Part shown: positions 1-64,000 of the stretch, in pieces
Layout of the letters: each line of letters starts with the position of its first letter
How positions within the stretch are numbered: the first letter of the stretch is position 1
NCBI RefSeq assembly: GCF_007004735.1
Contig: NZ_SSNL01000005.1
Span: 496,001 to 560,000 of the forward strand
DNA from: Salinigranum halophilum
Lineage (GTDB): Archaea > Halobacteriota > Halobacteria > Halobacteriales > Haloferacaceae
Direction: 5' to 3'
DNA: 64,000 bases
Position numbers and translations under genes: made by a program
The notes under the pieces: generated by a model
Database searches by the model: none
Told to the model about the DNA's origin: nothing
What the model saw: the letters and a program-made list of their open reading frames with translations, nothing else

Positions 1-948
1 TACTTCCGTGGGGAAGGCCGCCCGCCACTCAACTCCGAGCGCATGACTGGTGGGACGCCCTTCGAGGAGGTCCAGACCATTCTGGACCAGCTCGACGACC
101 CGTGGCAGGAGGACGAAGACGATGCCCTCCTGCACAGCCTCGCCGACGACGGCCTCGTCGATGAGGATGACATCCCGGACATCATGGAGCTCCGTGATGT
201 CCTCGCGGCAGAACTCGACGAGGACAGAACTCCGCGGACGGAGTTCCGCGTCGCCCTTCGTGCGGCGTCCCCCGAGGTGCGAGAAGGGCTCGCCTGGCTA
301 CTCGCGTACCGTCCCAACACGGTGACCGCCACCAGCATGATCAGCCACGGGGTGGACGTCGACCGGTTCAACATGATGGTGTTCTTCGGAATGCCGCGTG
401 CCACTGCTGAGTACATCCAGTCCAGTTCCCGGGCTGGTCGCGCACACCCCGGGCTTGTGTTCAACATCCTCCACCCCATCCGGGAACGTGACCTGAGTCA
501 CTACCACTTCTTCGAGAAGTACCACCAGTTCCTCGACCGGCTCGTCGAACCCGTCTCGGTGAACCGATGGGCGAAGAACAGCGTCAAGCGGACGCAGCCG
601 GGGCAGTTCATGTCGCTCCTGCTTAACCACTACATGTACACCGACGACGGGGAGCTGATGTACTTCGGTGACCGGGCCGAAGAGTTCCTCTCGACGGTCG
701 ACGACGTCGACCTCGAGAACCTCCTCGTGGACATGTACGGTGGGTCGGAGGTCCCACCGGAGTTCAGCGACGACGTCCGGCAGCTCACCCGGAGTGCGAT
801 CTCCGAGGTCCAGTTGAGTGACCGACAGTGGACGAGCGAGCGCCTCCCCGGTCCTCCGATGCGGAGCCTGCGTGACGTCGACGAACAGCTCCCGATCGAT
901 CCTGAGTGGAAGTACAAGGACATCCTCAGCACCTACAACAACCGATAA
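1..948 (+). CDS. drmA: DISARM helicase DrmA, C-terminal part (gene runs off the left edge)
   Basis: The frame is open from base 1, so the 5' part, including the helicase motor's Walker motifs, lies outside the window. What remains is the second RecA-like lobe and tail of an SF2 helicase: a motif V-like stretch TSMISHGVDVDRFN and a motif VI-like stretch EYIQSSSRAGR. The tail is acidic and has no recognisable nuclease domain. It is followed after 2 nt by a DUF1998 gene and then a phospholipase D-type gene. That is the drmA-drmB-drmC core of DISARM, which is why I call DrmA rather than a generic helicase. DrmA is known as the DNA-loading/translocating subunit of this anti-phage system. The family call rests mainly on gene order, since the diagnostic N-terminus is not visible. 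Confidence 0.85.
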   Translation, partial: YFRGEGRPPLNSERMTGGTPFEEVQTILDQLDDPWQEDEDDALLHSLADDGLVDEDDIPDIMELRDVLAAELDEDRTPRTEFRVALRAASPEVREGLAWLLAYRPNTVTATSMISHGVDVDRFNMMVFFGMPRATAEYIQSSSRAGRAHPGLVFNILHPIRERDLSHYHFFEKYHQFLDRLVEPVSVNRWAKNSVKRTQPGQFMSLLLNHYMYTDDGELMYFGDRAEEFLSTVDDVDLENLLVDMYGGSEVPPEFSDDVRQLTRSAISEVQLSDRQWTSERLPGPPMRSLRDVDEQLPIDPEWKYKDILSTYNNR

Positions 949-950
949 CA

Positions 951-2909
951 ATGTCAATGGAACGTAGCAAGTCGCAGGTACTCTACCAGTTCCTGCCCGA
1001 GAACACGTTCGACTACAGCGGTCAGCGGGGCATCTGGAAGACCACGCGACTTGAGACGAGCGATGCGAGTGGTACCGTCAGCAAGGACTACATCCTCGGC
1101 CGCGTCCTCGCACGCATCCGAAACTGGGACGGGGGCCAGAACGGCTTCGTCTCGAACAACACCGACCACTACCACTTCGGCGTCCCCGAGGGTGTCCGGG
1201 CCGAACCGTTCCCCACGACCTACGAGTGCCAGAAGTGCGACAAAGCGCACGGGTACTACACCGCAGACGAGGTCAAGAACAACAACCCTGATCTCACCTG
1301 TGAGCGATCTGGCTGTAACGGGAACCTCGAACAGTACCAGTTCGTGAGTGTTCACACCTGCGGAGAAATCCGACGCCTCTACCCGCAGAAGTGCCCAAAC
1401 CACGGGGACCAGCACGTCATACTCAACCGCCGAAACAGTCAACGTGTCCGGAACTTCCACTGGAGCTGTGAGGTCGGTAACTGTTCATGGGACACTCCCA
1501 TCCGGAACTACCAGAACTGCAATTGCGACTACATGGCCCCCGAAGCAGAGGAGAATGACGGGATGTACACGACGGTCCACCGGGCCGGGAGCGTCTTCTA
1601 CCCCCACTACCTCTCGACAGTGAACCTGCACACCGCAGGCATCGGGCACCTCCGGAACTCTGAGGACGGAGCAAAGAGAGCGATCGCGAAGCTGTTCGGA
1701 CTGTCAGATGCCGGGTCGCTTCAGGACGTCAGTCTGCACCAGCGAACCGGCCAGGTCGAGGTAGACGACGAGAAGGTGGTGGAGATCTACACCACACACG
1801 ACGACATCACCACGCTCGACCAGGCACGTGAGCACCTCCGTGAACAGGGGACGCTGGAGAGCCAGACCATCCTCGAGCGTCTCGGCGAGACACTCGCTCT
1901 CGATACGGACGGCGAAACCTCCGAGCTCACCGAGGCTGGTGACGAGATTCTCCAGTACGTCCTCAGCCGCGAGTCGCTCACGACGGATACACTGGACGAA
2001 CTGGAATCGGACGCCCGGGACCGTGGGTTCACCGACAAAGCGGACCGCATCAACAGCTACCACGACGACCTGGAGGCGCTCGGATTCGACGACGTCCGCG
2101 TCATCGAGGACTTCCCTGTACAGACGTTCGTCTACGGGTACACCCGTGGCAGCCGTGAGGAAGGCGAAGCACGGATCAACGCGTTCTCACAGAGCGCGAG
2201 TGACGGTGACGGAACGCCGATCTTCGTCGACACGTCCGAAACAGAAGCGGTTCAGTTCGACCTAGACCCCGCACAGGTCCTGCTGTGGCTCGCACTCAAC
2301 ATCCCCGAGACGAGCGACCCGACCGCGGTGAACGGAGACATCGTCCTCCCAGAGGTCAGCGGCCGCGACGACGCTGCACTCGAGCACGCGAGAAGCGAAA
2401 TCGAATCGCTCTCCAGCGATGAGCAGTGGGCGTTCCTGCTCAATCACCTCGCGCCAGTCGAACGGTACGGCAAGTTCCAGACGGACCTCGACGATTCGGT
2501 CGAGGAGCAGGTCACAGAGCACGTGTTCCAGCTGGTCCACACGCTGAGTCACATCCTGCTGAAGCAGGCCAGTACCATCAGTGGATTCGACCGAACGAAC
2601 CTCAGCGAGTTCCTCTTCCCGCGCGCGCTCTCTGTCGTCATCTACGCGAATAACCGGGAAGAGTTCAACATCGGCGGGATGCACACGATGGTCGAACAGC
2701 AACTGGATAACCTCCTCGGACAGGCCGAAACGCACGGCAACGAGTGTGTGTACGACCCGGTCTGCTCACAGCGCGGTGGGGCCTGTCTCTCCTGCCTGCA
2801 CGTGAGTGAGATCAGCTGTTCGTACTTCAACCAAGTCCTCTCTCGGGACTTCCTGTTCGGGAGTCGACCGAACACTGACAAGGACATCGCCGGATACTGG
2901 ACACTGTAA
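951..2909 (+). CDS. drmB: DISARM protein DrmB (DUF1998)
   Basis: A 652-aa protein of the DUF1998 family, the partner that binds the DrmA helicase in DISARM. The N-terminal half has a zinc-finger-like set of cysteines (CQKC about 30 residues before a CERSGC motif). The C-terminus has the family's cysteine-rich block (CSQRGGACLSC followed by a Cys six residues later), preceded by a helix containing LVHTLSHILLKQA. The frame is open further upstream. I chose the ATG two bases after the drmA stop because an earlier start would overlap drmA by about 14 codons. The close spacing implies co-transcription and translational coupling with drmA. All cysteine clusters look intact. Confidence 0.9.
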   Translation: MSMERSKSQVLYQFLPENTFDYSGQRGIWKTTRLETSDASGTVSKDYILGRVLARIRNWDGGQNGFVSNNTDHYHFGVPEGVRAEPFPTTYECQKCDKAHGYYTADEVKNNNPDLTCERSGCNGNLEQYQFVSVHTCGEIRRLYPQKCPNHGDQHVILNRRNSQRVRNFHWSCEVGNCSWDTPIRNYQNCNCDYMAPEAEENDGMYTTVHRAGSVFYPHYLSTVNLHTAGIGHLRNSEDGAKRAIAKLFGLSDAGSLQDVSLHQRTGQVEVDDEKVVEIYTTHDDITTLDQAREHLREQGTLESQTILERLGETLALDTDGETSELTEAGDEILQYVLSRESLTTDTLDELESDARDRGFTDKADRINSYHDDLEALGFDDVRVIEDFPVQTFVYGYTRGSREEGEARINAFSQSASDGDGTPIFVDTSETEAVQFDLDPAQVLLWLALNIPETSDPTAVNGDIVLPEVSGRDDAALEHARSEIESLSSDEQWAFLLNHLAPVERYGKFQTDLDDSVEEQVTEHVFQLVHTLSHILLKQASTISGFDRTNLSEFLFPRALSVVIYANNREEFNIGGMHTMVEQQLDNLLGQAETHGNECVYDPVCSQRGGACLSCLHVSEISCSYFNQVLSRDFLFGSRPNTDKDIAGYWTL

Positions 2910-2952
2910 TCGGCTCCTAGCGTGTACGGCCACCGACTTATATAGAATTCAT

Positions 2953-3897
2953 ATGACTGACGACGAATCTGACTCGACGTGGTTGCCCCTTGCTATCGCC
3001 GAGTACGTCGATCGCGACGAGCAACTCCTCTCCCAGCTCGAAGGCCTGTTAGTCCTGTCTGGCGGCCGCGGTGAACTGGTGACGCCCGCAGAGATTGCGA
3101 ACAGAACAGATGTCTCCGTTGCCGCAACGACCGACACATTTCGACAGCTCTCACAGACTGACGCGGTCACTCGCGAGTCGTTCAGAACGAGTGTCGAGGA
3201 CAGCCCCTACCGGATCAACGTAGAGGTGTGCCGGAGGGTATTCGAGACAGCCCGCTACGCTGCGCGCAGTGTCAACGCATACGAAGCCCGTCAACCACCG
3301 GCGACAGAGGCAACGCCGCTGGTAACGTTCCCCGCTGACCCCGCCTTCGATGAGGTGAGCCCGACCTCGTTCGGGATGTCATGGCTGATGCCTACCCTTA
3401 CGCGACAGATCAAGAGGAGCAACACAACGATCACGCTGGTAGCACCGTTCTTCGAGAGAGACGGGTTCGCTCATCTCGAAGACGTGTTGCTTGCAGCCAT
3501 GGAGCGAGGTGTGTATATGAGGATAATTTCCCGGTATCTCACAGACACAGACTCGTACAACTACTCGGTCCTGAAGTCGTTCGCAGAGAGAGCGGATGAG
3601 CGCAACCTCGACCGGTCACTTCTCAGGTGTGTGGACTATACGCGCTGGAGTACTGGAACACCCTCGACACAACGTCGTCAAGATGGTGCTACCCCTGCGT
3701 TTACTCTACACGCCAAGATCATGCTCTTCGACGATAAAGCAGCGTACGTCGGGAGTGCGAACGTCACAGACTACGGATTTGAGCACTATCTCGAAACCGG
3801 TGTGCTCCTCGAAGGTCCACCCGTCGAGGGCTTCGTTGACCTCGTAAGCTTCCTACTGAACTCGGAGGCCGCGACAACGGTATCTCTAATTGATTAA
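2953..3897 (+). CDS. drmC: DISARM protein DrmC (phospholipase D-like)
   Basis: A 314-aa protein with one complete HKD motif near the C-terminus (LHAKIMLFDDKAAYVGSAN), typical of single-HKD PLD-fold nucleases that work as dimers. The centre (about residues 145-200) has the other half of the PLD fold, TLTRQIKRSNTTITLVAP. The N-terminal 90 residues look like a winged helix (TPAEIANRTDVSVAATTDTF). In DISARM, DrmC accompanies DrmAB and in some systems is dispensable. I start at the ATG at 2953; the frame extends upstream, but that would overlap drmB by about 35 codons. The 43-nt gap to drmB suggests the same transcript. An AT-rich TTATAT lies only 14 nt upstream, too close to be a leaderless promoter. 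Confidence 0.88.
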   Translation: MTDDESDSTWLPLAIAEYVDRDEQLLSQLEGLLVLSGGRGELVTPAEIANRTDVSVAATTDTFRQLSQTDAVTRESFRTSVEDSPYRINVEVCRRVFETARYAARSVNAYEARQPPATEATPLVTFPADPAFDEVSPTSFGMSWLMPTLTRQIKRSNTTITLVAPFFERDGFAHLEDVLLAAMERGVYMRIISRYLTDTDSYNYSVLKSFAERADERNLDRSLLRCVDYTRWSTGTPSTQRRQDGATPAFTLHAKIMLFDDKAAYVGSANVTDYGFEHYLETGVLLEGPPVEGFVDLVSFLLNSEAATTVSLID

Positions 3898-3970
3898 TAG
3901 GGTTTATTGAATATCTAAGTTCATGTGAATTGACAAAGCGCATCCGGTACTGTCTGCTACTGTTACGTTA

Positions 3971-3988
3971 TCAATATCAATATCAATA
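3971..3988 (+). repeat. Three tandem copies of TCAATA upstream of the DUF262 gene
   Basis: Three perfect head-to-tail copies of TCAATA lie in the 134-bp gap between drmC and the DUF262 gene, ending 14 bp before its TATA box. They could be a binding site for a regulator or a simple AT-rich spacer. Nothing more can be said from sequence. Confidence 0.6.
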
Positions 3989-4001
3989 TCGTATGAGGCA
4001 C

Positions 4002-4007
4002 TAATAT
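4002..4007 (+). promoter_or_regulatory. Probable TATA box of the DUF262-DUF1524 gene
   Basis: TAATAT is centred about 27 nt before the ATG at 4032. That is the spacing expected when a haloarchaeal gene is transcribed leaderless from its own promoter. It suggests the gene is not only read through from drmABC. Confidence 0.55.
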
Positions 4008-4031
4008 GTGCATCCTCTCTGACAGACCGGT

Positions 4032-6497
4032 ATGGCTGATGAAAATCGGACGCTCTACGATACCTACATTGATTACGACCACGTTGACCTCGATATAACA
4101 GCGGTTGCAGACCACGTCGCGATGCAGCAGATCGCGGGCGACAATTTCGAGATGGAAAAGAGAACGTTGGAAGAGATTCTCTCTGATCGGAGATTTAACG
4201 TTCCGGAATACCAGCGACTGTTTTCATGGAAAGAAAAGCACCATCGACAACTGTGGTCTGACCTCCAGCAGTTCGTGGAGGCCGATCTCGTCAAGGACTC
4301 CGACATCTCTGACGTGTTCTTTAGTTCGATGTACTTCGCTGTCGACAAAGACAGCAACACACACGAAATTATTGACGGCCAACAACGACTCACATCGGTC
4401 AACATCCTCTTACTCTCTATCCTCGAGGAACTCCGTGCCCTCAACGCCGAGTCGATCCGGCAGGAGACTGTCAGTCGACTACGGGATGGGAGTATCAAGC
4501 AGATTGAGTCCCTTCTCTACCGCTTCGAGAATCCGCTCAAGGGAGACGTCCCGCGTCTGTCTCTCAACAAGCACGATGATGACGACGACGCAGACCTAGG
4601 GTTCTTCGAGGCCCTCATGCTGGGGCCTGAAGCCCGACTAGAGTATCTCTGTTCAGACGAACGTGAATACGTCGACGGTCGCCGCGGTGATGCGACTAGA
4701 ATATCGGACCTCGTTGAGGAATTCCGAATTAGCGAACAAGTCGTCGAAGAACAAGACCCTGATACGTCCTCTTTCTCAAATTTCACGCCGGTATATGACT
4801 CGAACTGGCGATTGCTCGACGCCTACAACTTCTACAAAGACCGCGTTCAGGAGGTCGTTGATACGGCAGACGATACCGACAGCAAGGCGCTAGCGCTGAT
4901 TAATCTCGGGCACTACATCCAGAATTCGTATCACGTCGGCGAGTTCATTATCCGGAACGCGGCACCCGACTTCCGGATGCAAATCTTCAAGATTCTCAAC
5001 GACCGCGGGCTGGAACTCACCAAGATCGACCGTATCCGAGCGGCGGTCGTGAACGCGTTCTTCGATGCCGACGACCGACAAGAGTACGTGGATAAGTGGG
5101 AAGATATTGTGGTCGCATTCGCCACCGATGTCGATCAGATTGACGACTATCTCTCCGTCTACCTCAGCATCGTCGACCCCGAAATCGAGACGGTAGGTGA
5201 AGCCAGTGCGGAACTCACCAACGCGTTCGCGACGCGCAATCTCGAGTCCGATGTTCGTCCACGATTGCGCCATCCGGACGACGCTCGAGACTTCCTCGAC
5301 CATGCTCACGACCTCGTTCAGTACTACAAACACATCACTAATTCAGCGCTGGATCCTACCGACCTCGCTCTCACAGAGGCACACGAGAAATGCCAGGAGG
5401 TGCTGGTTCGTCTCAACGACCAGCGGATGAATCAGTGGCGTCCATTTGTTTTGGCGCTGTATCACCACACGGTGACGGACCCGACTGCGAGCGGTGAACA
5501 GCTCTACGAAGCACTGGACGCGGTCGAGAAACTCAATTTCAGACGGCTCCTCGTTGGGGAAGATCCGAACATCTTCCAAGAAATATTCATCGAAACCGTC
5601 CATCGATTCTCGCTTTCGCCCGAGAAAGAGGATCGTGAGAACGTGTACGGTGACTCGTGTCGCTATCTGATTGACGAGATGCGGTCGTCGAACCCGTCGA
5701 TGTTTTCAGATAGGTTCGTGGATATTGTCACTCAAGCACAGGCATGGAACCCTCAGACCGCGAAATTGTTGTTCGGGAAAGTCGCGAACGAACACTTCCG
5801 TGAGGACGGAATGTACGTCGAACGGCGTCTGAACATGGGAAGCATTCATCTCGAACACGTACTCCCACAGAGTCTGATACATGACGTTGACAACCCGATA
5901 TGGCTGACTGAATTCTTCCAACTCGAGGACAACGAGGTAGAGATCGCAGAAGCAATTCAGACCTATATCAAGTTGTGTCGCAGGGACGGCGAACTCGACG
6001 AGGACAAACGTCAACGTCGAGACAATATCAAGGAGTTTATTTCTCAGCGTTTTGTCAACGACCTCGGGAATTTCCTCCTGCTCCGCGACAGTGACAACAT
6101 CAAGGCGAGCAATCTCCATCTCGCCGAAAAAATGCCTCAGTACTTCGATACCGGGGAGGACTTCCGGAGCATCCTCCCGAACCGATATTTCACCGAAACA
6201 GAGGGAGTAGTGGACAGGGACAAACTCGAATCCCTACTTGAACAGTCTCAAGCAATCAAGGCAGGAGAGCGTGACCAGATTGATTCAGCCTTGGCAGACT
6301 ATTTCAATTCTCTTTGGACGTACGAGGCGTTGCAGGACAGACGTATCGGTCTTCTCGAGGATACACTCGATATTGTGGAGTTTGACCAGCTCGATGATGA
6401 GTTCGGACTCGCGTCCGATCGTGATGGAGTACGTGAACAGATCCGCACGCAGACTGAAGGGGAGTTTGTGAAACGCCTCTCGCTTCGGTCGCTCTGA
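4032..6497 (+). CDS. DUF262-DUF1524 protein (GmrSD/SspE-type nuclease) embedded in the DISARM locus
   Basis: An 821-aa protein. The N-terminal DUF262 domain (about residues 40-150) has VPEYQRLFSWKEKHHRQLW and the nucleotide-handling signature IDGQQRLTS. The C-terminal DUF1524 domain (about residues 590-700) has an HNH-like core, IHLEHVLPQSL, followed about 70 residues later by LGNFLLLRDSDNIKASN. This pairing is that of GmrSD type IV restriction enzymes and of SspE, where NTP binding controls DNA cleavage by the HNH-like domain. It is not a standard DISARM subunit, yet it sits between drmC and the methyltransferase on the same strand. By eye the gene is more AT-rich than its surroundings, which suggests separate acquisition. 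Its target (modified or phage DNA) cannot be read from sequence. Confidence 0.85.
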   Translation: MADENRTLYDTYIDYDHVDLDITAVADHVAMQQIAGDNFEMEKRTLEEILSDRRFNVPEYQRLFSWKEKHHRQLWSDLQQFVEADLVKDSDISDVFFSSMYFAVDKDSNTHEIIDGQQRLTSVNILLLSILEELRALNAESIRQETVSRLRDGSIKQIESLLYRFENPLKGDVPRLSLNKHDDDDDADLGFFEALMLGPEARLEYLCSDEREYVDGRRGDATRISDLVEEFRISEQVVEEQDPDTSSFSNFTPVYDSNWRLLDAYNFYKDRVQEVVDTADDTDSKALALINLGHYIQNSYHVGEFIIRNAAPDFRMQIFKILNDRGLELTKIDRIRAAVVNAFFDADDRQEYVDKWEDIVVAFATDVDQIDDYLSVYLSIVDPEIETVGEASAELTNAFATRNLESDVRPRLRHPDDARDFLDHAHDLVQYYKHITNSALDPTDLALTEAHEKCQEVLVRLNDQRMNQWRPFVLALYHHTVTDPTASGEQLYEALDAVEKLNFRRLLVGEDPNIFQEIFIETVHRFSLSPEKEDRENVYGDSCRYLIDEMRSSNPSMFSDRFVDIVTQAQAWNPQTAKLLFGKVANEHFREDGMYVERRLNMGSIHLEHVLPQSLIHDVDNPIWLTEFFQLEDNEVEIAEAIQTYIKLCRRDGELDEDKRQRRDNIKEFISQRFVNDLGNFLLLRDSDNIKASNLHLAEKMPQYFDTGEDFRSILPNRYFTETEGVVDRDKLESLLEQSQAIKAGERDQIDSALADYFNSLWTYEALQDRRIGLLEDTLDIVEFDQLDDEFGLASDRDGVREQIRTQTEGEFVKRLSLRSL

Positions 6498-6635
6498 TAA
6501 CGCTAAGACCCGATTCCCTGCAATCCGGTCACTGGGTCAATTTCTGTACCTCTACTTTGAGATGAGACACCATGAGCCGTGCTCAAGATGTGTTCCACCG
6601 GCTGCCTGAGTTTCCGGAACCGCATGACCAGGAGG

Positions 6636-6641
6636 TTTAAA
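6636..6641 (+). promoter_or_regulatory. Probable TATA box of the methyltransferase gene
   Basis: TTTAAA is centred 27 nt before the ATG at 6666. This is the leaderless-promoter spacing, and it also decides the start: a further ATG at 6579 would place the box inside the gene. Confidence 0.6.
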
Positions 6642-6665
6642 TCACACCACGCAGAAAGGGTACCT

Positions 6666-8909
6666 ATGTCCGGACCGGCCACTTCTTGCGGTTCTCCATC
6701 TGAGCAGGTGCGTTCTGCTCCAGAAGCTGAACGCACATTGCACAAACAGTTGCTTCTGGATAACCTCGATTTTCTCATAGATACACTGACCGCAGAGCAC
6801 GTTCGGCGTCAACAGCAGCCTCCTGCCGGCTGTCCCCGTGCCACCCCCGAAAACATCGCTCGAAATCAGTCCAAAAGCGGGGACCCCTGCCGGTACCACG
6901 CTATCCAAGCGGAGAGTAGCGAGCCTGACGGGGAGTGTCCATGTGGCGACCCGCTCATCGAAAGCGACGATCCACTTGACACCGTCGCTGCGGTCGTCCT
7001 TGGGAAACAGACGACATCCCCTTCAAAACGGTTCTTCGACCGGATTCCGAGGAAGACGGTAGCGAACCTTCGCGAGGAGTATGGGACTTGGGAAGACATC
7101 GCAGCGCTGGATCGGAAAGACCTGCATGAGGCAGTCTGTGCTGCCAGTCCTCGAAAGGGGGTAAGCACGGAACGGATCGATTGCTTGCAATTGCTACTTG
7201 AGGCAGTTCGTGAGACACGCTATACAGAGGGCACGACTCTTTGTAGTTTCTCAAGAGTCCAGTACTCAACCTATGTGACATTCCTCCAAACCCTTCCGAG
7301 GATCGGAGAGCAGGACGCGTGGTGGATACTTCAGACCGCATTTGACAAGCCAGTTTGGCCCGCAGACCCGCTGATTGATGAACTACTGGTCTCGCTGGGG
7401 TTGCTTGCTCCTGATCTCCCGCCAGAATCGACTGGTCGTCACACCGAACTCGAGGAGGAACTGATCGACCGCCACGTCCCTATTCTGTACCGAGCGCTCG
7501 CCACCCATGCTGTCAACTCGGACACCGCTAGCTGTGGTGATAACTGCGAAATACGGAAGTTCTTGCTAACATACCGGCTCGAGGAACAACAAAAGGAGTG
7601 TTATGGGCCTGTGGTCGTCGACCTGTTCGCCGGAGCAGGAGGATTGTCACACGGTCTTGCTCGGGCGGGATACGATATCCGGTGGGCGATTGATATCGAG
7701 CCCGATGCTGTTGCGACATACCGCCTGAACCATCCGGGGATTCCACATCAGAATGTGGTCTGTGGCGACGTGAGGGAAATCGATTTATTCGCAGCAATTC
7801 GGGAAGTGGCGCCCAATCCGGATCTTATCGTAGGGGGGCCTCCTTGTCAATCACTCTCCCAAGCAGGATACCGATCCCGTCGAGCGAAAGACGACGACTA
7901 CAGCGTGCTTGACGACGACCGGACATCCCTGTACACGAAATATGTCGAAGCTGTCGACGAGCTTCGTCCGAAGGCTATCGTGATGGAGAATGTGGAAGGT
8001 ATGGTCAACAAAGTCGGTGATACGGACGTACGCGTCATCGACTGGATAATTGAGGACTTAGAAGCTCTTGGTGAGAACGGAGAAGGGTATCAGGTCTGTT
8101 TCCGTCTCCAAGATATGACTGAGCTCGGAATTCCGCAGGAACGTGAACGTGTTCTGCTTGTCGGAATTCGGAACGATCTTGCCGTCAGTGAAAACGAGGC
8201 AGAGGACCTTCTGAATAATCTCAAGATAATAGATGACAATCGGACAATCCGACAGGGGTTGTCTGGACTTCCACGTCTACGTCGTGGGGAAGGTGGACGC
8301 GTCTTGGCAGAGATTGGCCGAGGGTCAAAAAGCCAGTACGTGAAGCAGAACGGCCTCCACAAGGGAACCGAGCTCTGCTTCAATCACCGGGCACGTGAAC
8401 ACCCGATGGAAAAAGATAGAATCCTGTTCGAGGAAGGGCTGCAGCCGGGAGACACTGGCTGGGACGTCAAGTACAATTCTGATGGGAAGTACGCCGAGTA
8501 TATTGAGTACGATGTGGGAACTGCCGACAATCCCCGCTTCCGAGACAAATATCGGAAACTCGAATGGTCGAAGCCATCACCGACAATAGTCGCTCACCTC
8601 GCTAAGGACGCGAATGGGTTTGTACTACCCGACTACTACGAATGCGCTCGTCCGGACCCTGAACGTGCAGATCCTAGGCGAAACCGAGGAATCACTCCCC
8701 GGGAGGCGGCGAGGTTGCAATCGTTCCCGGACCACTATATTTTTCTCGGGCCGTTTACCAGCTGGTTCCGTCAGATAGGGAATGCAGTACCTCCAGTAGC
8801 AGGAGAATTGATTGGTGAGGCTCTGCTGGTCATACTGGCCGATAATCTTGGGGAGATTGCTCCGAAGGGAAGGCGGTGTTCAGTCGCGGAGCTGGCATCT
8901 GACGATTGA
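6666..8909 (+). CDS. drmMII: Cytosine-5 DNA methyltransferase with N-terminal endonuclease III-like domain (DrmMII position)
   Basis: A 747-aa protein, long for the family. The C-terminal 430 residues hold an apparently complete C5 methyltransferase: motif I DLFAGAGG (about 319), motif IV GPPCQ with the catalytic Cys (about 391), motif VI MENVEG, motif VIII QERERV and motif X GNAVPP. Residues about 100-300 match the HhH-GPD fold of endonuclease III: DPLDTVAAVVLGKQTTS, then LPRIGEQDAWWILQTAF and PADPLID. The catalytic Lys position of EndoIII is Gln here, but the catalytic Asp is kept. The four-Cys iron-sulfur loop is reduced to CGDNC. The region before it has further Cys pairs. In DISARM the C5 methyltransferase protects self DNA. 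The start follows the TATA box at 6636. Confidence 0.85.
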   Translation: MSGPATSCGSPSEQVRSAPEAERTLHKQLLLDNLDFLIDTLTAEHVRRQQQPPAGCPRATPENIARNQSKSGDPCRYHAIQAESSEPDGECPCGDPLIESDDPLDTVAAVVLGKQTTSPSKRFFDRIPRKTVANLREEYGTWEDIAALDRKDLHEAVCAASPRKGVSTERIDCLQLLLEAVRETRYTEGTTLCSFSRVQYSTYVTFLQTLPRIGEQDAWWILQTAFDKPVWPADPLIDELLVSLGLLAPDLPPESTGRHTELEEELIDRHVPILYRALATHAVNSDTASCGDNCEIRKFLLTYRLEEQQKECYGPVVVDLFAGAGGLSHGLARAGYDIRWAIDIEPDAVATYRLNHPGIPHQNVVCGDVREIDLFAAIREVAPNPDLIVGGPPCQSLSQAGYRSRRAKDDDYSVLDDDRTSLYTKYVEAVDELRPKAIVMENVEGMVNKVGDTDVRVIDWIIEDLEALGENGEGYQVCFRLQDMTELGIPQERERVLLVGIRNDLAVSENEAEDLLNNLKIIDDNRTIRQGLSGLPRLRRGEGGRVLAEIGRGSKSQYVKQNGLHKGTELCFNHRAREHPMEKDRILFEEGLQPGDTGWDVKYNSDGKYAEYIEYDVGTADNPRFRDKYRKLEWSKPSPTIVAHLAKDANGFVLPDYYECARPDPERADPRRNRGITPREAARLQSFPDHYIFLGPFTSWFRQIGNAVPPVAGELIGEALLVILADNLGEIAPKGRRCSVAELASDD

Positions 8910-9260
8910 GATAGTGGTGCCTGATTCTATATTATCCGTGTCACAATCCACTCGACCAGCAGTATGTTGAGGGGTGCTTCAGCTCAAGGCGTCAGTGTCT
9001 CGAGGGCACACCAAGCATCTCTTGGCGAACGGAGGAATCGGGTCTCCCCGGCAACCTTGTGAGAGTATTGAGAGCTACGAGCACACGAGAGAACCACAGC
9101 CCGGTCGTGGCTGCGCGCGCAGCGGAGTCCTCGTGAGCATCGCGAACGAGGGCACGTGAGACGAGCAAAAGCGAGTCTCACGGAGCGAGCACGGAGCGGT
9201 GGGTGGGGAGGGGGGCGGGACCGTGGGTGGCGGGCACAAAAAGACGAGCAGCCGGCCCCC
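8910..9260. other. Gene-free stretch between the methyltransferase and TFB genes
   Basis: No coding signal is visible. The right half is rich in GAGCGA/GCGAG-type tracts and contains a hairpin, CGTGAGAC at 9155-9162 pairing with GTCTCACG at 9175-9182. Similar palindromes recur on the other side of the TFB gene. Confidence 0.6.
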
Positions 9261-10325
9261 TCAGGCCAGCCGACCCGTCAGCACCTCTGCGACCTCACGC
9301 GTCCCGTACCGTCCGTTGTAGGCCCCAGCCACGTCTCGAGAGTATCCACTCACCTTCGACTTCGACGTCGGCACGACTGCACTTGCCGCGTCCGCGACGT
9401 CCTGCTGAGTCATCGCCTTCCCCTCGGTCAACCGGTCAGCCACATACACCGCCGCAGCCGCAATCGTCACACGTGCCGTCCCTGGGCCGATACACGCCTC
9501 GTCAGCCAACTCGAGGAGGAACTCGCCGACCCGCCTGAGTTCGAGACACACATCGAGCGACAGTCCCTTCTGCTCGCCCAGCACCTCGACGACTGCGTCG
9601 ACCGCCCACGCCTGGGTTGGAGGCACCTCGCTCACCAACCCGAGTTCACACCGCAGCTTCCGCGCGGCTGCACACAGTCGCTCGTGCGACGTCTTCGCGT
9701 GGACCGCGACCTCCTTGGTCGTTCGCCGGAACCCAGACTGGCTCGTCGCCACGTACACTGCCCCAGCTGCGAGCGCCTCCCACCCCATCCGACCACCCGG
9801 AAGCCGCTCCTCCGAGGCCTGTTTCAACAACGCCGCCGCGTCCGCCGCGACGACGTTCGGGAGTCCGAGATTGCCGACGATCATCTGGATGTCACGGAGG
9901 CCTTCGTTGAGTCGAATCGCCCGCTTCGACTCCATCTGGAAGCGCTTGTGTCGCATCCGCAGCCGCCCGAACTTGTCTTTCTGCGCCTTCGTCAGCGCGT
10001 TCCCGTACCCATCCGAGGAGAGGAAGAACGTCGTGTGTAGGCCTTTGTCCACACGAAGCGACGTCGTCGTCTCGAGGCACCACTCAACGTGTCCCGACCC
10101 GACCGCACCCTGCTTGTGCAGACTGGGGCTCATCGCCCGTCGAAGGGCGTCCTCGTCAACGACCAATCCACACGTCTCACACACCGTCTCGATCGACTCA
10201 TGAACCAGCCGACCACCGCACTCGTCACACCGCGTCGCCTGCGCTGCTCGCCCGACCGCCCGCGTTCGCGCCTGTTCGTCAATCTGTTCCGAAGCTTCTT
10301 GTCCGATTGCGTTGTTACTAGACAT
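9261..10325 (-). CDS. tfb: Transcription initiation factor B (TFB paralogue)
   Basis: A 354-aa archaeal TFIIB homologue that recruits RNA polymerase to TBP-bound promoters. An N-terminal zinc ribbon has CDECGG and CETCG. It is followed by a linker/B-finger-like segment (KGLHTTFFLSSDGYG, then KFGRLRMRHKRFQ) and two cyclin-like repeats, each ending in an alanine-rich helix (ALAAGAVYVATSQ and TIAAAAVYVADRL). It is somewhat longer than the usual roughly 320 residues because of an N-terminal extension. Haloarchaea carry several TFBs. This one sits alone among palindromic repeats beside a defence locus and a HerA-type gene, so it is probably an accessory paralogue rather than the housekeeping one. 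No nearby gene appears to share its transcript. Confidence 0.93.
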   Translation of the reverse strand: MSSNNAIGQEASEQIDEQARTRAVGRAAQATRCDECGGRLVHESIETVCETCGLVVDEDALRRAMSPSLHKQGAVGSGHVEWCLETTTSLRVDKGLHTTFFLSSDGYGNALTKAQKDKFGRLRMRHKRFQMESKRAIRLNEGLRDIQMIVGNLGLPNVVAADAAALLKQASEERLPGGRMGWEALAAGAVYVATSQSGFRRTTKEVAVHAKTSHERLCAAARKLRCELGLVSEVPPTQAWAVDAVVEVLGEQKGLSLDVCLELRRVGEFLLELADEACIGPGTARVTIAAAAVYVADRLTEGKAMTQQDVADAASAVVPTSKSKVSGYSRDVAGAYNGRYGTREVAEVLTGRLA

Positions 10326-10420
10326 TGGGTGCTATCCCGAAGGCGCGTCCTCTACCGCGTCTTCACCGACACTCACCTCTACATGAGTCACATCTCTCCA
10401 CGACCAGTCATCGACAACTC

Positions 10421-10469
10421 GCGTCTCGCTCGCGCCTTCGAGCGCCCCTTGTGGGCGCGAGCGAGACGC
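10421..10469. repeat. Perfect 16-bp inverted repeat upstream of tfb
   Basis: GCGTCTCGCTCGCGCC at 10421-10436 is exactly complementary to 10454-10469, with a 17-nt spacer. It lies about 100 bp upstream of the tfb start and could be a terminator-like hairpin or part of a dispersed palindrome. Confidence 0.7.
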
Positions 10470-10613
10470 CTCCTCGAGAGTGTATCAACCAGCCGCGCGC
10501 GCCGTGGGCGGGGACCTGAGCGGCCAGCGCCAAGGTGGTTCGCGGTTCGGCCCGTCAGGGTCGCAACCGCAACCACACTTGGCTGCTGGCGCACCGGGAG
10601 GGTGCGAGCGAAG

Positions 10614-10697
10614 TGAGACGCGAACGCAGTGAGCGTCTCAGTAGCCCCCGCCCCGTGGAGGCGAGCGAAGCGCGGAACGAACACCGTGAGTTCCGCG
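10614..10697. repeat. Two successive hairpins in a GAGCGAAGCG-rich tract
   Basis: TGAGACGC (10614-10621) pairs with GCGTCTCA (10633-10640). CGCGGAAC (10671-10678) pairs with GTTCCGCG (10690-10697). A less regular pair follows in the next 40 bp. The tract has no coding signal. Confidence 0.55.
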
Positions 10698-11075
10698 AAG
10701 CGAACGGCGTCAGCCGTGACGCGCGGCGAGGCGTCAACGACGCCGAATCAGACACGGCACGGACACTCGCAGCCAGCAGACAGCGAACGCTCACACAGAC
10801 AAGGGTGAGGCTGAACGTGCCAGGCACTCGGGAGCCGAGACGATTCGAGGTGTCTTAACCAACAACTCTCGACTGTTGGTTAACACGGGGTCGGCGGTCG
10901 AGTATGTCCGAGACTCCCGCCGCCGATGGCATTGGAGATGAACAGGGGTGGGACTGAACGGGGCCAGACGCTCGGCGTCTCCGCGAGCGAAGCGAGCGGA
11001 TGGCTCGGTCGACGAGCGGAGCGAGTCGGTCGGTGAAGGCGGGCGACGCACGGACCGCAGCCGGAGGCGAGGACC

Positions 11076-11137
11076 GTGGTTCGAGAGAGCAAACCTCTCT
11101 CGTCATCACGAAAGAGCGCACGGCGCTCTTTCGAACG
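11076..11137. repeat. Two-hairpin palindromic element, copy A
   Basis: The first stem is CGAGAGAG (11082-11089) with CTCTCTCG (11095-11102). The second is CGAAAGAGCGC (11109-11119) with its exact complement at 11123-11133, giving an 11-bp stem and 3-nt loop. The segment GTGGTTCGAGAGA, the spacer TCTCTCGTCA and the following CACG are shared with the element at 16149-16225, although the stem bases differ. Confidence 0.65.
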
Positions 11138-11307
11138 ACAGCGAATCCCCCGAGTCGAGCGCCCGGGGGCGTTCGAGGTCACCAGACGAGATCGAGGCCG
11201 TCGAATCCCTCACCCCAAATGGGACTGTCGCGAGACCAAGCATACCAGTTGACCACTGACGTCCACACGGAAGGCCACTCGAAACCCGCCTTCCGAAAAT
11301 CAATTTC

Positions 11308-11409
11308 GATAACTACTCGCCACCAACCCGGCAATCGAGAGACAAATCCGACGAATATCAGACTCTCGTCTCTCGATTTACTCCGTTTGCCGGTATCTCG
11401 ATAGTTATC
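11308..11409. repeat. Nested imperfect palindrome upstream of the 125-aa gene
   Basis: The outer arms are GATAACTA (11308-11315) and TAGTTATC (11402-11409). Middle arms are CCGGCAA (11328-11334) and TTGCCGG (11387-11393). Inner arms are AATCGAGAGAC (11333-11343) and GTCTCTCGATT (11368-11378). The whole is 102 bp, like a small non-autonomous element, and ends 26 bp before the next gene's ATG. Confidence 0.55.
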
Positions 11410-11435
11410 ATATCGTACAATGACCGAGACAACCA

Positions 11436-11813
11436 ATGTCACGAGCCGTGACCAAGGGGCTCCCGGCACGACCACTCACGTTCGCGGAGATGGGAACCTA
11501 CGAAGGAGAGAACACAGAGGTACTGCTCACACCGTTTTGGGCGTGGACCGGAGACGGCGAGGACGACGATACCATCGTCATCGCGGTCGTCTGCACACTC
11601 CCCGACCGGATGAGCCTCCTCGGGTTCGACCCGGCGACCGAGACCTGGAACGCAGTCATCCATCAGACCGATTTTACGGACATCGCCGCAGTGCCGGGCA
11701 ACCTCAACCTGCTCGAACAGTGGTTGTTCGAGCGCTATCCACTCGACGAGCTGGTGGCGATCAACACCGAGCCGCTGGACTTTCTCTCGAAGACGAGTGG
11801 TCTCGGAGCCTGA
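11436..11813 (+). CDS. Hypothetical protein, 125 aa
   Basis: I do not recognise the family. The frame has haloarchaeal coding character: acidic, with conserved-looking phrases such as LLTPFWAWTGDGEDDDT and LLEQWLFERYPLDEL, no signal peptide and no membrane segment. The start is uncertain; ATG 11436 is the first in frame after the upstream palindrome, and a second Met lies at residue 19. It precedes the large HerA-type ATPase gene on the same strand by about 180 bp and may belong to the same module. Confidence 0.6.
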   Translation: MSRAVTKGLPARPLTFAEMGTYEGENTEVLLTPFWAWTGDGEDDDTIVIAVVCTLPDRMSLLGFDPATETWNAVIHQTDFTDIAAVPGNLNLLEQWLFERYPLDELVAINTEPLDFLSKTSGLGA

Positions 11814-11996
11814 TCGAGAACGCACAGCCACGGCGTGGCCACAGGCCACAGAGAACAGCAGTGCCACGAGGAGACGAACAGGGACACGACACGGCCACTC
11901 GGGACGGGAGTCGAACGGGTGGAGTGGACGCGAAACGAGACGGCACGGGATGAGACGATGCACAGTCTCGTCTCGAAGACTCCACACACGGTCAGC

Positions 11997-14900
11997 ATGG
12001 CAACGAAAGACGACACAGACCGGAACGGACGCATCGATGACGAACCGACAGCGCTCGGGCCTGACATCGAGCCCAGCGGAGACGAACCGCCACACGGAGA
12101 ACTCACAGTAACCGACTTCACTGCTGAGAGCACACAGAACACCAGTTCGTCCCCGCTCTCGAACGCACCGACACCACGGCCATATATCGAGATTCGGCCC
12201 TCGTCGAGTGGGCTCTCGGCGCGGGCGGTCGTCGCGTCGATGCAGAAGCTGTACGTCACACTAGAGTCGCTGACCGAAGACGCGGGACTCCTCCAGCGCC
12301 TTGGTCTCCGATCACGCGCGCCACCACCGACAGTCGAGTGGGTGTTCGTCGGTGATGGCCGCGCGGATACGAGTATCCGCTGGCTCGTCGGCGTCACGGG
12401 CACGCCGGCTGCGGAGGCCCACAGGCAAGACGAACGAGACGAAAAAGAGGCGAGCGAATCGAGCCGCGGGAGACACAAGACGGCAGCGGGGCGTGACCGC
12501 GAAGCGGCTGAAGACGCGGCCGTCACCCACCGTCTCCATCGCATCGAACGCGTCCTCCGGCAGACGCTCCCGAGTACGTACGAGTTGCGACGAGTGCAAT
12601 GGCACCCAGAATACCTAACAGAGCACCTGCCCGCACCCGTCGTGTCACCGCCGCCGTCGAATCCACACGAGCGTGTCGGGCCACACCACCCCGCCATCAC
12701 GGTCGACTCACCGTACGTTGCGGGTGTCGAATATCGGGGGCGAGCCACGCACACGAAAGACTGGCAACTCCCACTGACGCGATTCGGCGACCCCCTCGAG
12801 TCATCACCGTCAGCATCGGCCGTGACCTCGCCTTCGGCTTCGACAGGCGCGCCGCGTCGCACTCGTGACCAACAGCAGGGGCAGGTCGGGAGTGAGACAC
12901 AGCAGTGCACGCTGTCGGGTGTGATCGAGACGATCCGCGATGCAGAGACGCCAGTCATCTATCAGGTCGTGTGTCGACCGATCGAGCCGTGGACACGCGA
13001 GGCTGACGCGTACCGCTGGGAACTCGAGAACGGTGAGCCGACACTCGCGAGTAAGGCCTTCGAGTTGTTGTTCCCCCGCTCGCCCGAGGACCGAGAGGCG
13101 TTCGAACCGTCTCCGTCGTCACAGGCGCGGCTGGACGCGCTCGAAACGCGCAACACCCACCAGTCGTTTGGCGTCTGTGTCCGTGCCGTTGCCCTCACGC
13201 GCGACACGCCGGTCGCTGCGGACAGCGTCGCACGGCAGTTGGCGACGGAACTCGAGACGGTCGGGAGTACACACCATCGCATCGAGGGAGCCGTCCGGAC
13301 GGATGACGACCTCCACACAGAACGAGAGCCGCCGGGCAGTCAGCTCTTCACCGACCTCGTCGAGCGGAGGTGGCACGCCCCCACGTACGGGGACCGACCA
13401 CTCAAAAACGGGTTCAGACGACAGCCGAGTCGTGGGCTCGTCGTCACGCCTGCGGAGTTGCCCAGCCTGTGTCTGGTCGATGGAGCGAGACTCACACCGA
13501 ACGGCCAGCGGGCACTCTCACTTCGGCACGGCGAGCGGACGGGGCTCGTCTTACCCCCACCGGGCGTCTTAGCGCAGTATACCGAGCCGGGGCAGACGCT
13601 CTGTCAGCCACTGACGCACGACCGTCGACCCTACCTCCGGCCGTTCGTGAACCCGGTCGCTCTCCAGGACAAACATCTCGTCATCGCCGGGACGACCGGG
13701 TCGGGGAAGTCCGTCACCATACAGACGGGGCAACTGAGTAACGTTGTGGCGACTGCAGGCCCGGAGATCATCTTCGACCACAAGAGTGGGCAGACGAGTG
13801 TGGAGTTCATGCAGTCGTACTACGCAGCGTATGGAACGCTCGAGGACGTCATCTACTTCGACCTCTCGCAGGTGCTGCCGGCGCTGTCGTTTTTCGATAT
13901 CCGGCCGCTCCTCAACGCGGGCGTTCCCCGCCAGGAGGCGGTCGAACGGACGGTCGGGCACTACGAGGAGATTCTCAGGACGCTCTGGGGGGCCGACCAG
14001 TACGACGCGAAGGAGGCACCGAAGGCGATTCGCATGCACGCGAGGGCGCTGTTCGATCCCGTCCACGGGTCGGACGCCTTCAGCAACGACGACTTGCGAG
14101 AGGCGCTGAGCCGGACGCTGTCAGAACAGATTACGCCGCCGGTCTCCAACGAGAAGTACGAGCGGTATTTCAGGGAGTTCTTACAGCGACGACACGAGGT
14201 GTTCGGGGCAGCGATGGGCGGTGCGATCAGTCGAGTCGAGAAGATCGACACCAGTAGCCGACTCGCGCCACTGTTCGATCACGTTCACCGCCAAGACCCA
14301 GGTCACGCTGACGACGACAACGACAATGACAACGACAACGACAACGACGACGCGTCGGTAACCCATCCCGCGTTCAGCTTCGCCGATATTGTCGACGAGG
14401 ACGTCACGGTGGTCTTCGACTTCGGTGGGATGGAAACAGAGATCAAGGCGGCGCTGACGCTCGTTCTCCTCTCAGACCTGTGGACGGCGCTCGAGTCTCG
14501 AGCGACCGGAGCGAAGCGGCCGGAGTCGTCGGAAGCGTCACACTCGCAGGTGAACCTCTATCTCGAGGAGGCGGGCTCGGTCGCCAACTCGCCGATCGTC
14601 GATACCCTGCTCTCACAGGGGCGGTCGTTCGGCCTGTCGGTCATGCTGGGCGTGCAGTATCTGGGACAGCTTCGCTCGCAAGACGACGATGATGACACCT
14701 ACTACGAGACGCTGAACGAGACGGCGACGTTCATCGTGGGGAACGTCGCGGTCGATGACGATATTACGAACGTCCTCGCGACGGCTGACATGCCGCCACA
14801 GGCGGTGGCCCGTCGACTGGCTGCGATGCGTCGCGGTGAGTGGCTCGTCCGCCCGGGCGCGCTCTTCGGGGAGGAGACACCACGCCCGTTTCTCGCAGAG

Positions 14901-16145
14901 TCACTTCCGGCTCCCACGGGACACCCAGCCAGCGATGAGCCGCTTGCGGAGGATTCAGCGAAGAAGCTCCGATTCGATGTCGCGCTCGTCCGTGCGGAAG
15001 AACGGACCCGTCGGCGCTACGGGTATGCCCATCGCGACCCTGATGTGACGGCGAACGCCAACGCAGGGACGGGGACGAACGATTCGACGGCTGGCACACA
15101 GCCGACTGCGGGCGGAGCGGACAGTGACGATGCGACCAGCGCCGACGAGCCGAATCCAGATCCCGCTGTCGAGGCCGCACAGAACGGCTCGCTCTTGCCA
15201 CACACGAAGCGGTTCCCTACGTTTCTCAGCTACGATGAGCCACGCCGGGCGATTCAGTGTGTCGAGTGTGGGACCCGCTACAATCCCTCGGAGGCTGGCA
15301 TCCGTGATGCCATCGAGTGTTGTCACGCGTTCGAGGAGGTCGACCGCGACGACATCCCCACACTCACCGCCCACCTGAAGCTCGCACCCGCCGAGATTCG
15401 TGGCTCGCCGTGGTCGCCAGGGCAACTCCGGTTCATCCAGACGGTCTGGAACGCCCAGCAGGGCACCTATAGCGACCTGGAGTACGATATCACACGCGAC
15501 AGCATGGTTCGCCTCCGTGAGTACGTCGGGGTGGCGGTCGACGAGGTTGAGGCGCTCGTCGACGCAGACCTGATCCGCGAGGATACCACGCTCCCGCATC
15601 TCCTCTACAGCGTGACCGCTGCCGGCCGCGACGCCGTCGGCGAGCATTATCGCGAAGGGGTGGATTACGGCCCCGGCCGGGGTGACTTGGGTGAGTCGAG
15701 CGAACACATCATGATGGTCGAGCTCGCGACGTGGCTTGCCGAACAGCGCTGTGCCGATCCGGAACACGACGCGGCGACTGTCTCGCCGTATCATCAACTC
15801 GATGATGGCCGCCGCCTTGACGTGGCGTGTCTGGATGCCGAGGGAGAGATCGTCGTCGCCATCGAAGCCGAGCGGATCAACAACGACGCGCCGACCGCAG
15901 CCCCGACCGATTTCGATAAGATGGCCGACTGTGGCGCAGCTGAGGCCATCTGGGTCGTCTCGGGGCTGAGCGCTGCCTCGAAGCTCACGGAGGCCCTACA
16001 CGACCCGGCCGATGGCGAGCCGCGAATCGACCGGACCTACAGCCCGACCAGTCAAACACAGAAGTACCGGATCGACGAACCCGGTTTTACCGACATTCAC
16101 ACCGTTAGAGGCCTCATCAAGCGTCGTGAACAGGACGCCGAGTGA
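11997..16145 (+). CDS. HerA/FtsK/VirB4-type ATPase with C-terminal nuclease-like domain
   Basis: A 1382-aa protein. An N-terminal region of about 550 residues of unknown fold is followed by a P-loop ATPase: Walker A GTTGSGKS (about 565-572), a Walker B-like strand VNLYLEEAG (about 852-860), and an SQGRSFGLSVMLGVQYLGQ segment typical of HerA/VirB4/TraG motors. About residue 1085 there is a CVECG-type zinc site, then a winged-helix-like part. The last 150 residues read like a PD-(D/E)XK fold: a Glu in VELATW, Asp in GRRLDV, Glu-x-Glu in VAIEAER, and a Lys further on. Proteins of this build occur on haloarchaeal plasmids and integrated elements and may move DNA in conjugation or act in defence. 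The frame is open upstream to 11835; I chose the ATG at 11997 because coding-like composition begins there. Confidence 0.8.
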   Translation: MATKDDTDRNGRIDDEPTALGPDIEPSGDEPPHGELTVTDFTAESTQNTSSSPLSNAPTPRPYIEIRPSSSGLSARAVVASMQKLYVTLESLTEDAGLLQRLGLRSRAPPPTVEWVFVGDGRADTSIRWLVGVTGTPAAEAHRQDERDEKEASESSRGRHKTAAGRDREAAEDAAVTHRLHRIERVLRQTLPSTYELRRVQWHPEYLTEHLPAPVVSPPPSNPHERVGPHHPAITVDSPYVAGVEYRGRATHTKDWQLPLTRFGDPLESSPSASAVTSPSASTGAPRRTRDQQQGQVGSETQQCTLSGVIETIRDAETPVIYQVVCRPIEPWTREADAYRWELENGEPTLASKAFELLFPRSPEDREAFEPSPSSQARLDALETRNTHQSFGVCVRAVALTRDTPVAADSVARQLATELETVGSTHHRIEGAVRTDDDLHTEREPPGSQLFTDLVERRWHAPTYGDRPLKNGFRRQPSRGLVVTPAELPSLCLVDGARLTPNGQRALSLRHGERTGLVLPPPGVLAQYTEPGQTLCQPLTHDRRPYLRPFVNPVALQDKHLVIAGTTGSGKSVTIQTGQLSNVVATAGPEIIFDHKSGQTSVEFMQSYYAAYGTLEDVIYFDLSQVLPALSFFDIRPLLNAGVPRQEAVERTVGHYEEILRTLWGADQYDAKEAPKAIRMHARALFDPVHGSDAFSNDDLREALSRTLSEQITPPVSNEKYERYFREFLQRRHEVFGAAMGGAISRVEKIDTSSRLAPLFDHVHRQDPGHADDDNDNDNDNDNDDASVTHPAFSFADIVDEDVTVVFDFGGMETEIKAALTLVLLSDLWTALESRATGAKRPESSEASHSQVNLYLEEAGSVANSPIVDTLLSQGRSFGLSVMLGVQYLGQLRSQDDDDDTYYETLNETATFIVGNVAVDDDITNVLATADMPPQAVARRLAAMRRGEWLVRPGALFGEETPRPFLAESLPAPTGHPASDEPLAEDSAKKLRFDVALVRAEERTRRRYGYAHRDPDVTANANAGTGTNDSTAGTQPTAGGADSDDATSADEPNPDPAVEAAQNGSLLPHTKRFPTFLSYDEPRRAIQCVECGTRYNPSEAGIRDAIECCHAFEEVDRDDIPTLTAHLKLAPAEIRGSPWSPGQLRFIQTVWNAQQGTYSDLEYDITRDSMVRLREYVGVAVDEVEALVDADLIREDTTLPHLLYSVTAAGRDAVGEHYREGVDYGPGRGDLGESSEHIMMVELATWLAEQRCADPEHDAATVSPYHQLDDGRRLDVACLDAEGEIVVAIEAERINNDAPTAAPTDFDKMADCGAAEAIWVVSGLSAASKLTEALHDPADGEPRIDRTYSPTSQTQKYRIDEPGFTDIHTVRGLIKRREQDAE
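14310..14352 (+). repeat. Asp/Asn-coding hexanucleotide tandem repeat inside the ATPase gene
   Basis: Repeats of GACAAC (one GACAAT variant), flanked by GACGAC, encode an alternating Asp-Asn run between two ATPase segments. It is in frame and a multiple of three, so length changes would be tolerated. It is probably a flexible linker. Confidence 0.75.
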
Positions 16146-16148
16146 ACC

Positions 16149-16225
16149 GCCTCGGGGTCAAGTGGTTCGAGAGACTGCGTCTCTCGTCAGCACGGAAATC
16201 GAAGATTTCCGTACGACCCCGAGGC
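16149..16225. repeat. Two-hairpin palindromic element with closing stem, copy B
   Basis: An 11-bp outer stem (GCCTCGGGGTC at 16149-16159 with 16215-16225) encloses two perfect hairpins. These are CGAGAGAC/GTCTCTCG (16168-16175 with 16179-16186) and ACGGAAATC/GATTTCCGT (16192-16200 with 16204-16212). The 77-nt unit starts four bases after the ATPase stop codon, so it could end its transcript. Its spacers match copy A at 11076-11137. Confidence 0.75.
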
Positions 16226-16249
16226 ACTCGCCTTGTTTTCTCTGTAGAG

Positions 16250-16292
16250 TTTGACATCCTCCGCGCCCTGAAGGGCAGAGATTTCTCCTTGA
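16250..16292 (-). mobile_element. Solo IS200/IS605-type end
   Basis: The segment beginning TTTGACATCCTCC, followed by the small hairpin GCCCTGAAGGGC and then ATTTCTCC, has the layout of the ends found after tnpB genes of IS200/IS605 elements in haloarchaea. Read on the minus strand it is GGAGAAA, hairpin, GGAGGATGTCAAA, like the copy at 61619. No transposase gene adjoins it. Confidence 0.5.
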
Positions 16293-16333
16293 CTCCCCGT
16301 AAGAGCACCACGAGAAAGTGCTCACGCTCCTGA

Positions 16334-16373
16334 ACTGTTGGAGGTTCAGACAACACGGCTATACTGTTGGAGG
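16334..16373 (+). promoter_or_regulatory. TATA box and candidate operators of the DUF6516 gene
   Basis: CTATA at 16359-16363 is 27 nt before the ATG at 16389. An exact 11-bp direct repeat, ACTGTTGGAGG, occurs at 16334-16344 and 16363-16373, the second copy touching the TATA box. The first copy is also inside a palindrome, CTGAAC (16330-16335) with GTTCAG (16344-16349). Such sites suit autoregulation by an antitoxin. Confidence 0.5.
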
Positions 16374-16388
16374 GCGTAGCAACAGCTG

Positions 16389-16694
16389 ATGCCGGGGGAC
16401 GACGAGACGGCAGCGCAGGTCCTGGACGTCCGCGAACGCTTCCCGGCGAACGCAACCTACGCCCAGGCCAGCGCCTACCGTGTCCCCCGCTCGGAGCGCT
16501 ACCCCGATGGCGTCAAGTACTCGCTGCAGTATGGCCGAAGCGACACACCGGACGGAGACGACGGGACGATCATCCGCTACGACAACTTCCCGGACCATCC
16601 CGACGCACCCCTGCATCACAAACACACCGCAGACGGGGAAATCGAGGCGGTCGACTTCGACGGCCTCCTCGGGCTCTACCGTCGCTTCAACTAA
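16389..16694 (+). CDS. DUF6516 family protein, probable toxin of a toxin-antitoxin pair
   Basis: A 101-aa protein with the features of the haloarchaeal DUF6516 family: SLQYGRSDTPDGDDGTIIRYDNFPDH in pieces, then a His-rich HHKHTADGE and a C-terminal DFDGLLGLYRRF. In many archaeal genomes this small protein is encoded directly before a winged-helix protein of the HVO_A0114 family, a pairing treated as a type II toxin-antitoxin module. Here the partner is 420 bp downstream at 17115, separated by decayed DNA. The start is supported by the TATA box 27 nt upstream. The reading frame is intact. Confidence 0.65.
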   Translation: MPGDDETAAQVLDVRERFPANATYAQASAYRVPRSERYPDGVKYSLQYGRSDTPDGDDGTIIRYDNFPDHPDAPLHHKHTADGEIEAVDFDGLLGLYRRFN

Positions 16695-17114
16695 GCGGTC
16701 GCGCGGAGTCCCCTTCCTCAAGGAGCGAGCGGAGAGGGGAGGAGCGCGTGCGAACCTTTAGAACCGAGTTCGACGAATTTCAGACTGTCCATGACGGGCC
16801 ACAGACAGTCCGTGAGGGCTGGCGTGCCAACGAGGCCACGGTGCGTTTCTCGGCATGGACGGGTCGCCGTCAACCGGCCCCGAAAGCCGGACCGTCGAAG
16901 CGAACGCGACGCCATGTGCCTCTCCGTCTCCCGTGGCCTCGGTCGCGGAGTAGAGTGGAGGTCACGGCTAATTAAATTGCCGCTGGCGTCTGGCCCTGCG
17001 CTACAAGTGGCTTTCGTCGGGGTGAGTCCCATCCCGAGAAGCCGCACGCAAGCCCCACCCTCAGAGCGCCGAAGGCGCTCAGGGTGGGGTAGTTGACGCA
17101 AGAGGTACGAAACT
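16695..17114. other. Decayed insertion between the two toxin-antitoxin genes
   Basis: No intact gene. The left part shows no family resemblance I can defend. The right end holds a strong hairpin with a GGGGTAGTTGAC tail, as found after haloarchaeal tnpB genes. A short open stretch ending at the stop codon near 16952 could be the eroded C-terminus of such a transposase-associated protein, but this is weak. Confidence 0.45.
17053..17095 (+). mobile_element. IS200/IS605-like terminal hairpin
   Basis: CCCCACCCT (17053-17061) pairs with AGGGTGGGG (17081-17089), enclosing AGCGCC (17065-17070) with GGCGCT (17074-17079), 15 bp in all, and is followed by TAGTTGAC. This hairpin-plus-tail is characteristic of the 3' ends of IS1341-type (tnpB-only) elements in haloarchaea. 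No transposase remains. Confidence 0.55.
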
Positions 17115-17561
17115 ATGGCGAACCCTGGGACTGAAACAGGCGAGACGGACGACGAGCACGAACACCGTGTCATGCACATCCGATTCGGCACGGGCAACAC
17201 CGAGCGCGTCGAGGAGACGTTGGCAGCCCTCGACCGTGGCGAGGACCCAACACCGTATCTCGAGCGTGTCTACCGCGACGTCACCAACTTGCATCGGGTG
17301 ACGCGCCCGAAGAACCTCGAATTGCTGCGCATCCTCGCCACCGAGCACCCCGAGAGCATCCGCGAGACAGCCCGACTCGTCGACCGCGACGTTCGCCAGG
17401 TCCACCGAAACCTCGAAGAACTCGAATCGTTGGACCTCATCAAGTTCCAGAGCGACGGTCCCGGCAAGCCGAAGCGCCCGCTCGTCTGGTACGACGAGAT
17501 TGCCGTCGAGTTGCCGCTGATTTCCGAGGACGGCACAGGCGAGGACAGAGCTAAGGCATGA
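17115..17561 (+). CDS. HVO_A0114 family winged-helix DNA-binding protein, probable antitoxin
   Basis: A 148-aa protein with a central winged helix (about 65-115): RPKNLELLRILATEHP, then IRETARLVDRDVRQVHRNLEELESLDLIKF and a basic wing GPGKPKRPLVWYDEI. This is the regulator that normally follows DUF6516 proteins and is thought to act as the antitoxin and repressor. It begins 25 bp after the IS605-like hairpin, so the original coupling to DUF6516 is lost. No clear TATA box is seen upstream. The protein looks complete. Confidence 0.75.
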   Translation: MANPGTETGETDDEHEHRVMHIRFGTGNTERVEETLAALDRGEDPTPYLERVYRDVTNLHRVTRPKNLELLRILATEHPESIRETARLVDRDVRQVHRNLEELESLDLIKFQSDGPGKPKRPLVWYDEIAVELPLISEDGTGEDRAKA

Positions 17562-18644
17562 ACTCCGTCACGGAGTGGCGCGACCGTCCAGTGCGCGCTG
17601 CGGGCTTCGAGAGGATGGCTCTGTTGATGACATATCACAGGAGTCGTACTGCACGGAGGCGCAAGTCCCCCTCCAGAGTCGGCACACTAGTTCTAGCAGG
17701 GTCGGAGGATTTCAACAGAGCCACTGCAGTGCATACCGGTGTCAGCGGGGCCGTAGTATAGTTCTCGAAGGACACGATTGGCCGCAGGTGATCGAACTGG
17801 ATGAGGGGCACCTGATCGGGACGGAAGGCGGGATGACGGCGACACCGCGAGCGTCTCGTCGATGTGCAAACGCACCGGGACACGGACAGACGGCGTGAGG
17901 TGAGCAGAGAGGGGCCCTTCGAGGGTGTGCGGCGTGGGAAAGAGCGCGAGTGCGTCCGAAAGAAGCGGGTGGGTGGGTACGTCGTGGGCGGTGAGATGCG
18001 CCTCACGAGTGCAGCAGTGTCTGGACGGTGCCTCGCGGTGGCCGGTAAATCGCGTGACGGCGGTTAGCTGGATGGTGGTGTCGTCGCGTTCTCGTGAGTA
18101 TATCTATCAGATTTGAGGTACTATCGCTGTTCGCTGCGTGTAAGGCTACGTTCCGTCTACTGATTCTGCCGCTCCTTACGACTCATCAGTACTCGATTAT
18201 TTCGACACATTCGTGCGCATACCGTCACGACTGCCGCGAGTACTCTCCCGTCGCCGTCTCCCGATTTGTCGCTTGACGACGCGGCGTCTCGGGTGGCTTC
18301 CACGGCCTGGCGTCTCTCTCGCTCTCATCACCACCGGGTCGATCCCTACACAAGTGGGTGTTTCGGGGCTCTCCGCCACTCTTAGGCCAATTGAGAGCAA
18401 GTAAGGACGGCTATCGAACGGACAGGATTCGTCTCTCATCTACTGTGCGTCCATCCCTCTCGACACGAAACAGGGGTCCCGTTAACGGTCAGCGTGGACG
18501 CCGTTGCGTAACAGACAAGCTGACGGTAGCCCCACAGTATTGTTTATATTTAACATTATTCTGGGAGACGAAAGTCACCGTTGACGTGGTGTTCCATGGT
18601 TTGTCTCAAGCGGTGATACGTTGCGCTGCGAAAGACGTCCGATA
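17562..18644. other. 1.1-kb gene-free stretch at the right edge of the mobile region
   Basis: No convincing gene. It contains the MITE-like element at 17617-17722 and an AT-rich block around 18538-18562. Composition turns to the high-GC core type at the convergent sugar dehydrogenase gene. It may include the border of an integrated element, but no attachment-site repeat was found. Confidence 0.55.
17617..17722. mobile_element. Possible 106-bp MITE with IS6-like terminal repeats
   Basis: GGCTCTGTTGA at 17617-17627 is exactly complementary to TCAACAGAGCC at 17712-17722. The terminal sequence resembles ends of IS6-family elements (GGCxCTGTTG). The interior encodes nothing. The flanking 8 bp do not match, so no target duplication supports a recent insertion. 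Confidence 0.45.
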
Positions 18645-19883
18645 TCAGGCGGGCCTGAGCCGGACGATTGGCGCGTCACCGGCGTCGACCGCCAGGTACA
18701 GGTGACCGGTGTCGGGCGCCTCGTTGACCGTGCGGATGCGCCAGCCGCGGTCGCCGAGCAAGCGGTCTTCGAGCGTCGCCTCGCGGTCTGTCACACTGAA
18801 CCGGGCGATAGACTGCGACGCGAGTCCGCCGACGAACAGCTGGCCCTCCCACGCGGGGAAGGCCGTCCCCGAGCAGAAGGTCATCCCGCCCGGGGGGAAG
18901 CCCCCGCTCCCGCACGGCCAGGAGTAGGCGGGGGCGACGACGTCGTCGCGCTCGTCGTGTGAGACGCCGATGGGGTCGCCGCTCCCGTAGGTGCAGCCCT
19001 CGTCCGCGATAGGCCAGCCGTAGTTCGCGCCGCGCGAGAGGACGTTGATCTCGTCGCCATCCTGTTCGCCGTACTCGCTCTCCCAGAGGTCGCCCGTCTC
19101 GGGGTGGACCGTCAGTCCCTGGGGGTTGCGGTGACCGTAGCTGAAGATCGTGTCCAGCGCGTCGGAGTCGTCGACGAACGGGTTGTCGTCGGGGACGGAC
19201 CCGTCGGCTTCGAACCGCAAGACGACGCCGTGTTCCGTCGTCAGGTCCTGGGCGGTGTGGTCGGGGCCGAAGTCCTTGAACTGGCGGTCGCCGACGGTCA
19301 CGTAGAGTCGCTCGTCGGCGTCGAAGGCGAGGCGCGAGCCGAAGTGCCCCGCCGACTCGACGAAGGGTTCGGCCGCGTGGAGCCGTTCGAACTCTTGGAG
19401 CCGGGCGTTCTCGAGGTCGAGTCGGCCGCGGCCGACGGCCGTCGTCGAGGCACCGTCCGACTGCACGGAGTAGGTCAGATACACCCAGTCCGGGTCGGGG
19501 TAGCGGGGGTGAAGTGCCACGTCGAGCATGCCGCCCTGGCCGGCCGCGAACACGTCGGGCGCGCCCGAGACAGGCGTCGTGTCGCCCGAGTCGCGGTCGA
19601 CGAGGTTCAGCCGACCGGCCCGTTCGGTGACGAGCAGTCGGGAGTCATCGGGGAGGAACGTGAGCGCCCACGGGTTGGTGAATCCCGAGGCGACCGTCTC
19701 GACGGTGTACGCGGTCGACGCCGCCGTCGACTCGGACTCGGGAGCCGAGGTCGAAGCGGACGTTCCAGCCGACTCCTGAGTCGAGGGGGTGTCGGAACCG
19801 TCGGAGGGACTGGTACCCAGACACCCGGCCGACGCGCCGCCAGCCGCCGCACCAACGAGCGCGAGATAGTGCCGCCGATTCAT
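18645..19883 (-). CDS. PQQ-dependent sugar (aldose) dehydrogenase family lipoprotein
   Basis: A 412-aa soluble aldose dehydrogenase of the glucose/sorbosone dehydrogenase family, a six-bladed propeller that oxidises sugars outside the cell. The N-terminus NRRHYLALVG ending in SAGC is a Tat lipoprotein signal. It is followed by a Ser/Thr/Glu-rich linker to about residue 57. Family marks include GFTNPWALTFLPD, GQGGMLDVALHP, FGSRLAFDADERLYVTVGD, FSYGHRNPQGL and SEYGEQDGDEIN. Haloarchaea often carry these without PQQ synthesis genes, so the cofactor is uncertain. It stands alone, convergent with the mobile region. Confidence 0.88.
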   Translation of the reverse strand: MNRRHYLALVGAAAGGASAGCLGTSPSDGSDTPSTQESAGTSASTSAPESESTAASTAYTVETVASGFTNPWALTFLPDDSRLLVTERAGRLNLVDRDSGDTTPVSGAPDVFAAGQGGMLDVALHPRYPDPDWVYLTYSVQSDGASTTAVGRGRLDLENARLQEFERLHAAEPFVESAGHFGSRLAFDADERLYVTVGDRQFKDFGPDHTAQDLTTEHGVVLRFEADGSVPDDNPFVDDSDALDTIFSYGHRNPQGLTVHPETGDLWESEYGEQDGDEINVLSRGANYGWPIADEGCTYGSGDPIGVSHDERDDVVAPAYSWPCGSGGFPPGGMTFCSGTAFPAWEGQLFVGGLASQSIARFSVTDREATLEDRLLGDRGWRIRTVNEAPDTGHLYLAVDAGDAPIVRLRPA

Positions 19884-19947
19884 ATCGTACCCGCCCTTCG
19901 GAGGGCGTACGTATCAACTGTGCGGCGTCGGGGCAGCCGGGGGGATG

Positions 19948-20862
19948 TCACAGGTGCGTTCGACTGGGGTCGCCATCGCGGACGCGAAAGAGCGCTGTCT
20001 CCTTGCCGTCGGCCTCTATCATCACGTCGGACGCCGTCCGGAGCCACCGCGGGAGGTCGGCGACGGACCGCGCGTGTGCCTGTGGCCGGGCGTCCTCGCC
20101 GTGGAGACACGCCGGTTCGGAGTAGTGGGTGACCGGTGTGATACCGTCCCACGTCGACCGAGCGAGGTCGAACGCCTCCCGGTAGCTCAGGTCGCGGCCC
20201 GAGAAGGCGTGGTGGTGGTAGTCGAAGACGACGGGGACACGGAGTGGGTCACCGACCGCCCGAACGAGTTCCGAGACGCTCCAGAGGCTCTCGTTGTCGT
20301 CGTTCTCGACGGTGAGGTGCGCCCGCGCCGCGGGCGAGAGGCGGTCGACCGCGGTGCGAAAGCGCGCGGCGGTCTCGGGCTTTCCGTCGTAGCGAGCGCC
20401 GATGTGGACGTTGACGCTGTAGTATGGCGAGTGCGGGAGGCCCATCAGGTCGAACCACGACGCGTGGTTCTCTATGTCCGTGAGCGAGCGGTCGACGGTG
20501 TCCGCGGAGGGACTCGCGAGCTTGCACCAGTAGTCGGGGTGGAAGGTGAGCCGCACGTCGTGGTCGGTGACGAACGAGCCGATTCGCTCCGCGACGTCCG
20601 ATATCTCGTCGAAGTCAGGGAGGTCGGCGAGGTCGAACTGCGAGTGCCACGGGACGAGCTTCGAACTACAGCGGTAGAAGTGGATGTCGTGGTCGACGTT
20701 CCACCGGAGGATGGCGAGGAGGTCGGTGAGGTTCTGGAGGGTGAGTTCCGAGGCGTACGAGAGCCCACGCGACTCCCACGTCTGCTTGCGCATGCTGCGA
20801 TTGCAGCGCAGCGGCGGGTCGCGGTCGCGGAGCGTCCGGTTCATCGCGGCGTATCCCAACAT
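19948..20862 (-). CDS. uvsE: UV-damage endonuclease UvdE
   Basis: A 304-aa UVDE family protein, a TIM-barrel metal enzyme that nicks DNA 5' to UV photoproducts. The N-terminus GYAAMNRTLRDR and the following NLTDLLAILRWNVDHDIHFYRCSS, split as family blocks, are diagnostic. Metal ligands fit the His and Glu/Asp in LTFHPDYW, NVHIGARYDGK, LTVENDD and VVFDYHHH. Length is normal. It lies 64 bp downstream of the sugar dehydrogenase start, on the same strand but probably independent. Confidence 0.9.
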   Translation of the reverse strand: MLGYAAMNRTLRDRDPPLRCNRSMRKQTWESRGLSYASELTLQNLTDLLAILRWNVDHDIHFYRCSSKLVPWHSQFDLADLPDFDEISDVAERIGSFVTDHDVRLTFHPDYWCKLASPSADTVDRSLTDIENHASWFDLMGLPHSPYYSVNVHIGARYDGKPETAARFRTAVDRLSPAARAHLTVENDDNESLWSVSELVRAVGDPLRVPVVFDYHHHAFSGRDLSYREAFDLARSTWDGITPVTHYSEPACLHGEDARPQAHARSVADLPRWLRTASDVMIEADGKETALFRVRDGDPSRTHL

Positions 20863-21070
20863 TCGATGTCAGGGCGTACGGCTGTACGGGGAAGTCAGTT
20901 GCCCACGTCACGTCCATCGCATCGAGCCGAACGGGTACGGCAACAGCGACGTCCCTCGTGCTGGTGTGCGTGTCGTCACGGTGTGCTAGCTCGCAAGCCA
21001 GCGTTCCGGCGTTCTCACGACGGGGGAACGAGCGGCGGGAGTCACGGTCACGGCGGACCAAGGAGTTCCT

Positions 21071-21517
21071 ATGCGGAGACGAACCGCTCTCGTGAGCCTC
21101 CTCGCCGGCATCGCCGCCTTCGGCCTCGGGACGGTCACCGTGACCGCGGCGCTCGACCCGTACGTCTGGCCGTCGTTGCTGGTCGGCCTCCCCGTCGGCG
21201 TCGTGCTGGGCGTCTCGACGCTCCTCGTCACGTCCGTCGGCGTGGCGTACTGGGACGAACGGCGCGACGCGGGCACGGTGTCGGTCCGGACGAGACGGCA
21301 GTTGTGGGCGACGCTCACAGCGGTCGTCGTGGGCATCGTGGTCGGCGGGGCCGCCGTCGCGGCGCTCGCGACACAGGCGATCGGACTGGCGCTGGCACTC
21401 GTCGTCGGCCTGGCGGTCGGCGTGGTCGCGGGCGTCGTCGCGGCGGTGCTCGTCTGGTTCGTCGGCCGGGAGGAGACGACGACCGAGAACGAGAGCGCCG
21501 AGAAGACGAACGACTAG
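21071..21517 (+). CDS. Small multi-pass membrane protein, unknown
   Basis: A 148-aa protein with four hydrophobic segments (about 7-30, 34-57, 77-102 and 105-130) and a charged tail ending EKTND. It may be a haloarchaeal membrane protein of unknown function. It converges on urtE with only 3 nt between the stop codons. Confidence 0.75.
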   Translation: MRRRTALVSLLAGIAAFGLGTVTVTAALDPYVWPSLLVGLPVGVVLGVSTLLVTSVGVAYWDERRDAGTVSVRTRRQLWATLTAVVVGIVVGGAAVAALATQAIGLALALVVGLAVGVVAGVVAAVLVWFVGREETTTENESAEKTND

Positions 21518-21520
21518 CCC

Positions 21521-22219
21521 TCAGACGGCAAGGTACGCCGCGATGGCGTCCTCGTCGACGAGCGTCTCGGGGCCGAGTTCGTCGACGAACGTGCCGCGCT
21601 CCATCGCGTAACAGCGGTCGGCCATCTCGCGGATGACGCCGAGGTTCTGCTCGACGAAGAGGACGGTCGTCCCGAGTTCGTCGTTGATGGTCTGCATATC
21701 GCGACTGATCTGGTCGACGATGGAGGGCTGGATGCCCTCGCTCGGTTCGTCGAGCAGCAGCAGGTCGGGGTTCGAAACCAGCGCGCGGGCGATGGCGAGC
21801 ATCTGCTGTTGGCCGCCCGAGAGCGTTCCCGCCTGCTGGCTGGCGCGCTCTTGCAGGACGGGGAAGTAGTCGTAAATCTCGTCGTACAGCAGTTCGTCGC
21901 TGTCGGCGTTGACCGTCTTTCCCATCCGGATGTTCTGCTCGACGGTGAGCTTCGGGAAGACGTCTCTGCCCTGAGGGATGTAACCGATACCGGCCCGGGC
22001 GCGCTCGTCGGCCGGGGCGTCGGTGACGTCGGTGCCGGCGTAGGTGACAGTGCCGCTCGTCGGCTCGAGGAGGCCGATGACCGTCTTCATCAGCGTCGTC
22101 TTGCCGACGCCGTTCTTCCCCATCACGCCGACGATCTCACCCGTGTCGACCTGGAGGTCGACGTCGCGGAGGATGGGTGTCGAGTCGTAGCCGGCGGAGA
22201 CGCCGTCGAGTTCGAGCAT
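21521..22219 (-). CDS. urtE: Urea/amide-type ABC transporter ATPase UrtE
   Basis: A 232-aa ATPase of the LivF/UrtE group: Walker A GKNGVGKTT, signature LSGGQQQ, Walker B LLLLDEPSEG and the H-loop replaced by Gln in FVEQN, as usual in this group. The phrase SEGIQPSIVDQI is typical of UrtE. The ATG overlaps the urtD stop as TGATG, so translation is coupled; the open frame upstream is only the shadow of urtD. Last gene of a five-gene operon. Confidence 0.87.
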   Translation of the reverse strand: MLELDGVSAGYDSTPILRDVDLQVDTGEIVGVMGKNGVGKTTLMKTVIGLLEPTSGTVTYAGTDVTDAPADERARAGIGYIPQGRDVFPKLTVEQNIRMGKTVNADSDELLYDEIYDYFPVLQERASQQAGTLSGGQQQMLAIARALVSNPDLLLLDEPSEGIQPSIVDQISRDMQTINDELGTTVLFVEQNLGVIREMADRCYAMERGTFVDELGPETLVDEDAIAAYLAV

Positions 22220-23010
22220 CACGAGTCGTCCCCCAGGTAGATGCGCTGGACCGCGGGGTCGGACTCGATCTCGTCGATGGGGCCCTCGCGGAACACGTCG
22301 CCGTTGTGGAGGACGGTCACCTCGTCGGCGATGTCGGCGACGAAGTCGGTGTCGTGTTCGATGACGACGAAGGCGATTCCCTCCTGTTCGTTGAGTCGCG
22401 TGACGCGCTCGGCGATGGCGCTGCGCTCTTCGACGTCGAGACCGGCGACGGGTTCGTCGAGGAGGAGCAGGTCCGGTTCGAGCGCGGCGGCCATCCCGAG
22501 CTCCAGTTGCTGCTGTTGGCCGTGTGAGAGGGTGCTCGCTTCGACCCGTTCGTAGCCAGCGAGTCCCGCGGCGGCGATCGCCGCGTCGACGCGCTGGCGG
22601 CGCTCCGCGCCGTCCGCGAAGCGCTGGATGGGGAGCCGAGCGTTCTCGCGGACCGTCAGGTCGCCGTAGACGGAGGGGACCTGGAACTTCATGCTGATGC
22701 CCTGTTGGACCCGCTCGTACGGGGCGAGGTCGGTGATGTCGAGCCCGTCGTAGTAGACGCTGCCGGCGCTCGGCGAGTGCGTGCCGGTGATGAGCTTCAA
22801 CAGCGTCGACTTCCCCGCACCGTTCGGGCCGATGAGACAGCGGAGTTCCCCCGCCGTGACGCTGAAGTCGACCTCGTCGATGGCGGTGAAGCCACCGAAG
22901 TCCTTGCGGAGGCCGTCGGTCTGTAACAGCGTGTCGGTGGTGTCGCCCGTCGCCAGGTGCGCCGCCGTCTGGCGGACGTCCGGGTGGCCGGTGGCGTCGT
23001 CCGTGCTCAT
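22219..23010 (-). CDS. urtD: Urea/amide-type ABC transporter ATPase UrtD
   Basis: A 263-aa ATPase with GPNGAGKST, a signature variant STLSHGQQQQLE, and LLLLDEPVAGLDVEE, then VIEHD. The Q-rich signature without the SGG triad is characteristic of UrtD rather than LivG. A roughly 30-residue N-terminal extension precedes the ABC fold. It lies 2 nt downstream of urtC and overlaps urtE. Confidence 0.87.
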   Translation of the reverse strand: MSTDDATGHPDVRQTAAHLATGDTTDTLLQTDGLRKDFGGFTAIDEVDFSVTAGELRCLIGPNGAGKSTLLKLITGTHSPSAGSVYYDGLDITDLAPYERVQQGISMKFQVPSVYGDLTVRENARLPIQRFADGAERRQRVDAAIAAAGLAGYERVEASTLSHGQQQQLELGMAAALEPDLLLLDEPVAGLDVEERSAIAERVTRLNEQEGIAFVVIEHDTDFVADIADEVTVLHNGDVFREGPIDEIESDPAVQRIYLGDDS

Positions 23011-23012
23011 CG

Positions 23013-24125
23013 TCAGTCACCCCCCACGGAGCGGTCGCTCAGGTTCTGCGTCGGCGTGTCGCCGCGGTAGTCGACGTAAGCGTCGTGTATCCAGGGGACG
23101 AGTCCACCCGGCAGGCCGAGGATGAACACCAACAGCAGGGTCCCGACGGCGACGAACGCCCACTCGCCGCCGAGGGAGTTGCGGACGAACTCGATGCCGA
23201 CGGTGGCGACGACAGCCCCGAGGAGCGTCTTGCGGCCGCCGACGCTCACCCAGATGACCGGTAAGGAGGCGAACGCGAGTTCGAACACCTGTGGGCTGAC
23301 GTAGTTGCCCCACGAGGCGTACAGCACGCCCGACAGCCCCGCGAGTGCGCCGCCGATGGTGAAGACGGAGAGCTTCACGCGGCGGACGTCGTAGCCGAAC
23401 ATCTCCGTCCGGTCTTCGTCCTCGCGGACGGCGACCATCACGCGGCCGTAGTCGGAGTTGACGAGGGCCCGCAGGCCGAGATAGGTGACGACGAGCAGCG
23501 CCAAGACGAGATAGTAGAAACTCACGCTGTCGAAGGTCACGGCGGCCGGGCCGACGCCGAGTGCGAGGTTCGGGATGGTCGGCATCCCGTTGAACCCGCC
23601 GAGAGCGGCCTCACCGATGGTCCACTCGTCACCGGCGGTCTGGGCCATGAACGTGTGGAGCACGAGCGTCGACACCAGCGTGATGATGGTGACGTAGACG
23701 TTCCGGACCCCGCCGTAGAACATGAAGTAGCCGAGGACGGCGGCCATGAGCGCCCCGCCGGCGATGCCGGCGAGGAACGCGACGGTGATTCCGAGTGGCG
23801 TCGCGACGTTGATGGAGACGACGGCGAAGGTGTAGCCCGCGACGCCGAAGAACACCACCTGCCCGAAGCTCAGAATGCCCGCGTAGCCCCACACCACCGA
23901 GAGCGAGAGGCCGAGGAAGGCGTACACCAAGAAGAGCGAGAAGCGCGACGCCTGGTAGGAGCCGGCGACGAACGGGTAGGCGAGAAGCGCCGCGAGGACG
24001 ACGGCGAAGCCCGCCCAGAACTCGCGGGAGCGCCCGACGGTGTTGGGGCCTTCGAGCCAGCGCTGGAGGCGGGTACGGTGCCCCTCGGCCGAGGGGCCGG
24101 ACCCGCCGACACGCTCGGTCGACAT
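23013..24125 (-). CDS. urtC: Urea/amide-type ABC transporter permease UrtC
   Basis: A 370-aa LivM-like permease with about ten membrane segments. Marks include WGYAGILSFGQVVFFGVAGY, the cytoplasmic coupling segment VREDEDRTEMFGYDV, and GALAGLSGVLYASWGNYVSP. The sequence VWGYAGILSFGQ with this length fits UrtC. The start abuts the urtB stop with no spacer, consistent with operon translation. Confidence 0.86.
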   Translation of the reverse strand: MSTERVGGSGPSAEGHRTRLQRWLEGPNTVGRSREFWAGFAVVLAALLAYPFVAGSYQASRFSLFLVYAFLGLSLSVVWGYAGILSFGQVVFFGVAGYTFAVVSINVATPLGITVAFLAGIAGGALMAAVLGYFMFYGGVRNVYVTIITLVSTLVLHTFMAQTAGDEWTIGEAALGGFNGMPTIPNLALGVGPAAVTFDSVSFYYLVLALLVVTYLGLRALVNSDYGRVMVAVREDEDRTEMFGYDVRRVKLSVFTIGGALAGLSGVLYASWGNYVSPQVFELAFASLPVIWVSVGGRKTLLGAVVATVGIEFVRNSLGGEWAFVAVGTLLLVFILGLPGGLVPWIHDAYVDYRGDTPTQNLSDRSVGGD

Positions 24126-25064
24126 CTACGCCCCCTCCTGGCGCTTGGTCCGCAGATGTTCGAGGTAGCCCGTGATGCCGTTGGGGAGGAACCGGAGCAT
24201 CACGATGGCGGTCACGAGCAGGGCGATACGGCCGAAGAACGTGCCGACGAGGTTGGAGAACAGGGCGTTGATCGAGCCCAGCAGGCCGCCCGCGAGGAGC
24301 GTCCCGAGGACGACGCTGGAGCCGCCGACGACGACGGCGACGAACGCCTCGACGAGGAACGACCCGCCGAGCGTCGGGACCATCGTGATGGTGGGCGCGT
24401 ACAGCGCGCCCGTCAGTCCGGCGAGGCCGGAGCCGATGGCGAACGTCGTCATGTACGTCCGCTCGGTGTCGACGCCGAGGGCGCGAGCGGTCTCCTCGCT
24501 CTGGATGGTCGCCCGCGCGCGCATCCCGTACTCGGTCCGGGTGAACACGTAGTAGGTGAGAGCGAGAAGACAGACCGCGACGCCCGCGAGCAGCACCCGG
24601 TACGTCGAGTAGGAGAACCCGCTGTAGGCGATTTTCCCGAGCGGCGTGCCGATCTGGTCCAGGGAGTTGCCGAGGGTGATGCGGATGCCCTGGACCATGA
24701 CGAGGCTCAGCCCCCACGTGGCGACCATCGAGTCGGCGAGGCGATCGTAGAGGGGTTCGATGACGACCCTCCCCAAGAATCGCTGGCTGAGGGCGTTCGG
24801 GACCGACCCGGAGATGATGACGCGTTCGACGACGAGACCGAAGGCGGCCGCGACGACGACGCCGACGAGCATCGCTACGGGGAGCGGAAGTCCCGCACGG
24901 ATGTTCGCCAGCGTCGTCGCGTACGCCCCGACCATGATGAACTCGCCGTGTGCGAGGTTGATGACGCCCATGATGCCGAAGATGATGGCCAGCCCGACGG
25001 CAGCCAGCACGATGAACGCGAAGCTGTCGAGGAACTGAAAGAGGAGGTTCAGCCCGTTTACCAT
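24126..25064 (-). CDS. urtB: Urea/amide-type ABC transporter permease UrtB
   Basis: A 312-aa LivH-like permease. The start MVNGLNLLFQFLDSF is chosen because it follows the urtA stop by one base; the open frame continues 23 codons upstream inside urtA. Marks include GVINLAHGEFIMVGAYAT and the coupling segment RATIQSEETARALGVD. Eight or more membrane segments are visible. Confidence 0.86.
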   Translation of the reverse strand: MVNGLNLLFQFLDSFAFIVLAAVGLAIIFGIMGVINLAHGEFIMVGAYATTLANIRAGLPLPVAMLVGVVVAAAFGLVVERVIISGSVPNALSQRFLGRVVIEPLYDRLADSMVATWGLSLVMVQGIRITLGNSLDQIGTPLGKIAYSGFSYSTYRVLLAGVAVCLLALTYYVFTRTEYGMRARATIQSEETARALGVDTERTYMTTFAIGSGLAGLTGALYAPTITMVPTLGGSFLVEAFVAVVVGGSSVVLGTLLAGGLLGSINALFSNLVGTFFGRIALLVTAIVMLRFLPNGITGYLEHLRTKRQEGA

Positions 25065-25065
25065 C

Positions 25066-26349
25066 TCATCCCGCCTCCTCGTAGAAGTCCTGTGGGGTGT
25101 ACTGGGTCTCTTCGTCCTCTGCGGTGAGGTCACAGCCGACCGTCTCCGAGAGGAAGGTCTCGGGGATGACGCGGTCGGCGACCGCCTCGACGTTGTGCTC
25201 CGCGTCGGCGCGCATGACCCACATGTGGTGGTCGACGTGGTGGGTCGCGCCGTCGAGGGCGATGGTCTCGTCGCCGGGGGCCTCGGGCGCGCCGAAAGTG
25301 ATGCCGGATTCGAGGGCGGCTTTGACCTCCTCCTGGTCGGTGGTGCCAGCCTGCTCGACGGCCTGTTTGTACATGTAGATGGAGAAGTAGTTGTTCTCCG
25401 CCTCCTCGTTCAGATACGGGGCATCGGGGAACTTCTCGAAGTAGCGGTCGACGAAGCCGCCGTCGCTCGTGTTGCGCTCGGTCGGAATCTCCTCCATGTA
25501 GTTGACGCCGGCGTAGATGTTGGCCATCGCCGGCGGGTCCAAGCGGAGGTGTTCGTACCCCTGGGCCATCGCCGTCGACGTGCCGATGGGGACGTCGAGA
25601 CCGGCGGAGGCCTTCTGTTCGTAGAAGGAGGTGTGGTTCGCGCCGACGAGCATCGACATCACGAAGTCGGGGTCGGCCTCCTGGATACGGTTGATGGTCG
25701 ACCCGAACTGCGAGTTCGAGAGTGGGATGAACTCCTCGCCGATGACCTCCGCACCGTTCTCCCCCGCGAGGACCTTCACCCAGTCCGCCGAGAGCTGCCC
25801 GAAGTTGTAGTCGGCGGCGATAGTGTAGATGCGCGGCCCGTACTCCTCGACGAGGTACGGGAGGACACTCCCGAGTTGCTGGCGGGCCGTCGGCCCGACA
25901 GCGAAGACGTTCTTGTCACAGACGCCGCCCTCGTACTGCGTCGTGTAGAAGTACAGCTGGTCTTCACGGTCGATGATGGGGCGGATGGCTTCGCGCGTCG
26001 CAGACGAGTAGCCCGCCCAGAGCGCGTCGACGCTCTCTTGATTGATGGCACGCCGCGTGAGTTCCTGATACCGCTGGTTGTCCGACTGGGGGTCCGGGTC
26101 GAACGTCTCGATCTGCTTGCCGTCGATACCGCCGTTCTCGTTGATTTCCTCGATGGCCAGCATCGACGCCTTGTGCTTCGGGTCGCCGACGAGCGCGAAG
26201 TTGCCAGAGCGGTCCTCCAGCACGCCGAGCGTGATGGTGTCGTCGCTCGATGCCGACCCGCCCGCACCCGTGCAGCCGGCGAGGGCGGTCCCCGCCACAG
26301 CGGTCGCGGAGCCGAGGAAGCGCCGGCGACTGACGCGACGGTCGGTCAT
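25066..26349 (-). CDS. urtA: Urea/amide-type ABC transporter substrate-binding lipoprotein UrtA
   Basis: A 427-aa periplasmic-binding protein of type I fold. The N-terminus has a Tat motif SRRRFLG and lipobox ALAGC, so it is membrane-anchored outside. The core has LGVLEDRSGNFALVG, AIEEINENGGIDGK and YFYTTQYEGGVCDKNVF, matching UrtA/FmdD (urea and short-chain amide) proteins better than leucine-binding ones. First gene of urtABCDE. No urease lies in the window; an amidase is at 42773. The start at 26349 puts the twin arginines near the N-terminus; an upstream in-frame ATG would not. Confidence 0.86.
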   Translation of the reverse strand: MTDRRVSRRRFLGSATAVAGTALAGCTGAGGSASSDDTITLGVLEDRSGNFALVGDPKHKASMLAIEEINENGGIDGKQIETFDPDPQSDNQRYQELTRRAINQESVDALWAGYSSATREAIRPIIDREDQLYFYTTQYEGGVCDKNVFAVGPTARQQLGSVLPYLVEEYGPRIYTIAADYNFGQLSADWVKVLAGENGAEVIGEEFIPLSNSQFGSTINRIQEADPDFVMSMLVGANHTSFYEQKASAGLDVPIGTSTAMAQGYEHLRLDPPAMANIYAGVNYMEEIPTERNTSDGGFVDRYFEKFPDAPYLNEEAENNYFSIYMYKQAVEQAGTTDQEEVKAALESGITFGAPEAPGDETIALDGATHHVDHHMWVMRADAEHNVEAVADRVIPETFLSETVGCDLTAEDEETQYTPQDFYEEAG

Positions 26350-27545
26350 TGTGCACCCCCGTTCCGCCCGCCCGAATCGACAGCCCGTTCCGCGACAGTA
26401 CCGTACGAAAACACGCATTTTCTACCTAATACCGCACGTTTGTCTACGATTTCGTTCACACCAACCACGTTTAGAAGACTAAATAAAACACTTGTCAATC
26501 ACATATTAAATTTGTGCGTACTCCGAAAGGGAGTATAAGGTTCAATAAGGTGTCCAGTTCGAGGGACACGTCGTGAAGAAATACCGGGTTAAACGAGACA
26601 AGCACGGAAGAACCGATGCAGAGAGGCGACGTTCGTGTCGAGACGACACAGAAACACGTCCGATTCGGTCTAATCGGGACACCGCACTGCAGTGTCGGCC
26701 GACCCCTGTGGAGTCGCAGGCAGTGCCCGACAGCGACGACGGGAGCAGACGGACGCGATTGCTCGGCGACGACACGAACGCGGGACGACGGTGGAAGCAG
26801 TGGAGGTGTGTACCGAACGCGTAAATAAAATAAATTAGATTACTGTACAGCACACTGGAGCGCAGTACTCGGGCTTTCCGGCACTTCAGCGCGTGCTCTT
26901 CCATTTTCTATATCTCAGTATTTCAAGCAGTATTCGAACAGAGTTAGAAGAAATATCACCTATACTTCTTAACTTTAGTATGTTATTACGATTTTTTGTG
27001 AATTGCGTTCGCTTTTAAGAGCCATACGTTCGAATAACCGACGAGCGATTGATGATGAAAAGGTACAATCAGTTCTGTACAACTATCAGCGACGAGCCGA
27101 ACCCGGTCGCTCTGAACGGCGTCTCCGCGACTCCCGACCGTCGGGGTTCATTACACTCGTACTACTGTAATAGCATATCGGGGGCGGTGGGACGCGCCCG
27201 TCGAGCCGCTGGTCAGAACCATATATTTGTTCGGCTCTCCAGAATACGAAACAGTTCGGCGAGAACCTGACCGTTTCGAGCGGTTTCGGAGCGACTCAGA
27301 CGTTCACGCATCGAATGTAGTTCCGGAGAGTCGAACAATTATACATTACACTCTACGTTCGTGGGTGACACAACGGAACAGGGGCCCGACCACGGGCGGA
27401 GCGGTTCCGTGTAACGTAGTGACACACCACACGGATTCGCGCAAATATATAAAAACGTCCCGGGGAACCGAACGATTGCACGTCGAGTCGAACGACGACC
27501 AAGTCGGGCACGAACGTCTTTAGGCGTGGCTGTTCGAGGGGTGAT
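26350..27545. other. 1.2-kb AT-richer intergenic region between urtA and the IclR gene
   Basis: Divergent control region. Several AT-rich blocks lie around 26455-26510, 26820-26840 and 26930-27020. Small open frames here (for example 27049-27270) lack coding character. The strongest TATA-like box is TATATAAAA at 27446-27454, about 95 nt before the IclR gene. No structured RNA was recognised. Confidence 0.5.
27517..27523 (+). promoter_or_regulatory. Probable TATA box of the IclR gene
   Basis: TCTTTAG is centred 26 nt before the ATG, consistent with leaderless transcription. A stronger box, TATATAAAA at 27446, would give a leader of about 70 nt; which is used cannot be told. Confidence 0.4.
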
Positions 27546-28364
27546 ATGACAGAACGCCCGGACGGAACAGCGGGGAAGCAGGTGTTACAGACGACTGCCG
27601 CCTCCCTGCGGCTCGTCGACGACATCCTCGAACTGGGTGGAGCCAGTCTCTCGGAACTCGTCGAGACGACGGGACTGGCGCGAAGCACCGTCCACAGCCA
27701 CCTCACGACGCTGGCCGAGTACGGCTACGTCGTCAACGAGGACAACCGATACCACCTCGGCGCGAAGTTCTGCCACCTCGGCGACTACGTCCGCACGGGG
27801 AAAGAGTACCACCGCATCGCCGAGGAGGTGATCGCCCAACTCGCCGAGGAGTCGACGATGGAGGTCGATTTCGCCATCGAAGAACACGGCCGCGTCGTCT
27901 CGCTGTACGGGAACCTCGACTTCTCGAACATCCCGCGATTCCTCATCGACGGGAGTCCCTTCCACGTCCACACGACCGCCTCCGGGAAGGCCATCATCGC
28001 CCACTACGACGAGGACCGAGTCCGTGCCATCATCGACCGCTGGGGGCTTCCCGCGGCAACCGAGCGCTCCATTACCACCGAGTCGGAACTGTTCGCGGAG
28101 CTCGAACGGGTCCGCGAGCAGGGGTACGCCGAGAATCGAGGGGAGGCCATCGAGGGGTTCTGGGCGATGGGGAAGGCCGTCCGGTCACCTCGCGGGGGCG
28201 TGTACGGCTCGCTGAACCTCAGCGGCCCCGAGTATCTCGTCGACGACGAGGTCCGGGCGACACAGGCTGAACTCCTCACGCGAGCGGTGGAGACGTTCGA
28301 ACACGAGGTCGAACAGCTGTATCAGCCGTCGTCGGGTGACGAGGGCGAGACGGAGCCGGAGTGA
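27546..28364 (+). CDS. IclR family transcription regulator
   Basis: A 272-aa regulator. The N-terminal winged helix (about 15-75) reads LRLVDDILELGG, LSELVETTGLARSTVHSHLTTL and YGYVVNEDNRYHLGAK. The C-terminal IclR effector domain has HTTASGKAIIAHYDEDRV and GYAENRGEAIEGFWAMG. It is placed just before the DABA aminotransferase gene and opposite urtA, so it is the best candidate to control the catabolic island, possibly both sides. The ligand is unknown. Confidence 0.9.
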   Translation: MTERPDGTAGKQVLQTTAASLRLVDDILELGGASLSELVETTGLARSTVHSHLTTLAEYGYVVNEDNRYHLGAKFCHLGDYVRTGKEYHRIAEEVIAQLAEESTMEVDFAIEEHGRVVSLYGNLDFSNIPRFLIDGSPFHVHTTASGKAIIAHYDEDRVRAIIDRWGLPAATERSITTESELFAELERVREQGYAENRGEAIEGFWAMGKAVRSPRGGVYGSLNLSGPEYLVDDEVRATQAELLTRAVETFEHEVEQLYQPSSGDEGETEPE

Positions 28365-28406
28365 GTACGAAATCTGTGTACACCCTCTATGGAAAGCGTG
28401 GACAAA

Positions 28407-28414
28407 TTTTTTAT
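28407..28414 (+). promoter_or_regulatory. Probable TATA box of the DABA aminotransferase gene
   Basis: TTTTTTAT is centred 27-28 nt before the ATG at 28438. It supports that ATG over the GTG four codons upstream. Confidence 0.6.
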
Positions 28415-28437
28415 GACTGTTTTTCGTGCTTCGAAGC

Positions 28438-29859
28438 ATGGTCGCGAGTCCGCCGATCGACGAGTTACACTACGACGACGCACCGAACGTGGACGCGGTC
28501 CCCGGTCCGAACTCGCGCGAACTGCTCCAGCGCCAGCGTGAGATCGACAGCAGTGCCGTCGCCTACCCCGAGGACATCCCCGTCGCCTTCGAGGAGGGCA
28601 AGGGCGCGACCGTCCGCGACGCGGACGGCAACACGTTCATCGACATGTTCGCGGGTATCGGCGTGTTGAACGTCGGGCACGCGAACCCCTACGTGATGGA
28701 GGCCGTCCACGAGCAGGCGGACAAGCTCATCCACACGGTGGACTTCCCCACCGAGGCACGACTCGAACTCATCGAGAAGCTCAACGAGATCGCCCCGCCG
28801 GGGCTCCGAGACCAGAACCGCGTCGTCTTCGGCGGTCCGACCGGGAGCGACGCGGTCGAAGCGGCGATCAAGCTCGCGAAGTACAACACCGGCGGCGACG
28901 GCCTCATCGCGTTCCGCGGCGCGTACCACGGCGCGACGAGCGGCGCGATGAGCCTCACCGGCAACAAGGATTTCAAGAGTGACTACACCCCGCTGCTCTC
29001 GGACGTCGTCCACGCCAAGTACCCGACGCCGGCGACAGACCCCGACGGGGACGCGGCGGCGCTGTGTCCGCGCGGCGCAGGCGAGTGTTGTCAGTCGTTC
29101 TCCTGTGCGCGAGCGCTCCGCGAGGTGAAAGAGATCCTCGAAGACCCCTACAGCGGCCTGGCGAACCCCGCGGGCATCTTCGTCGAGCCCATCCAGGGAG
29201 AAGGCGGCGTCATCGTCCCCCCGGAGGGATTCCTCCAGGGCCTCCGCGACCTCGCCGACGCCAACGACATCCCGTTGATGTTCGACGAGATTCAGAGCGG
29301 CTTCGGTCGGTCGGGACAGTGGTGGGCCTCCGAGTGGTACGACGTCACCCCGGACATCATGACGACGGCCAAGGCGCTCGGCGGCACCGGCCTCCCGCTC
29401 TCGGCCACCATCTACCACGAGGACCTCGACACGTGGGACTCGGGCGGCCACGCGGGCACCTACCGCGGGCACGTCGTCGCGATGCGTGCGGGGTCGCGCG
29501 CCATCGAGTACATCCAGGAGCACGACCTGCTCGCACACGCCCGCGACCTCGGCGAGTACATCCGCGGCCGACTCTCACAGGTCGCCGCGGGGAATCCCCG
29601 TATCCTCGACGTGCGCGGGAAGGGGCTGTTCGTCGGCTGTGAGTTCGTCGACGCCGACGGCGACCCCGACGGCGACGCCGCCGAGGCGCTGCAAGAGTAC
29701 TGCTTCGAGCGCGGCGTCCTCGTCTGGAAGGCGGGGCGGCACGGCAACGTCCTGCGCCTACTCCCGCCGCTCGTCCTCACCGACGCGCTCGCCGAGACGG
29801 CGCTGGACGTCATCGTCGAGGGCATCGAGACCGTGACGGCCGAGGCACAGCACGCCTGA
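28438..29859 (+). CDS. doeD: Class III aminotransferase, probable 2,4-diaminobutyrate transaminase (DoeD-like)
   Basis: A 473-aa PLP-dependent class III aminotransferase. The block [18 protein letters not shown], then [18 protein letters not shown], is typical of 2,4-diaminobutyrate aminotransferases (Dat, EctB, DoeD). The PLP lysine is in [14 protein letters not shown] and the cofactor Asp in [14 protein letters not shown] Cys-rich insert, [14 protein letters not shown], lies near residue 210. In the ectoine degradation pathway DoeD converts DABA with 2-oxoglutarate to aspartate 4-semialdehyde and glutamate. No ectA or ectC is present, so degradation rather than synthesis is inferred. The Rid protein follows after 10 nt. 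It could instead be a GABA-type enzyme. Confidence 0.75.
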
Positions 29860-29869
29860 GCACGAGCGC

Positions 29870-30256
29870 ATGTCGAGAGAGCGAATCATCACCGACGACG
29901 CGCCGCGGACCGACAATCCCTACGCACAGGGTGTGCGCGCCGGCGACACGCTGTACGTCTCGGGGTACGGCCCGGTCGACCCCGACAGTGGGGCGGAAGT
30001 CGAGGGTGACGTCGAAACACAGACCGAACGGGTCCTCGACAACCTCGCCGCCGTCGTCAGGGAGGCGGGCGGCGAGGGTCTGGCCGACCTCGTGAAGGTG
30101 ACCGTCTACCTCACCGACCTCGACGACTACGAGCGGGTCAACGAGGCCTACGGCGCTCGGTTCGACGGCGACCCGCCCGCACGGGTCTGCGTCGAGGTGT
30201 CACGCCTGCCGGGCGACGTCCGCGTGGAGATGGACGCCGTCGCGTATCTGGGCTGA
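29870..30256 (+). CDS. RidA/YjgF family reactive-imine deaminase
   Basis: A 128-aa Rid protein: AGDTLYVSGYGPVDPDSG, NLAAVVREAGG, LVKVTVYLTDLDDYERVNEAY and the catalytic Arg in PARVCVEVSRLPGD. These enzymes hydrolyse enamine/imine products of PLP enzymes such as threonine dehydratase. It is in an operon with the DABA aminotransferase, and a threonine dehydratase-like gene is nearby, so it probably clears imines from this pathway. Confidence 0.87.
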   Translation: MSRERIITDDAPRTDNPYAQGVRAGDTLYVSGYGPVDPDSGAEVEGDVETQTERVLDNLAAVVREAGGEGLADLVKVTVYLTDLDDYERVNEAYGARFDGDPPARVCVEVSRLPGDVRVEMDAVAYLG

Positions 30257-30296
30257 AGGAGAGCGGTTCGAGCGGGCGATCTGGGGGGAGAGGGGG

Positions 30297-30998
30297 TCAG
30301 TCGTTCAGTTCTTCGACCCGGCGGTCGCGGCGGTCGGCCGCGGCGTCGACGGCTTCGATGAACGCGGTCATCTGGGCTTTCATCTCCGAACGGACGGCGG
30401 TCGCGTCGAAGTCGTCCGATTCACCGAGGAGGCGGACGAACGCGCGGAGTTCCTCGTCGGTGAGGTCGTCGAACGCGCCCGCGTCCAGTTTGTCGACGAC
30501 GGCGTCGACGTCGATCTGACCGACAGGGTCGACGTTGAACTCGACGTTCACCATCCGGTACTCCGAATCGGCCAGTTCCTGTTCGGCCTTGTTGACGCCC
30601 TTCGCGAGCATGTGTTTGAACGGGGTGTGATACCCCATCGTCCCCAGGTGGAGGAAGGCGAGCATGTCCGTGATACCGCGCGTGTACGCCTCGCGGTTCT
30701 CGTCGTCGGGGTTGAACACCGTCTCGCGGTCGCGGTCTTCGAGGTGTTCGAAGAGGATGGTGAAGTCGAGGATGGCGTTGCGGAGGCGGCGGCGGATTCG
30801 GTTCCGCTTCTGCTTCTTCGAGTGCTCGGTGTAGTCGGTCTTCCGCCCGAGGAGGAACTCGCGGTCGCTCGGGGTGAGGATGCCACGTTCACGGTCGGCC
30901 GAGAACGCGAGCTCGGTCGACTGGTGCGCCTCGGTTCCCCCGTCTACCGGGGGGGTCGAGTCGGCGTCCGTGTCCGCGTCGGCGTCGGGGTTCGTCAT
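30297..30998 (-). CDS. Conserved haloarchaeal hypothetical protein
   Basis: A 233-aa acidic protein. The N-terminal 35 residues are low complexity (alternating Asp/Ala). The conserved part starts RGILTPSDREFLLGRKTDY, with a basic helix KQKRNRIRRRLRNAI and ILDFTILFEHLEDRDRETVF. I recall similar haloarchaeal proteins of unknown role. There is no membrane segment or catalytic motif. It is convergent with the rid gene. Confidence 0.75.
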   Translation of the reverse strand: MTNPDADADTDADSTPPVDGGTEAHQSTELAFSADRERGILTPSDREFLLGRKTDYTEHSKKQKRNRIRRRLRNAILDFTILFEHLEDRDRETVFNPDDENREAYTRGITDMLAFLHLGTMGYHTPFKHMLAKGVNKAEQELADSEYRMVNVEFNVDPVGQIDVDAVVDKLDAGAFDDLTDEELRAFVRLLGESDDFDATAVRSEMKAQMTAFIEAVDAAADRRDRRVEELND

Positions 30999-31371
30999 AC
31001 ACGGTTTTCGTTGACTTCCGCGGTTAAGCGTTGTGTCGTGTCACGGGGGTACCGTGGGGCGAGGAGCCCATCTGACGACGCGAACGCGACTGCGAAAACT
31101 GTATACAGACACGAAAAGAGGACGTTCACGGACCGAAGTGACCGCGGCACAGACAGGTGGACAGTTCGACCCGTGAGAGGTACACGGAAACCGTACCCGC
31201 CGGAACCGATTACCACAACGTTTATCTATCACATTGACAATTGTGGTCACGGGCGACACTCGATACCATGGTAGCTAAGGGCAGACTCATGCCAGCACCC
31301 AAGCGCACTCAGCGACACGACCGTGGGGTACAGTACGACCAGCAACGACGCGTCCGTGGAGGTGGCCGGCG
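30999..31371. other. Intergenic region before the BCCT transporter gene
   Basis: Promoter-type sequence: TTTATCTA at 31221-31228, then a short palindromic GACAATTGTGGTC-like site. The next 110 bp to the transporter start include a 35-codon open frame (31268-31375). The UTR would be unusually long for a haloarchaeal gene if this box is used. Confidence 0.45.
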
Positions 31372-31375
31372 GTGA
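31268..31375 (+). CDS. Possible 35-aa basic leader peptide overlapping the transporter start
   Basis: An ATG at 31268 opens a 35-codon frame rich in Arg, Gln and Gly whose TGA overlaps the transporter's GTG as GTGA. The overlap is the usual sign of translational coupling, but the codon choice is poor in G/C at third positions and the peptide is very basic for a haloarchaeon. Possibly chance. Confidence 0.2.
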   Translation: MVAKGRLMPAPKRTQRHDRGVQYDQQRRVRGGGRR

Positions 31376-32988
31376 GCACCTCCGACGGGGCGGTGGGCGA
31401 GTTCCTCGACGAAATCGAACCGACCATCTTCGCGTTCGGGGCCGGCATCACCCTGTTGTTCGTCGCCGCCTTCGCGGTGAGCCCCGATGCGGCCTACAGC
31501 GTCGTCAACGGGATACAGGGGTGGATTCTCGGGCAGTTCAACTGGTTCTTCCTCATCGTCATGCTGGGGTTCGTGCTCTTCCTCGGCTTTCTCATCTTCG
31601 GGCCGTGGGGGAAACTCACGATGGGCGACGAAGACCCGGAGTACAGCTTCTTCTCGTACTTCGCGATGATGTACTCGGCCGGCCTCGCGGCCGGAATCGT
31701 CTTCTGGGGCCCGGCCGAGGCGCTCTTTCACTACTCGACGGTCCCACCGATATACGACGTCGCGGCCGAGTCCGCGGCGGCGATGCCCATCGCCGTGCAG
31801 TACTCCATCTTCCACTGGAGTCTCACCCAGTGGTCGTGTTTCACCGTGATGGGTCTCGGTATCGGGTACTTCGTGTACAACTACGACGCGCCGCTCCGCG
31901 TCTCGGCGGTGTTGACGCCCGTCCTCGGCGCTGACAACGTCGACGGCGCGCTCGGCAAACTCGTCGACATCCTCGCCGTGTTCGCGACCCTGGGCGGGGT
32001 CGCCACCTCGCTCGGCTTCATCGGGAGCCAGTTCATCACCGGCCTCAACTTCCAGTGGGGCATCCAGCTCGGTGACCTGGGGACCATCCTCGTTATCACC
32101 GGGATGACGGTCATCTTCACCGTCTCGCTGGTGCTCGGCGTCGACAAGGGGATCCGGCGGCTGTCGAACTTCAACATGGTCGTCTTCCTCCTGCTCATGG
32201 CCGCCACCCTCATCTTCGGGCCGACGATCCGTATCCTCGAACTCGGCACGCAGGCGACCGGCCGGTTCGTCGGTGAGTTCTTCCAGACGAGCCTGTTCAC
32301 CGACTTCACGAACGGCGGGTCGTGGTCGAACGCCTGGACCGTCTTCTACTGGCTCTGGCCGCTCGCGTGGTCGCCCTTCGCGGGGCTGTTCATCGCCCGT
32401 ATCTCGCGTGGCCGGAGCGTCCGCGAGGTCGCGTTCGCCGGCATCGGCGCGACGTCGATGGCGACCATCCCGTGGTTCGCCATCGTCGGCGGGTCGGCGG
32501 TCATCATGCAGCACTCGGGCGCGGCGAACATCCTCGGCCCGGTCACCGAGTACAGCGAAGCGGTCTCGGGGTACGTCCTCTTCGGGGCGCTCCCGCTCGT
32601 CGGGACCGTCCTCCTCTTCGCGTTCCTCGTGCTCGTGACGACGTTCTTCGTCACGTCGGCGGACTCGTCGACGCTCGCGGTGTCGATGATGACCACCGGC
32701 GGGAAGGAACACCCCTCCTCGATCAACCGGGTCTTCTGGGCGGTGCTGCAGGGGCTCGTCGCCTCGATTCTCATGGTCGTCGGGGGAGTCAACGCGCTGC
32801 AGTCGGCGGCCATCATCACCGGCGCGCCGTTCGCCCTCGTCTGTCTCGTCGCCATGCTGGGGCTCATCCGGACGTTCCAGAAGGAGACGGGCGGGGCCTT
32901 GCTCCAAGACAAGACGAACGTGTTCGGGCGGCCCAGCGGGAGCGACAGCGCCTCGGGGCGGGTGCAGGTCGCACAGGACGACGACTGA
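31372..32988 (+). CDS. BCCT family compatible-solute transporter
   Basis: A 538-aa, 12-segment betaine/carnitine/choline-type transporter. Family marks: SYFAMMYSAGLAAGIVFWG, the segment YWLWPLAWSPFAGLFIARIS and RGRSVREV. The usual WWISWSP of the substrate-binding box is WPLAWSP here, so one of the aromatic cage tryptophans is missing and the ligand may not be glycine betaine. The gene lies inside the putative ectoine-degradation island, so ectoine uptake is a reasonable guess. The start is a GTG; another GTG in a different frame lies upstream. Confidence 0.85.
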   Translation: MSTSDGAVGEFLDEIEPTIFAFGAGITLLFVAAFAVSPDAAYSVVNGIQGWILGQFNWFFLIVMLGFVLFLGFLIFGPWGKLTMGDEDPEYSFFSYFAMMYSAGLAAGIVFWGPAEALFHYSTVPPIYDVAAESAAAMPIAVQYSIFHWSLTQWSCFTVMGLGIGYFVYNYDAPLRVSAVLTPVLGADNVDGALGKLVDILAVFATLGGVATSLGFIGSQFITGLNFQWGIQLGDLGTILVITGMTVIFTVSLVLGVDKGIRRLSNFNMVVFLLLMAATLIFGPTIRILELGTQATGRFVGEFFQTSLFTDFTNGGSWSNAWTVFYWLWPLAWSPFAGLFIARISRGRSVREVAFAGIGATSMATIPWFAIVGGSAVIMQHSGAANILGPVTEYSEAVSGYVLFGALPLVGTVLLFAFLVLVTTFFVTSADSSTLAVSMMTTGGKEHPSSINRVFWAVLQGLVASILMVVGGVNALQSAAIITGAPFALVCLVAMLGLIRTFQKETGGALLQDKTNVFGRPSGSDSASGRVQVAQDDD

Positions 32989-33074
32989 CCGCTCGTCGGC
33001 TCGTCTCCGCGCCGCGTCCGCGTCGCCCCTCGTCTCCGCCACCTGACCGCGCCACCGCGGCCAGGTGTACCAAG

Positions 33075-33082
33075 TTTTAATT
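33075..33082 (+). promoter_or_regulatory. Probable TATA box of the second class III aminotransferase
   Basis: TTTTAATT is centred 27-28 nt before the ATG at 33106, the leaderless spacing. Confidence 0.6.
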
Positions 33083-33105
33083 GACACCGGCTACACTTAC
33101 TGTGT

Positions 33106-34464
33106 ATGGACAGGGACACCGCAGAGCCCCAAGTGGAGTCGCTGCCCGGCCCCAACGCGCAGCGGTGGATCGACTTCCACTCGAAGCGCGCGGCACCCAG
33201 CGAGTACTCCCACGACTTCGTCTGGGACATCACCGCCGAGGCAGACGGTCCGTTCGTCACCGACGTCGACGGGAACGTCCTCCTCGACTTCACCTGCCAC
33301 ATCGGTGCCGCCCCACTCGGCTACGACAACGAGAAGGTACTCTCGAAGCTCCGTGAGTTCGACCTCGTCGAGCCGATGAAGATCGCCGGTCAGGACCTCT
33401 ACTTCGGTGCCGGTCCCGACCCCGAGACGACGGCGTTCCCGGGGTCGAGCCACCTGATGGACCGACTCGTCGACGTCTCGAGCGAGTACGGGATGGACAC
33501 GGTGTTCCTCTCGAACTCCGGCGCGGAGGCCGTCGAGAACGCGATGAAGATCACCCACGACCACAAGCCCACGGCGCAGTACGGCGTCGCCTTCGCCGGG
33601 AGCTTCCACGGTCGAACGCTGGGGACGCTGTCGCTCACGAAGTCGAAGGACGTCTACACCCGCCACTACCCGCAAGTCGCCGGCGTGGAGACGGTGCCGT
33701 TCTGCGACGACCGCGGCTGCACCCCCGACACCTGTGACTGTGGCTTTTTCACCGACGCGGGGTCGCGGTTCCGGAACAGCCTCGCTCCCGAGGGGGGGCA
33801 CATCGACCCCGGCGAGGTCGCCTTCGCCATCCTCGAGCCCATCCAGGGCGTCGGCGGGTATCGCTTCCCGAGCCAGGAGTTCATGGCCGAGGTCGGCGAC
33901 GTCTGTGACACCTACGACATCCCCCTCGTCGTCGACGAGATCCAGTCGGGCGTCGGCCGGACGGGGCGGATGTGGGCGTCGGAGCACTACGCCGTCGACC
34001 CGGACGTCATCTGCGCGGCGAAAGGGCTGCGCGTCGGCGCGACGGTGTCCCGCTCGGAGCTCTTCCCGGACCAGAAGAACCGCCTGGGGTCGACGTTCGG
34101 CGGTGGCGACATCCTCGCGTCGATGTACGGAGCGTTCACCCTCGAAGCGATCGAGGAACACGACCTGCTCGACAACGCCACCAGTCGAGGCGAGGCGGCG
34201 AAAGAACGCCTCCGCGACGGTGCGCCCGACCACGTCGAGGACGTCCGCGGGAAGGGGCTCATGCTCGCCGTCGAGTTCGACACGGCCGAACGGCGGGACG
34301 CAGTGGTGAAAGCCGCGCTCGAACGCGGGATGCTCACCCTCGGCTGCGGCAAGAAGACCATCCGCCTGCTACCGCCGCTGGACGTCACCGAACGCGAGGT
34401 CGAACTGGGGACCGAACTCTTCTGCGAGGCGATGCAGGCCGTCGCCTCGACCGCGACAGCCTGA
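33106..34464 (+). CDS. Class III aminotransferase, GABA/omega-amino acid type
   Basis: A 452-aa PLP enzyme. TVFLSNSGAEAVENAMKI and FAGSFHGRTLGTLSLT are the cofactor-binding blocks, VVDEIQSGVGRTG has the cofactor Asp, and AAKGLRVGATVS holds the PLP lysine. It resembles 4-aminobutyrate and archaeal lysine/ornithine-type aminotransferases rather than DABA enzymes. A Cys cluster (CDDRGCTPDTCDCG) near residue 205 is notable. It converges on the threonine dehydratase-like gene. The substrate is not clear. Confidence 0.82.
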   Translation: MDRDTAEPQVESLPGPNAQRWIDFHSKRAAPSEYSHDFVWDITAEADGPFVTDVDGNVLLDFTCHIGAAPLGYDNEKVLSKLREFDLVEPMKIAGQDLYFGAGPDPETTAFPGSSHLMDRLVDVSSEYGMDTVFLSNSGAEAVENAMKITHDHKPTAQYGVAFAGSFHGRTLGTLSLTKSKDVYTRHYPQVAGVETVPFCDDRGCTPDTCDCGFFTDAGSRFRNSLAPEGGHIDPGEVAFAILEPIQGVGGYRFPSQEFMAEVGDVCDTYDIPLVVDEIQSGVGRTGRMWASEHYAVDPDVICAAKGLRVGATVSRSELFPDQKNRLGSTFGGGDILASMYGAFTLEAIEEHDLLDNATSRGEAAKERLRDGAPDHVEDVRGKGLMLAVEFDTAERRDAVVKAALERGMLTLGCGKKTIRLLPPLDVTEREVELGTELFCEAMQAVASTATA

Positions 34465-34474
34465 CCGCGGGGCC

Positions 34475-35746
34475 TCAGCCGTCGAGCGCGGCGTCGAGGC
34501 TGTGCTCGACGACGGAGACCGTCGGGCGCGAATCGAGCGCCGAGAGGACGTCCGCGAGATGTGTCGAACCACTCCCTTCCAGCCCGACGCGGATGGGCGT
34601 CCGGTTCGGGTCGTCGGACGCGGTCGGCCGTGCGCGTTCGAGCACGTCGAGTTCCGCCCCTCGGTCGGCGACCGTCTCGGTGACGTCGGCGACGCTCGTC
34701 GGCCACCCACGCAGGGCGAGGCGCGCCTCGACGTAGCGGTCGAGCGCCATCAGCCCGGTCCGGGTCAACGCGGCGTGCTCGGTGAGGTTCGTGTTGCCCC
34801 CGGAGAGGACGCAGGCGACCCGCTCGTCGGCGACGTCGACCGCACCCGAGACGAGCGCAGCGACGGGCGCGGCACCCGCGGCCTCGACGACGGTCTTCGA
34901 CCGCTCGGCGAGGAGCGTCGTCGCCACCGCGAGGGCCGTGTCGCTCACCGCCACGACGTCGTCGACCCGTTCGCGCATCACCGCGAACGTCCGCTCGAGG
35001 AGTCGCGCGTCCGCGACGCCCTCGGCGACGGTGTCGACCTCGTCGAGCCGGTGGATGCGGTCGCGGTCGAGCGACGGCTTGGCGTGCGCCGCCCCCTCCG
35101 GCTGAACGCCGACGAGTCGGGTCGCCGGATCGTGCGCCTTCAACGCCGTCGCCACACCCGAGACGAGGCCGCCGCCGCCGATGGCGACCAGCACGGTGTC
35201 GGGGTCGAACTGCTCGCGGAGTTCGAGGCCGACGGTCCCCTGCCCGGCGATGACGTCCGCGTCGTCGAACGGGTGGACGAACGTCTTCCCCGCCTCGTCG
35301 GCGATGTCGAGCGCGTGCTCGTACGCCGGCTCGTAGCTCGCCCCCTCGACGACGACCGCTGCGCCGTACCCCCGCGTCGCTTCGATCTTCGCGGCGGGCG
35401 TGACCTCGGGGACGACGATGGTCGCGTCGACGTCGAGGAGCCGTCCGGCGAGTGCGACCCCCTGGGCGTGATTGCCGGCGCTGGCGGCGACGACGCCCCG
35501 GTCGCGTTCGCCCGCGGAGAGCTGTGCCATCGCGTTGTACGCCCCGCGGATCTTGAACGAGCCGGTGCGCTGGGTGTTCTCGAGTTTGAGCCCGACGGCC
35601 GCAGCGCCACTGCGCTCGGCGAACGTGGTTGAGGTGTCGAGCGGCGTGCGGTGGACGACCGGGTCGAGTCGCTCTCGGGCCGCCTCGACGTCCGCGAGCG
35701 TGACGACGTCCGTCGCGGCGGGGACCGACGCCCCGGGACCGTTCAC
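34475..35746 (-). CDS. Threonine dehydratase-like PLP enzyme (IlvA/EutB type)
   Basis: A 423-aa fold type II PLP enzyme. The PLP lysine is in GSFKIRGAYNAM, the phosphate loop in AIGGGGLVSG, and SGGNTN closes the active site. The C-terminal 90 residues could be an ACT regulatory domain (TPIRVGLEGSGSTHLADVLSAL). The ATG overlaps the M20 gene's stop by 4 nt, so the two are co-translated. In bacterial ectoine/hydroxyectoine gene sets a threonine dehydratase-like EutB is often present. That gives a rationale for its position, although ordinary threonine or serine deamination is equally possible. Confidence 0.85.
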   Translation of the reverse strand: MNGPGASVPAATDVVTLADVEAARERLDPVVHRTPLDTSTTFAERSGAAAVGLKLENTQRTGSFKIRGAYNAMAQLSAGERDRGVVAASAGNHAQGVALAGRLLDVDATIVVPEVTPAAKIEATRGYGAAVVVEGASYEPAYEHALDIADEAGKTFVHPFDDADVIAGQGTVGLELREQFDPDTVLVAIGGGGLVSGVATALKAHDPATRLVGVQPEGAAHAKPSLDRDRIHRLDEVDTVAEGVADARLLERTFAVMRERVDDVVAVSDTALAVATTLLAERSKTVVEAAGAAPVAALVSGAVDVADERVACVLSGGNTNLTEHAALTRTGLMALDRYVEARLALRGWPTSVADVTETVADRGAELDVLERARPTASDDPNRTPIRVGLEGSGSTHLADVLSALDSRPTVSVVEHSLDAALDG

Positions 35747-37023
35747 GGCTCCCCCTCCGCGACGGCCAACACGGAGTCGGTCAGCACCGCGACGCCGAGC
35801 GGGAGGCTCCGTTCGTCGACGTCGAACGTCGGCGTGTGGTGGCTCGTCGGGTGGTCCGTCCCGACGATGAGGTAGGTGGCGAGACCGCCCGTCTCCTGAA
35901 CGCGCTCCATGAGGAACGTCGCGTCCTCGCTGGCACCGAAGTCGGCGGCGGAGCGGACCGTGTCGACACCCGCGGTGTCACGAGCGACGTGTTCGACGAC
36001 GGCGGCGAGTTCGGGGTCGCTGTCGGCCCGCGGGCTCTCGCTCACGACGTCGACGTCGGCGGTACAGCCGTGCATCTCCGCGGCCGTCTCGAACCGGGTG
36101 ACGACTTCGGATTTGGCGTACTCCATCAGCGCCGTCGTCTCGCCGCGGGCCTCCGCGACGGCGTTCACCTCCTCGGCGACGATGTTGCTCGCCGTCCCCC
36201 CCTCGACCCGGCCGACGTTCACCCGCGTCATGCCGTCGGAGTGTCTCGGAACGCCGTAGACGTTCTCGATGGCGGTGCCGAGCGCCTGAATCGCGTTGTC
36301 GCCCGCCTCGGGTGCCTTCCCGGCGTGGGCCGACGTCCCGCGGATGTCGACGTCGAGGTGACACATCGCCAGCGGGCGCTCGATACCGGCCACGACCTCG
36401 CCGGTGGGGTGGTCGAGGCCGACGTGGGCGGCGAAGAAGTAGTCGAGGTCGGCGGCGTACTCGCTCTCGGCCATCGGGTGCCCGCCGCCGGAGACCTCCT
36501 CTGCCGGCTGGAAGAACACCACGAGTCGACCGGCGAAGTCGCTCTCTTTCACCGCTTCGAGCGTCGCCAGCCCCCAGGTCATGTGAGCGTCGTGTCCGCA
36601 GGCGTGCATCGTCTCTTCAGTCTCCGAGCGGAACCCCTCGGCCGCCGGCCGGTGGTCGCCGTCCGTCGACTCCTCGATGAACAGCCCGTCGATGTCGACG
36701 CGGAGGCCGACCGTCGGGCCGTCGCCCCGGTCGAGGACGGCGACGGCACCGGTGTTCCCGCCGGCCATCTGCTCGAGGAGGTCCGGGTCCGCACCGCGGT
36801 CGCGGGCGCGGTCGTACCACTCCGCGACGCGTCGGTCGGGGGGGAGCGCCATCCGATCCGCCGGGTCGTAGGCGTCGGGCCCGACCGCGAGTTCGTCGAC
36901 ACCGAGACGCTCGATCTCCTCGACGAGCCTGGACGTCGTGTAGAACTCACACCACCCCGGCTCGGGATAGCGGTGAAGGTCGCGTCTGAGTTCGGGCAGT
37001 CGCTCACGAATCGACTCGGCCAT
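35743..37023 (-). CDS. M20 family amidohydrolase/deacetylase (possible DoeB2 role)
   Basis: A 426-aa zinc-type M20D enzyme related to AbgA, hippurate hydrolase and N-acyl amino acid deacylases. ELRRDLHRYPEPGWCEFYT, then the metal-site motifs MHACGHDAHM, FFQPAEE and DHPTSHHTPTFDVDE are complete. Next to an ectoine hydrolase gene, it is the best local candidate for removing acetyl from N-acetyl-DABA, the DoeB step; the usual DoeB belongs to another family (AstE-like) and is absent here. The start at 37023 is fixed by a TATA box 29 nt upstream; the frame stays open beyond. Confidence 0.8.
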   Translation of the reverse strand: MAESIRERLPELRRDLHRYPEPGWCEFYTTSRLVEEIERLGVDELAVGPDAYDPADRMALPPDRRVAEWYDRARDRGADPDLLEQMAGGNTGAVAVLDRGDGPTVGLRVDIDGLFIEESTDGDHRPAAEGFRSETEETMHACGHDAHMTWGLATLEAVKESDFAGRLVVFFQPAEEVSGGGHPMAESEYAADLDYFFAAHVGLDHPTGEVVAGIERPLAMCHLDVDIRGTSAHAGKAPEAGDNAIQALGTAIENVYGVPRHSDGMTRVNVGRVEGGTASNIVAEEVNAVAEARGETTALMEYAKSEVVTRFETAAEMHGCTADVDVVSESPRADSDPELAAVVEHVARDTAGVDTVRSAADFGASEDATFLMERVQETGGLATYLIVGTDHPTSHHTPTFDVDERSLPLGVAVLTDSVLAVAEGEP

Positions 37024-37048
37024 GCCTCTCTCTACCACCCTCCACCCA

Positions 37049-37055
37049 CTTAATA
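37049..37055 (-). promoter_or_regulatory. Probable TATA box of the M20-threonine dehydratase operon
   Basis: On the minus strand TATTAAG is centred 29 nt before the ATG at 37023, in the gap shared with the divergent dehydrogenase gene. Confidence 0.5.
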
Positions 37056-37188
37056 CCGGTCGGCAGGTGTCGAGGACGACGGCGAGGAGCGGAGACGAAA
37101 AAGCATAAGCCCGCACCGGACAACCGCGGGAGTACATGACCCGGCCGTCGTCTCACGCTCGCGGCGGCGACCGGGGAGGCAGCTACCC

Positions 37189-38157
37189 ATGAGTGAGAAC
37201 CCCGACATCGTCGTCCTCCGCGAGGGGACCGAAGGCCTGTCGATGGAGTCGTACGCCGAGAAACTGCGCGAACGCCTGCCCGACAGGCGGGTCGAACTCG
37301 CGCGGACGCCGAAACGAGAGCGCGAACTCGTCCCGAAGGCGCGAGTCGTCACCGGCATCACCGTCGACGAGGAGATGCTCACCGACTCGCGGCTGGAGGT
37401 GTTCGCCTGCACGTTCGCCGGCATCGACCACCTCCCCACGGAGACGCTCGAAGCCCAGGGCGTCAGGGTGACGAACGCCGGTGGAATCCACGCGCCCGGC
37501 ATCGCCGAGCAGGCCATCGGGAACATGCTCGTCTTCGCCCGCCGCCTCCACGAGGGGTGGCGGCGCAAGCAGCGCTCGGAGTGGCGGCACTTCCAGTCCA
37601 CGGAGTTCACCGGCTCCACGGTGACCGTCATCGGCCTCGGCTCCATCGGCCAGGCCGTCGTCCAGCGCCTCGAGGGGATGGAGGTCGACACCATCGGCGT
37701 GCGCTACACCCCCGAGAAGGGCGGCCCGACGGACGAGGTGGTCGGCTTCGACGAGGACGCCATCCACGACGCGCTCTCGCGGAGCGAGTACGTCGTCGTC
37801 GCCTGCCCGCTCAACGACCTGACGCGGGGACTCATCGGCGAGGCGGAGTTCGCCACGATGCCGCCCGAAGCCGTCCTCGTCAACACCGCGAGAGGGGGAA
37901 TCGTCGACACCGACGCGCTCGTCTCGGCGCTCCGGTCGAACAAGATTCGCGGCGCGGCGGTGGACGTGACGGACCCCGAGCCGCTCCCGAGTGAGCATCC
38001 GCTGTGGGACCTCGAGAACTGCCTCATCACGCCGCACACGGGCGGGCACACGCCGAAACACTGGGACCGCCTGGCGGACATCGTCGCGCGGAACGTCGAG
38101 CGACTGGAGACGGGTGAAGAACTGGAGAACCTGGTCCTCGCGCCGGACGAGGACTGA
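37189..38157 (+). CDS. D-2-hydroxyacid dehydrogenase
   Basis: A 322-aa NAD(P)-dependent dehydrogenase. The nucleotide-binding loop is VTVIGLGSIGQAVV (about 140), the substrate Arg is in NTARGGIVDTDAL, and the catalytic Glu and His are in DVTDPEPLPSEHPLW and ITPHTGGHTP. It reduces or oxidises a 2-keto/2-hydroxy acid. It is divergent from the M20 gene and convergent with the glutamate dehydrogenase gene, so it is possibly part of the same catabolic scheme. The actual substrate is unknown. Confidence 0.87.
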   Translation: MSENPDIVVLREGTEGLSMESYAEKLRERLPDRRVELARTPKRERELVPKARVVTGITVDEEMLTDSRLEVFACTFAGIDHLPTETLEAQGVRVTNAGGIHAPGIAEQAIGNMLVFARRLHEGWRRKQRSEWRHFQSTEFTGSTVTVIGLGSIGQAVVQRLEGMEVDTIGVRYTPEKGGPTDEVVGFDEDAIHDALSRSEYVVVACPLNDLTRGLIGEAEFATMPPEAVLVNTARGGIVDTDALVSALRSNKIRGAAVDVTDPEPLPSEHPLWDLENCLITPHTGGHTPKHWDRLADIVARNVERLETGEELENLVLAPDED

Positions 38158-38199
38158 CTCGCGTGACTCGCGACACTCGGCCGGGCGTTTCGCAGCCGC

Positions 38200-39492
38200 T
38201 CAGGGCCAGAGCCCGCGGGTCGACTTCGCCTCGCCGATGCGCGAGAGGGCGACGACGTAGGCGGCGTCGCGCCACGTCAGGTCGCGGTCGTCGACTTCTC
38301 GCCTGACGGCGTCCCAGGCGTCGAGCATCTCCGATTCGAGTTCCTCGTGGACGCGTTCGAGCGACCACTGGCGGCGGTTGATGTCCTGGAGCCACTCGAA
38401 GTAGCTCACGGTCACGCCGCCGGCGTTCGCGAGGATGTCAGGGATGACCGGCACGCCGCGTTCTTCGAGGACGGCGTCGGCCGCGAACGTCGTCGGGCCG
38501 TTGGCCCCCTCGACGACCATCCCGGCGGAGACGTCGGCGACGTTCGCCGTCGTGACGACGTTACCGACGGCCGCCGGGATGAGCACGTCGACGTCGAGTT
38601 CGAGCAGTTCCGCGTTCGTGAGCGTCTGCGGCGCGTCGTACCCCGAGACCATGCCGGGGCGCTCGTCGTGCGCCTCGACGTCGTTCGTGTCCAGCCCCTT
38701 TGGGTCGTAAATCGCGCCGTTGACGTCGCTGACGGCCACAACCGTCGCACCCCACTCGTCGAGCAGGCGCGCCGCGGGCGCGCCGACGCTCCCGAACCCC
38801 TGGACGGCGACGGTCGTCTCCGAGAGGTCCCGGTCGTAGTAGTCGATTGCCTCGCGGGTGATGATCGCCACCGACCGGCCGGGCGCCTCCTCACGTCCGT
38901 GCGAGCCACCGATGACGGGCGGTTTTCCGGTGACGACGCCGGGTGTCGTCTCACCCCGCTGCATCGAGTACGCGTCCATGAACCACGCCATCGTCTGTGG
39001 GTCCGTCCCCATGTCCGGGGCGGGCACGTCCTGTTTCGGCCCGACCACGTCGCGAATCTCCTCGGCGAAGCGACGAGTGAGCCGTTCGCGTTCACCCGAC
39101 GAGAGCGTCCGCGGGTCGACCGCGACACCCCCCTTTCCCCCGCCGAACGGCAGGTCCATGACGGCGCACTTCCAGGTCATCCACATCGAGAGGCCGATGC
39201 ACTCCTCGGCGTCGACCTCCGGGTGGTAGCGCAGCCCGCCCTTGTAGGGGCCGCGGACGTCGTCGTGCTGAGCGCGGTAGCCCGTGAACACCTCCAGGGA
39301 GCCGTCGTCGCGCCGGAGCGGGACCGACACCTGCGTGAGCTTCGTCGGGTGTTTCAACCGCTCGACGACCCCTTCGTCGACGGCGGTGTGTGCGGCCGCC
39401 CGTTCGAGCTGTCGCCGGGCGGTCGAGAGCGCAGAGCTCGGTTCGTCGTTCGTGTCGTCGTCGGCTGTGTCCGTCGTGGGTGATGTGGGCAT
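38200..39492 (-). CDS. gdhA: Glutamate (Glu/Leu/Phe/Val) dehydrogenase
   Basis: A 430-aa enzyme that interconverts glutamate and 2-oxoglutarate plus ammonium. [16 protein letters not shown] and [16 protein letters not shown] hold the substrate and catalytic lysines, [10 protein letters not shown] the catalytic Asp, and [17 protein letters not shown] the nucleotide loop. The start is the ATG two bases after the doeA stop, so it is in an operon with it. There it can regenerate 2-oxoglutarate from the glutamate made by the aminotransferases and release ammonium. Confidence 0.92.
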
Positions 39493-39494
39493 CG

Positions 39495-40673
39495 TCAGGC
39501 AGTGAAGAGTCGGCGGGGGAAGTCTGCGAGCGGTTCGGCACCGGTCGAGGTGACGCGGAACGTCTCGCTCAGTTCGACGCCGAAGTCGTCGAACCACAGT
39601 CCGGGGATGGTGTGGAACGTCATGTCCTCTTCGAGCACCGTCTCGTCGCCCGGGCGGAGGCTGGCGGTGTGTTCACCCCAGTCCGGCGGGTAACCGAGTC
39701 CCACCGAGTAGCCGATGCGGTCTTCCTTCTCGACGTCGTGTTTCGCGATTTCGTCGCGCCAGGCCTTCTCGACGGCTTCGCAGGTGACGCCGGGTTCGAC
39801 GGCGTCCAGCGCCGCCTCCATGCCCGCGACGACGATGTCGGCCGTCTCCTGTACCGCCGGTGGCGGGTCACCCACGAACGTCGTCCGCGCGAGCGGTGAG
39901 TGATAGCGGTGCCGACAGCCCGAGAGTTCGATGATGACCGGGTCGCCGTCTTCGAACCGCCGGTCGGTCCACGTCAGGTGCGGGGTACCGGTGTGGTCGC
40001 CCGAGGGCATCAGCGGGACGATAGCGGGGTAGTCGCCGCCGAACGCGTCGGTCCCTTCGACGAGTGCCGAGTAGATGGCTTCCGCCGCCTCGTACTCCGG
40101 GACACCCTCCTCGATGGCGTCGAGGCCGGCCAGCATCGCGTTCTCGGAGATGCGAGCCGCCTCTCGCATGTACTCGAGTTCCCGCTCGGACTTCTTCACG
40201 CGAACCCAGTTCACGAGGAGCGTGGTGTCCTCGAAGGTCGCCTCGGGGAGGTTCTGCTGGAGCCGTGTGTACGACTTCGCCGTGAAGTACGACGCGTCCA
40301 TCTCGAGCCCGATGCGGCCCTCGTCGAGGCCGAGGTCCGCCAGAACGTCCGCGACGAAGTCCATCGGGTGGAGGTCGTACGGGGAGTGGACGTGGTCGTC
40401 GCTGTACGGACGGATGCTCTCCTCGGAGAGGGTGGTCGTCGCCCGCGCGCCGTTGGCGTCCATCATGCGCCCGATCCAGACGGGTTCGTCGCGGTCGGGC
40501 GTGACGACGACCCCCTGGTGGACGTAGAACGACCAGCCGTCGTAGCCCGTCAGGTAGTTCATGTTCGCCGGGTCGGCGACGAACACTGCGTCCAGTTCTC
40601 GCTCGCGCAACCGCGCTTTCGTCCGGGCGATTCGCCGGTCGTACTCAGTACTGTCGAAGACGGCGCGTGGCAT
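39495..40673 (-). CDS. doeA: Ectoine hydrolase DoeA (M24 creatinase-like fold)
   Basis: A 392-aa M24-fold protein. It shares long characteristic phrases with bacterial DoeA/EutD as I remember them: [61 protein letters not shown] and [15 protein letters not shown]. The metal-ligand positions of M24 peptidases are replaced ([22 protein letters not shown] lacks the Asp pair), as in metal-free creatinase-type hydrolases, so it is not an ordinary Xaa-Pro peptidase. DoeA opens the ectoine ring to N-acetyl-DABA. First gene of an operon with glutamate dehydrogenase. Start at 40673; an open frame continues upstream without coding character. Confidence 0.85.
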
Positions 40674-41142
40674 GGTGAAAGCTCGCTTATCGAGTTCGTG
40701 AACCGGTGCAAAAAGTGTTGGGTAGCGGGCTGATTCACGGGGCGACGCGAGCGACCCATCGTGCCGAGTTAGTCGCAAAATTTATCTAATTTATTCTGTT
40801 GAAGTGTCGACAGAGACGGACCGCTGCTCCCCCGAACGCTTCGTCGTGGAGACGGTCGTCCCCGAACGGACCGTGTGGCTGATTCCGCGCGTTCTGGCGT
40901 CGAATCGACGTATTACGATGTGTTCAGTGTAACCGACCGAGGTGGAGTGTCGTGACTCGGTGAGTCTGTCGCCCAGGCGAGTACCGAACCGTGAGCCGGC
41001 GACAGAACGCGTCACTGTGGGTTCGACGGACGGAAAGACCGTCGACCGCCGTGGCATACGGACGGCGAGGTCGTATCCAGTGGACGGCCGAACTCGTCCG
41101 AGAAGAGAATAGAAGTACTTGGATAAACAGTCGGCGGAGAGG
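40674..41142. other. Gene-free stretch upstream of doeA
   Basis: No coding signal. An AT-rich block, AAATTTATCTAATTTATTC, at 40777-40795 is the most promoter-like sequence and would leave a leader of about 90 nt before doeA on the minus strand. The rest shows no repeat or structured element. Confidence 0.5.
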
Positions 41143-41727
41143 TTACTCGCCGTCGACGAGCGACCCGAGGACTTCCTCGGCAGTCGCGGGGGTGTCGAAG
41201 TCGTGGAAGTTCTCGCCTTTCTCCTTCGAGAGGATGTTGAGCGCGGCCGCGGCACCGTCGCCCGCGGAGATGACCGCCTGCCACTCCTCGACCCGGACCA
41301 TCGCCCCGGTCGCGTAGACGTTCTCGACGCTCGTCTCCATCGTCACGCCGACGTCGACGACGTCCTCGTCGGTCATGGCACAGCCGAGGTCCTCGGCGAG
41401 GTCGCGGTTGGCACCCGTCGCGAGGACGACGTAGTCGGCAGCGTGCTCGTCGGCGTCGGTGGCGACGACGAGGCCGTCGTCCGTCGCCTCGACGGCCGTC
41501 ACTTCCTCCTGGTGGCGCTCGACGCCGAAGTCGTCGACCTGGTCGCGGAGGGTCGCCATGTAGGCCGAGCCGTCGACGGAGCCGATGCCCGGGTAGTTGA
41601 ACAGGTGCGCCTTGTGCATCCACGTCCCGTCCGTGTCGAACACGGCGGTGTCGAGCCCGTTCTTCGCGGTGAACAATGCAGCGCTGAGTCCGGCGGGACC
41701 GCCGCCGACGATGAGCACATCTGTCAT
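41143..41727 (-). CDS. Short thioredoxin reductase-like FAD protein
   Basis: A 194-aa protein of the FAD/NAD(P)-binding Rossmann family: LIVGGGPAGLSAALFTAKNG at the N-terminus, YVVLATGANR in the middle and NVYATGA near the end. It lacks the separate NAD(P)H domain and the CxxC disulfide of true thioredoxin reductases, at about 60 percent of their length. Haloarchaea have such short paralogues. Role unknown. The start at 41727 fits MTDVLIVGGG. Confidence 0.82.
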   Translation of the reverse strand: MTDVLIVGGGPAGLSAALFTAKNGLDTAVFDTDGTWMHKAHLFNYPGIGSVDGSAYMATLRDQVDDFGVERHQEEVTAVEATDDGLVVATDADEHAADYVVLATGANRDLAEDLGCAMTDEDVVDVGVTMETSVENVYATGAMVRVEEWQAVISAGDGAAAALNILSKEKGENFHDFDTPATAEEVLGSLVDGE

Positions 41728-41790
41728 ACACCTTTCATCCGAACGCCAGTGACTTAAAAGCAAGACCCCGTGACCGCTCGCAGCGACCCG

Positions 41791-42627
41791 CTATGGGTTG
41801 TACTTCCACTCGCTCTCGTCGTCAGCGCCTTCCATCTCACCCGCGTCGGGGGCGACCGCGGCGTCCCGCTCGTCTGTGAGTTGGACGTACGCGCGCGCGG
41901 CGACGGCGACGGTGAAGACGGTCGTCATCGCACCGAGGAGGATGTTGACGACGGTCGTGAGGAGCGGGATGCCCACGAACCCGACGAGTCCACCGACGGC
42001 AGTCACGACGAGGCCGACGACGAAGAGGACGAGCGCGAGGCCGAACAGCGCGAGTCGGTGCCCCGAGGTGAGTTCCCAACTCGACGAGAGCGCGTCGATG
42101 AAGTTCTTGTCCTCGACGGCGATCTCCTGGCGGACGAAGAAGAACGAGAGAGCGATGAACACGCCCGGCACGACGAGGAGCAAGAGTCCGACAGCGACGA
42201 GGATGATGACGACGATGCCGCCGACGAAGCCGTTGAGCGTCGCGGAGAAGAGGTTTCGCGAGACGAACTCGTCGGGGATGGTCTCGGTCTCGTCGCTGAC
42301 GAGCGTGCGAACGCTCACGATTCGAATCGCTTCGGCGACGAACGCGAGGACGGCCACGAGGCCGAGGGCGACGGGGAGCGGAACGGGGAGCGACAGCGGG
42401 GTCGCCTCGGCGCTCGGCAGCGTCGTGACGGCCGGGTTCGCCGGCGCATCCGACGGGAGTTGACTCATCGCCTGCTCCGCGAACCGGGCTGTGGCCGCCG
42501 CGAGCGTCTGCCCGGCCACGGCGTCGATCAGACCGAAGACGACGAAGACGACCGCGATGAGGAGGCCGTTTCGCTGGAATGTACGGTCGAGTCCGTCCGA
42601 GAGGGCGTCGGAGATATCCAGGGACAT
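41791..42627 (-). CDS. DUF7847-like multi-pass membrane protein
   Basis: A 278-aa membrane protein with about six hydrophobic segments, including IVVIILVAVGLLLLVVPGVF. The motif ALSFFFVRQEIAVEDKNFIDAL followed by SWELTSGHRLALFGL is typical of haloarchaeal membrane proteins of the DUF7847/DUF-type group, related to bacterial glycerophosphoryl diester phosphodiesterase membrane domains. Function unknown. The start MSLDISDAL is preferred, as the upstream extension has no coding character. Divergent from the amidase gene. Confidence 0.75.
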   Translation of the reverse strand: MSLDISDALSDGLDRTFQRNGLLIAVVFVVFGLIDAVAGQTLAAATARFAEQAMSQLPSDAPANPAVTTLPSAEATPLSLPVPLPVALGLVAVLAFVAEAIRIVSVRTLVSDETETIPDEFVSRNLFSATLNGFVGGIVVIILVAVGLLLLVVPGVFIALSFFFVRQEIAVEDKNFIDALSSSWELTSGHRLALFGLALVLFVVGLVVTAVGGLVGFVGIPLLTTVVNILLGAMTTVFTVAVAARAYVQLTDERDAAVAPDAGEMEGADDESEWKYNP

Positions 42628-42772
42628 CGGTATCGGGTGAATCGTCTCCCGTCCACGTGTTAAGGGTTGCTGGTCGGACGCCGAGCGCACGAGAGCGTCA
42701 GTCGCGTCGCCGGCCGCATCCACACGATTAATAGTTACTCTTTTGTCAACACCCGTCGAAGTGTGAGAGACC

Positions 42773-44248
42773 ATGTCAGAAGACTTCGCCTACACCTCAG
42801 CGTCGGTGCTCGCGTCGCGAATCAGGCGCGGGGACCTCTCGCCCGTCGACGTCGTCGACGCGTGTCTCGAGCGAATCGAGGCGCGGAACGAGGACATAAA
42901 CGCGTTCGTGACCGTGCTCGGAGACGACGCTCGCGAGCGTGCGCGAGAGGCGGAAGCCGCGGTGAGACGTGGCGAAGAACTCGGTCCCCTCCACGGCGTC
43001 CCAATCGCCATCAAGGACCTCTTCGACTTCAAGACGGGCGTCCGGAACACGATGGGGTCGGTGCCGTTCGCGGAGTTCGTCCCCGAGGAGTCGGCGACGT
43101 ACGTCCGGCGGCTGGAGGAGGCCGGAGCCATCGTCCTCGGCAAGACGAACACGCCGGAGATGGGGCACAAGGGGACGACCGACAACCGGCTCTTCGGGCC
43201 GACCAGCACGCCGTTCGACCTCGAGCGGAACGCGGGCGGGTCGTCGGGCGGGAGCGCGGCCGCCGTCGCGGACGGACTCGTCCCCATCGCACAGGGTTCG
43301 GACGGCGGCGGCTCGGTCCGCATCCCCGCGGCCTGGTCGGGCGTGTACGGGTTCAAAGCGACCTACGGACGGGTCGCGCAGGCGATTCGTCCCGACGCGT
43401 TCCTCTCGCACACGCCGGCCATCCACGCCGGACCGTTGACCCGAACCGTCGAGGACGCCGCGCTCATGCTCGACGTGATGACCGGGCCGGACCCACGGGA
43501 CCCACTGAGCATGCCCGAAGAGCCGCACGACTTCCGCGGGGCGGTCCGTCGTGGCGTCGAGGGGATGCAGGTCGCGTACAGCCCCGACTTCGACATCTTC
43601 CCAATCGACGAGCGCGTCCGGGCCGTCGTCGACGACGCGGTCACCGCGTTCGAGACCGCCGGCGCAACGGTCGAAGAGATCTCTCTCGGGCTGACACACG
43701 ACCAGATGGAACTGGCCGACCTCTGGCTCCGCGAGATCGGGATGTTGTATCACTCGGCGGTCGAGGGGTTCAAAGACGAGGGGCTGGACCTGCTCGGCGA
43801 CCACCGGGACGAACTCACGCCCGAGTTCGCCGACCTCCTAGTGGAGACGCGCGACCAGTCCATCGTCGACTACAAGCGCGACGAACACCTGCGGACGGAG
43901 GTGTACGACGCGCTGCAGGACGTGTTCACCGTCGAGGAGTACGACCTCCTCGTGACGCCGACGCTGGCCGTCCCACCGGTGAAGAACGACGAAGACGAGA
44001 TGGGGAGCACTGTCGGCCCCGCCGAGGTGAACGGCGAGCCGGTCGACCCCCTCATCGGCTGGTGTCTCACCTATCCCATCAACTTCACGGGCCACCCGGC
44101 GGCGTCGATTCCGGCCGGGTTCACCGACGGCGGCCTCCCGGTCGGACTGCAACTCGTCGGCGACCGCTTCGACGACGAGACGGTGTTCGCCGCGAGCGGG
44201 GCGTTCGAGCGAGTGCGACCCTGGCACGACGCGTATCCGCCGCGGTGA
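42773..44248 (+). CDS. Amidase (amidase signature family)
   Basis: A 491-aa amidase signature enzyme. The catalytic Ser-cisSer-Lys triad is visible: Lys in GVPIAIKDLF, the serines in NAGGSSGGSAAAVADG and QGSDGGGSVRIPA. C-terminal PINFTGHPAASIPAGF is the family's closing motif. It hydrolyses an amide to acid and ammonia; the substrate is unknown. It could supply nitrogen together with the Urt-type transporter, but it is not in its operon. TATA-like ATTAATAG lies about 44 nt upstream. Confidence 0.87.
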   Translation: MSEDFAYTSASVLASRIRRGDLSPVDVVDACLERIEARNEDINAFVTVLGDDARERAREAEAAVRRGEELGPLHGVPIAIKDLFDFKTGVRNTMGSVPFAEFVPEESATYVRRLEEAGAIVLGKTNTPEMGHKGTTDNRLFGPTSTPFDLERNAGGSSGGSAAAVADGLVPIAQGSDGGGSVRIPAAWSGVYGFKATYGRVAQAIRPDAFLSHTPAIHAGPLTRTVEDAALMLDVMTGPDPRDPLSMPEEPHDFRGAVRRGVEGMQVAYSPDFDIFPIDERVRAVVDDAVTAFETAGATVEEISLGLTHDQMELADLWLREIGMLYHSAVEGFKDEGLDLLGDHRDELTPEFADLLVETRDQSIVDYKRDEHLRTEVYDALQDVFTVEEYDLLVTPTLAVPPVKNDEDEMGSTVGPAEVNGEPVDPLIGWCLTYPINFTGHPAASIPAGFTDGGLPVGLQLVGDRFDDETVFAASGAFERVRPWHDAYPPR

Positions 44249-44282
44249 GTCGTCGGCCCCGGTCGTGGGTGCGCGCTGTCGG

Positions 44283-45446
44283 TCAGGGGCGCACGTCGAG
44301 CGAGGGCTCGCGGCCGAACGAGTCGAGCGAGCCGCGCGACTGGATGATGTTGAACGCGGTGACGAGGTCCGAGCGGGAGACGAGGCCGACGAACTCGCCG
44401 TTCTCGACGACCGGGAGGCGGCCGACGCCGTGTTGTTGCATCAGCGTGATGGCCTCCATCGCGTCGGCGTCGGGCGTGATGGTCGCGAGGTCTCGGGACA
44501 TCACTTCCTCGACCCGGTAGGCGTCGCGTTCGACCTCGCGGACGCCCCGCGCGTCGTCGAGCGTCACCATCCCCACGAGCTGGCCGTTGTGCATCACCGG
44601 GTAGCCGGTGTGGCGCTCGCGGAACATCTGCTCTAGGAGTTCGGCGACGGAGGCGCGCTCGTCGACGACGTGGAGTTCCTCGCGGGGGGTCATGATGTCG
44701 CGGACGATGACGTCCTGGAACGCCGCCTTCATCACGGTCTGCTGGGCCTCGCTGGACGCGCCCATGTAGATGAAGAAAGCGAGCGCGACCAAGAACAGGT
44801 TGGCGAAGAGGCCGAAGAGGCCGAGCAGGAACGCGAATATCTTCCCCACCTCGGCCGCCAACTGCGTCGCGCGGGCGTGTGGGCGGTTGCGCGCGAGCAG
44901 CGCGCGGAGGACCCGTCCCCCGTCCATCGGGAAGCCCGGGAGCATGTTGAACACCGCGAGCGCGACGTTCGTCAGGGCCAGATAGCCGAGGACGAACTTC
45001 ACCGGGTCACCCAGCGGAAGCGCGACGAACCCGACGTACGAGACGATGCCGACGAGGATACTCACGATGGGGCCGGCGACGGCGATGGTGAACTCCTGCT
45101 TCCAGTCTTCGGGAATCTCGGTGAAGCGGGCGACCCCGCCGAACAGCCAGAGGGTGATGGACTCGATCTCGTAGCCGTACCGCATGGCGACGAGCGAGTG
45201 ACCGAACTCGTGGAGTAACACGCCGAAGAACAGCCCGAGGGCCGCCGCGCTCCCGAGCACCCACCGCATCGACCCTGCCGTGAGCGGGTCGGCCGCGATA
45301 GCGGTCCCGAAGAGGCTGTTGATGACACCCGTCAGGTTCGACACGTCGGAGCCGATGAGCCAGGCGAACAGCGGGAGTACCAAGAGAAAGGTGATATCGA
45401 GGCGAATGGGGATTCCAAACGCACTCCCGATACGGATTCCTCGCAT
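44283..45446 (-). CDS. Site-2-type intramembrane metalloprotease with CBS pair
   Basis: A 387-aa M50 protease. The zinc site is HEFGHSLVA, with the second ligand in NMLPGFPMDGGRVLRALL, and about six membrane segments. Two CBS domains follow (about 245-370), such as VRDIMTPREELHVVDE and VEEVMSRDLATITPDADAME, which usually sense adenosine nucleotides. Such proteins cut membrane-bound regulators. The start at MRGIRIGSAFGIPIRLD matches family N-termini; the 90-codon upstream extension is a shadow. Confidence 0.9.
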   Translation of the reverse strand: MRGIRIGSAFGIPIRLDITFLLVLPLFAWLIGSDVSNLTGVINSLFGTAIAADPLTAGSMRWVLGSAAALGLFFGVLLHEFGHSLVAMRYGYEIESITLWLFGGVARFTEIPEDWKQEFTIAVAGPIVSILVGIVSYVGFVALPLGDPVKFVLGYLALTNVALAVFNMLPGFPMDGGRVLRALLARNRPHARATQLAAEVGKIFAFLLGLFGLFANLFLVALAFFIYMGASSEAQQTVMKAAFQDVIVRDIMTPREELHVVDERASVAELLEQMFRERHTGYPVMHNGQLVGMVTLDDARGVREVERDAYRVEEVMSRDLATITPDADAMEAITLMQQHGVGRLPVVENGEFVGLVSRSDLVTAFNIIQSRGSLDSFGREPSLDVRP

Positions 45447-45615
45447 AGGGGTACGTAGTCGGCTAGGGTTCTTAAACAACCGTGTCGGCAGAAGCTGACT
45501 CGGCGCGCGCCGGGGCGCAGCGAACGCGAGACCGAGGACGGGCCGGACCGCCGCGCCGCGTCCACACACCCTCGGAGGCGACGGGTTTTTGCCACCGGCC
45601 GTCACACCCCCACGC

Positions 45616-46080
45616 ATGGAACACGCGTCGTCGGCTCCGATCGACGTCGAACTCGTCCTCGCCCCCGTCGACGGGAGCGAGGAGTCCGCGCTCGCCGTCG
45701 AGTACGCCGTCTCCATCGCCGAGCAGTACGACGCCTCGGTCCACGCCGTCTACCTCCTCGGTGAGAACGTGGTCCGCGCCATCGAGGACGGGACCATCGA
45801 CGAGGGGAGCGTCGTCGGCGACCACGAGGCGTTCATGGATAGCGTCGCCGACTACGCCACCGGGAAGGGCGTCCACATCTCCCACTCGACCGCGTTCGGG
45901 TTCTCCACGCGGGTCAAGACCCGCCACCCCGGCAGCGCCATCCTCGACACCGCCGACGACGTCGGCGCGGACTTCATCGTCGTCCCGCGCGAGCCGGTCA
46001 CCGGCGACCCCGGCGAGGTCTTAGAGAAAGCCGCCGAGTACGTCCTCCTGTACGCCTCCCAGCCGGTGCTTTCGGTCTGA
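45616..46080 (+). CDS. Universal stress protein (UspA family)
   Basis: A 154-aa Usp fold: LVLAPVDGSEESALAVEYAVSIAEQY at the N-terminus and a C-terminal DFIVVPREPVTGDPGEVLEKAAEYVL. The usual ATP-binding G-2x-G-9x-G run is modified (REPVTGDPGEV), so nucleotide binding is doubtful. A T-run (45586-45590) about 28 nt before the ATG could be a weak TATA box. Confidence 0.85.
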   Translation: MEHASSAPIDVELVLAPVDGSEESALAVEYAVSIAEQYDASVHAVYLLGENVVRAIEDGTIDEGSVVGDHEAFMDSVADYATGKGVHISHSTAFGFSTRVKTRHPGSAILDTADDVGADFIVVPREPVTGDPGEVLEKAAEYVLLYASQPVLSV

Positions 46081-46106
46081 CCGTCTACCTCCATCACTTC
46101 GTCCGT

Positions 46107-46442
46107 CTAGTCGAGCGCCGACGAAATCTGCCGTAACAGCGATTCGAGTCGCGGTCGCTCGACCTCCCAGCGCCGCGTGTGGTGTGCACGCGCCAGCGTC
46201 CGCTGCATCGCTTCGAGTTCTGGCCGCGTGAACCGCCGTCCTCCGTCGTCGAGGGTCTCGAACGCCTGCCGACGGTGGGAGGCCGTGCGCTCGTCCGCGG
46301 GGTCGCCGCCGCGGTCACGCTGAAGCCGGTCGGCCAGAACGTCGTGGAGCGTCCACTGTTCGGCCGGGGCGAGCGACAGCCGTTCGACGGCGCACGATGG
46401 TCGTCTCTCGGGCACGGTCGGATTCGGATTGGTCCGCGACAC
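46107..46442 (-). CDS. Conserved haloarchaeal protein, DUF7853-like
   Basis: A 111-aa protein with SLAPAEQWTLHDVLADRL and a basic RRFTRPELEAMQRTLARAHHTRRWEVERPRLESLL. It resembles small haloarchaeal proteins of unknown function found as single genes. No domain with known chemistry. The family name is from memory. Confidence 0.6.
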   Translation of the reverse strand: MSRTNPNPTVPERRPSCAVERLSLAPAEQWTLHDVLADRLQRDRGGDPADERTASHRRQAFETLDDGGRRFTRPELEAMQRTLARAHHTRRWEVERPRLESLLRQISSALD

Positions 46443-46527
46443 TGATGAACGTTACCACGCCTCGTCTTTCGCTCATCGGTGTCGCCGTGTTCGGTCGAGG
46501 CCGGTCACCGCGACGGGAGACCACCGA

Positions 46528-47304
46528 CTAGTCCCGCAGGTCGTCGTCGTCCGACTCGGGCCAGGGGTCGTCCGCGGAGACGGGCGTGAGCGCGTGGTCG
46601 AGTTCCGCGTCCGAGTACTCGACGTCCGACAGAACCATCGCGAGTCGTTGCCAGCGCCGACTCTCTTCGCCGTCTTCCTCGGGACCGACCCGCGCCCCGT
46701 GCGTCTTGAAAAATCGGGTGCCGCGCCCCTTCCGCGCCCCTTCACCGGTGTGCTGGTCGAAGACCACGTCGTACGGGCCGCCGGGTTCGAGGTCGCCGAC
46801 CGGGAACTCGACGGGCGGGTCCTCGTCTGCTCCGCACGCGGCCCGTCGTTCCGCGACGAGGCGGAAGCACTCGTCGGCGTTGGCCGCCTCGCGTGACGAG
46901 CGAGCGCGGGCACACGCGAGCGCGGCGTGAATCGCACAGAGTCGCCCCTTCCAGGAGTCGGGTTCCCACCGCTCCGTCGCGAGCGTCTCGTATCGCTCGA
47001 CCAGCAAGGCGACGTCCTGGCCGGCGCGGAGGTCCTCGACGACGTAGAGGTTCAGGCGGTCCCAGAGGTTCCACGCGTAGCCCGACCGGGCGAGTTCCCA
47101 CGCCGCCCAGGCAGCGACCCGCTCGTCGGAGCGGCGGACGGCCTTCTGGAGGAGGCTGGAGACGTCGTACCGGTTGTACCCGCCGTTCGTCTCGTGTTCG
47201 TCCTTCGCTTCGCCCCGGTCGGTCGTCCCCTCCCGCGCCTCCGGCGGCGTCTCGGTGTCGAGGCTCCCATCGGCCCCGAACGTGGCCTGTCTGTCCTCGG
47301 TCAT
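46528..47304 (-). CDS. Orphan RarA/MgsA C-terminal-like protein
   Basis: A 258-aa protein. An acidic N-terminal 50 residues is followed by YNRYDVSSLLQKAVRRSD and NLWDRLNLYVVEDLRAG, which line up with the oligomerisation (collar) region of RarA/MgsA recombination ATPases (YDLISALHKS and IASEDVG). A later GPYDVVFDQHTGEGARKGRGTRFFKTHG matches the end of that region. The AAA+ motor is missing, so it may work as a stand-alone scaffold. The assignment is by recalled pattern and is moderate. Start at 47304; 31 codons upstream lack support. Confidence 0.6.
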   Translation of the reverse strand: MTEDRQATFGADGSLDTETPPEAREGTTDRGEAKDEHETNGGYNRYDVSSLLQKAVRRSDERVAAWAAWELARSGYAWNLWDRLNLYVVEDLRAGQDVALLVERYETLATERWEPDSWKGRLCAIHAALACARARSSREAANADECFRLVAERRAACGADEDPPVEFPVGDLEPGGPYDVVFDQHTGEGARKGRGTRFFKTHGARVGPEEDGEESRRWQRLAMVLSDVEYSDAELDHALTPVSADDPWPESDDDDLRD

Positions 47305-47420
47305 AGGCTGCCAGAGGACGACCAGCGGTACGGACCTTGCGGTCTCGGCGTCACACTTCCCGTAGGGGACTACGGTATCTGCGGTAGTTATTATCACAAA
47401 TGGGTCTGGGGAGCGACAAC

Positions 47421-47430
47421 TTATATTTTA
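47421..47430 (+). promoter_or_regulatory. Probable TATA box of the transducer gene
   Basis: TTATATTTTA is centred 27 nt before the ATG at 47452; a strong leaderless promoter. Confidence 0.65.
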
Positions 47431-47451
47431 GTTCTAACAAGTCGCGAGTGA

Positions 47452-48384
47452 ATGTCCACGCAGGACCAAGAGACACGAACCGACGGACGACGGCAGACCG
47501 AACCCGACGTCGGGTCGTCGACGGTAGCGACTGAACTGACGGGAGCGCTCCGCGAACTCGGCGAGGCCTCGGACCAGGTGGCGCGGAGTTCACAGGAGAT
47601 CAGCGAACTCGCGACAGAGCAGTCGGACAACATGGGCGGCGTCGCCGGCGAGGTCGCGAACCTCAGCGCGGCCGTCGAGGAGATCGCCTCCGGAGCAGAG
47701 CAGACGACGCAGATGAGTTCACAGGCGCTCGACCTCGCCGAAGACGGGCGAGAAGCGGCCGACAGCGCCGTCGACGCGATGGAGACCGTCGACAGCGTGA
47801 CCGACGACGTCGCCACGGACGTCTCACGTCTCCGCGCGCGTATCCAAGAAATCGACGAGGTGGTCGAGGTCATCAACGACATCGCCGACCAGACCAACCT
47901 GCTGGCGCTCAACGCCAGCATCGAGGCCGCCCGCGCCGGCGAGGCCGGGTCGGGGTTCGCCGTCGTCGCCGACGAGGTGAAACAACTCGCCGAGGAGTCC
48001 CGCGAGAACGCGGCCGACATCGAGTCGAAGGTCGACGACATCAAGACGGAGACGACAAGCACCGTCGAACGCATCGACCAGGCGAACGACGAAATCGACG
48101 CGGGCCTCGGCCAGGTCGACGTGGCAATCGACGTCCTCCGGGACATCGACAACGCGGTCGAGGAGGCCGCGATGGGTGCTCAGGAAGTCGCCGACGCGAC
48201 CGACCAGCAGGCCGCATCGACAGAAGAGGTCGCATCGACCGTGGACGAGACGGCAACACAGGCCGAACAGGTCGCCGAACGGATCACGGACGTCGCCGCC
48301 GCCAACGAGCAACAGACCGCGAAGGTCGACGAGATACGCGACCTGCTCGCCGACGTCGACCTCGACGTGGCTGCCCGTCAGTGA
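47452..48384 (+). CDS. Soluble methyl-accepting chemotaxis-type transducer
   Basis: A 310-aa protein made almost wholly of the coiled-coil signalling domain. The tip, [35 protein letters not shown] read in pieces, is the CheA/CheW-binding hairpin. The flanking helices carry Glu/Gln-rich candidate methylation sites ([16 protein letters not shown] and [15 protein letters not shown]). There is no membrane segment and no sensor domain before the coiled coil. It may sense through a partner protein or act as an adapter to other transducers, as cytoplasmic Htr proteins do. Note the length of about half a typical Htr. Confidence 0.88.
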
Positions 48385-48394
48385 CCTCACCCAC

Positions 48395-48925
48395 TCACTG
48401 CAGGCGGATGGTCATCTCCAGTTCGAAGCTCTCGGCGTCGCTCGTCTCGAAGCCCGTCTCGTGATAAAGGTTGACGGCCGGGCGGTTCCACCGCTCGACC
48501 GTGAGCCACACCTTCTCGATTCCCTCCTCGCGCCCGTACCCCAAGAGGGCGTACATGAGCCGCCGGCCGATACCGGCGCGCTGGTACGCCTGGAGGACGA
48601 AGATGGCGAGTTCGTACGCGTCGCCGTCGGGGACGAGCGTGGCGTGACCGGCCGCCGTCTCGCCGTCCCACGCGACGACGTTCAGACACTCCTCGTCGAG
48701 GATGTTCGAGAGCCACGTCCGGATACGGTCTTCCTTCCCAGGCGGGATTCCCTGGGCGCGGTCGGCCGGGTCGAACGCCCCGTACATCTCGACGAGCGCC
48801 TCCGTCTCCTCGTCCGTCCCCTCGTAGGGGCGGATATCGATCTCGCGGCCCTCCTTGTCCTCGAAGACGACCGGCGGGGCCTCGAACGCCTCGGCCGGTT
48901 CGTCTGGGTAGTCTCGTTCGCTCAT
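48395..48925 (-). CDS. GNAT family N-acetyltransferase
   Basis: A 176-aa acetyltransferase. The acetyl-CoA loop is FVLQAYQRAGIGRRLMYALL, and the C-terminal KVWLTVERWNRPAVNLYHETGF is the family's last strand and helix. Its start overlaps the downstream-of-stop of the Usp gene (TAATG), so they share a transcript. Substrate unknown. Confidence 0.87.
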   Translation of the reverse strand: MSERDYPDEPAEAFEAPPVVFEDKEGREIDIRPYEGTDEETEALVEMYGAFDPADRAQGIPPGKEDRIRTWLSNILDEECLNVVAWDGETAAGHATLVPDGDAYELAIFVLQAYQRAGIGRRLMYALLGYGREEGIEKVWLTVERWNRPAVNLYHETGFETSDAESFELEMTIRLQ

Positions 48926-49293
48926 TATCTGACCAGTGACACCGTCACGTGTGAGTTGAGGAGCACGAACTCCGCGATGCTGCCGATTCGAATCTTTCCC
49001 ATCGGGCTGGTCTCGCCGCCACCGAGGACGATCTTGTCGAAGTGCCCGTCCTCGGAGAGGTCGACCAGCGCGCTCCCGGGGTCGCCCTCGAGGTGTCGCA
49101 CCGTGGCGTCGACCCCGGCCTCGTCGAGCATCTCGCGGACGCGAGCTTCGAGCGCGTCGCGTGACAACTCAGCCGCGGGGTTGTCGATAATCCCGACGGT
49201 GAGGTCGTCGCCGGCCTCGCGGGCGCGGTCGATGGTCTGCTCGAGCGCGGTGAGCGAGTCGTCCGACCCACCGATTCCCAAGAGTACCTTCAT
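48925..49293 (-). CDS. Universal stress protein (UspA family)
   Basis: A 122-aa short Usp: KVLLGIGGSDDSLTALEQTI at the start, LEGDPGSALVDL in the middle and IVLGGGETSPMGKIRIGSIAEFVLLN near the end, which keeps a G-x2-G-type ATP loop. It overlaps the acetyltransferase gene by one base (TAATG), suggesting a shared stress-related operon. Confidence 0.87.
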   Translation of the reverse strand: MKVLLGIGGSDDSLTALEQTIDRAREAGDDLTVGIIDNPAAELSRDALEARVREMLDEAGVDATVRHLEGDPGSALVDLSEDGHFDKIVLGGGETSPMGKIRIGSIAEFVLLNSHVTVSLVR

Positions 49294-49356
49294 GTGTGGC
49301 GAGTCGACGTCCTGGGAGAAAAAGACGGGGGCTCCAGTGGAGTGGTCGCTGCGTCC

Positions 49357-50022
49357 TCACGCGGTCTCGTCGCGAGAGAGATACCGGGGCGGGACCCGCG
49401 CGACCGTGTAGGTGTCCGTCCCACGCGTTCGGACGTCGAACCCGTCGTCGACGAGGGCACGCGCGTCGACACTGAAGACGACCGGCGCACCATCGGCGTG
49501 TCGTCGCCCGACCTCTCGGGCGGTCTCACGGCTCCCAGAGAGGTGGACCGTCTGTCGACCCATCGGGCGCAGTCCCTCCGCGAGAATCGCGTCGAGGGCC
49601 CGCGGCGCGGTTCCGTGGTAGAGCGTGTCCGGGATGTCGTCTGCCCCTCCTTCGCCTCCGTCGTCGAGGTCGACGGCGACCGAGTGACCGTACGCCGCCC
49701 GCACCTCCCGCCCAGTTCCGTGGGAAGCGGTCTCGAACCGTCCCTTCGGGTCAGTCACGAGGACCGCGTCTACCTCCCGTTTGCCGGCCCAGTCGTACCG
49801 ACCCGTGACGGTCTCGACGACCGCCGGATAGGACGCCCACCCCGACGCGTCGAGCGAGAGGCCGACGTCGTCGGGGAAGTGTCTGAGCGCGCCGGAGAGG
49901 AACTTCGAGAGCCGGGTTCGGCGAGCGCCGGAGAGCACCCGGTCGCCCGCCGCTCCGCAGACTGGACACGCGTGCTCGAAGTACGTCCCGTGGTCGGGAC
50001 AGGTCGCGATGGGTGCTGTCAT
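49357..50022 (-). CDS. kptA: RNA 2'-phosphotransferase KptA/Tpt1
   Basis: A 221-aa Tpt1 enzyme that transfers a 2'-phosphate from RNA to NAD. An archaeal-type N-terminal zinc ribbon has CPDHGTYFEHACPVCG. The catalytic core has RRTRLSKFLSGALRHFPDD, the HGT motif in DTLYHGTAPRALDAILAEGL, a second RxxR set in MGRQTVHLSGSRETA, and the end ARVPPRYLS. The start is the Met just before the zinc ribbon; the frame runs much further as a shadow of pepF. Divergent from pepF with a 90-bp gap. Confidence 0.92.
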   Translation of the reverse strand: MTAPIATCPDHGTYFEHACPVCGAAGDRVLSGARRTRLSKFLSGALRHFPDDVGLSLDASGWASYPAVVETVTGRYDWAGKREVDAVLVTDPKGRFETASHGTGREVRAAYGHSVAVDLDDGGEGGADDIPDTLYHGTAPRALDAILAEGLRPMGRQTVHLSGSRETAREVGRRHADGAPVVFSVDARALVDDGFDVRTRGTDTYTVARVPPRYLSRDETA

Positions 50023-50112
50023 CGACGGGACAGACGGGTTCGACGCATCTCGCTTTTCGTCTGTCGTGCCGCGGGGACAACCCTTAGGCTTGCCGCCGCC
50101 TTCTCCCCGTCC

Positions 50113-51903
50113 ATGAGTTCGGTTCCCGAACGGTCGGAGATCGCGGCGGAGTACAAGTGGGACCTCGACTCCATCTACACGTCGGACGAGGAGTGGGAGG
50201 CGGCCTTCGCAGCGGTCAAAGAGCGCGTTCCAGAGCTGCGGGAGTTCGAGGGGCAGGTCACCGAGGACGGCGAGACGCTGCTGGCCGTGCTGGAACTCGA
50301 AGAGGAGGTGATGCGCGAGCTGTCGAAGGTGGTCTCCTACGCGAACCTCCGGTCGGCGGAGGACACACGGAACCAGGAGTTCCAGGCACTCTCCGCCAGA
50401 GCGCAGTCGCTCTCCGCCGAGGCGAGCAGCGCGGCGTCGTACGTCGAGCCCGAACTCCAGGCACTCTCCCGCGAGGAGGTGGCTGCCCTCGTCGAGGACG
50501 AACCCGGTCTGGAGGCGTATGAACACTACCTCGACGACGTGTTGCGGATGAAGCCCCACACCCGCTCGACGGAGGTCGAAGAGCTCCTCGCGGACCTCTC
50601 GGAGGTGACGGGCGCGGCGAGTGACGTCTACTCGATGCTCACCAACGCGGACATGGAGTTCCCGACGGTGGAGAACCCCGAGGGCGAGGCTGTCGAGATC
50701 ACTCAGGCGAACTTCACCAAACTGCAGAAACACCCCGACCGCTACTTCCGACGACGGGTCCACGAGGAGTTCTACGACCGGTGGGCCGACGTCCGAAACA
50801 CCGTCGGCACGGCGCTCAAGAACAGCGTCACGAAGGACGTCAAGATGGCGAACGTCCGCGGATACGACACCGCCCGCGCGGCCGCGCTGAACGGGCCGAA
50901 CGTCCCCGTCGAGGTGTACGACACCTTGCTGGAGACGGTCCGCAAGCACCTGCATCACCTCCACTATCACGCCGAACTGAAGCGCGACGCCCACGGCCTC
51001 GACGACCTGCGGATGTGGGACCTCTACGTCTCGCTCACGGGCGAGGAGTCGCCAACCGTCGAATACGACCAGGCGGTCGAGTACATCACCGAGGCCGTCG
51101 CCCCCCTGGGAAGCGAGTATCGAGAACGGATGGCCGAAGGGCTCCACTCGCGGTGGGTCGACGTCTACGAGAACCGGGGGAAGCGCTCGGGCGCGTTCTC
51201 GGCGGGGACGTACGACACCCAGCCGTTCATCATGATGAACTACCAGGACGACATCGAGTCGATGTTCACCCTGGCGCACGAGCTGGGTCACTCGATGCAC
51301 TCGGAGCTCGCGAACGAGAGCCAGCCCTGGCAGTACGCGAGCTACGAGATCTTCACCGCGGAGGTCGCCTCGACGGTGAACGAGACGCTCCTCACGCACC
51401 ATCTTCTCGACACTGTCGACGACGACCAGTTCCGGATGCACGTCCTCGACCAGTACCTCGAGCGCTTCCGGTCGACGCTCTACCGGCAGACGATGTTCGC
51501 CGACTTCGAGCTGCAGATCCACGAGGTCGTCGAGGCGGACGGCGCGCTCACCCCCGACCGGCTCGATTCGATGTACGGCGAGTTGAAATCGGAGTTCTAC
51601 GAGCCCGCCGTCGCCGACGAGCGCATCGAGCGCGAGTGGATGCGGATTCCGCACTTCTACTACAACTTCTACGTCTACCAGTACGCGACGGGCATCTCGG
51701 CGGCGGTGGCCATCGTCGAGCGCATCCTCGACGAGGGTGAACCGGCGGCCGCCGAGTACCGCGAGGCGCTGCGACTGGGCGGTCGGAAGTACCCGCTCGA
51801 GGTGCTCCAGACCGCGGGTGTCGACCTGACCGACCCCGAGCCCATCGAGCGCGCGCTCGCGGTGTACGGCGACTACCTCGACCAGGCCGCGTCGCTGCTC
51901 TGA
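50113..51903 (+). CDS. pepF: Oligoendopeptidase F (M3B)
   Basis: A 596-aa zinc oligopeptidase, the family's normal size. The zinc site is LAHELGHSMHSELAN, with the third ligand Glu in FTAEVASTVNETLL. The N-terminal half is helical (ELEEEVMRELSKVVSYANLRS). It degrades cytosolic peptides, complementary to the proteasome whose ATPase gene follows 98 bp downstream. An upstream in-frame opening to 49294 is only the kptA shadow. Confidence 0.93.
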   Translation: MSSVPERSEIAAEYKWDLDSIYTSDEEWEAAFAAVKERVPELREFEGQVTEDGETLLAVLELEEEVMRELSKVVSYANLRSAEDTRNQEFQALSARAQSLSAEASSAASYVEPELQALSREEVAALVEDEPGLEAYEHYLDDVLRMKPHTRSTEVEELLADLSEVTGAASDVYSMLTNADMEFPTVENPEGEAVEITQANFTKLQKHPDRYFRRRVHEEFYDRWADVRNTVGTALKNSVTKDVKMANVRGYDTARAAALNGPNVPVEVYDTLLETVRKHLHHLHYHAELKRDAHGLDDLRMWDLYVSLTGEESPTVEYDQAVEYITEAVAPLGSEYRERMAEGLHSRWVDVYENRGKRSGAFSAGTYDTQPFIMMNYQDDIESMFTLAHELGHSMHSELANESQPWQYASYEIFTAEVASTVNETLLTHHLLDTVDDDQFRMHVLDQYLERFRSTLYRQTMFADFELQIHEVVEADGALTPDRLDSMYGELKSEFYEPAVADERIEREWMRIPHFYYNFYVYQYATGISAAVAIVERILDEGEPAAAEYREALRLGGRKYPLEVLQTAGVDLTDPEPIERALAVYGDYLDQAASLL

Positions 51904-52001
51904 GTGGGTTCTGCGGGGTCTCCGGCCGGAATCCGGCGACGACGGAAGCGTCCCCGCGACCCAAAGGCACATTTACGCGGGGTTCATAGTGCGCACAACT
52001 G

Positions 52002-53225
52002 ATGTCACGGAGTCCGTCGTTACCCGAGCGTCCGCACCTCGATCTGGACCCGGAGATGTCCGATGGGGAGCGGCTCTCGGCGATCAAACAGCACTACCAG
52101 CGGATGCAGTCGGTCAACGAGGAGCTCGAATCGCGCCTCGCAGAGGCCGACGAGGAGACCGAGTCGCTCAAAGACGAGGTCGACCAGCTCAAGCGCCGCA
52201 ACGAGACGCTCAAGTCGTCGTCACTGTACGTCGCGACGGTCGAAGAGCAGAACGACGACGGCGTCATCATCAAACAACACGGCAACAACCAGGAGGTCCT
52301 GACGGAGGTGTCGCCGCGGCTCGACGCAGAGGTAGCCGCCGGCGACCGCGTCGCCATCAACGACTCGTTCGCCATCCAGACGCTCCTCTCGGACGAGACC
52401 GACGCCCGCGCGCAGGCGATGGAAATCGACGCCTCGCCCGACGTCACCTACGACGACATCGGTGGCATCGACGACCAGGTCCGCGAGGTGCGCGAGGCCG
52501 TCGAAGACCCCCTCGAACGGCCCGAGATGTTTCGGGAGGTCGGCATCGACCCGCCCGCCGGCGTGTTGCTCCACGGTCCGCCGGGGACGGGCAAGACGAT
52601 GCTCGCGAAGGCCGTCGCCAACCACACGGACGCGACGTTCATCAAGATGGCCGGCTCCGAACTCGTGCGCAAGTTCATCGGCGAGGGGTCGCGACTGGTC
52701 CGAGACCTCTTCGAACTCGCGAACGAGCGCGAACCCGCCGTCATCTTCATCGACGAGATCGACGCCGTCGCCTCGAAGCGGACCGACTCGAAGACGTCGG
52801 GCGACGCGGAGGTCCAGCGGACGATGATGCAGCTCCTGAACGAGATGGACGGCTTCGACGAACGCGGCGAGATCCGCATCATCGCCGCCACCAACCGCTT
52901 CGACATGCTCGACGAGGCCATCCTCCGGCCGGGGCGGTTCGACCGCCTCATCGAGGTCCCGAACCCCGACCCCGAGGGACGCGCGCGGATTCTCGAGATT
53001 CACACGCGCGACATGCAGTTGGCCGACGACGTCGACACCGACGCCGTCGCCACCGACCTCGACGGCTACAGCGGCGCCGACATCGCCTCGCTCGCGACCG
53101 AGGCCGGCATGTTCGCCATCCGCGACGGACGCACGGAGGTCAGCCACGCCGACTTCGTCGCCGCGACCGAGAAGCTCGCCGAGGACGACAACGTCGAGAT
53201 TCCGGGCCTCGACTACCAGTACTGA
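52002..53225 (+). CDS. pan: Proteasome-activating nucleotidase (PAN)
   Basis: A 407-aa AAA+ ATPase that unfolds proteins for the 20S proteasome. An N-terminal coiled coil (about 20-70), an OB domain (SLYVATVEEQNDDGVIIKQHG), then the AAA domain: Walker A HGPPGTGKT, pore loop KMAGSELVRKFIGEG, Walker B VIFIDEID and the Arg finger region AILRPGRFDR. Haloarchaea have two PANs; this gene order (pepF, PAN, arginine decarboxylase) fits the PanB-type locus. The protein ends in DYQY, so the penultimate Tyr of the canonical HbYX docking motif is Gln. Confidence 0.92.
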   Translation: MSRSPSLPERPHLDLDPEMSDGERLSAIKQHYQRMQSVNEELESRLAEADEETESLKDEVDQLKRRNETLKSSSLYVATVEEQNDDGVIIKQHGNNQEVLTEVSPRLDAEVAAGDRVAINDSFAIQTLLSDETDARAQAMEIDASPDVTYDDIGGIDDQVREVREAVEDPLERPEMFREVGIDPPAGVLLHGPPGTGKTMLAKAVANHTDATFIKMAGSELVRKFIGEGSRLVRDLFELANEREPAVIFIDEIDAVASKRTDSKTSGDAEVQRTMMQLLNEMDGFDERGEIRIIAATNRFDMLDEAILRPGRFDRLIEVPNPDPEGRARILEIHTRDMQLADDVDTDAVATDLDGYSGADIASLATEAGMFAIRDGRTEVSHADFVAATEKLAEDDNVEIPGLDYQY

Positions 53226-53293
53226 CCGTCGCTCCCCTCCCTCGCGCGAGCGTATCGTAACCCATTATTCGTCGCGTCTCTCTTCTCGAGACG

Positions 53294-53773
53294 ATGAGCA
53301 CCATCTACGTCGTCCGCGGTGTCGCCAGCGCTCGGACGGCGATGGCCTCCTACGACGCGGCGCTCGCGGACGCTAACGTCCACAACTACAACCTCGTCAG
53401 CGTCTCCTCGGTCATCCCGGCCGAGGCGACGGTCGACGTGGTCGAGACGGCCCCCGACCTGGGCCCCGCAGGTAACCGACTCACCGTGGTCGAGTCGCGC
53501 GCGACCGCTCGGACGGGGACCGCAGAGCGGGTCTGTGCGGGCGTCGGCTGGGCCACCGGCCCCGGCCCCGGACTCTTCTACGAGGCCTCGGGCGACGACC
53601 CCGAGGCGGTCCGAACGACCGTCGAGCGCGGACTCGAAGACGGGAGAGAACTCCGCGAGTGGTCGTTCGACGCCGAGGACGTCGCCCTCGCGACCGGCGA
53701 CGTCTCCGCGACGACCGAGTACACGACGGCGGTCGTCCTCGCCGTCTACGGCGAGAGCGAGCCCATCCTGTAG
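53294..53773 (+). CDS. pdaD: Pyruvoyl-dependent arginine decarboxylase
   Basis: A 159-aa proenzyme. HNYNLVSVSSVIPAEATVDV carries the Ser-Ser self-cleavage site that creates the pyruvoyl group. The C-terminus has the family's TTEYTTAVVLAVYGESE. The product agmatine is needed for polyamines and for agmatidine in tRNA-Ile. A polyamine-type ABC operon lies in the same region (57-60 kb). Confidence 0.9.
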   Translation: MSTIYVVRGVASARTAMASYDAALADANVHNYNLVSVSSVIPAEATVDVVETAPDLGPAGNRLTVVESRATARTGTAERVCAGVGWATGPGPGLFYEASGDDPEAVRTTVERGLEDGRELREWSFDAEDVALATGDVSATTEYTTAVVLAVYGESEPIL

Positions 53774-53885
53774 CGGCAGGTGACCCTCGCCGGGGACGGC
53801 ACGACGCGCGGTCTCTTTTCTATCGAAACGGATATGTCCGTCTCCGACGGCTTTTTGCGGCCGCTTCCCGTATCGTGGGTGTCTG

Positions 53886-54272
53886 ATGAACGGAAACAAC
53901 CCATACGCGGGTGCGCCCGGCGTGGTCGGTGCGGGCCAGCCGTCCGCCGACATCGAGGAGCTCTCCGCCGCGGAACTCCGGCAGCTTCGCGAGGCCGTCG
54001 CCGGCATCGTCGCGCAGACGCGGACGTATCTGCCCGACAGCTACGCCATCGGGTCGGAACTGTCGAACGGCTCGAACGGGCCGCGGGCGACTGTCGCCGT
54101 TCACCCACCGGTGGGCCACCCGGTTAGCGCCGGACTCACCCCCGACGCCGACGACCTCGCGTCGGGACTCTCCTCGGAGGAGTGTACCGAGGTCGCCCGC
54201 GGCCTCGCCGCGTCGGCCGCCTTCCAGGTGATGTCGACGGTCGGTGACGACCTGACGCCGACCGCACGGTAG
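53886..54272 (+). CDS. Conserved haloarchaeal protein, DUF5811-like
   Basis: A 128-aa protein beginning MNGNNPYAGAPGVVGAG. A helical first half (LSAAELRQLREAVAGIVAQTRTYLP) and RATVAVHPPVGHPVSAG follow. It matches my memory of the DUF5811 family, which accompanies PAN and arginine decarboxylase genes in haloarchaea. No known function. Confidence 0.75.
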   Translation: MNGNNPYAGAPGVVGAGQPSADIEELSAAELRQLREAVAGIVAQTRTYLPDSYAIGSELSNGSNGPRATVAVHPPVGHPVSAGLTPDADDLASGLSSEECTEVARGLAASAAFQVMSTVGDDLTPTAR

Positions 54273-54304
54273 CCGACCGGAACGCACCGTTCTTCTCATC
54301 CGCG

Positions 54305-54598
54305 CTAGCGCGCGTCGTCGCCGGAGGGGTCCGTCGGACCGGCGACGAAGAGCCCGTACACGAGTAGGGCGAGCGTCGGGACGGACCCGAGGCTAGCCCC
54401 GGCCGACATCGGTGCTGCAGTCACCGACGCCCAGCCGATGCCGAACAGCAGTGGGAGCGGCAGGAGCACCAGAATGAGGTCGTAGCGAGAGACCCGCCAC
54501 CCGTCCGTGTCGTCGACCCGCCCGGGCGCGGTGGCGTCGTGTTCGCTCAGCTCTGCATCGTCTTCGAAACGGGTTTCGAGGCCGGTACGAGTGCTCAT
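54305..54598 (-). CDS. Small two-segment membrane protein, unknown
   Basis: A 97-aa protein. The first 35 residues are acidic and cytosolic. Two hydrophobic segments follow (about 41-60 and 69-86), and a short acidic tail. Coding character is reasonable, but I do not recognise the family. Confidence 0.65.
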   Translation of the reverse strand: MSTRTGLETRFEDDAELSEHDATAPGRVDDTDGWRVSRYDLILVLLPLPLLFGIGWASVTAAPMSAGASLGSVPTLALLVYGLFVAGPTDPSGDDAR

Positions 54599-54829
54599 CG
54601 GTACTCACCTCGTTCCTTCCTACGAGTATTCTCTACTAAAAATTTCTGGGAGGGTTCGTTCAACGTGGTGCTGTGAATCGGTGTACATTACAGATAACTT
54701 CTCGTAAGTTATGAGTGATTGACGAGCGGCTGGCGGAGACGTGACGGACGAGCGACTGGCAGAGGACCGACCGAGACGACCGAGCGTGGACGACGAGTGA
54801 CCGCCGCGGCGGAACGGCGGTGAGGAGGG

Positions 54830-56626
54830 TTACTTGCCCCAGAAGGGGTCGCGCCGGCGGTGCTTGTCGAGGTACGACTGGAGCGCCTCGAGTTCGTCCG
54901 CCGGGATGTCCGAGGAGAGCTCCTGTTCGAGGATCTTCGCGTGTTTCTCGGGGAGCATCACCCAGAGCTCGTCACCCTCGTCGATCTGTCGGCCGACCGT
55001 CGGCCCGTCGATAGCGACGCTCACGCGCTTACCGGCGCGGACTTCGCTCACGTCCTCACCCTGCTCTTGGATGCCGTTCAGCTGGCCGACGCGCGTCGGC
55101 TCGTTGCCCTCCCACTTGACGACGTACTGGTTGTTCTTCAGGGTGCCCGACATCACCTCGACGCCGACTACCGCGGGATTGGACTGCCGGAAGACGTGGT
55201 CCTCGAGGACTCTGAACCGACACGGCCGGATGATCTTGTCGAGGACGTTCTCCTGCTGGGCGCGCTGCATCTCGTCGACGTACTCCTCGTACTCCTCGAC
55301 GAGTTGGTAGATGACGTCGTCGTCGAACAGCTTCACCCCGGTCTTGTCCAGTTCCTCCCGAGCGTTGTTCAGCACGTCGACGTTGAACGCGAGGATGACC
55401 TCGTGTTTCTCCTCGTTCGCCGTCGACGCGACGGCCACGTCCCGCGGGGCGACGTCGCCCACCTCGGCGCGGAGGATGGGCACCTCGGCCTCGTCGAGCG
55501 CGTTCGCCATCGCCTCCAGGCTGCCGAGGGTGTCTGCCTTCACGACGACGCCCTCCTCGGCGGTCTCGACCTCGATCTCGGCGAGTTCGCGCTTGACCTC
55601 GGCAATGACCTCGTCGACTGGCCGGTCACGGACCACGCGGACCGGTGCGCCCGCCATCGCGTCTTCGAGGTCGGGTGCGGCGATCTTCACCCCGGAGGCC
55701 GCAGTGACCTCGTCGACCCGCTCGAACCGCTTCTCCGTGCGGATTTCGGCGTTCGGTCGGGGACGGAGGAGCGCCCGGACCTCCGTGACGATGGGGTCGT
55801 TCTTCCCGCCGACGACGATGGTCTCGCCCTCGCGGACGGTCCCGTCGTAGAGGACGACGTCGAGCGTGGTCCCGAAGCCGCGCTCGTCTTTCACCTCGAG
55901 GACCGTGCCCGCGCCGGGGCCCGTCACGTCGATCTGCATCTCCTCTTTCATGTACCGCTGAGAGAGCCCCATCAAGACGGCGAGGAGGTCGGGGATACCC
56001 TCCTTGGTCATCGCCGAGGAGGGCACGACGCCGACGTTCTTCTGGAAGTTCTGGACGCGCCAGTAGAGGTCGGCGGAGAAGCCGTTGTCCGAGAGGTCGC
56101 CGATGATCTCGTAGAGGTTCTCGTCCAGCATCGACCGGGCGCGGGAGGACTGTGCCTCGTACGTCTGCTGGATGGGTGCACCCTCCTGGGGGTTCCACCC
56201 CGGCGTCGTGTCGATCTTGTTCGCGGCGACGACGAAGGGCGTCCCGGTCCGCTTGAGGATGTCGATGGCCTCGACGGTCTGCGGCTGGAAGCCGTCGTTG
56301 ACGTCGACGACGACGATGGCGATGTCGGCCAGCGCCCCGCCTCGAGAGCGGAGGGTGCTGAACGAGTGGTGTCCCGGCGTGTCGATGAACAGCAGGCCGG
56401 GGAGGTCGAAGTCGTCGGGGTCGACGAGACTCCCGGCCATCCCGGAGATAGTTTCGAGCGGGACCGCCGTGGCCCCGATGTGCTGCGTGATGGCTCCCGC
56501 CTCGCCCTCAGAGACGGCCGACCCGCGGATCGTGTCGAGCAGACTCGTCTTGCCGTGGTCGACGTGACCGAGGACGGCGACGATGGGGGTTCGGAGTGTG
56601 GTGGGTGTGGTGTCGGATTCAGACAT
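54830..56626 (-). CDS. infB: Translation initiation factor aIF5B
   Basis: A 598-aa GTPase, normal for the archaeal factor, which joins ribosomal subunits. G1 is VLGHVDHGKTSLLD, G3 FIDTPGHHSF and G4 AANKID. After the GTPase comes the beta-barrel domain and the C-terminal tail containing PCRFRVLEDHVFRQSNPAVVG. The start is the third in-frame Met codon position, 56626, since the preceding codons are short and unsupported. In related haloarchaea it is usually followed closely by PRC-barrel and nob1 genes, here separated by a transporter operon. Confidence 0.95.
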   Translation of the reverse strand: MSESDTTPTTLRTPIVAVLGHVDHGKTSLLDTIRGSAVSEGEAGAITQHIGATAVPLETISGMAGSLVDPDDFDLPGLLFIDTPGHHSFSTLRSRGGALADIAIVVVDVNDGFQPQTVEAIDILKRTGTPFVVAANKIDTTPGWNPQEGAPIQQTYEAQSSRARSMLDENLYEIIGDLSDNGFSADLYWRVQNFQKNVGVVPSSAMTKEGIPDLLAVLMGLSQRYMKEEMQIDVTGPGAGTVLEVKDERGFGTTLDVVLYDGTVREGETIVVGGKNDPIVTEVRALLRPRPNAEIRTEKRFERVDEVTAASGVKIAAPDLEDAMAGAPVRVVRDRPVDEVIAEVKRELAEIEVETAEEGVVVKADTLGSLEAMANALDEAEVPILRAEVGDVAPRDVAVASTANEEKHEVILAFNVDVLNNAREELDKTGVKLFDDDVIYQLVEEYEEYVDEMQRAQQENVLDKIIRPCRFRVLEDHVFRQSNPAVVGVEVMSGTLKNNQYVVKWEGNEPTRVGQLNGIQEQGEDVSEVRAGKRVSVAIDGPTVGRQIDEGDELWVMLPEKHAKILEQELSSDIPADELEALQSYLDKHRRRDPFWGK

Positions 56627-56758
56627 GAGCGTCACTCCCGGAGAAGTTCCTTATCAAGGAGGTGCCGAGGGGGAGAGTTAAGTCCATCGTCACGCCGAAC
56701 GCGCGTCTGCGTCTGTCTCACCCCTCGAGCCCATCCGCCTCACCGGTGTGCGTCCGTT

Positions 56759-57601
56759 TCACTCCGCGCGCGTCGGCGGCTCCAGGAACGACGCGACGAA
56801 CGCGACGACGGCGCTGACGACCAAGACGAGCGTGCTCGCGGCGTTGAGGATAGACACCCGCGCGGTGCGGATGTTGTCGAACAGTTCCAGCGGCATCGTG
56901 GTGACGCCGCTCCCGGCGAGGAAGTAGGTGATGAGGAACTCGTTGAACGAGAGCGCGAAACAGAAGAGGACCGACGCGGTCAGTGCCGGAGCCAAGAGCG
57001 GCAGCGTCACTGTCCGGAACGCGGTCCAGTCGTCCGCGCCGAGCGTCCGTGCCGCCTCCGTCAGCCCCGCGTCGAGGTCGGCGAACCGTGATGCGAGCAA
57101 GAACGTACTGAACGGGAGCACCCAGAAGAGATGCCCCAGGAGGACCGGCACGAAGCCGAAGCCGAGGCCGACCCGACCGGCGAACACACCCACGCCGAGC
57201 GCGACGACGATGGTCGGGACGAAGAGCGGGAGCGCGACGACGAGAGCGACCGCGCCACGCACCCACCGGGGGAGCCGCCCTCTGACGATGACGTGGGCGG
57301 CCATCGTTCCGAGCGCCGTCCCGCCGATAGCGGCGACGACACCGATGCCGACGCTCGTCGCCAGGCCCCGGACGAACCGGCTGTCGGCGAACACCGCGCG
57401 GTACCACCGGAGGCTCACTCCCTCGAGAGGGAGCGTCGGCTGTGTCGTCGGCGCCAGCGAGAAGTACGCCACGAGTGCGACGGGGACGTAGAAGAACACG
57501 AGCGTCACGGCCGCGGTCGCACCGAGGAGTCGGGGAGTAGTCCGTCGCCACACCGTTCCCAGGACGGACGGACCGGCCCCGACCGACGGTTCGTTCACCA
57601 T
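56759..57601 (-). CDS. potC: Spermidine/putrescine-type ABC permease (PotC-like)
   Basis: A 280-aa permease with six membrane segments and the EAA coupling loop LTEAARTLGADDWTAFRTVTLP. Last gene of a four-gene operon. It overlaps the preceding permease gene by 7 nt, and the open frame further upstream is a shadow. The substrate is inferred from the PotD-like binding protein. Confidence 0.85.
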   Translation of the reverse strand: MVNEPSVGAGPSVLGTVWRRTTPRLLGATAAVTLVFFYVPVALVAYFSLAPTTQPTLPLEGVSLRWYRAVFADSRFVRGLATSVGIGVVAAIGGTALGTMAAHVIVRGRLPRWVRGAVALVVALPLFVPTIVVALGVGVFAGRVGLGFGFVPVLLGHLFWVLPFSTFLLASRFADLDAGLTEAARTLGADDWTAFRTVTLPLLAPALTASVLFCFALSFNEFLITYFLAGSGVTTMPLELFDNIRTARVSILNAASTLVLVVSAVVAFVASFLEPPTRAE

Positions 57602-58563
57602 CGTTTCAGCTCCCGTCTGACCTCCGGGGAGAGCACACCGAGGCCGAACCCGACCGCGACGACCGCGAGGAAGACGAACGCCATCGCGGCGGCGAACGGC
57701 CAGTCGAGCGTCTCGTAGAAGGCGTCGGCGATGATGCGTGCGATCATCTGGACCCCCGGGCCGCCCAGGATTTCGGGTGTGGCGAACGCCCCGGCGATTC
57801 GGGCGTAGACGACGAGCGCGCTCGCGACCGCGCCGGCGAGCGTCTGGGGGACGACGACGTCGACGACGACGCGCGGGGCCGACGCCCCGAGCGTCCGGGC
57901 GGCCTCCACGAGCCGTTCGTCGAATCGCTCCATCGAGACGTACATCGTCAGGAGGACGTACGGCAGGTAGATGTAGACGAAGCCGACGAACACCGCGACG
58001 GGGGTGTTGAGAAGCGACAGCGGCTCGCTCACGACCCCCAGCCGAAGCAGTACGAGGTTGAGCACGCCGCCGCGGGCGAGTATCTCCCGCCAGGTGTAGT
58101 TGAGCACGACGTAGTTGAGCCACAGCGGGAGCACCAGAGAGACGAGCAGCGGGAGGCGGTACCGACCCGGACAGCGGTGGGCGAGCCAGTAGGTCACCGG
58201 GTAGGCGAGGGCGAGGCACGCCGCGGTCGCGGCCAGCCCGAGGGCGAGCGACTGTGCCAGGATGTCGACGTACAGCGGGTCGAGGACCTCGGCGTAGTTC
58301 GCGAGGGTCGGCCACGGCGAGAGGCTCTCGACGAAGAGGACGAAGAGCGGGAGGAGCCCCAGTCCGACCGCGAGTGCGACCGGAGCGGCCGCGAGGAGCG
58401 CGTCTCGCCGACGAGGCGTCGTCACAGTGCGGAGTCGAGCCAGGCCCGTATCGACCTCGCCTGCCGGCCCCGACCGGTCCGCCGGAGGAGTCCGGGTGGT
58501 CCCCGACACGTCCGTCCCACCGTCGGCGCGCCGACCCGCCGCGTCCGCTCCGTCCCTGGTCAC
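57595..58563 (-). CDS. potB: Spermidine/putrescine-type ABC permease (PotB-like)
   Basis: A 322-aa permease. The EAA loop is LVEAARTLGASAPRVVVDVVVP, and GPGVQMIARIIADAFYETLDWPFAAAMAF is the last loop typical of PotB. I chose the GTG at 58563 because it overlaps the ATPase stop as GTGA; this leaves an unusual 45-residue polar extension before the first membrane segment, so a later start is possible. Confidence 0.82.
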   Translation of the reverse strand: MTRDGADAAGRRADGGTDVSGTTRTPPADRSGPAGEVDTGLARLRTVTTPRRRDALLAAAPVALAVGLGLLPLFVLFVESLSPWPTLANYAEVLDPLYVDILAQSLALGLAATAACLALAYPVTYWLAHRCPGRYRLPLLVSLVLPLWLNYVVLNYTWREILARGGVLNLVLLRLGVVSEPLSLLNTPVAVFVGFVYIYLPYVLLTMYVSMERFDERLVEAARTLGASAPRVVVDVVVPQTLAGAVASALVVYARIAGAFATPEILGGPGVQMIARIIADAFYETLDWPFAAAMAFVFLAVVAVGFGLGVLSPEVRRELKRW

Positions 58564-59645
58564 GCTGTCCTCTCGACCACGTCGGGTCGGTTCGACTCGT
58601 CGCGGACCACTCGGACCCGCTCGACCGTGACGCCGACGGCGGCTTCCGGTGGACGCGTCTCGGCAGTCCACGCACGGAGCGTGACACCATCGGCGAGGTC
58701 GACGGCGTGCTCGTAGTGACCACCGCGGTAGGCGGTCGTTCGGACCGTCCCCGAGAGCGGCGCGTTCCCGGTCGCGAGCGAGACGTCGTCGGGGTGGACG
58801 GCGACCGTCACCGCGTCGCCCGGGGCGGCGTCGGCCACTCCCGCCGCCGGCACGACACCCCCGCCGAGTCGGACGGCGTCCGGACCCGCGACCACGGCCT
58901 CGACGACGGCCGCATCGCCGAAGAACCGTCCGACGAACGCCGTCTCCGGCTCCCGATAGAGTCGCTCCGGCGCGCCCGTCTCGACGAGCCGCCCATCGTT
59001 CATCACGGCCACGCGGTCGGCCATCGTCATCGCGCTCTCTTGGTCGTGGGTGACGTAGAGGAACGTCGTGCCGACCTCGCGCTGGATGCGTGTGAGCTCC
59101 GTCTGCAGTTCCTCGCGCAGGCTGCGGTCCAAGCTCGACAGCGGTTCGTCGAGGAGGAGGACACGCGGCTCTGTGACGAGCGAGCGGGCGAGGGCGACCC
59201 GCTGGCGCTGCCCGCCGCTGAGCGACGTCGGGTCACGCTCGCCGAACCCACCGAGACCGACGAGGTCGAGCATGTCGGCCACCCGACTGTCGCGCTCGTC
59301 GCGGTCGACGCCCGCCCGGGCCAACCCGTAGGCGACGTTCTCGCCGACGCTCATGTGGGGGAACAACACGAGGTCCTGGAAGACGAGGCCGACGTCCCGC
59401 CGGTTCGCGGGGCGGGCCGTCACGTCGCCCCCGTCGAGAAGGACGCGTCCCTCGGTTGGCGTCTCCAGCCCCGCGAGCATCCGGAGCGTCGTCGTCTTCC
59501 CGCAGCCGGAGGGGCCGAGGAGGGCGACGAACTCGCCGGGCGCGACCGACAGCGAGACGTCGTCGACCGCCGTCTCGGAGCCGAACACCTTCGTCAGGCC
59601 GCGCGACTCGAGCACCGCCTCGGTCTCGGGCGTCCCGTCGGTCAT
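58560..59645 (-). CDS. potA: Spermidine/putrescine-type ABC ATPase (PotA-like)
   Basis: A 361-aa ATPase: Walker A GPSGCGKTTT, signature LSGGQRQRVALAR, Walker B LLLDEPLSSLD and the switch VTHDQ. A C-terminal TOBE-type regulatory domain (about 270-355) contains VAVHPDDVSL. It starts within the binding-protein stop (ATGA overlap), so the whole operon is tightly coupled. Confidence 0.88.
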   Translation of the reverse strand: MTDGTPETEAVLESRGLTKVFGSETAVDDVSLSVAPGEFVALLGPSGCGKTTTLRMLAGLETPTEGRVLLDGGDVTARPANRRDVGLVFQDLVLFPHMSVGENVAYGLARAGVDRDERDSRVADMLDLVGLGGFGERDPTSLSGGQRQRVALARSLVTEPRVLLLDEPLSSLDRSLREELQTELTRIQREVGTTFLYVTHDQESAMTMADRVAVMNDGRLVETGAPERLYREPETAFVGRFFGDAAVVEAVVAGPDAVRLGGGVVPAAGVADAAPGDAVTVAVHPDDVSLATGNAPLSGTVRTTAYRGGHYEHAVDLADGVTLRAWTAETRPPEAAVGVTVERVRVVRDESNRPDVVERTA

Positions 59646-60721
59646 CCGGCGCGGTTCTTCGCTTCGTTCCACGTCTTCGTGTACTGTTCGACGAGCGACT
59701 GCGGCTTCGGGTCCTCGTAGATGAACCGGTTCGGGTCGTCGAGACCGTACTCGGCGAGCGGGATGTCGTTGTCCTCGAAGGTCTGCTCGTTTGGCACCGC
59801 GATGTGGGAGGGCTCCATCAGCGCCTCGTACCCCATCCACTCGTGCCAGTCGTTGATGAACGTGTGTGCAAGGTCGGCGTTCTGTGCCCCCTCGCGGACA
59901 CACAGCTGGAGGAACCACGCCTTCGTGCCCTCCTCGGGATAGACACGCTCGACGGGGAACCCCTCCTGCTGGAGCGAGTAGGTGACGTAGTTCCACGCCG
60001 GCTCGACAGCCACCTGATCGTTCCGAAGCAGGGAGACGGAGTCACCGCCGCTGCCCCAGAGCCCGCCCGACAGCTCGACGTGTCGGGTGAGGAGGTCACG
60101 CATCTCGTCGAAGTCGACCTCGGCGGCGCTCGTGGGGTTCAGCGGCGAGAGGCCGTTCGCCGCCCGACAGTAGAGGAACTGTAGCCGGGCGTCGTCGCGG
60201 CCGCCGACGCGCCCCTCGTACCGGTCGTCCCAGAGCACACGCCAGGAGGTCGGCGCCTCGTCGAGTACCTCGGTGTTGTAGACGAGCGGCGTCTGCCCGA
60301 AGCTCCGGGGGACGCCGTACACCTGCCCGTCCCGCTCGAAGTAGTCCCGCTTCAGGAAGTCGAACACCGAGTCGTACGTCGGGACCTGGTCGAGGTCGAC
60401 GGGCTGGATGAGCCCTTCGTCTATCGCCGGCGTGACCGCGTAGTTCCCGAGCGCCACGACGTCGTGGTCGGAGCGGTCGGCCCGGAGCAACGAGAGCGAG
60501 CGGGCCGAACTCCCCGTCGACTGGAGTTCGACCGTCACACCGTGACGCTCCTCAAACCGCTGGAGCATCCCGTCCGGATAGACGTACGCGAAGTCGAGCA
60601 GCTTGAGCGACCCGCCGCTGCTCCCGCCCGTGAGTCCGCCGAGACAACCCGCTGCTGCGACCGTTACCCCGGCCCCAGCCGTGCGGAGAAACCGCCGTCG
60701 TGTCCGCGCGTCCTCTGACAT
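59642..60721 (-). CDS. potD: Spermidine/putrescine-type ABC binding lipoprotein (PotD-like)
   Basis: A 359-aa extracellular binding protein. The N-terminus TRRRFLRTAGAGVTVAAAGC is a Tat lipoprotein signal. The fold marks include LLDFAYVYPDGMLQRFEERHGV and VYGVPRSFGQTPLVYNTEVL, like polyamine-binding proteins. First gene of potD-A-B-C. A TATA box 27 nt upstream sets the start at 60721; the open frame beyond is noncoding. Polyamine as substrate is inference; iron or thiamine binding proteins look related. Confidence 0.85.
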   Translation of the reverse strand: MSEDARTRRRFLRTAGAGVTVAAAGCLGGLTGGSSGGSLKLLDFAYVYPDGMLQRFEERHGVTVELQSTGSSARSLSLLRADRSDHDVVALGNYAVTPAIDEGLIQPVDLDQVPTYDSVFDFLKRDYFERDGQVYGVPRSFGQTPLVYNTEVLDEAPTSWRVLWDDRYEGRVGGRDDARLQFLYCRAANGLSPLNPTSAAEVDFDEMRDLLTRHVELSGGLWGSGGDSVSLLRNDQVAVEPAWNYVTYSLQQEGFPVERVYPEEGTKAWFLQLCVREGAQNADLAHTFINDWHEWMGYEALMEPSHIAVPNEQTFEDNDIPLAEYGLDDPNRFIYEDPKPQSLVEQYTKTWNEAKNRAG

Positions 60722-60744
60722 TATCCAGGTATACGGTCTGGCAG

Positions 60745-60750
60745 TAATAA
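60745..60750 (-). promoter_or_regulatory. Probable TATA box of the pot operon
   Basis: On the minus strand TTATTA is centred 27 nt before the potD ATG. Confidence 0.6.
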
Positions 60751-60875
60751 GCCCGCTGGCCCCCTCCCGGCCACCGCGTGAAGCGCCCACAGATGAGGGC
60801 GGCCGCGGCAACGCCGCCGGTCGGCCCGAACGCCGTCGTCCCGGCGTCTGACGCCCGTCTGCCGCCCCCGTGGTG

Positions 60876-60882
60876 TTTATAG
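60876..60882 (+). promoter_or_regulatory. Probable TATA box of the PRC-barrel-nob1 operon
   Basis: TTTATAG is centred 27 nt before the ATG at 60906. Confidence 0.65.
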
Positions 60883-60905
60883 TACCGCGCTCACATAGCG
60901 GGCGT

Positions 60906-61136
60906 ATGGTACTCGCGGAGAACCTCTCGGGCAAGGCCGTCATGGGTTCGGATGGGGCCGAACTCGGGACGCTGTACAACATCACGATGGATCTGAAGAC
61001 CGGCAAACTGCACGACCTCCTGGTCGAACCGAACCTCGAGGTGTCGAGCGACTACGAACTGGACGACGAGAACCTGTTGCACGTCCCCGTCGGGAACGTG
61101 CAGGCGGTCAAAGACTACATCGTCGTCTCCCAGTAA
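60906..61136 (+). CDS. PRC-barrel domain protein
   Basis: A 76-aa protein made of one PRC-barrel: MVLAENLSGKAVMGSDG, LGTLYNITMDLKTGKLHDLLVEP and the end NVQAVKDYIVVSQ. It is associated with infB and nob1 in haloarchaea and may help ribosome or RNA maturation. The start follows the TATA box at 60876. The nob1 gene begins 5 nt after its stop. Confidence 0.9.
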   Translation: MVLAENLSGKAVMGSDGAELGTLYNITMDLKTGKLHDLLVEPNLEVSSDYELDDENLLHVPVGNVQAVKDYIVVSQ

Positions 61137-61141
61137 GCGCG

Positions 61142-61600
61142 ATGCGACTTCTCGATTCGTCGGCGTTCATCAACGACTACCACACCGACGACCAGACCGC
61201 GTCGATTCCCGCCGTCCGCGACGAACTGGAGGGCTCCGCGGCGATGCGGTTCGAGGCGATGGAAGGTGCCGGTATGCACGTCCACATCCCCACCGAAGGG
61301 ACCATCGCGAAGGTCCGCCGCGCCGCCCGCGAGACGGGCGACGCGGGCGTCATCTCCGACACCGACACCCGCCTCGTCGCCGCGGCGTTCGAACTCGACG
61401 CGACCCTCGTCACCGACGACTACGCGATGCAGAACGTCGCCGCACGCCTCGACGTCGACTGCGACGTCGTCAGTCAGGACGGTATCACCGAAGAGCGGCA
61501 GTGGCGCTATCAGTGTCAGGGCTGTGGCCGCGAGTTCGACGAACACAAAGAGCGGTGTCCGATCTGCGGGATGGACCTGGCGCGCAAGAACCCGTCGTAG
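61142..61600 (+). CDS. nob1: rRNA maturation endonuclease Nob1
   Basis: A 152-aa PIN-domain nuclease with a C-terminal zinc ribbon. The acidic active site includes Asp in RLLDSSAFIND, ISDTDTRLVAAA and VTDDYAMQN. The ribbon is YQCQGCGREFDEHKERCPICGM. Nob1 cuts pre-16S rRNA at its 3' end. It is operon-linked to the PRC-barrel gene. An IS605-type solo end lies 18 bp after the stop. Confidence 0.93.
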   Translation: MRLLDSSAFINDYHTDDQTASIPAVRDELEGSAAMRFEAMEGAGMHVHIPTEGTIAKVRRAARETGDAGVISDTDTRLVAAAFELDATLVTDDYAMQNVAARLDVDCDVVSQDGITEERQWRYQCQGCGREFDEHKERCPICGMDLARKNPS

Positions 61601-61618
61601 TTCGTTACAGAGATTTGA

Positions 61619-61656
61619 GGAGAAAGCCCACGACTTCAGTCGTGGGAGAAGTCACG
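61619..61656 (+). mobile_element. Solo IS200/IS605-type end next to nob1
   Basis: GGAGAAAG, then a 9-bp hairpin CCCACGACT (61627-61635) with AGTCGTGGG (61638-61646), then AGAAGTCAC. This is the hairpin-plus-tail of IS200/IS605 tnpB element ends. No tnpB is present. Same layout as 16250-16292. Confidence 0.55.
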
Positions 61657-61811
61657 TACTGAGGACGGGTATCTCGGTGAGACCGCAACCACACTCTCCC
61701 CAGCCGATTCGTTCGTTCCCTCCGGTCACTCACTCGTCCCTCGCGCGGTGCCGGCGCGGTACGGAGACCGCACCAGCGCGCGCCACGGACTCTCCCGGCG
61801 GGTCCCGGTTC

Positions 61812-62561
61812 TCAGACCGCCCCGGTCGCGCCGAGGTACTGGATCAAGAACAGCACGGAGTTGTACACCCCGTGGGCCAGTGCGGGCGCGACGAGCGTCT
61901 CGGTCCGCTCGTACAGCACGCCGAGGACGATCCCCAACACCGCGGCGATGAAGACGTACGCGAACTTCTCCATGGGACCGCCGGAGACGGCGACCCAGTG
62001 GACCAGTCCGAACAGGCCGCTCGCGAGGACGATCCCGGCGCGGACGCCGAACCCCCGTCTGAGCACGCCCTGTGCCACGCCACGAAAGAGCAGTTCTTCG
62101 ATGGGACCGACGAGCAACAGCGACACCGGAATCATGTAGAGGAAGTACACCGGTGCCTCCTTGCCCTGGGTGATGACCTGGTTCTCGCCGAACGACACGC
62201 CAGCGGCCTGAAAGAGGAAACCAGCGCCGAACTGCATCGCGAGGAGGGCGACGAGCGCGGCCCCCGAGAGGAGGAGCGTCCGCACCGTCGGCCGACGAAG
62301 GTGGAGCGTGTCCCACGTGTCCGTGATGGCGAGGAAGCCGACGATGGCCACGACGAACCCGACGAACTGGAGGACGGTCCGTGCGACGTTGAGTGCGAGG
62401 CTCTCCTGGGCGAGGAGACCGACGTCGACGAGCCACGCCGACGTCGGCGCGACCACGGCCGCCGCGACGAGGAAGGCCGACAGCACCACCAGCACCGCCT
62501 GGACGAGCCCGGCGAAGCGGTCGGCCATCGCCCCGCGGGCGTTCCCTGTCGTGGACTCCAT
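61812..62561 (-). CDS. CPBP family intramembrane metalloprotease
   Basis: A 249-aa, eight-segment membrane protein with the CPBP motifs: the Glu-Glu pair in PIEELLFRGVAQG, the His in LASGLFGLVHWVAV, and the last ALAHGVYNSVLF. It belongs to the type II CAAX-prenyl-protease/bacteriocin-processing group. In archaea the substrate is unknown. The start at MESTTGNARG is plausible; a second Met lies at residue 12. Confidence 0.88.
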   Translation of the reverse strand: MESTTGNARGAMADRFAGLVQAVLVVLSAFLVAAAVVAPTSAWLVDVGLLAQESLALNVARTVLQFVGFVVAIVGFLAITDTWDTLHLRRPTVRTLLLSGAALVALLAMQFGAGFLFQAAGVSFGENQVITQGKEAPVYFLYMIPVSLLLVGPIEELLFRGVAQGVLRRGFGVRAGIVLASGLFGLVHWVAVSGGPMEKFAYVFIAAVLGIVLGVLYERTETLVAPALAHGVYNSVLFLIQYLGATGAV

Positions 62562-62628
62562 TGCCGGTGAATTCGAACTGCGCGCGGTTCAAGGCTCCGA
62601 TTGTCGACGTCGGGGCGGGAGCGACGCC

Positions 62629-63915
62629 CTAGTCGATCTCGATCGAGCGCTTGTTCTCGACCGCCGCCGCCTCCTCAAAGTCGCCGCCACCGAGGAGGCC
62701 GCGGGCGGCCCGCTTGCCCCACTCGACCGCGGGCTGGGTGAACGTCGACACGCCGGCGAGTTCCCCGTAGAGAACGCAGGCGGCCTCCATCGAGTAGAGC
62801 AGTTCGCCGAGGGCGTACTCGTCGACGTGGTCGATCTCGATGCGGACGTTCGGGACGTTGGCGGCCGCGAGCGACGCCTCGGTGGCCTCGAACTCGGCGT
62901 CGAGCAGTTCGCCGAGCGACGAGCCGCCGAGGTACGACAGTCCGTCGAGGTCCGTCTCCGGGATGCCCAGGTCGTCGTACTCGCGGGGGCGCACGAGTGT
63001 GACCATCTTGTCGTGGGGGCCGGCCCGGTAGAGCTGGAGCTGTGAGTGCTGGTCCGTCGCGCCGAGGGCGCGGGCCGGCGTCTGCCCGAGGCCGTCTTTG
63101 CCGAGCGATTCGGCCCACAGCTGGGCGAACCACTCCGCGAAGTACTCGAGCGACTCGGCGTACGGCATCATCGCGTTGGTCAGCGCGCCGCGCTCGGCGA
63201 GAGCGTACGAGACCGCGCCGTAGGCGTAGGCGGGTGAGTCGAACAGCGACCCCGAGAGCGACTCTGACGCCGCGGCACCGCCGGAGAGGAGGGCTTCGAG
63301 GTCGTGTCCCTGGACGGCGGCAGCCGCGAGGCCGACCGTCGAGAGGACCGAGAAGCGACCCGGGACGCCGTCGGGGACCGGGAGCGAGGGGAGGTCGTGC
63401 GTGTCGGCGAGTCGGCGCAGGTTCCCCTCCTCGCCGGTGGTGACGAGCGTCCGCTCGGTCCAGTCCACGCCCGCGGCGTCCATCGCCTCCCGGGCGACGA
63501 GGAACGTCGAGAGCGTTTCCGCGGTGGTTCCCGACCGCGAGACGACGTTCATGACCGTGTTCTCGAGGGGGAGCGAGTCGAGAACCGCGCTCGTGTGGAC
63601 CGGGTCGACGTTGTCGAGGTAGTAGGCGTCGACGTCCGAATCGAGCGCCGCCGAGAGGGTGGCCGCCCCGAGTGCGCTCCCACCGATACCGACGTTGAGG
63701 AAGGCCTCGCAGTCCTCGAACGGTTCGACGGCCCGGTGAATCGCGTTCGTGTCAACGCGTTCGGGGAGGTTCAGCGCCGCGTAGCCGTGTTCGTTCTCGC
63801 GCCGACCCGCTTCGATGCGTTCGTGTGCCGCTGCCACGTGGTCGTCGAGCCGTTCGAGCGAGTCGCGTGAGACGCCCGGTGTCGCCTCTACGGCGTTCCC
63901 GATGTCGACGTACAT
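62629..63915 (-). CDS. pgi: Glucose-6-phosphate isomerase
   Basis: A 428-aa cytosolic isomerase of the haloarchaeal type. Sugar-phosphate loops are NVGIGGSALGAAT and VSRSGTTAET, and the catalytic region has ALGATDQHSQLQLYRAGP. The C-terminal Lys region is FTQPAVEWGKRAARG. It interconverts glucose-6-phosphate and fructose-6-phosphate. It is a single gene with a short upstream space at the window's right edge. Confidence 0.93.
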   Translation of the reverse strand: MYVDIGNAVEATPGVSRDSLERLDDHVAAAHERIEAGRRENEHGYAALNLPERVDTNAIHRAVEPFEDCEAFLNVGIGGSALGAATLSAALDSDVDAYYLDNVDPVHTSAVLDSLPLENTVMNVVSRSGTTAETLSTFLVAREAMDAAGVDWTERTLVTTGEEGNLRRLADTHDLPSLPVPDGVPGRFSVLSTVGLAAAAVQGHDLEALLSGGAAASESLSGSLFDSPAYAYGAVSYALAERGALTNAMMPYAESLEYFAEWFAQLWAESLGKDGLGQTPARALGATDQHSQLQLYRAGPHDKMVTLVRPREYDDLGIPETDLDGLSYLGGSSLGELLDAEFEATEASLAAANVPNVRIEIDHVDEYALGELLYSMEAACVLYGELAGVSTFTQPAVEWGKRAARGLLGGGDFEEAAAVENKRSIEID

Positions 63916-64000
63916 ACACCTCGACCCGCGTAGGGGAGCGACAAGTACGTGCCGGTCACTCCGGTCAGGACTCTTTCGGCTCGGTGGTCGCCCCCGACAC

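Follow-up and report, generated by a model that had tools for sequence, protein, structure and literature searches.

Gene content and class of the locus

We analysed a 64,000-nt stretch of the Salinigranum halophilum genome (hereafter the window; G000:C4:496001-560000) and also read the part upstream of it. The left end of the window carries the 3' part of drmA, followed by drmB, drmC, a single DUF262-DUF1524 gene and a C5 cytosine methyltransferase gene, all on the + strand (Table 1). This order had been given in the initial annotation of the window, and its GmrSD/SspE-like gene between drmC and the methyltransferase is borne out by GmrSD_N and GmrSD_C matches. The complete drmA ORF comprises 1267 aa (L003:5145-8948), its 5' portion lying outside the window. 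Base composition differs along the locus, with a GC content of 0.63 for drmA, 0.60 for drmB, 0.53 for the DUF262 gene and 0.55 for the methyltransferase; the latter two genes are thus more AT-rich than drmAB, as had been claimed, and an even lower GC content (0.475) is found in drmMI, beyond the window.

Table 1 Features of the DISARM locus within the window.
Feature	Position in window	Strand	Evidence
drmA, last 315 aa	1..948	+	PADLOC DrmA 1.1e-39, Helicase_C 8e-7
drmB (DUF1998-type), 652 aa	951..2909	+	PADLOC DrmB 2e-53; 97% identical relative in L125
drmC, phospholipase-D-type nuclease	2953..3897	+	PLDc_2 1e-12, DrmC 4e-13
Variable cargo slot	3898..6536	.	blastn of slot regions, border sequences
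DUF262-DUF1524 (GmrSD/BrxU-like) protein, 821 aa	4032..6497	+	GmrSD_N 2.6e-25, GmrSD_C 1.4e-7
Stretch common with the 89%-identical G094 copy: gene plus 33 nt upstream	3999..6500	+	83% DNA identity, flanks unrelated
TATA-like box GTTTAAAT	6634..6641	+	border sequences; also in L125, L126, L127
C5 cytosine methyltransferase, 747 aa, with N-terminal endonuclease III-like domain	6666..8909	+	DNA_methylase 3e-59
Endonuclease III-like (HhH-GPD fold) domain	6741..7568	+	hmmsearch EndoIII 7e-4, Foldseek 1.3e-4, VIA Z 13.1, alignment

Upstream of the window lie the rest of drmA, a divergent drmMI, an AspBHI_N-HNH nuclease gene, a drmD-like helicase gene and another C5 methyltransferase gene. The DrmMI/type IIG-like methyltransferase (1336 aa) matches PADLOC DrmMI at 1.5e-103, and the 980-aa SNF2 helicase, of the BrxHII/DrmD group, matches DrmD at 2.1e-110 and BrxHII better, at 2.2e-166. 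The AspBHI_N-HNH protein (348 aa; L002:11640-12686, corresponding to G000:C4:487640-488686), whose AspBHI-type domain is N-terminal, adjoins drmMI and is a probable modification-dependent nuclease; its HNH part also occurs in L125, L126, L132, L134 and L135.

Class 1 DISARM is defined by drmMI and drmD. Here drmA, drmB and drmC are adjacent, and the locus also has the adenine methylase gene drmMI and a drmD helicase, though one that the BrxHII model outscores; of the class 2 markers, the C5 methylase is present, and no drmE match was found among those genes of the region that were scanned. Judged by gene content, the locus is therefore a class 1-like DISARM with an extra C5 methyltransferase, and assignment to class 2 is not supported. 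The earlier class 2 framing arose from the window edge, which had cut off the upstream genes, and was dropped when drmMI and the drmD-like gene came to light there. All five gene types of class 1 DISARM (drmD, drmMI, drmA, drmB and drmC) are present, and the locus departs from that class in its C5 methyltransferase with an endonuclease III-like domain, its AspBHI_N-HNH nuclease gene, its variable slot and a drmD-like helicase that scores best to BrxHII. DISARM components are named in PMC9142583.

Further into the window, a 1436-aa protein with matches to conjugation-type ATPases (TrwB/TraG; 11835-16145) adjoins a TFB gene (9261-10325), and the DISARM locus may lie inside or beside a plasmid-like element. 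Integration anchored at a tRNA gene was considered and set aside: the 3' end of the tRNA-Asp called by ARAGORN (22299-22376) is not repeated, and the call, which overlaps an ABC-transporter-like gene on the opposite strand, is probably false.

A C5 methyltransferase with an endonuclease III-like domain

Translation of the methyltransferase probably begins at ATG 6666, not at GTG 6579, as suggested by conservation and by a TTTAAA box about 26 nt upstream that is also found in relatives. Its N-terminal 315 residues gave no significant Pfam match, but a profile matched endonuclease III (hmmsearch, 7e-4). A predicted model of the domain (pLDDT 72.6) likewise matched endonuclease III in Foldseek (1.3e-4) and aligned to it in VIA-align with Z 13.1 and an rmsd of 4.7 over 218 aligned residues, indicating an HhH-GPD fold. 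Weak matches to the domain in other genomes look, judged by length, like ordinary endonuclease III proteins, and no relative of the methyltransferase domain was found in viral_contigs.

The domain shares the fold of the endonuclease III family but lacks its catalytic apparatus in part: the catalytic Lys is absent in 13 of 13 aligned sequences, the Asp, residue 234 counted from ATG 6666, is kept in 11 and changed in 2, the iron-sulphur Cys loop is not kept, four other Cys are invariant, and the whole is fused to a C5 methyltransferase. Most simply, it would be a DNA- or base-recognition domain; with the Asp kept in most sequences, it may still have a glycosylase activity that does not depend on the Lys.

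Mobility of the DUF262-DUF1524 gene as a single unit

The 821-aa protein combines a DUF262 domain bearing DGQQR and a DUF1524 domain bearing an HNH motif in one chain, as is characteristic of GmrSD/BrxU type IV enzymes, and its motifs PEYQRLFSW, IIDGQQR, LEHVLPQ and LGNFLLL are intact. It is the only PF03235 protein in the genome. The closest copy, in G094, shares DNA similarity with the window over 3999-6500 only and sits 7 kb from a different DISARM, away from any drmABC of the window's type; between the two copies dN/dS is 0.052. This low ratio and the intact motifs argue for a working protein.

Many haloarchaea carry homologues with 55% identity, often on plasmids (Halobacterium, Haloplanus, Haloarcula, Halorubrum and others). 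Compared with one another, these copies show 91-93% DNA identity across the gene and roughly 110 bp upstream of it, and their flanks differ: some neighbour a DUF1156 methylase and a PLD-SNF2 helicase (Hma-like), others different large genes, and commonly the gene follows a 368-aa gene and precedes a ParA-like gene. Comparison of these copies indicates that the DUF262 gene moves as a unit on its own, with homologues on haloarchaeal plasmids beside unrelated defence genes. Two degenerate or rearranged relatives were also seen: a Halobellus limi copy broken into two frames by a frameshift (L033:16941-19376), and a chimeric gene in which the N-terminal 313 aa of DUF262 (85% identity) are fused into a DrmMI-like match (aa 424-1185; L034:5914-8986). 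A DUF262 scan of genome_contigs found nothing.

Such mobility, with its varied neighbours, would suit a selfish or transient passenger of defence islands, with no functional link to DISARM, that acts by itself as a type IV enzyme or simply persists. Among the drm loci fetched, only this genome has the insertion, and the Halobellus limi copy is frameshifted, both consistent with a passenger; the strong purifying selection and intact motifs speak against it, and we consider this reading unlikely.

By sequence, the nearest solved relative of the protein is SspE, at a weak E of 0.0069, and PADLOC SspE models match at 1e-10, as might be expected of an SspE-like nicking effector of a phosphorothioation system. 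PADLOC HEC-06 and Orf5 models score far better, however, no Ssp genes were seen in the locus, and TIGR03183 (DndC), a marker of the phosphorothioation system with which SspE partners, had no match in the genome, so that such a role is highly improbable.

Slot contents turn over among related loci

Our searches covered 170 genomes from the family and 392 from the order, and genes in relatives were called with our own simple gene finder. Searched with drmB, the 392 genomes of the order yielded 15 further loci with E < 1e-60 and identities of up to 97%. Five of these haloarchaeal loci (L125 to L129; drmB identity 76-97%) have in common the arrangement of drmMI next to drmA-drmB-drmC-slot-methyltransferase, and each fills the slot differently from the window. 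L125 holds an Nmad3 protein, a 194-aa protein and an HhH-GPD glycosylase; L126 a PDDEXK_5 nuclease; L127 and L128 an HhH-GPD glycosylase alone; and L129 a small protein and an HhH-GPD glycosylase. A Mig-like glycosylase is thus present in four of the five and PDDEXK_5 in one, and none of the five has a DUF262 gene in the slot.

Blastn of the slot regions and comparison of the border sequences place the exchange precisely. Homology between the window and L125 ends just past the stop codon of drmC (3897) and picks up again at 6537, a point that in L125 lies immediately ahead of the glycosylase start codon; against L126 and L127 it resumes at about 6620. Both borders of the L125 comparison are sharp, indicating that the slot content was exchanged as a block. 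No terminal repeats and no insertion-sequence or transposon ends were found at the slot borders, and no convincing glycosylase remnant was found in the window's slot. The clean borders and variable contents support the stepwise assembly that the initial annotation had suggested. That annotation had also named, as speaking against its reading, an insertion confined to this genome or flanked by element ends and without effect on protection; within the genomes searched the insertion is indeed unique to this genome, and the search for flanking element ends revealed no terminal repeats at the slot.

Outside the slot, drmA and drmB of L125 are 96-97% identical to those of the window, the C5 methyltransferase 85% and DrmMI 72%; in this comparison, the modification enzymes diverge faster than the DISARM core.

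The view that the DISARM module includes the DUF262 gene as a conserved component did not survive this comparison, as a family profile run against about 34 other fetched drmAB loci detected no DUF262 protein of this family and the same-order loci hold other genes in its place. The same observations bear on whether the protein is an integral DISARM effector, recruited or activated by DrmAB in the manner of DrmC or of the relatives' slot genes. The gene lies within the module, starts 134 nt past drmC and has the same orientation, the relatives' slot occupants include a nuclease (PDDEXK_5), and DISARM has been proposed to mix and match nucleases (PMC9142583). Yet homologues of the gene stand alone beside unrelated defence genes, none occurs in the roughly 34 other drmAB loci fetched, the downstream methyltransferase has its own promoter-like box, and the slot occupants of relatives are mutually unrelated and mostly on the opposite strand. 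Integration into the DISARM mechanism is accordingly quite improbable.

The usual occupant is a Mig-like glycosylase

The slot glycosylase of relatives, one example of which is that of Halomarina oriensis (L159), matches Mig (1KEA) best, at 1.5e-30 over 200 aa, with MutY close behind. It is an HhH-GPD protein with the FeS Cys, is without the MutY C-terminal domain and carries the Mig residues G-x-x-N-[QH]-R and FNLxLxD, features that identify it as probably Mig-like (T:G mismatch) rather than MutY. The active-site Tyr was dropped as a Mig marker, as the same Tyr is found in the genome's own MutY. Mig.MthI (PDB 1KEA) is the nearest solved relative of this glycosylase, which, like Mig.MthI, adjoins a C5 methyltransferase. 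Unlike Mig.MthI, the relatives' glycosylase lies within DISARM loci, is absent from the window's slot and has a T:G activity that is predicted.

The methyltransferase is often accompanied by a Mig-like glycosylase in relatives, and the same pairing occurs in Halarchaeum rubridurum, L134 and Halomicrobium katesii, where identity in drmA and drmB is down to about 30%. The glycosylase is split in Natrinema pallidum, and in Natrinema gari and Salinarchaeum laminariae a remnant of some 55 residues is left. We infer from its family and neighbourhood that the slot glycosylase would protect C5-methylated sites against deamination. Elsewhere, the window's genome has only one MutY-like and one endonuclease III-like protein; without a Mig-like gene, repair of deaminated 5-methylcytosine in this host must rest on other enzymes.

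A probable type IV cargo in a DISARM turnover slot

The explanation that we favour, and hold to be probable, is that the DUF262-DUF1524 gene is a BrxU/GmrSD-like type IV cargo of a class 1-like DISARM, placed in a turnover slot that usually holds a Mig-like glycosylase. The class 1-like DISARM also carries the fusion of a C5 methyltransferase with an endonuclease III-like domain, and the small slot between drmC and this methyltransferase has contents that turn over. The usual occupant, a Mig-like thymine-DNA glycosylase, would repair T:G mismatches arising by deamination of the methylase's 5-methylcytosine; in Salinigranum halophilum a mobile single DUF262-DUF1524 gene occupies its place. By analogy with its family, DUF262 is expected to sense modified DNA and hydrolyse nucleotide, after which the DUF1524 HNH domain would cut. 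In this way the protein may, like BrxU alongside BREX, extend protection to viruses that evade DISARM through modified DNA.

The closest precedent is BrxU of the pEFER BREX locus, a type IV enzyme of the GmrSD family and, as here, a single-polypeptide DUF262-DUF1524 protein in a methylation-based defence locus; its gene is inserted between brxC and pglX, and its protection is complementary to BREX (PMC8565348). The BrxU motifs DGQQR and [DE]H-x-x-P are also present in the window's protein, which differs in its host system (DISARM), its archaeal host and its length of 821 aa. A second, modification-dependent restriction activity at the locus is plausible, given intact motifs, a dN/dS of 0.05 and the tested precedent of BrxU in BREX.

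GmrSD, BrxU and SspE differ in the modification that they sense, and BrxU acts on 5mC DNA (PMC10952713). A DUF262 protein acting on 5mC as BrxU does would be self-harming beside a C5 methylase unless it were context-specific. As the gene adjoins a 5mC methylase and a probable m6A methylase, the protein should spare the host's own marks.

A broader idea, to which we give little credence, is that the C5 methyltransferase-endonuclease III-like fusion and the Mig-like glycosylase form a base-recognition/base-excision module, and that the adjoining slot exchanges glycosylase, PDDEXK and GmrSD-like enzymes as alternative DNA-damaging DISARM effectors.

Under the favoured reading of a type IV cargo, the locus represents a defence system with a defined place for the exchange of accessory enzymes and gives DISARM an equivalent of BrxU in BREX. 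A further pointer is to a DISARM variant with a C5 methylase carrying an endonuclease III-like domain, often with a likely mismatch-repair partner, a combination that no paper in the literature searched describes. Because nature supplies a set of loci that differ in what the slot contains, the part played by each cargo is open to direct testing.

Follow-up and report, generated by a model that had tools for sequence, protein, structure and literature searches.

The cytosine-5 methyltransferase DrmMII of a haloarchaeal DISARM locus, encoded in the window (the whole stretch of 64,000 nucleotides analysed here), is fused at its N-terminus to a domain of the endonuclease III (HhH-GPD) fold preceded by four conserved cysteines (Cys4). 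On balance, we favour the view that this domain has decayed catalytically and is kept, together with the Cys4 site, as a DNA-reading module, while Mig-like enzymes carry out repair in relatives. 5-Methylcytosine (5mC) as a self mark is mutagenic. The fusion links an antiviral epigenetic system with base-excision repair, in that the methyltransferase bears a repair-type fold. It opens two questions to testing: do DISARM hosts bear a cost of deamination and repair it, and can a methyltransferase use a decayed glycosylase to read DNA? DISARM methyltransferases, HhH-GPD domains and Mig companions are all known; in the open-access papers searched, we found neither the permanent fusion of an HhH-GPD domain to a C5-methyltransferase nor a Mig-like companion within DISARM loci.

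The fusion gene and its DISARM locus

The fusion gene is the DrmMII gene of a DISARM locus, with drmA, drmB and drmC beside it. The genes concerned and the parts of the fusion are the following:

1-948 (+), 3' part of drmA (SF2 helicase), a gene that starts about 2.86 kb before the window; PADLOC DrmA at 1e-149 for the whole gene
951-2909 (+), drmB (DUF1998 family); PADLOC DrmB at 1.3e-53; start set as in orthologues
2953-3897 (+), drmC (PLD nuclease); Pfam PLDc_2 at 1.5e-12, PADLOC DrmC at 5.5e-13; start from orthologue comparison
4032-6497 (+), GmrSD/DUF262 (type IV-like restriction) gene; Pfam GmrSD_N at 2.6e-25, GmrSD_C at 1.4e-7
6666-8909 (+), fusion gene, DrmMII of the locus; 747 aa, Cys4 extension + HhH-GPD + C5-cytosine methyltransferase
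6717-6965 (+), N-terminal extension, aa 18-100; C56, C75, C91 and C93, putative metal (Zn) site
6966-7601 (+), HhH-GPD (endonuclease III-type) domain, aa 101-312; from profiles, model, Foldseek and dN/dS
7608-8840 (+), C5-methyltransferase domain, aa 315-725; every catalytic motif found

The ATG at 6666 aligns with a methionine in all 20 orthologues, and the frame stops at 8909. The C-terminal part of the protein matches Pfam PF00145 at 2.7e-59, TIGR00675 above its cut-off and PADLOC DrmMII at 1.1e-64, and it carries the motifs DLFAGAGG (residue 319), PCQ (394), ENV (441), QxRxR (491) and GNAVPP (705). Motifs I (FxGxG), IV (PCQ), VI (ENV), VIII (QxRxR) and X (GNxxxP) are near-invariant over the 20 fusion sequences. 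The first-pass annotation of this DNA had described an endonuclease III-like domain fused to the N-terminus of a cytosine-5 methyltransferase, and this was borne out, all 20 family members being fused and the methyltransferase complete; it placed the gene correctly but overlooked both the DISARM context and the extension with C56, C75, C91 and C93.

Upstream of drmA lie a divergent drmMI-type adenine methyltransferase gene, a gene with AspBHI_N and HNH domains and a drmD-type SNF2 helicase gene. DISARM is reported to use DrmMI and/or DrmMII and to be stimulated less by methylated DNA (PMC9142583); the fused methyltransferase would mark self DNA for this system. The AspBHI_N + HNH gene (L034:1640-2683, +; contig 487640-488683), of a methyl-directed restriction type within a locus that itself makes 5mC, is flanked by the drmMI- and drmD-type genes, lies about 7.3-8.4 kb before the window starts and is also found in L036. 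The GmrSD gene occupies the site where relatives have the Mig-like gene described below; it is accessory, and a place in the DISARM core was ruled out by its absence from this site in 19 of 19 relatives. GmrSD/DUF262-type genes are present near haloarchaeal DISARM in three genomes (window 4032-6497; L124:3427-5250; L132:12266-14479), those of L124 and L132 being only weakly similar.

The gene drmB was found in 19 of the 20 genomes with the fusion versus 53 of 394 genomes overall (hypergeometric 2e-17, kinship ignored), the exception being G092 (locus L045), which has no drmB anywhere in its genome. Three loci (L046, L047 and L049) have a more distant drmAB set, and the upstream gene in L046 matches DrmE_C slightly below the cut-off; the fused domain accompanies two drmAB lineages (DrmA/DrmB ~30% and >54% identical). 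A further 20 haloarchaeal drmB loci are devoid of the domain, most of them with an ordinary C5-methyltransferase nearby, which indicates that the enzymes with the fusion are a sub-lineage among the DISARM methyltransferases of haloarchaea. The strong DISARM link would also suit a domain that has lost contact with DNA and through which the methyltransferase docks on DrmAB, DrmMI or the Mig-like glycosylase. However, its occurrence with two drmAB lineages, and once without drmB (L045), gives no clear sign of a tight interface specific to DrmAB, and we regard such protein docking as rather unlikely.

Other genes were noted around these loci. A protein of ~910 aa (L039:5849-8581, -; L045:6975-9704, -; 41% identity between them; counterparts similarly placed in L040-L043) is encoded beside drmA or, where drmB is missing (L045), in the vicinity of the fusion gene; it has a weak HATPase_c_3 match in L039 and is possibly a new DISARM accessory. 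In L045, L048, L050, L052 and L053, a second, unfused C5-methyltransferase gene (420-490 aa) adjoins the fused one, and the unfused enzymes of these five loci and of L115 are 46-60% identical. The window's own genome (L002) encodes a C5-methyltransferase of 448 aa at contig 482209-483555, ~20 kb upstream of the fusion gene. The Zn-ribbon and repeat pattern, assessed by eye, suggest that a gene downstream of the fusion (window 9261-10325, -) encodes transcription factor B (TFB).

Fold, distribution and selection of the N-terminal domain

The N-terminal 312 residues of the window protein match no Pfam family above cut-off; PF00730, whose curated cut-off was not reached, matches just one of the 20 fused domains (E 0.004). 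NCBIfam NF053634 (DR2438-type monofunctional glycosylase) matches all 20 (best 6e-8, window 0.0045), and a search of the PDB with the family profile retrieved D. radiodurans EndoIII-1 at E=1.7e-5, its catalytic Asp aligned gap-free with Asp234 ('PvWPadplvd' vs 'PVFPVDTHVH'). An AlphaFold model of the N-terminal part made from the 20 sequences had a pLDDT of 83 and a pTM of 0.83, and when it was compared with the PDB using Foldseek, HhH-GPD glycosylases accounted for 50 of 50 among the matches listed. The best of these were EndoIII enzymes (4.5e-5; TM-score on target ~0.6); EndoIII, MutY, OGG1 and Mig were all among the top matches, with DrEndoIII-1 and -3 first and Mig.MthI (1kea) at rank 12. 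Structure prediction followed by structural search, the check proposed with the first-pass annotation, thus recovered the HhH-GPD fold. The C-terminal half was poorly modelled in the full-length protein (mean pLDDT 70). In a tree, the fused domains group together as a single clade, and the Nth-like, Nth, MutY and Mig-like proteins all fall outside it, a placement made unsure by long branches; an origin by duplication of the Mig-like gene was not supported, given this separate clade and subject to the same long-branch warning.

The N-terminal domain is present in 20 of 394 Halobacteria genomes, namely that of the window and 19 other haloarchaea. The 19 full-length orthologues share 35-82% identity over the N-terminal part and have frames of 745-848 aa, all fused. 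Profile searches returned fused genes only in 394 genomes of the order, and three fused genes plus three shorter frames (263-330 aa, 3.5e-11 to 2.5e-9) in 394 genomes of the phylum; we take the shorter frames to be Nth-like proteins and not solo copies of the domain. A genome-contig scan yielded 10 loci and a set of 72,556 plasmids three records, all haloarchaeal and none from elsewhere, and none was found in viral contigs.

In close pairs, the dN/dS of the HhH part is ~0.08-0.15 (dN 0.03-0.12, dS 0.23-1.3), for example dN 0.109 and dS 0.749 between the window and L035, 0.114 and 1.309 between the window and L036, and 0.043 and 0.541 between L039 and L042. These pairwise values mostly exceed those of the methyltransferase part; a dN/dS of ~0.1 indicates that the domain is under purifying selection and not drifting. 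A chance match or frame artefact was ruled out by the 20 intact orthologues, this ratio and the fold. In the model that we favour, haloarchaeal DISARM DrmMII would have permanently acquired an HhH-GPD domain at its N-terminus, with a Cys4 metal site as its cap.

Putative metal sites and the catalytic signature

The cysteines of the extension (C-x18-C-x15-C-x-C) are conserved in all 20 sequences at C56, C75 and C93 and in 19 of them at C91; L052 has Ser aligned there, with a Cys adjacent. The extension, in which AlphaFold places helices at 20-32 and 34-47, is predicted to form a metal site, presumably for zinc. Within the HhH part, P103, L104, W142, W219, W220, K228, P229, W231 and P232 are near-invariant over the 20 sequences, as are E263, R269, R276, F299, R304 and Q308 further on. 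The invariant W219, W220, K228, P229, W231, P232, R269 and R276 differ from the invariants of catalytic relatives, a second point in favour of protein docking. Three further elements bear on catalysis:

7296-7325 (+), degenerate HhH hairpin PRIGEQDAWW, aa 211-220; Q216 at the position of the lyase Lys, WW219-220 invariant
7365-7367 (+), Asp234, aligned with the catalytic Asp of EndoIII/MutY; D in 17/20; final residue ahead of helix 235-244
7506-7547 (+), H281-x8-C290-x3-C294, residual ligands of the cluster loop; lost jointly in two orthologues

The canonical hairpin LPGxGxxTA is not preserved: PG occurs in 18 of the 20 fused domains and the second Gly in three, and R212 is peculiar to the window sequence, 18 of 20 having Gly there. 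At the lyase position we found Q, D, S, G, A, N, T, E, R or H, and Lys in none of the 20. Asp234 is kept in all 11 relatives nearest to the window and replaced by G in L048, N in L051 and S in L052, the rest of the domain being conserved in these three; since each of the four residues seen at this position is suited to the start of a helix, structural retention could explain this column. The [4Fe-4S] loop C-x6-C-x2-C-x5-C is reduced to C-x3-C plus H281. The pair C290 and C294 ('CGDNC') is kept in 17-18 of 20, and H281, C290, C294 and Y77 are jointly absent from L051 and L053, both of which retain the N-terminal Cys4; this pattern suggests that H281, C290 and C294 make up one linked site, distinct from the N-terminal one.

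In the same alignment, eight Nth-like proteins and the genome's own Nth retain Lys, Asp and Cys-rich loops, and its own MutY and eight Mig-like proteins retain Tyr and Asp. With Lys in 0/20, Asp in 17/20, the second Gly lost and the Fe-S loop reduced, the catalytic features of the fused domain are eroded where the controls keep them, a contrast that is suggestive rather than decisive, as the comparators are less diverse per group than the fused set. The fused domain is net acidic, a point against a DNA-reading module, though comparators of catalytic type are acidic too. The first-pass annotation had recognized the order of EndoIII blocks, and the fold was supported; the 'KQTTS' block is unconserved, GKQ being common to three close relatives only, and a reading of it as the intercalating-Gln motif of EndoIII was rejected. 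It rightly reported Gln for the lyase Lys, although Gln is one of ten residues seen there, and the loss of most iron-sulfur ligands, C290, C294 and H281 alone remaining. The catalytic Asp that it described as kept is present in the window and 16 others but gone from L048, L051 and L052, so that its own ground for refutation, an Asp unconserved among homologues, applies to part of the family. Its comparison with a monofunctional glycosylase such as MutY was not upheld, in view of the Asp losses (3/20), the missing second hairpin Gly and Fe-S ligands, and the retention of Asp by the comparators.

An active monofunctional glycosylase would remove T or U from the T:G or U:G pairs that deamination produces at its own methylated sites and unite methylation and repair in one protein. 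Lys is likewise missing from Mig.MthI and MutY, and Asp is present in 17 of 20 including the window, which keeps this explanation alive for the window protein. However, the loss of Asp in three otherwise conserved domains, the missing hairpin Gly and the disrupted Fe-S loop argue against it, as does, with the uncertainty of long branches, its position apart from Mig and MutY in the tree; overall, activity seems improbable. Excision of bases at unmodified or phage-modified sites, leaving abasic sites as with R.PabI-type enzymes, appears very remote. Such restriction enzymes exist (PMC10273834), and a defence by a 5hmC glycosylase has been reported (PMC13160076), but neither paper names HhH, the catalytic residues are eroded in the fused domain, and DISARM already has a helicase and a nuclease.

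For the decayed module that we favour, cleavage of glycosidic bonds has most likely ceased, and the domain would be retained for DNA binding or base inspection, holding or positioning the methyltransferase on DNA. Its EndoIII groove might read local duplex geometry, for instance a flipped, mismatched or hemimethylated base. Base reading, which the first-pass annotation had also proposed, is possible and is the version that we prefer.

A Mig-like glycosylase in relatives and comparison with known systems

An intact, separate gene for a Mig.MthI-like protein (~260 aa) was found in seven of the 20 fusion loci (L035, L037, L038, L041, L042, L047 and L048), or in 11 when broken copies are counted (disrupted in L049, split in L040, fragments in L039 and L051). 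It is mostly divergent to the fusion gene, with a spacing of -34 to 154 bp between the longest ORFs. Among DISARM loci without the fusion, L115 has an intact copy and L127 has pieces. The intact genes are:

L035:14047-14826 (-), Mig-like gene
L037:5401-6243 (+), Mig-like gene
L038:5527-6303 (+), Mig-like gene
L041:5549-6340 (+), Mig-like gene
L042:5672-6481 (+), Mig-like gene
L047:12962-13738 (-), Mig-like gene
L048:5606-6388 (+), Mig-like gene
L115:18715-19494 (+), Mig-like gene, locus without the fusion

The association with the fusion gave Fisher values of 0.02 for intact genes (from 8 vs 1) and 0.002 with remnants (from 12 vs 2), both slightly optimistic after recounts of 7 and 11, and with kinship ignored. 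The protein matches PF00730 at 9e-18 and the solved Mig.MthI (1kea) at 7e-30, is nearest to MutY and Mig.MthI, and has an intact Cys4 cluster and Tyr/Asp but no MutY C-terminal domain. Residues that discriminate the two enzymes are A50 and L187 in Mig.MthI and V45 and Q182 in EcMutY, and Mig.MthI has a role in the removal of deaminated 5mC (PMC2714593). In the Mig-like proteins, the V45 site holds S, G or A and never V, and the Q182 site holds L (F in L041) in seven of eight, the L047 motif being unmatched. The gene is a candidate T:G glycosylase for 5mC damage.

T:G mismatches arising by deamination of the 5mC mark would then be repaired, in relatives, by this divergently encoded enzyme. A methyltransferase with an attached repair fold, together with a separate repair enzyme in relatives, suggests that marking and damage repair are managed together. 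Against the decayed module stands the absence of the Mig-like gene from about half of the other loci and from that of the window, whose own genome shows MutY- and Nth-like matches only; the fusion gene in a genome devoid of drmB (L045) also counts against it. The absence of the Mig-like gene at the window's locus favours an active glycosylase, as does the recurrent pairing of m5C methyltransferases with Mig-like glycosylases, whose genes lie beside or near each other on a Thermus and two haloarchaeal plasmids. An apparent Mig-methyltransferase fusion on the Thermus plasmid was rejected: the glycosylase match starts at the end of the annotated methyltransferase gene, indicating two adjacent reading frames. 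Among the 20 loci, no correlation was seen between loss of Asp234 and presence of the Mig-like gene; L048 has lost Asp and has an intact copy and L052 has lost Asp and has none, so that Asp loss is untied to the companion, which speaks against an active domain. In a tentative extension that we hold to be unlikely, a single polypeptide would write 5mC, detect the deamination thymine of its own mark and, in lineages that keep Asp, that of the window among them, perhaps excise it; if true, the immune mark and its mutational cost would be handled within one enzyme.

Compared with known systems, the fusion protein shares with DrmMII of DISARM its methyltransferase domain, the adjacent drmA, drmB and drmC, and the drmMI- and drmD-type genes upstream. 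However, the DrmMII models that match it best, which span 422-491 positions and align from close to their beginning, are without the N-terminal Cys4 and HhH-GPD parts, and no such extension is present in C5-methyltransferases from other DISARM loci of haloarchaea. With DrEndoIII-1 (4unf/8a5f) and the DR2438-type monofunctional glycosylase, the domain has in common the HhH-GPD fold, the helix order and the Asp position; unlike these enzymes, it has lost the Lys, the second hairpin Gly and the four-Cys Fe-S loop, and it has gained the N-terminal Cys4 element and the methyltransferase. DrEndoIII-3 (4uob) has high DNA affinity with undetected EndoIII activity (PMC9268735). It has the same fold but, in contrast to the fused domain, retains Lys, Asp and the Fe-S cluster, and it sets a precedent for an EndoIII fold of this kind. 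Mig.MthI (1kea) also shares the HhH-GPD fold; however, it is a standalone enzyme with intact Asp and Fe-S cluster, and resembles the separate gene of the relatives and not the fused domain.

Follow-up and report, generated by a model that had tools for sequence, protein, structure and literature searches.

The window, a stretch of 64,000 nucleotides from Salinigranum halophilum, holds two copies of a repeat of 54-66 bp that is composed of two perfect hairpins in inverted orientation within a conserved frame. The repeat inserts without target duplication, in almost every case between G and C. Very frequent targets are the palindromes of IS200/IS605-TnpB elements and of their short terminal-only remnants, called PATEs, and once inserted the repeat is carried further by the element that hosts it. 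Its hairpins vary as units, in both arms and with inverted loops, and passive copying leads to decay of the pairing. Transposition of the repeat itself is what these sequence comparisons suggest, and we consider it quite probable that all observations jointly reflect a transposase-less, two-hairpin mobile DNA element whose arms change at the DNA level and which is served by an enzyme acting in trans.

Copies in one genome and their hosts

Copy 1 is an inserted element of 62 nt on the minus strand (11077-11138; TCGTTCG...CGAACCA), with hairpin arms at 11082-11089/11095-11102 and 11109-11119/11123-11133. Copy 2, also on the minus strand, has 54 nt (16163-16216; TCGTACG...CGAACCA), with arms at 16168-16175/16179-16186 (loop TGC on the plus strand) and 16193-16200/16204-16211 (loop GAA on the plus strand), and its target bases G and C lie at 16217 and 16162. 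When the flanking G and C are included, the units span 11076-11139 (64 nt) and 16162-16217 (56 nt), and both read G-TCGTNCG-hairpin-CGTGNTGACG-hairpin-CGAACCA-C on the minus strand; the family frame TCGTTCG-hairpin-CGTGATGACG-hairpin-CGAACCA fits both. An earlier note, made from the letters alone, had described two copies that share GTGGTTCGAGAGA, TCTCTCGTCA and CACG and whose stems differ in sequence yet pair perfectly. The motifs are in both copies where it had placed them, the pairing is as described, and the note erred only in ending copy 1 two bases early, at 11137, and in assigning an outer stem to copy 2. A three-block pattern, fitted to both copies and devised once the family was already known, matches the window twice (copies 1 and 2) and none of 100 dinucleotide shuffles of it. 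The fold of copy 2 beats 200 of 200 shuffles on both strands (z -5.8 and -7.8); that of copy 1 is weaker (plus strand z -3.0, equalled by 1 of 200 shuffles; minus strand z -3.6, equalled by 0 of 200).

The 11-bp outer stem that had been assigned to copy 2 (16149-16159/16215-16225) does exist, but as part of the host and not of the repeat. This host is a short IS200/IS605-type terminal-only element (16142-16248, minus strand, 53 nt without the insert) ending in TCTACAG on the left (16248-16242) and GGTTCAC on the right (16148-16142); its palindrome GCCTCGGGG/CCCCGAGGC is the outer stem in question, and the 54-nt repeat sits in its loop. The host of copy 2, as distinct from the repeat itself, shows the features of a PATE: an IS605-like near-terminal palindrome, a terminal oligonucleotide and no transposase. 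A related structure, GCCTCGGGG-CTTGA-CCCCGAGGC-GATTCAC, closes the 3' ends of tnpB genes of the same genome (L032, L035), and an insert-free 53-nt PATE (L072) reads TCTACAG...CCTCGGGG-CTTGA-CCCCGAGG...GGTTCAC. Among 12 PATE copies of genome G044, whose outer flanks are unrelated, nine carry the left end TCTACAG and the other three are one base off; half of the PATE matches in that genome (24/48) continue across the insertion junction. Adjoining the PATE, a remnant at 16250-16287 (minus strand) looks like a right end from a different IS605 type (GGAGGATGTCAA; cf. L034, L037, L038). A Toxin TumE family gene (PF20126; 16389-16694, plus strand) follows shortly downstream of copy 2, and a match on a Halobacterium hubeiense plasmid likewise falls under a DUF6516 gene.

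Copy 2 had also been placed just after a stop codon. A TGA (16143-16145) does precede it, but this codon lies within the PATE end (GTGAACC), where a 1436-aa open reading frame terminates (11835-16145, plus strand). The frame has weak matches to type IV coupling-protein/FtsK-type ATPases, and its homologues are annotated as ATP-binding or DUF87 proteins; since a paralogue (L420) likewise stops at TGAACCG, we do not claim the PATE as the source of the stop codon. The position directly after a stop codon is what would favour a transcription terminator or mRNA-end hairpin, a function that the earlier note had entertained. Against it, TTTT within 20 nt on the 3' side, on either strand, was found at 1 of 376 sides compared with 43 of 1880 in the background, and some copies lie inside coding sequence; we regard this function as highly improbable.

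Copy 1 lies in a hairpin-rich composite repeat (10947-11176, minus strand), which runs from GAACGCCCCCGGG on the left to GGCCCCGTTCAGTCCCACCC on the right and is entered at CTG^CGG. Insert-free copies of this host occur at L266 (same genome), L268-L277 (L268 belonging to Salinigranum marinum) and L280. The left flank joins the right flank directly at 13 of 18 composite loci displayed from 20 regions (reading ...CTCGCTG joined to CGGTCC... at L266 and L268), the other five being loci where the left flank was not found, some of which bear the element. The direct joins therefore define the insert of copy 1: 62 nt flanked by G and C, free of any target duplication. The composite repeat itself (GAAAGCCCCCG...CTCGCTGCG...TGCGGTGCTTACGTCG...GGCCCCTTTCAGTCCCACCC; window 10947-11176; L266-L277, L280) is common in haloarchaea, and a query of 251 bases, element included, had some match in 21 of 30 genomes. 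A TFB gene, a palindromic spacer, the composite repeat and a 1430-codon ATPase gene form a block present twice in the genome (9261-16145 and G000:C4:129000-135500, the latter being L420). L420 was considered as an exact empty site; its gene order (TFB, composite, ATPase) is the same, but the composite aligned poorly, and L420 was therefore not used as such.

At the level of sequence, a third copy decides the question of mobility. It lies on contig C8 of the same genome within an intact tnpB of 444 codons, where 54 nt in frame add 18 residues between QSKL and REGRY; this copy sits at A^C and has a degenerate outer end. A plasmid search returned tnpB relatives with matches shorter by 54 nt. Of the seven closest relatives, six were compared: the tnpB of Salinigranum marinum carries the insert, and in all five insert-free relatives inspected (Halorussus aquaticus, Halobaculum magnesiiphilum, Halobacterium hubeiense [ISHhu1], Halorussus halophilus and Natronorubrum aibiense) exactly 54 nt are absent from this very position, and no bases are duplicated there. 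The 18-codon insertion in an intact TnpB is in effect a naturally occurring linker mutation in an RNA-guided nuclease. Elsewhere, tnpB frames enter the element and thereby acquire repeat-encoded C-terminal tails (L322, L351). The insert-free counterparts of the three host types (PATE, composite and tnpB) are all free of target duplication and support the "mobile palindrome" that the earlier note had listed among its options.

Distribution, target sites and the mobilising enzyme

The check proposed in the earlier note, a scan with a covariance model, was carried out with a model (R1) derived from 23 rows picked by hand, both window copies among them, so that the scores of these two are set by construction. 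R1 has matches in 45 of 60 relatives (E<=1e-4, both strands counted), and the further copies are changed on both arms; hence neither outcome that had been set against the proposal, no further copies or copies without compensatory changes, was observed. BLAST with copy 2 has matches in 39 of the 60 relatives, many of the weaker ones reaching just the host palindrome. In 84,980 species genomes, a pattern scan found at least 120 stretches, and among 80 listed all belong to Halobacteria, two of them to Haloquadratum; viral contigs and a phage collection scanned for the family gave nothing. G008, taken as H. walsbyi C23T, has the repeat at 11 places, whose flanks appear to be mutually alike and to resemble the 3' part of tnpB. 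Genome G042 has more than 20 composite-repeat matches and zero R1 matches.

The 165 distinct elements measure 51-66 nt, too short for a transposase gene, and are bounded by terminal inverted repeats, TCGTTCG facing CGAACCA (6/7) or CGAACGA (7/7). Among the 92 distinct elements of the first set, the preceding base is G in 89 (T in two, and one flank not visible) and the following base is C in 90; as the pattern used for the second set comprised the fixed frame together with the flanking G and C, the evidence for G^C comes from the first set only. Sorted by flank motif, 188 occurrences comprise 66 within PATE-type palindromes, 43 within composite-type repeats and 79 at other places; an outer helix of at least 6 bp surrounds 60 of the 66 PATE-type occurrences, and 16 of the 188 lie inside or within 200 bp of a tnpB match. 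Copies at L201 and L261 sit in other hairpins resembling tnpB 3' ends. A general rule of insertion at hairpin loops was considered and rejected: such loops account for 25% of 143 distinct targets versus 10% of 2857 random GC sites, but nearly all of them are PATEs (0 of 38 composite-type targets and 17% of 71 others), and a cut shifted by -1 also gives 27%.

An enzyme acting in trans would recognise the hairpin pair together with the ends TCGTTCG/CGAACCA, which resemble terminal inverted repeats. One candidate scenario is that of REP/BIME-like repeats moved by a Y1 HUH transposase of the IS200 TnpA or RAYT type. The paired inverted hairpins, the CCA tails and the insertion in palindromes are reminiscent of CGTC-type REPs as presented in excerpts of PMC3733652, and the hosts are themselves IS200/IS605 elements. 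We nevertheless hold this scenario to be improbable. Y1_Tnp was sought in the 60 genomes and no mobilising enzyme for the repeat was found: 16 of 45 carriers have no Y1_Tnp match, including G019 with its 44 R1 matches (both strands), whereas five of 15 non-carriers have one (Fisher p 0.07 over 60 genomes, p 1.0 over the 47 genomes of at least 90% completeness). The GTAG tag is absent at the hairpin foot, the feet being TCGT or TGGT. Furthermore, the repeat has inverted ends, unlike HUH elements, whose ends are directional. Reasoning alone led us to discard serine and tyrosine recombinases, as the junctions have no repeated core.

Variation of the hairpins

The 165 elements, seven of which could not be parsed for this count, provide 194 distinct hairpins with 1705 pair cells: 1649 Watson-Crick, 13 G-T, 21 A-C and 22 other. 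The wobble counts differ with set and parsing, the ratio of G-T to A-C being 3:10 (in a set without L180), 11:5 or 13:21. A C-G pair closes 159 of 162 three-base loops, and the C-GNA-G loop is unusually stable in DNA hairpins. Loop orientation is strand-symmetric, with 44 GNA versus 49 TNC, the same loop on opposite strands. In 52 aligned elements (55 elements of 54 nt minus two with a shifted 5' end and one reversed), 132 changed cells are both-sided versus four one-sided.

The pairing does not last in copies that merely accompany their host. Four clades copied with the host have 21 one-arm changes and none compensated in 560 cells: 17 in 176 cells in the G008 clade, with one further double change that is unpaired, and four in 384 cells in the G044 and G020 clades. 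Divergence in the G008 clade is alike in the stems (0.103) and in the rest of the element (0.091). From this and the single-arm decay we conclude that pairing is not visibly maintained in the stationary element. In PATE-hosted copies, pairing reaches 83% in the host stem (26 distinct stems) versus 98% in the inserted hairpins (51 elements), a comparison that includes two composite-type rows.

These counts bear on the proposal that the repeat is a structured RNA kept by selection for the fold, for instance a riboregulator or a segment of TnpB's omega RNA. In favour of it, the stems pair perfectly, their covariation exceeds that of all shuffles, and many copies, copy 2 among them, lie at the 3' end of TnpB-type elements, which is where omega RNAs terminate (excerpt of PMC12558985). 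However, one-sided intermediates are nearly absent (4 versus 132), G-T pairs are no commoner than A-C (13 versus 21), loops are strand-symmetric and pairing decays within clades, so that the selection for the fold put forward in the earlier note is not supported. In addition, sister tnpB elements manage without the insert. Rfam had no match in the window at gathering scores and, at E<=0.01, none in 11 tnpB loci apart from one tRNA. A structured RNA is therefore a distinctly unlikely explanation.

Loops are also found inverted. Orthologous tnpB copies in two Salinigranum species (L031/L427; flanks 93-94% identical) have identical stems with both loops inverted (GCA/TGC and GGA/TCC), and one end base differs too. 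These form one of three flank-matched pairs compared; the other two, of Halorubrum type as inferred from the listed name of one partner each (72-79% flank identity), each have one loop inverted and one hairpin replaced as a whole. An inversion from GCA to TGC is also present in the G020 clade. Over the family, reverse-complement loops on the same stem number 50 versus 23.8 expected, a value reached in 0 of 2000 shuffles; the pairwise count shows a weaker excess (53/284 versus 13%). Template switching is described in excerpts of PMC8604942 as homogenising arms and inverting spacers, and excerpts of PMC8794818 report template-switch mutations at inverted repeats. The double changes could thus stem from polymerase template switching between the arms or, alternatively, from the exchange of whole hairpins during mobilisation. 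Either fits the data better than compensatory point mutation for an RNA fold, and the data do not separate the two. Stem "words" common to many species could also mark old lineages and recombination. Caution is called for: changes on both sides of perfectly paired stems are usually taken to prove an RNA fold, yet in this family they look like DNA-level events.

A more far-reaching reading is possible, though we would not expect it to hold: a class-wide, transposase-free family with the hairpin pair as unit of inheritance, spreading at G^C by hairpin copying (single-strand or cruciform), occupying TnpB transposons as a niche, at times lengthening a working TnpB by 18 codons, and depending on an enzyme outside the usual classes. 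The copying process in this proposal is drawn from the joint rewriting of arms and the flipping of loops.

Relation to known repeats

Rickettsia palindromic elements offer a parallel to the tnpB copy, as they also place a palindrome in frame within an open reading frame. In-frame insertion of the present repeat is seen in tnpB only, and the likeness is one of position; RPE-4 and RPE-6 are named in excerpts of PMC3733652. From the same excerpts, GTAG and CGTC REPs and BIMEs resemble the repeat in being inverted pairs of small hairpins, some of them in palindromes, and CGTC-type REPs have no dedicated transposase and carry CCA tails at their ends. The present repeat differs by its lack of the GTAG tag, its other frame, its 3-nt loops and its presence in Halobacteria only among the matches listed. 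Template-switch mutations share the homogenised arms, double substitutions and spacer inversion (GAA to TTC in yeast), but in the portions of PMC8604942 and PMC8794818 considered here they are a mutation process of ordinary genes and not a mobile family.

In the open-licence literature, haloarchaeal small mobile repeats are described in PMC3119063, excerpts of which serve for the following comparisons. Terminal-only PATEs of 52 bp are known from Haloquadratum, close to the 53 nt of the terminal-only host of copy 2; PATEs have IS605-like termini and no inverted ends, the opposite of the inserted repeat (PMC3119063). The nearest counterpart is SMR-A of Haloquadratum walsbyi (HqIRS42, HqIRS43 and HqIRS55), which is transposase-free, has inverted ends and no identified mobiliser, duplicates no target and targets near-terminal palindromes of PATE/IS605 elements (PMC3119063). 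SMR-A measures about 110 bp (PMC3119063), whereas the present repeat, compared with it by description, has 54-66 bp and two interchangeable hairpins; its behaviour is SMR-A-like, but we do not class it as SMR-A. A four-hairpin form at L073 (G016, ~1425-1555), which looks like one element lodged in another's linker, may bridge to the size of SMR-A. Haloarchaeal small mobile repeats hence gain a minimal and class-wide relative, one whose frame is defined, whose site is exact and which has insert-free counterparts; this makes the search for the enzyme concrete.
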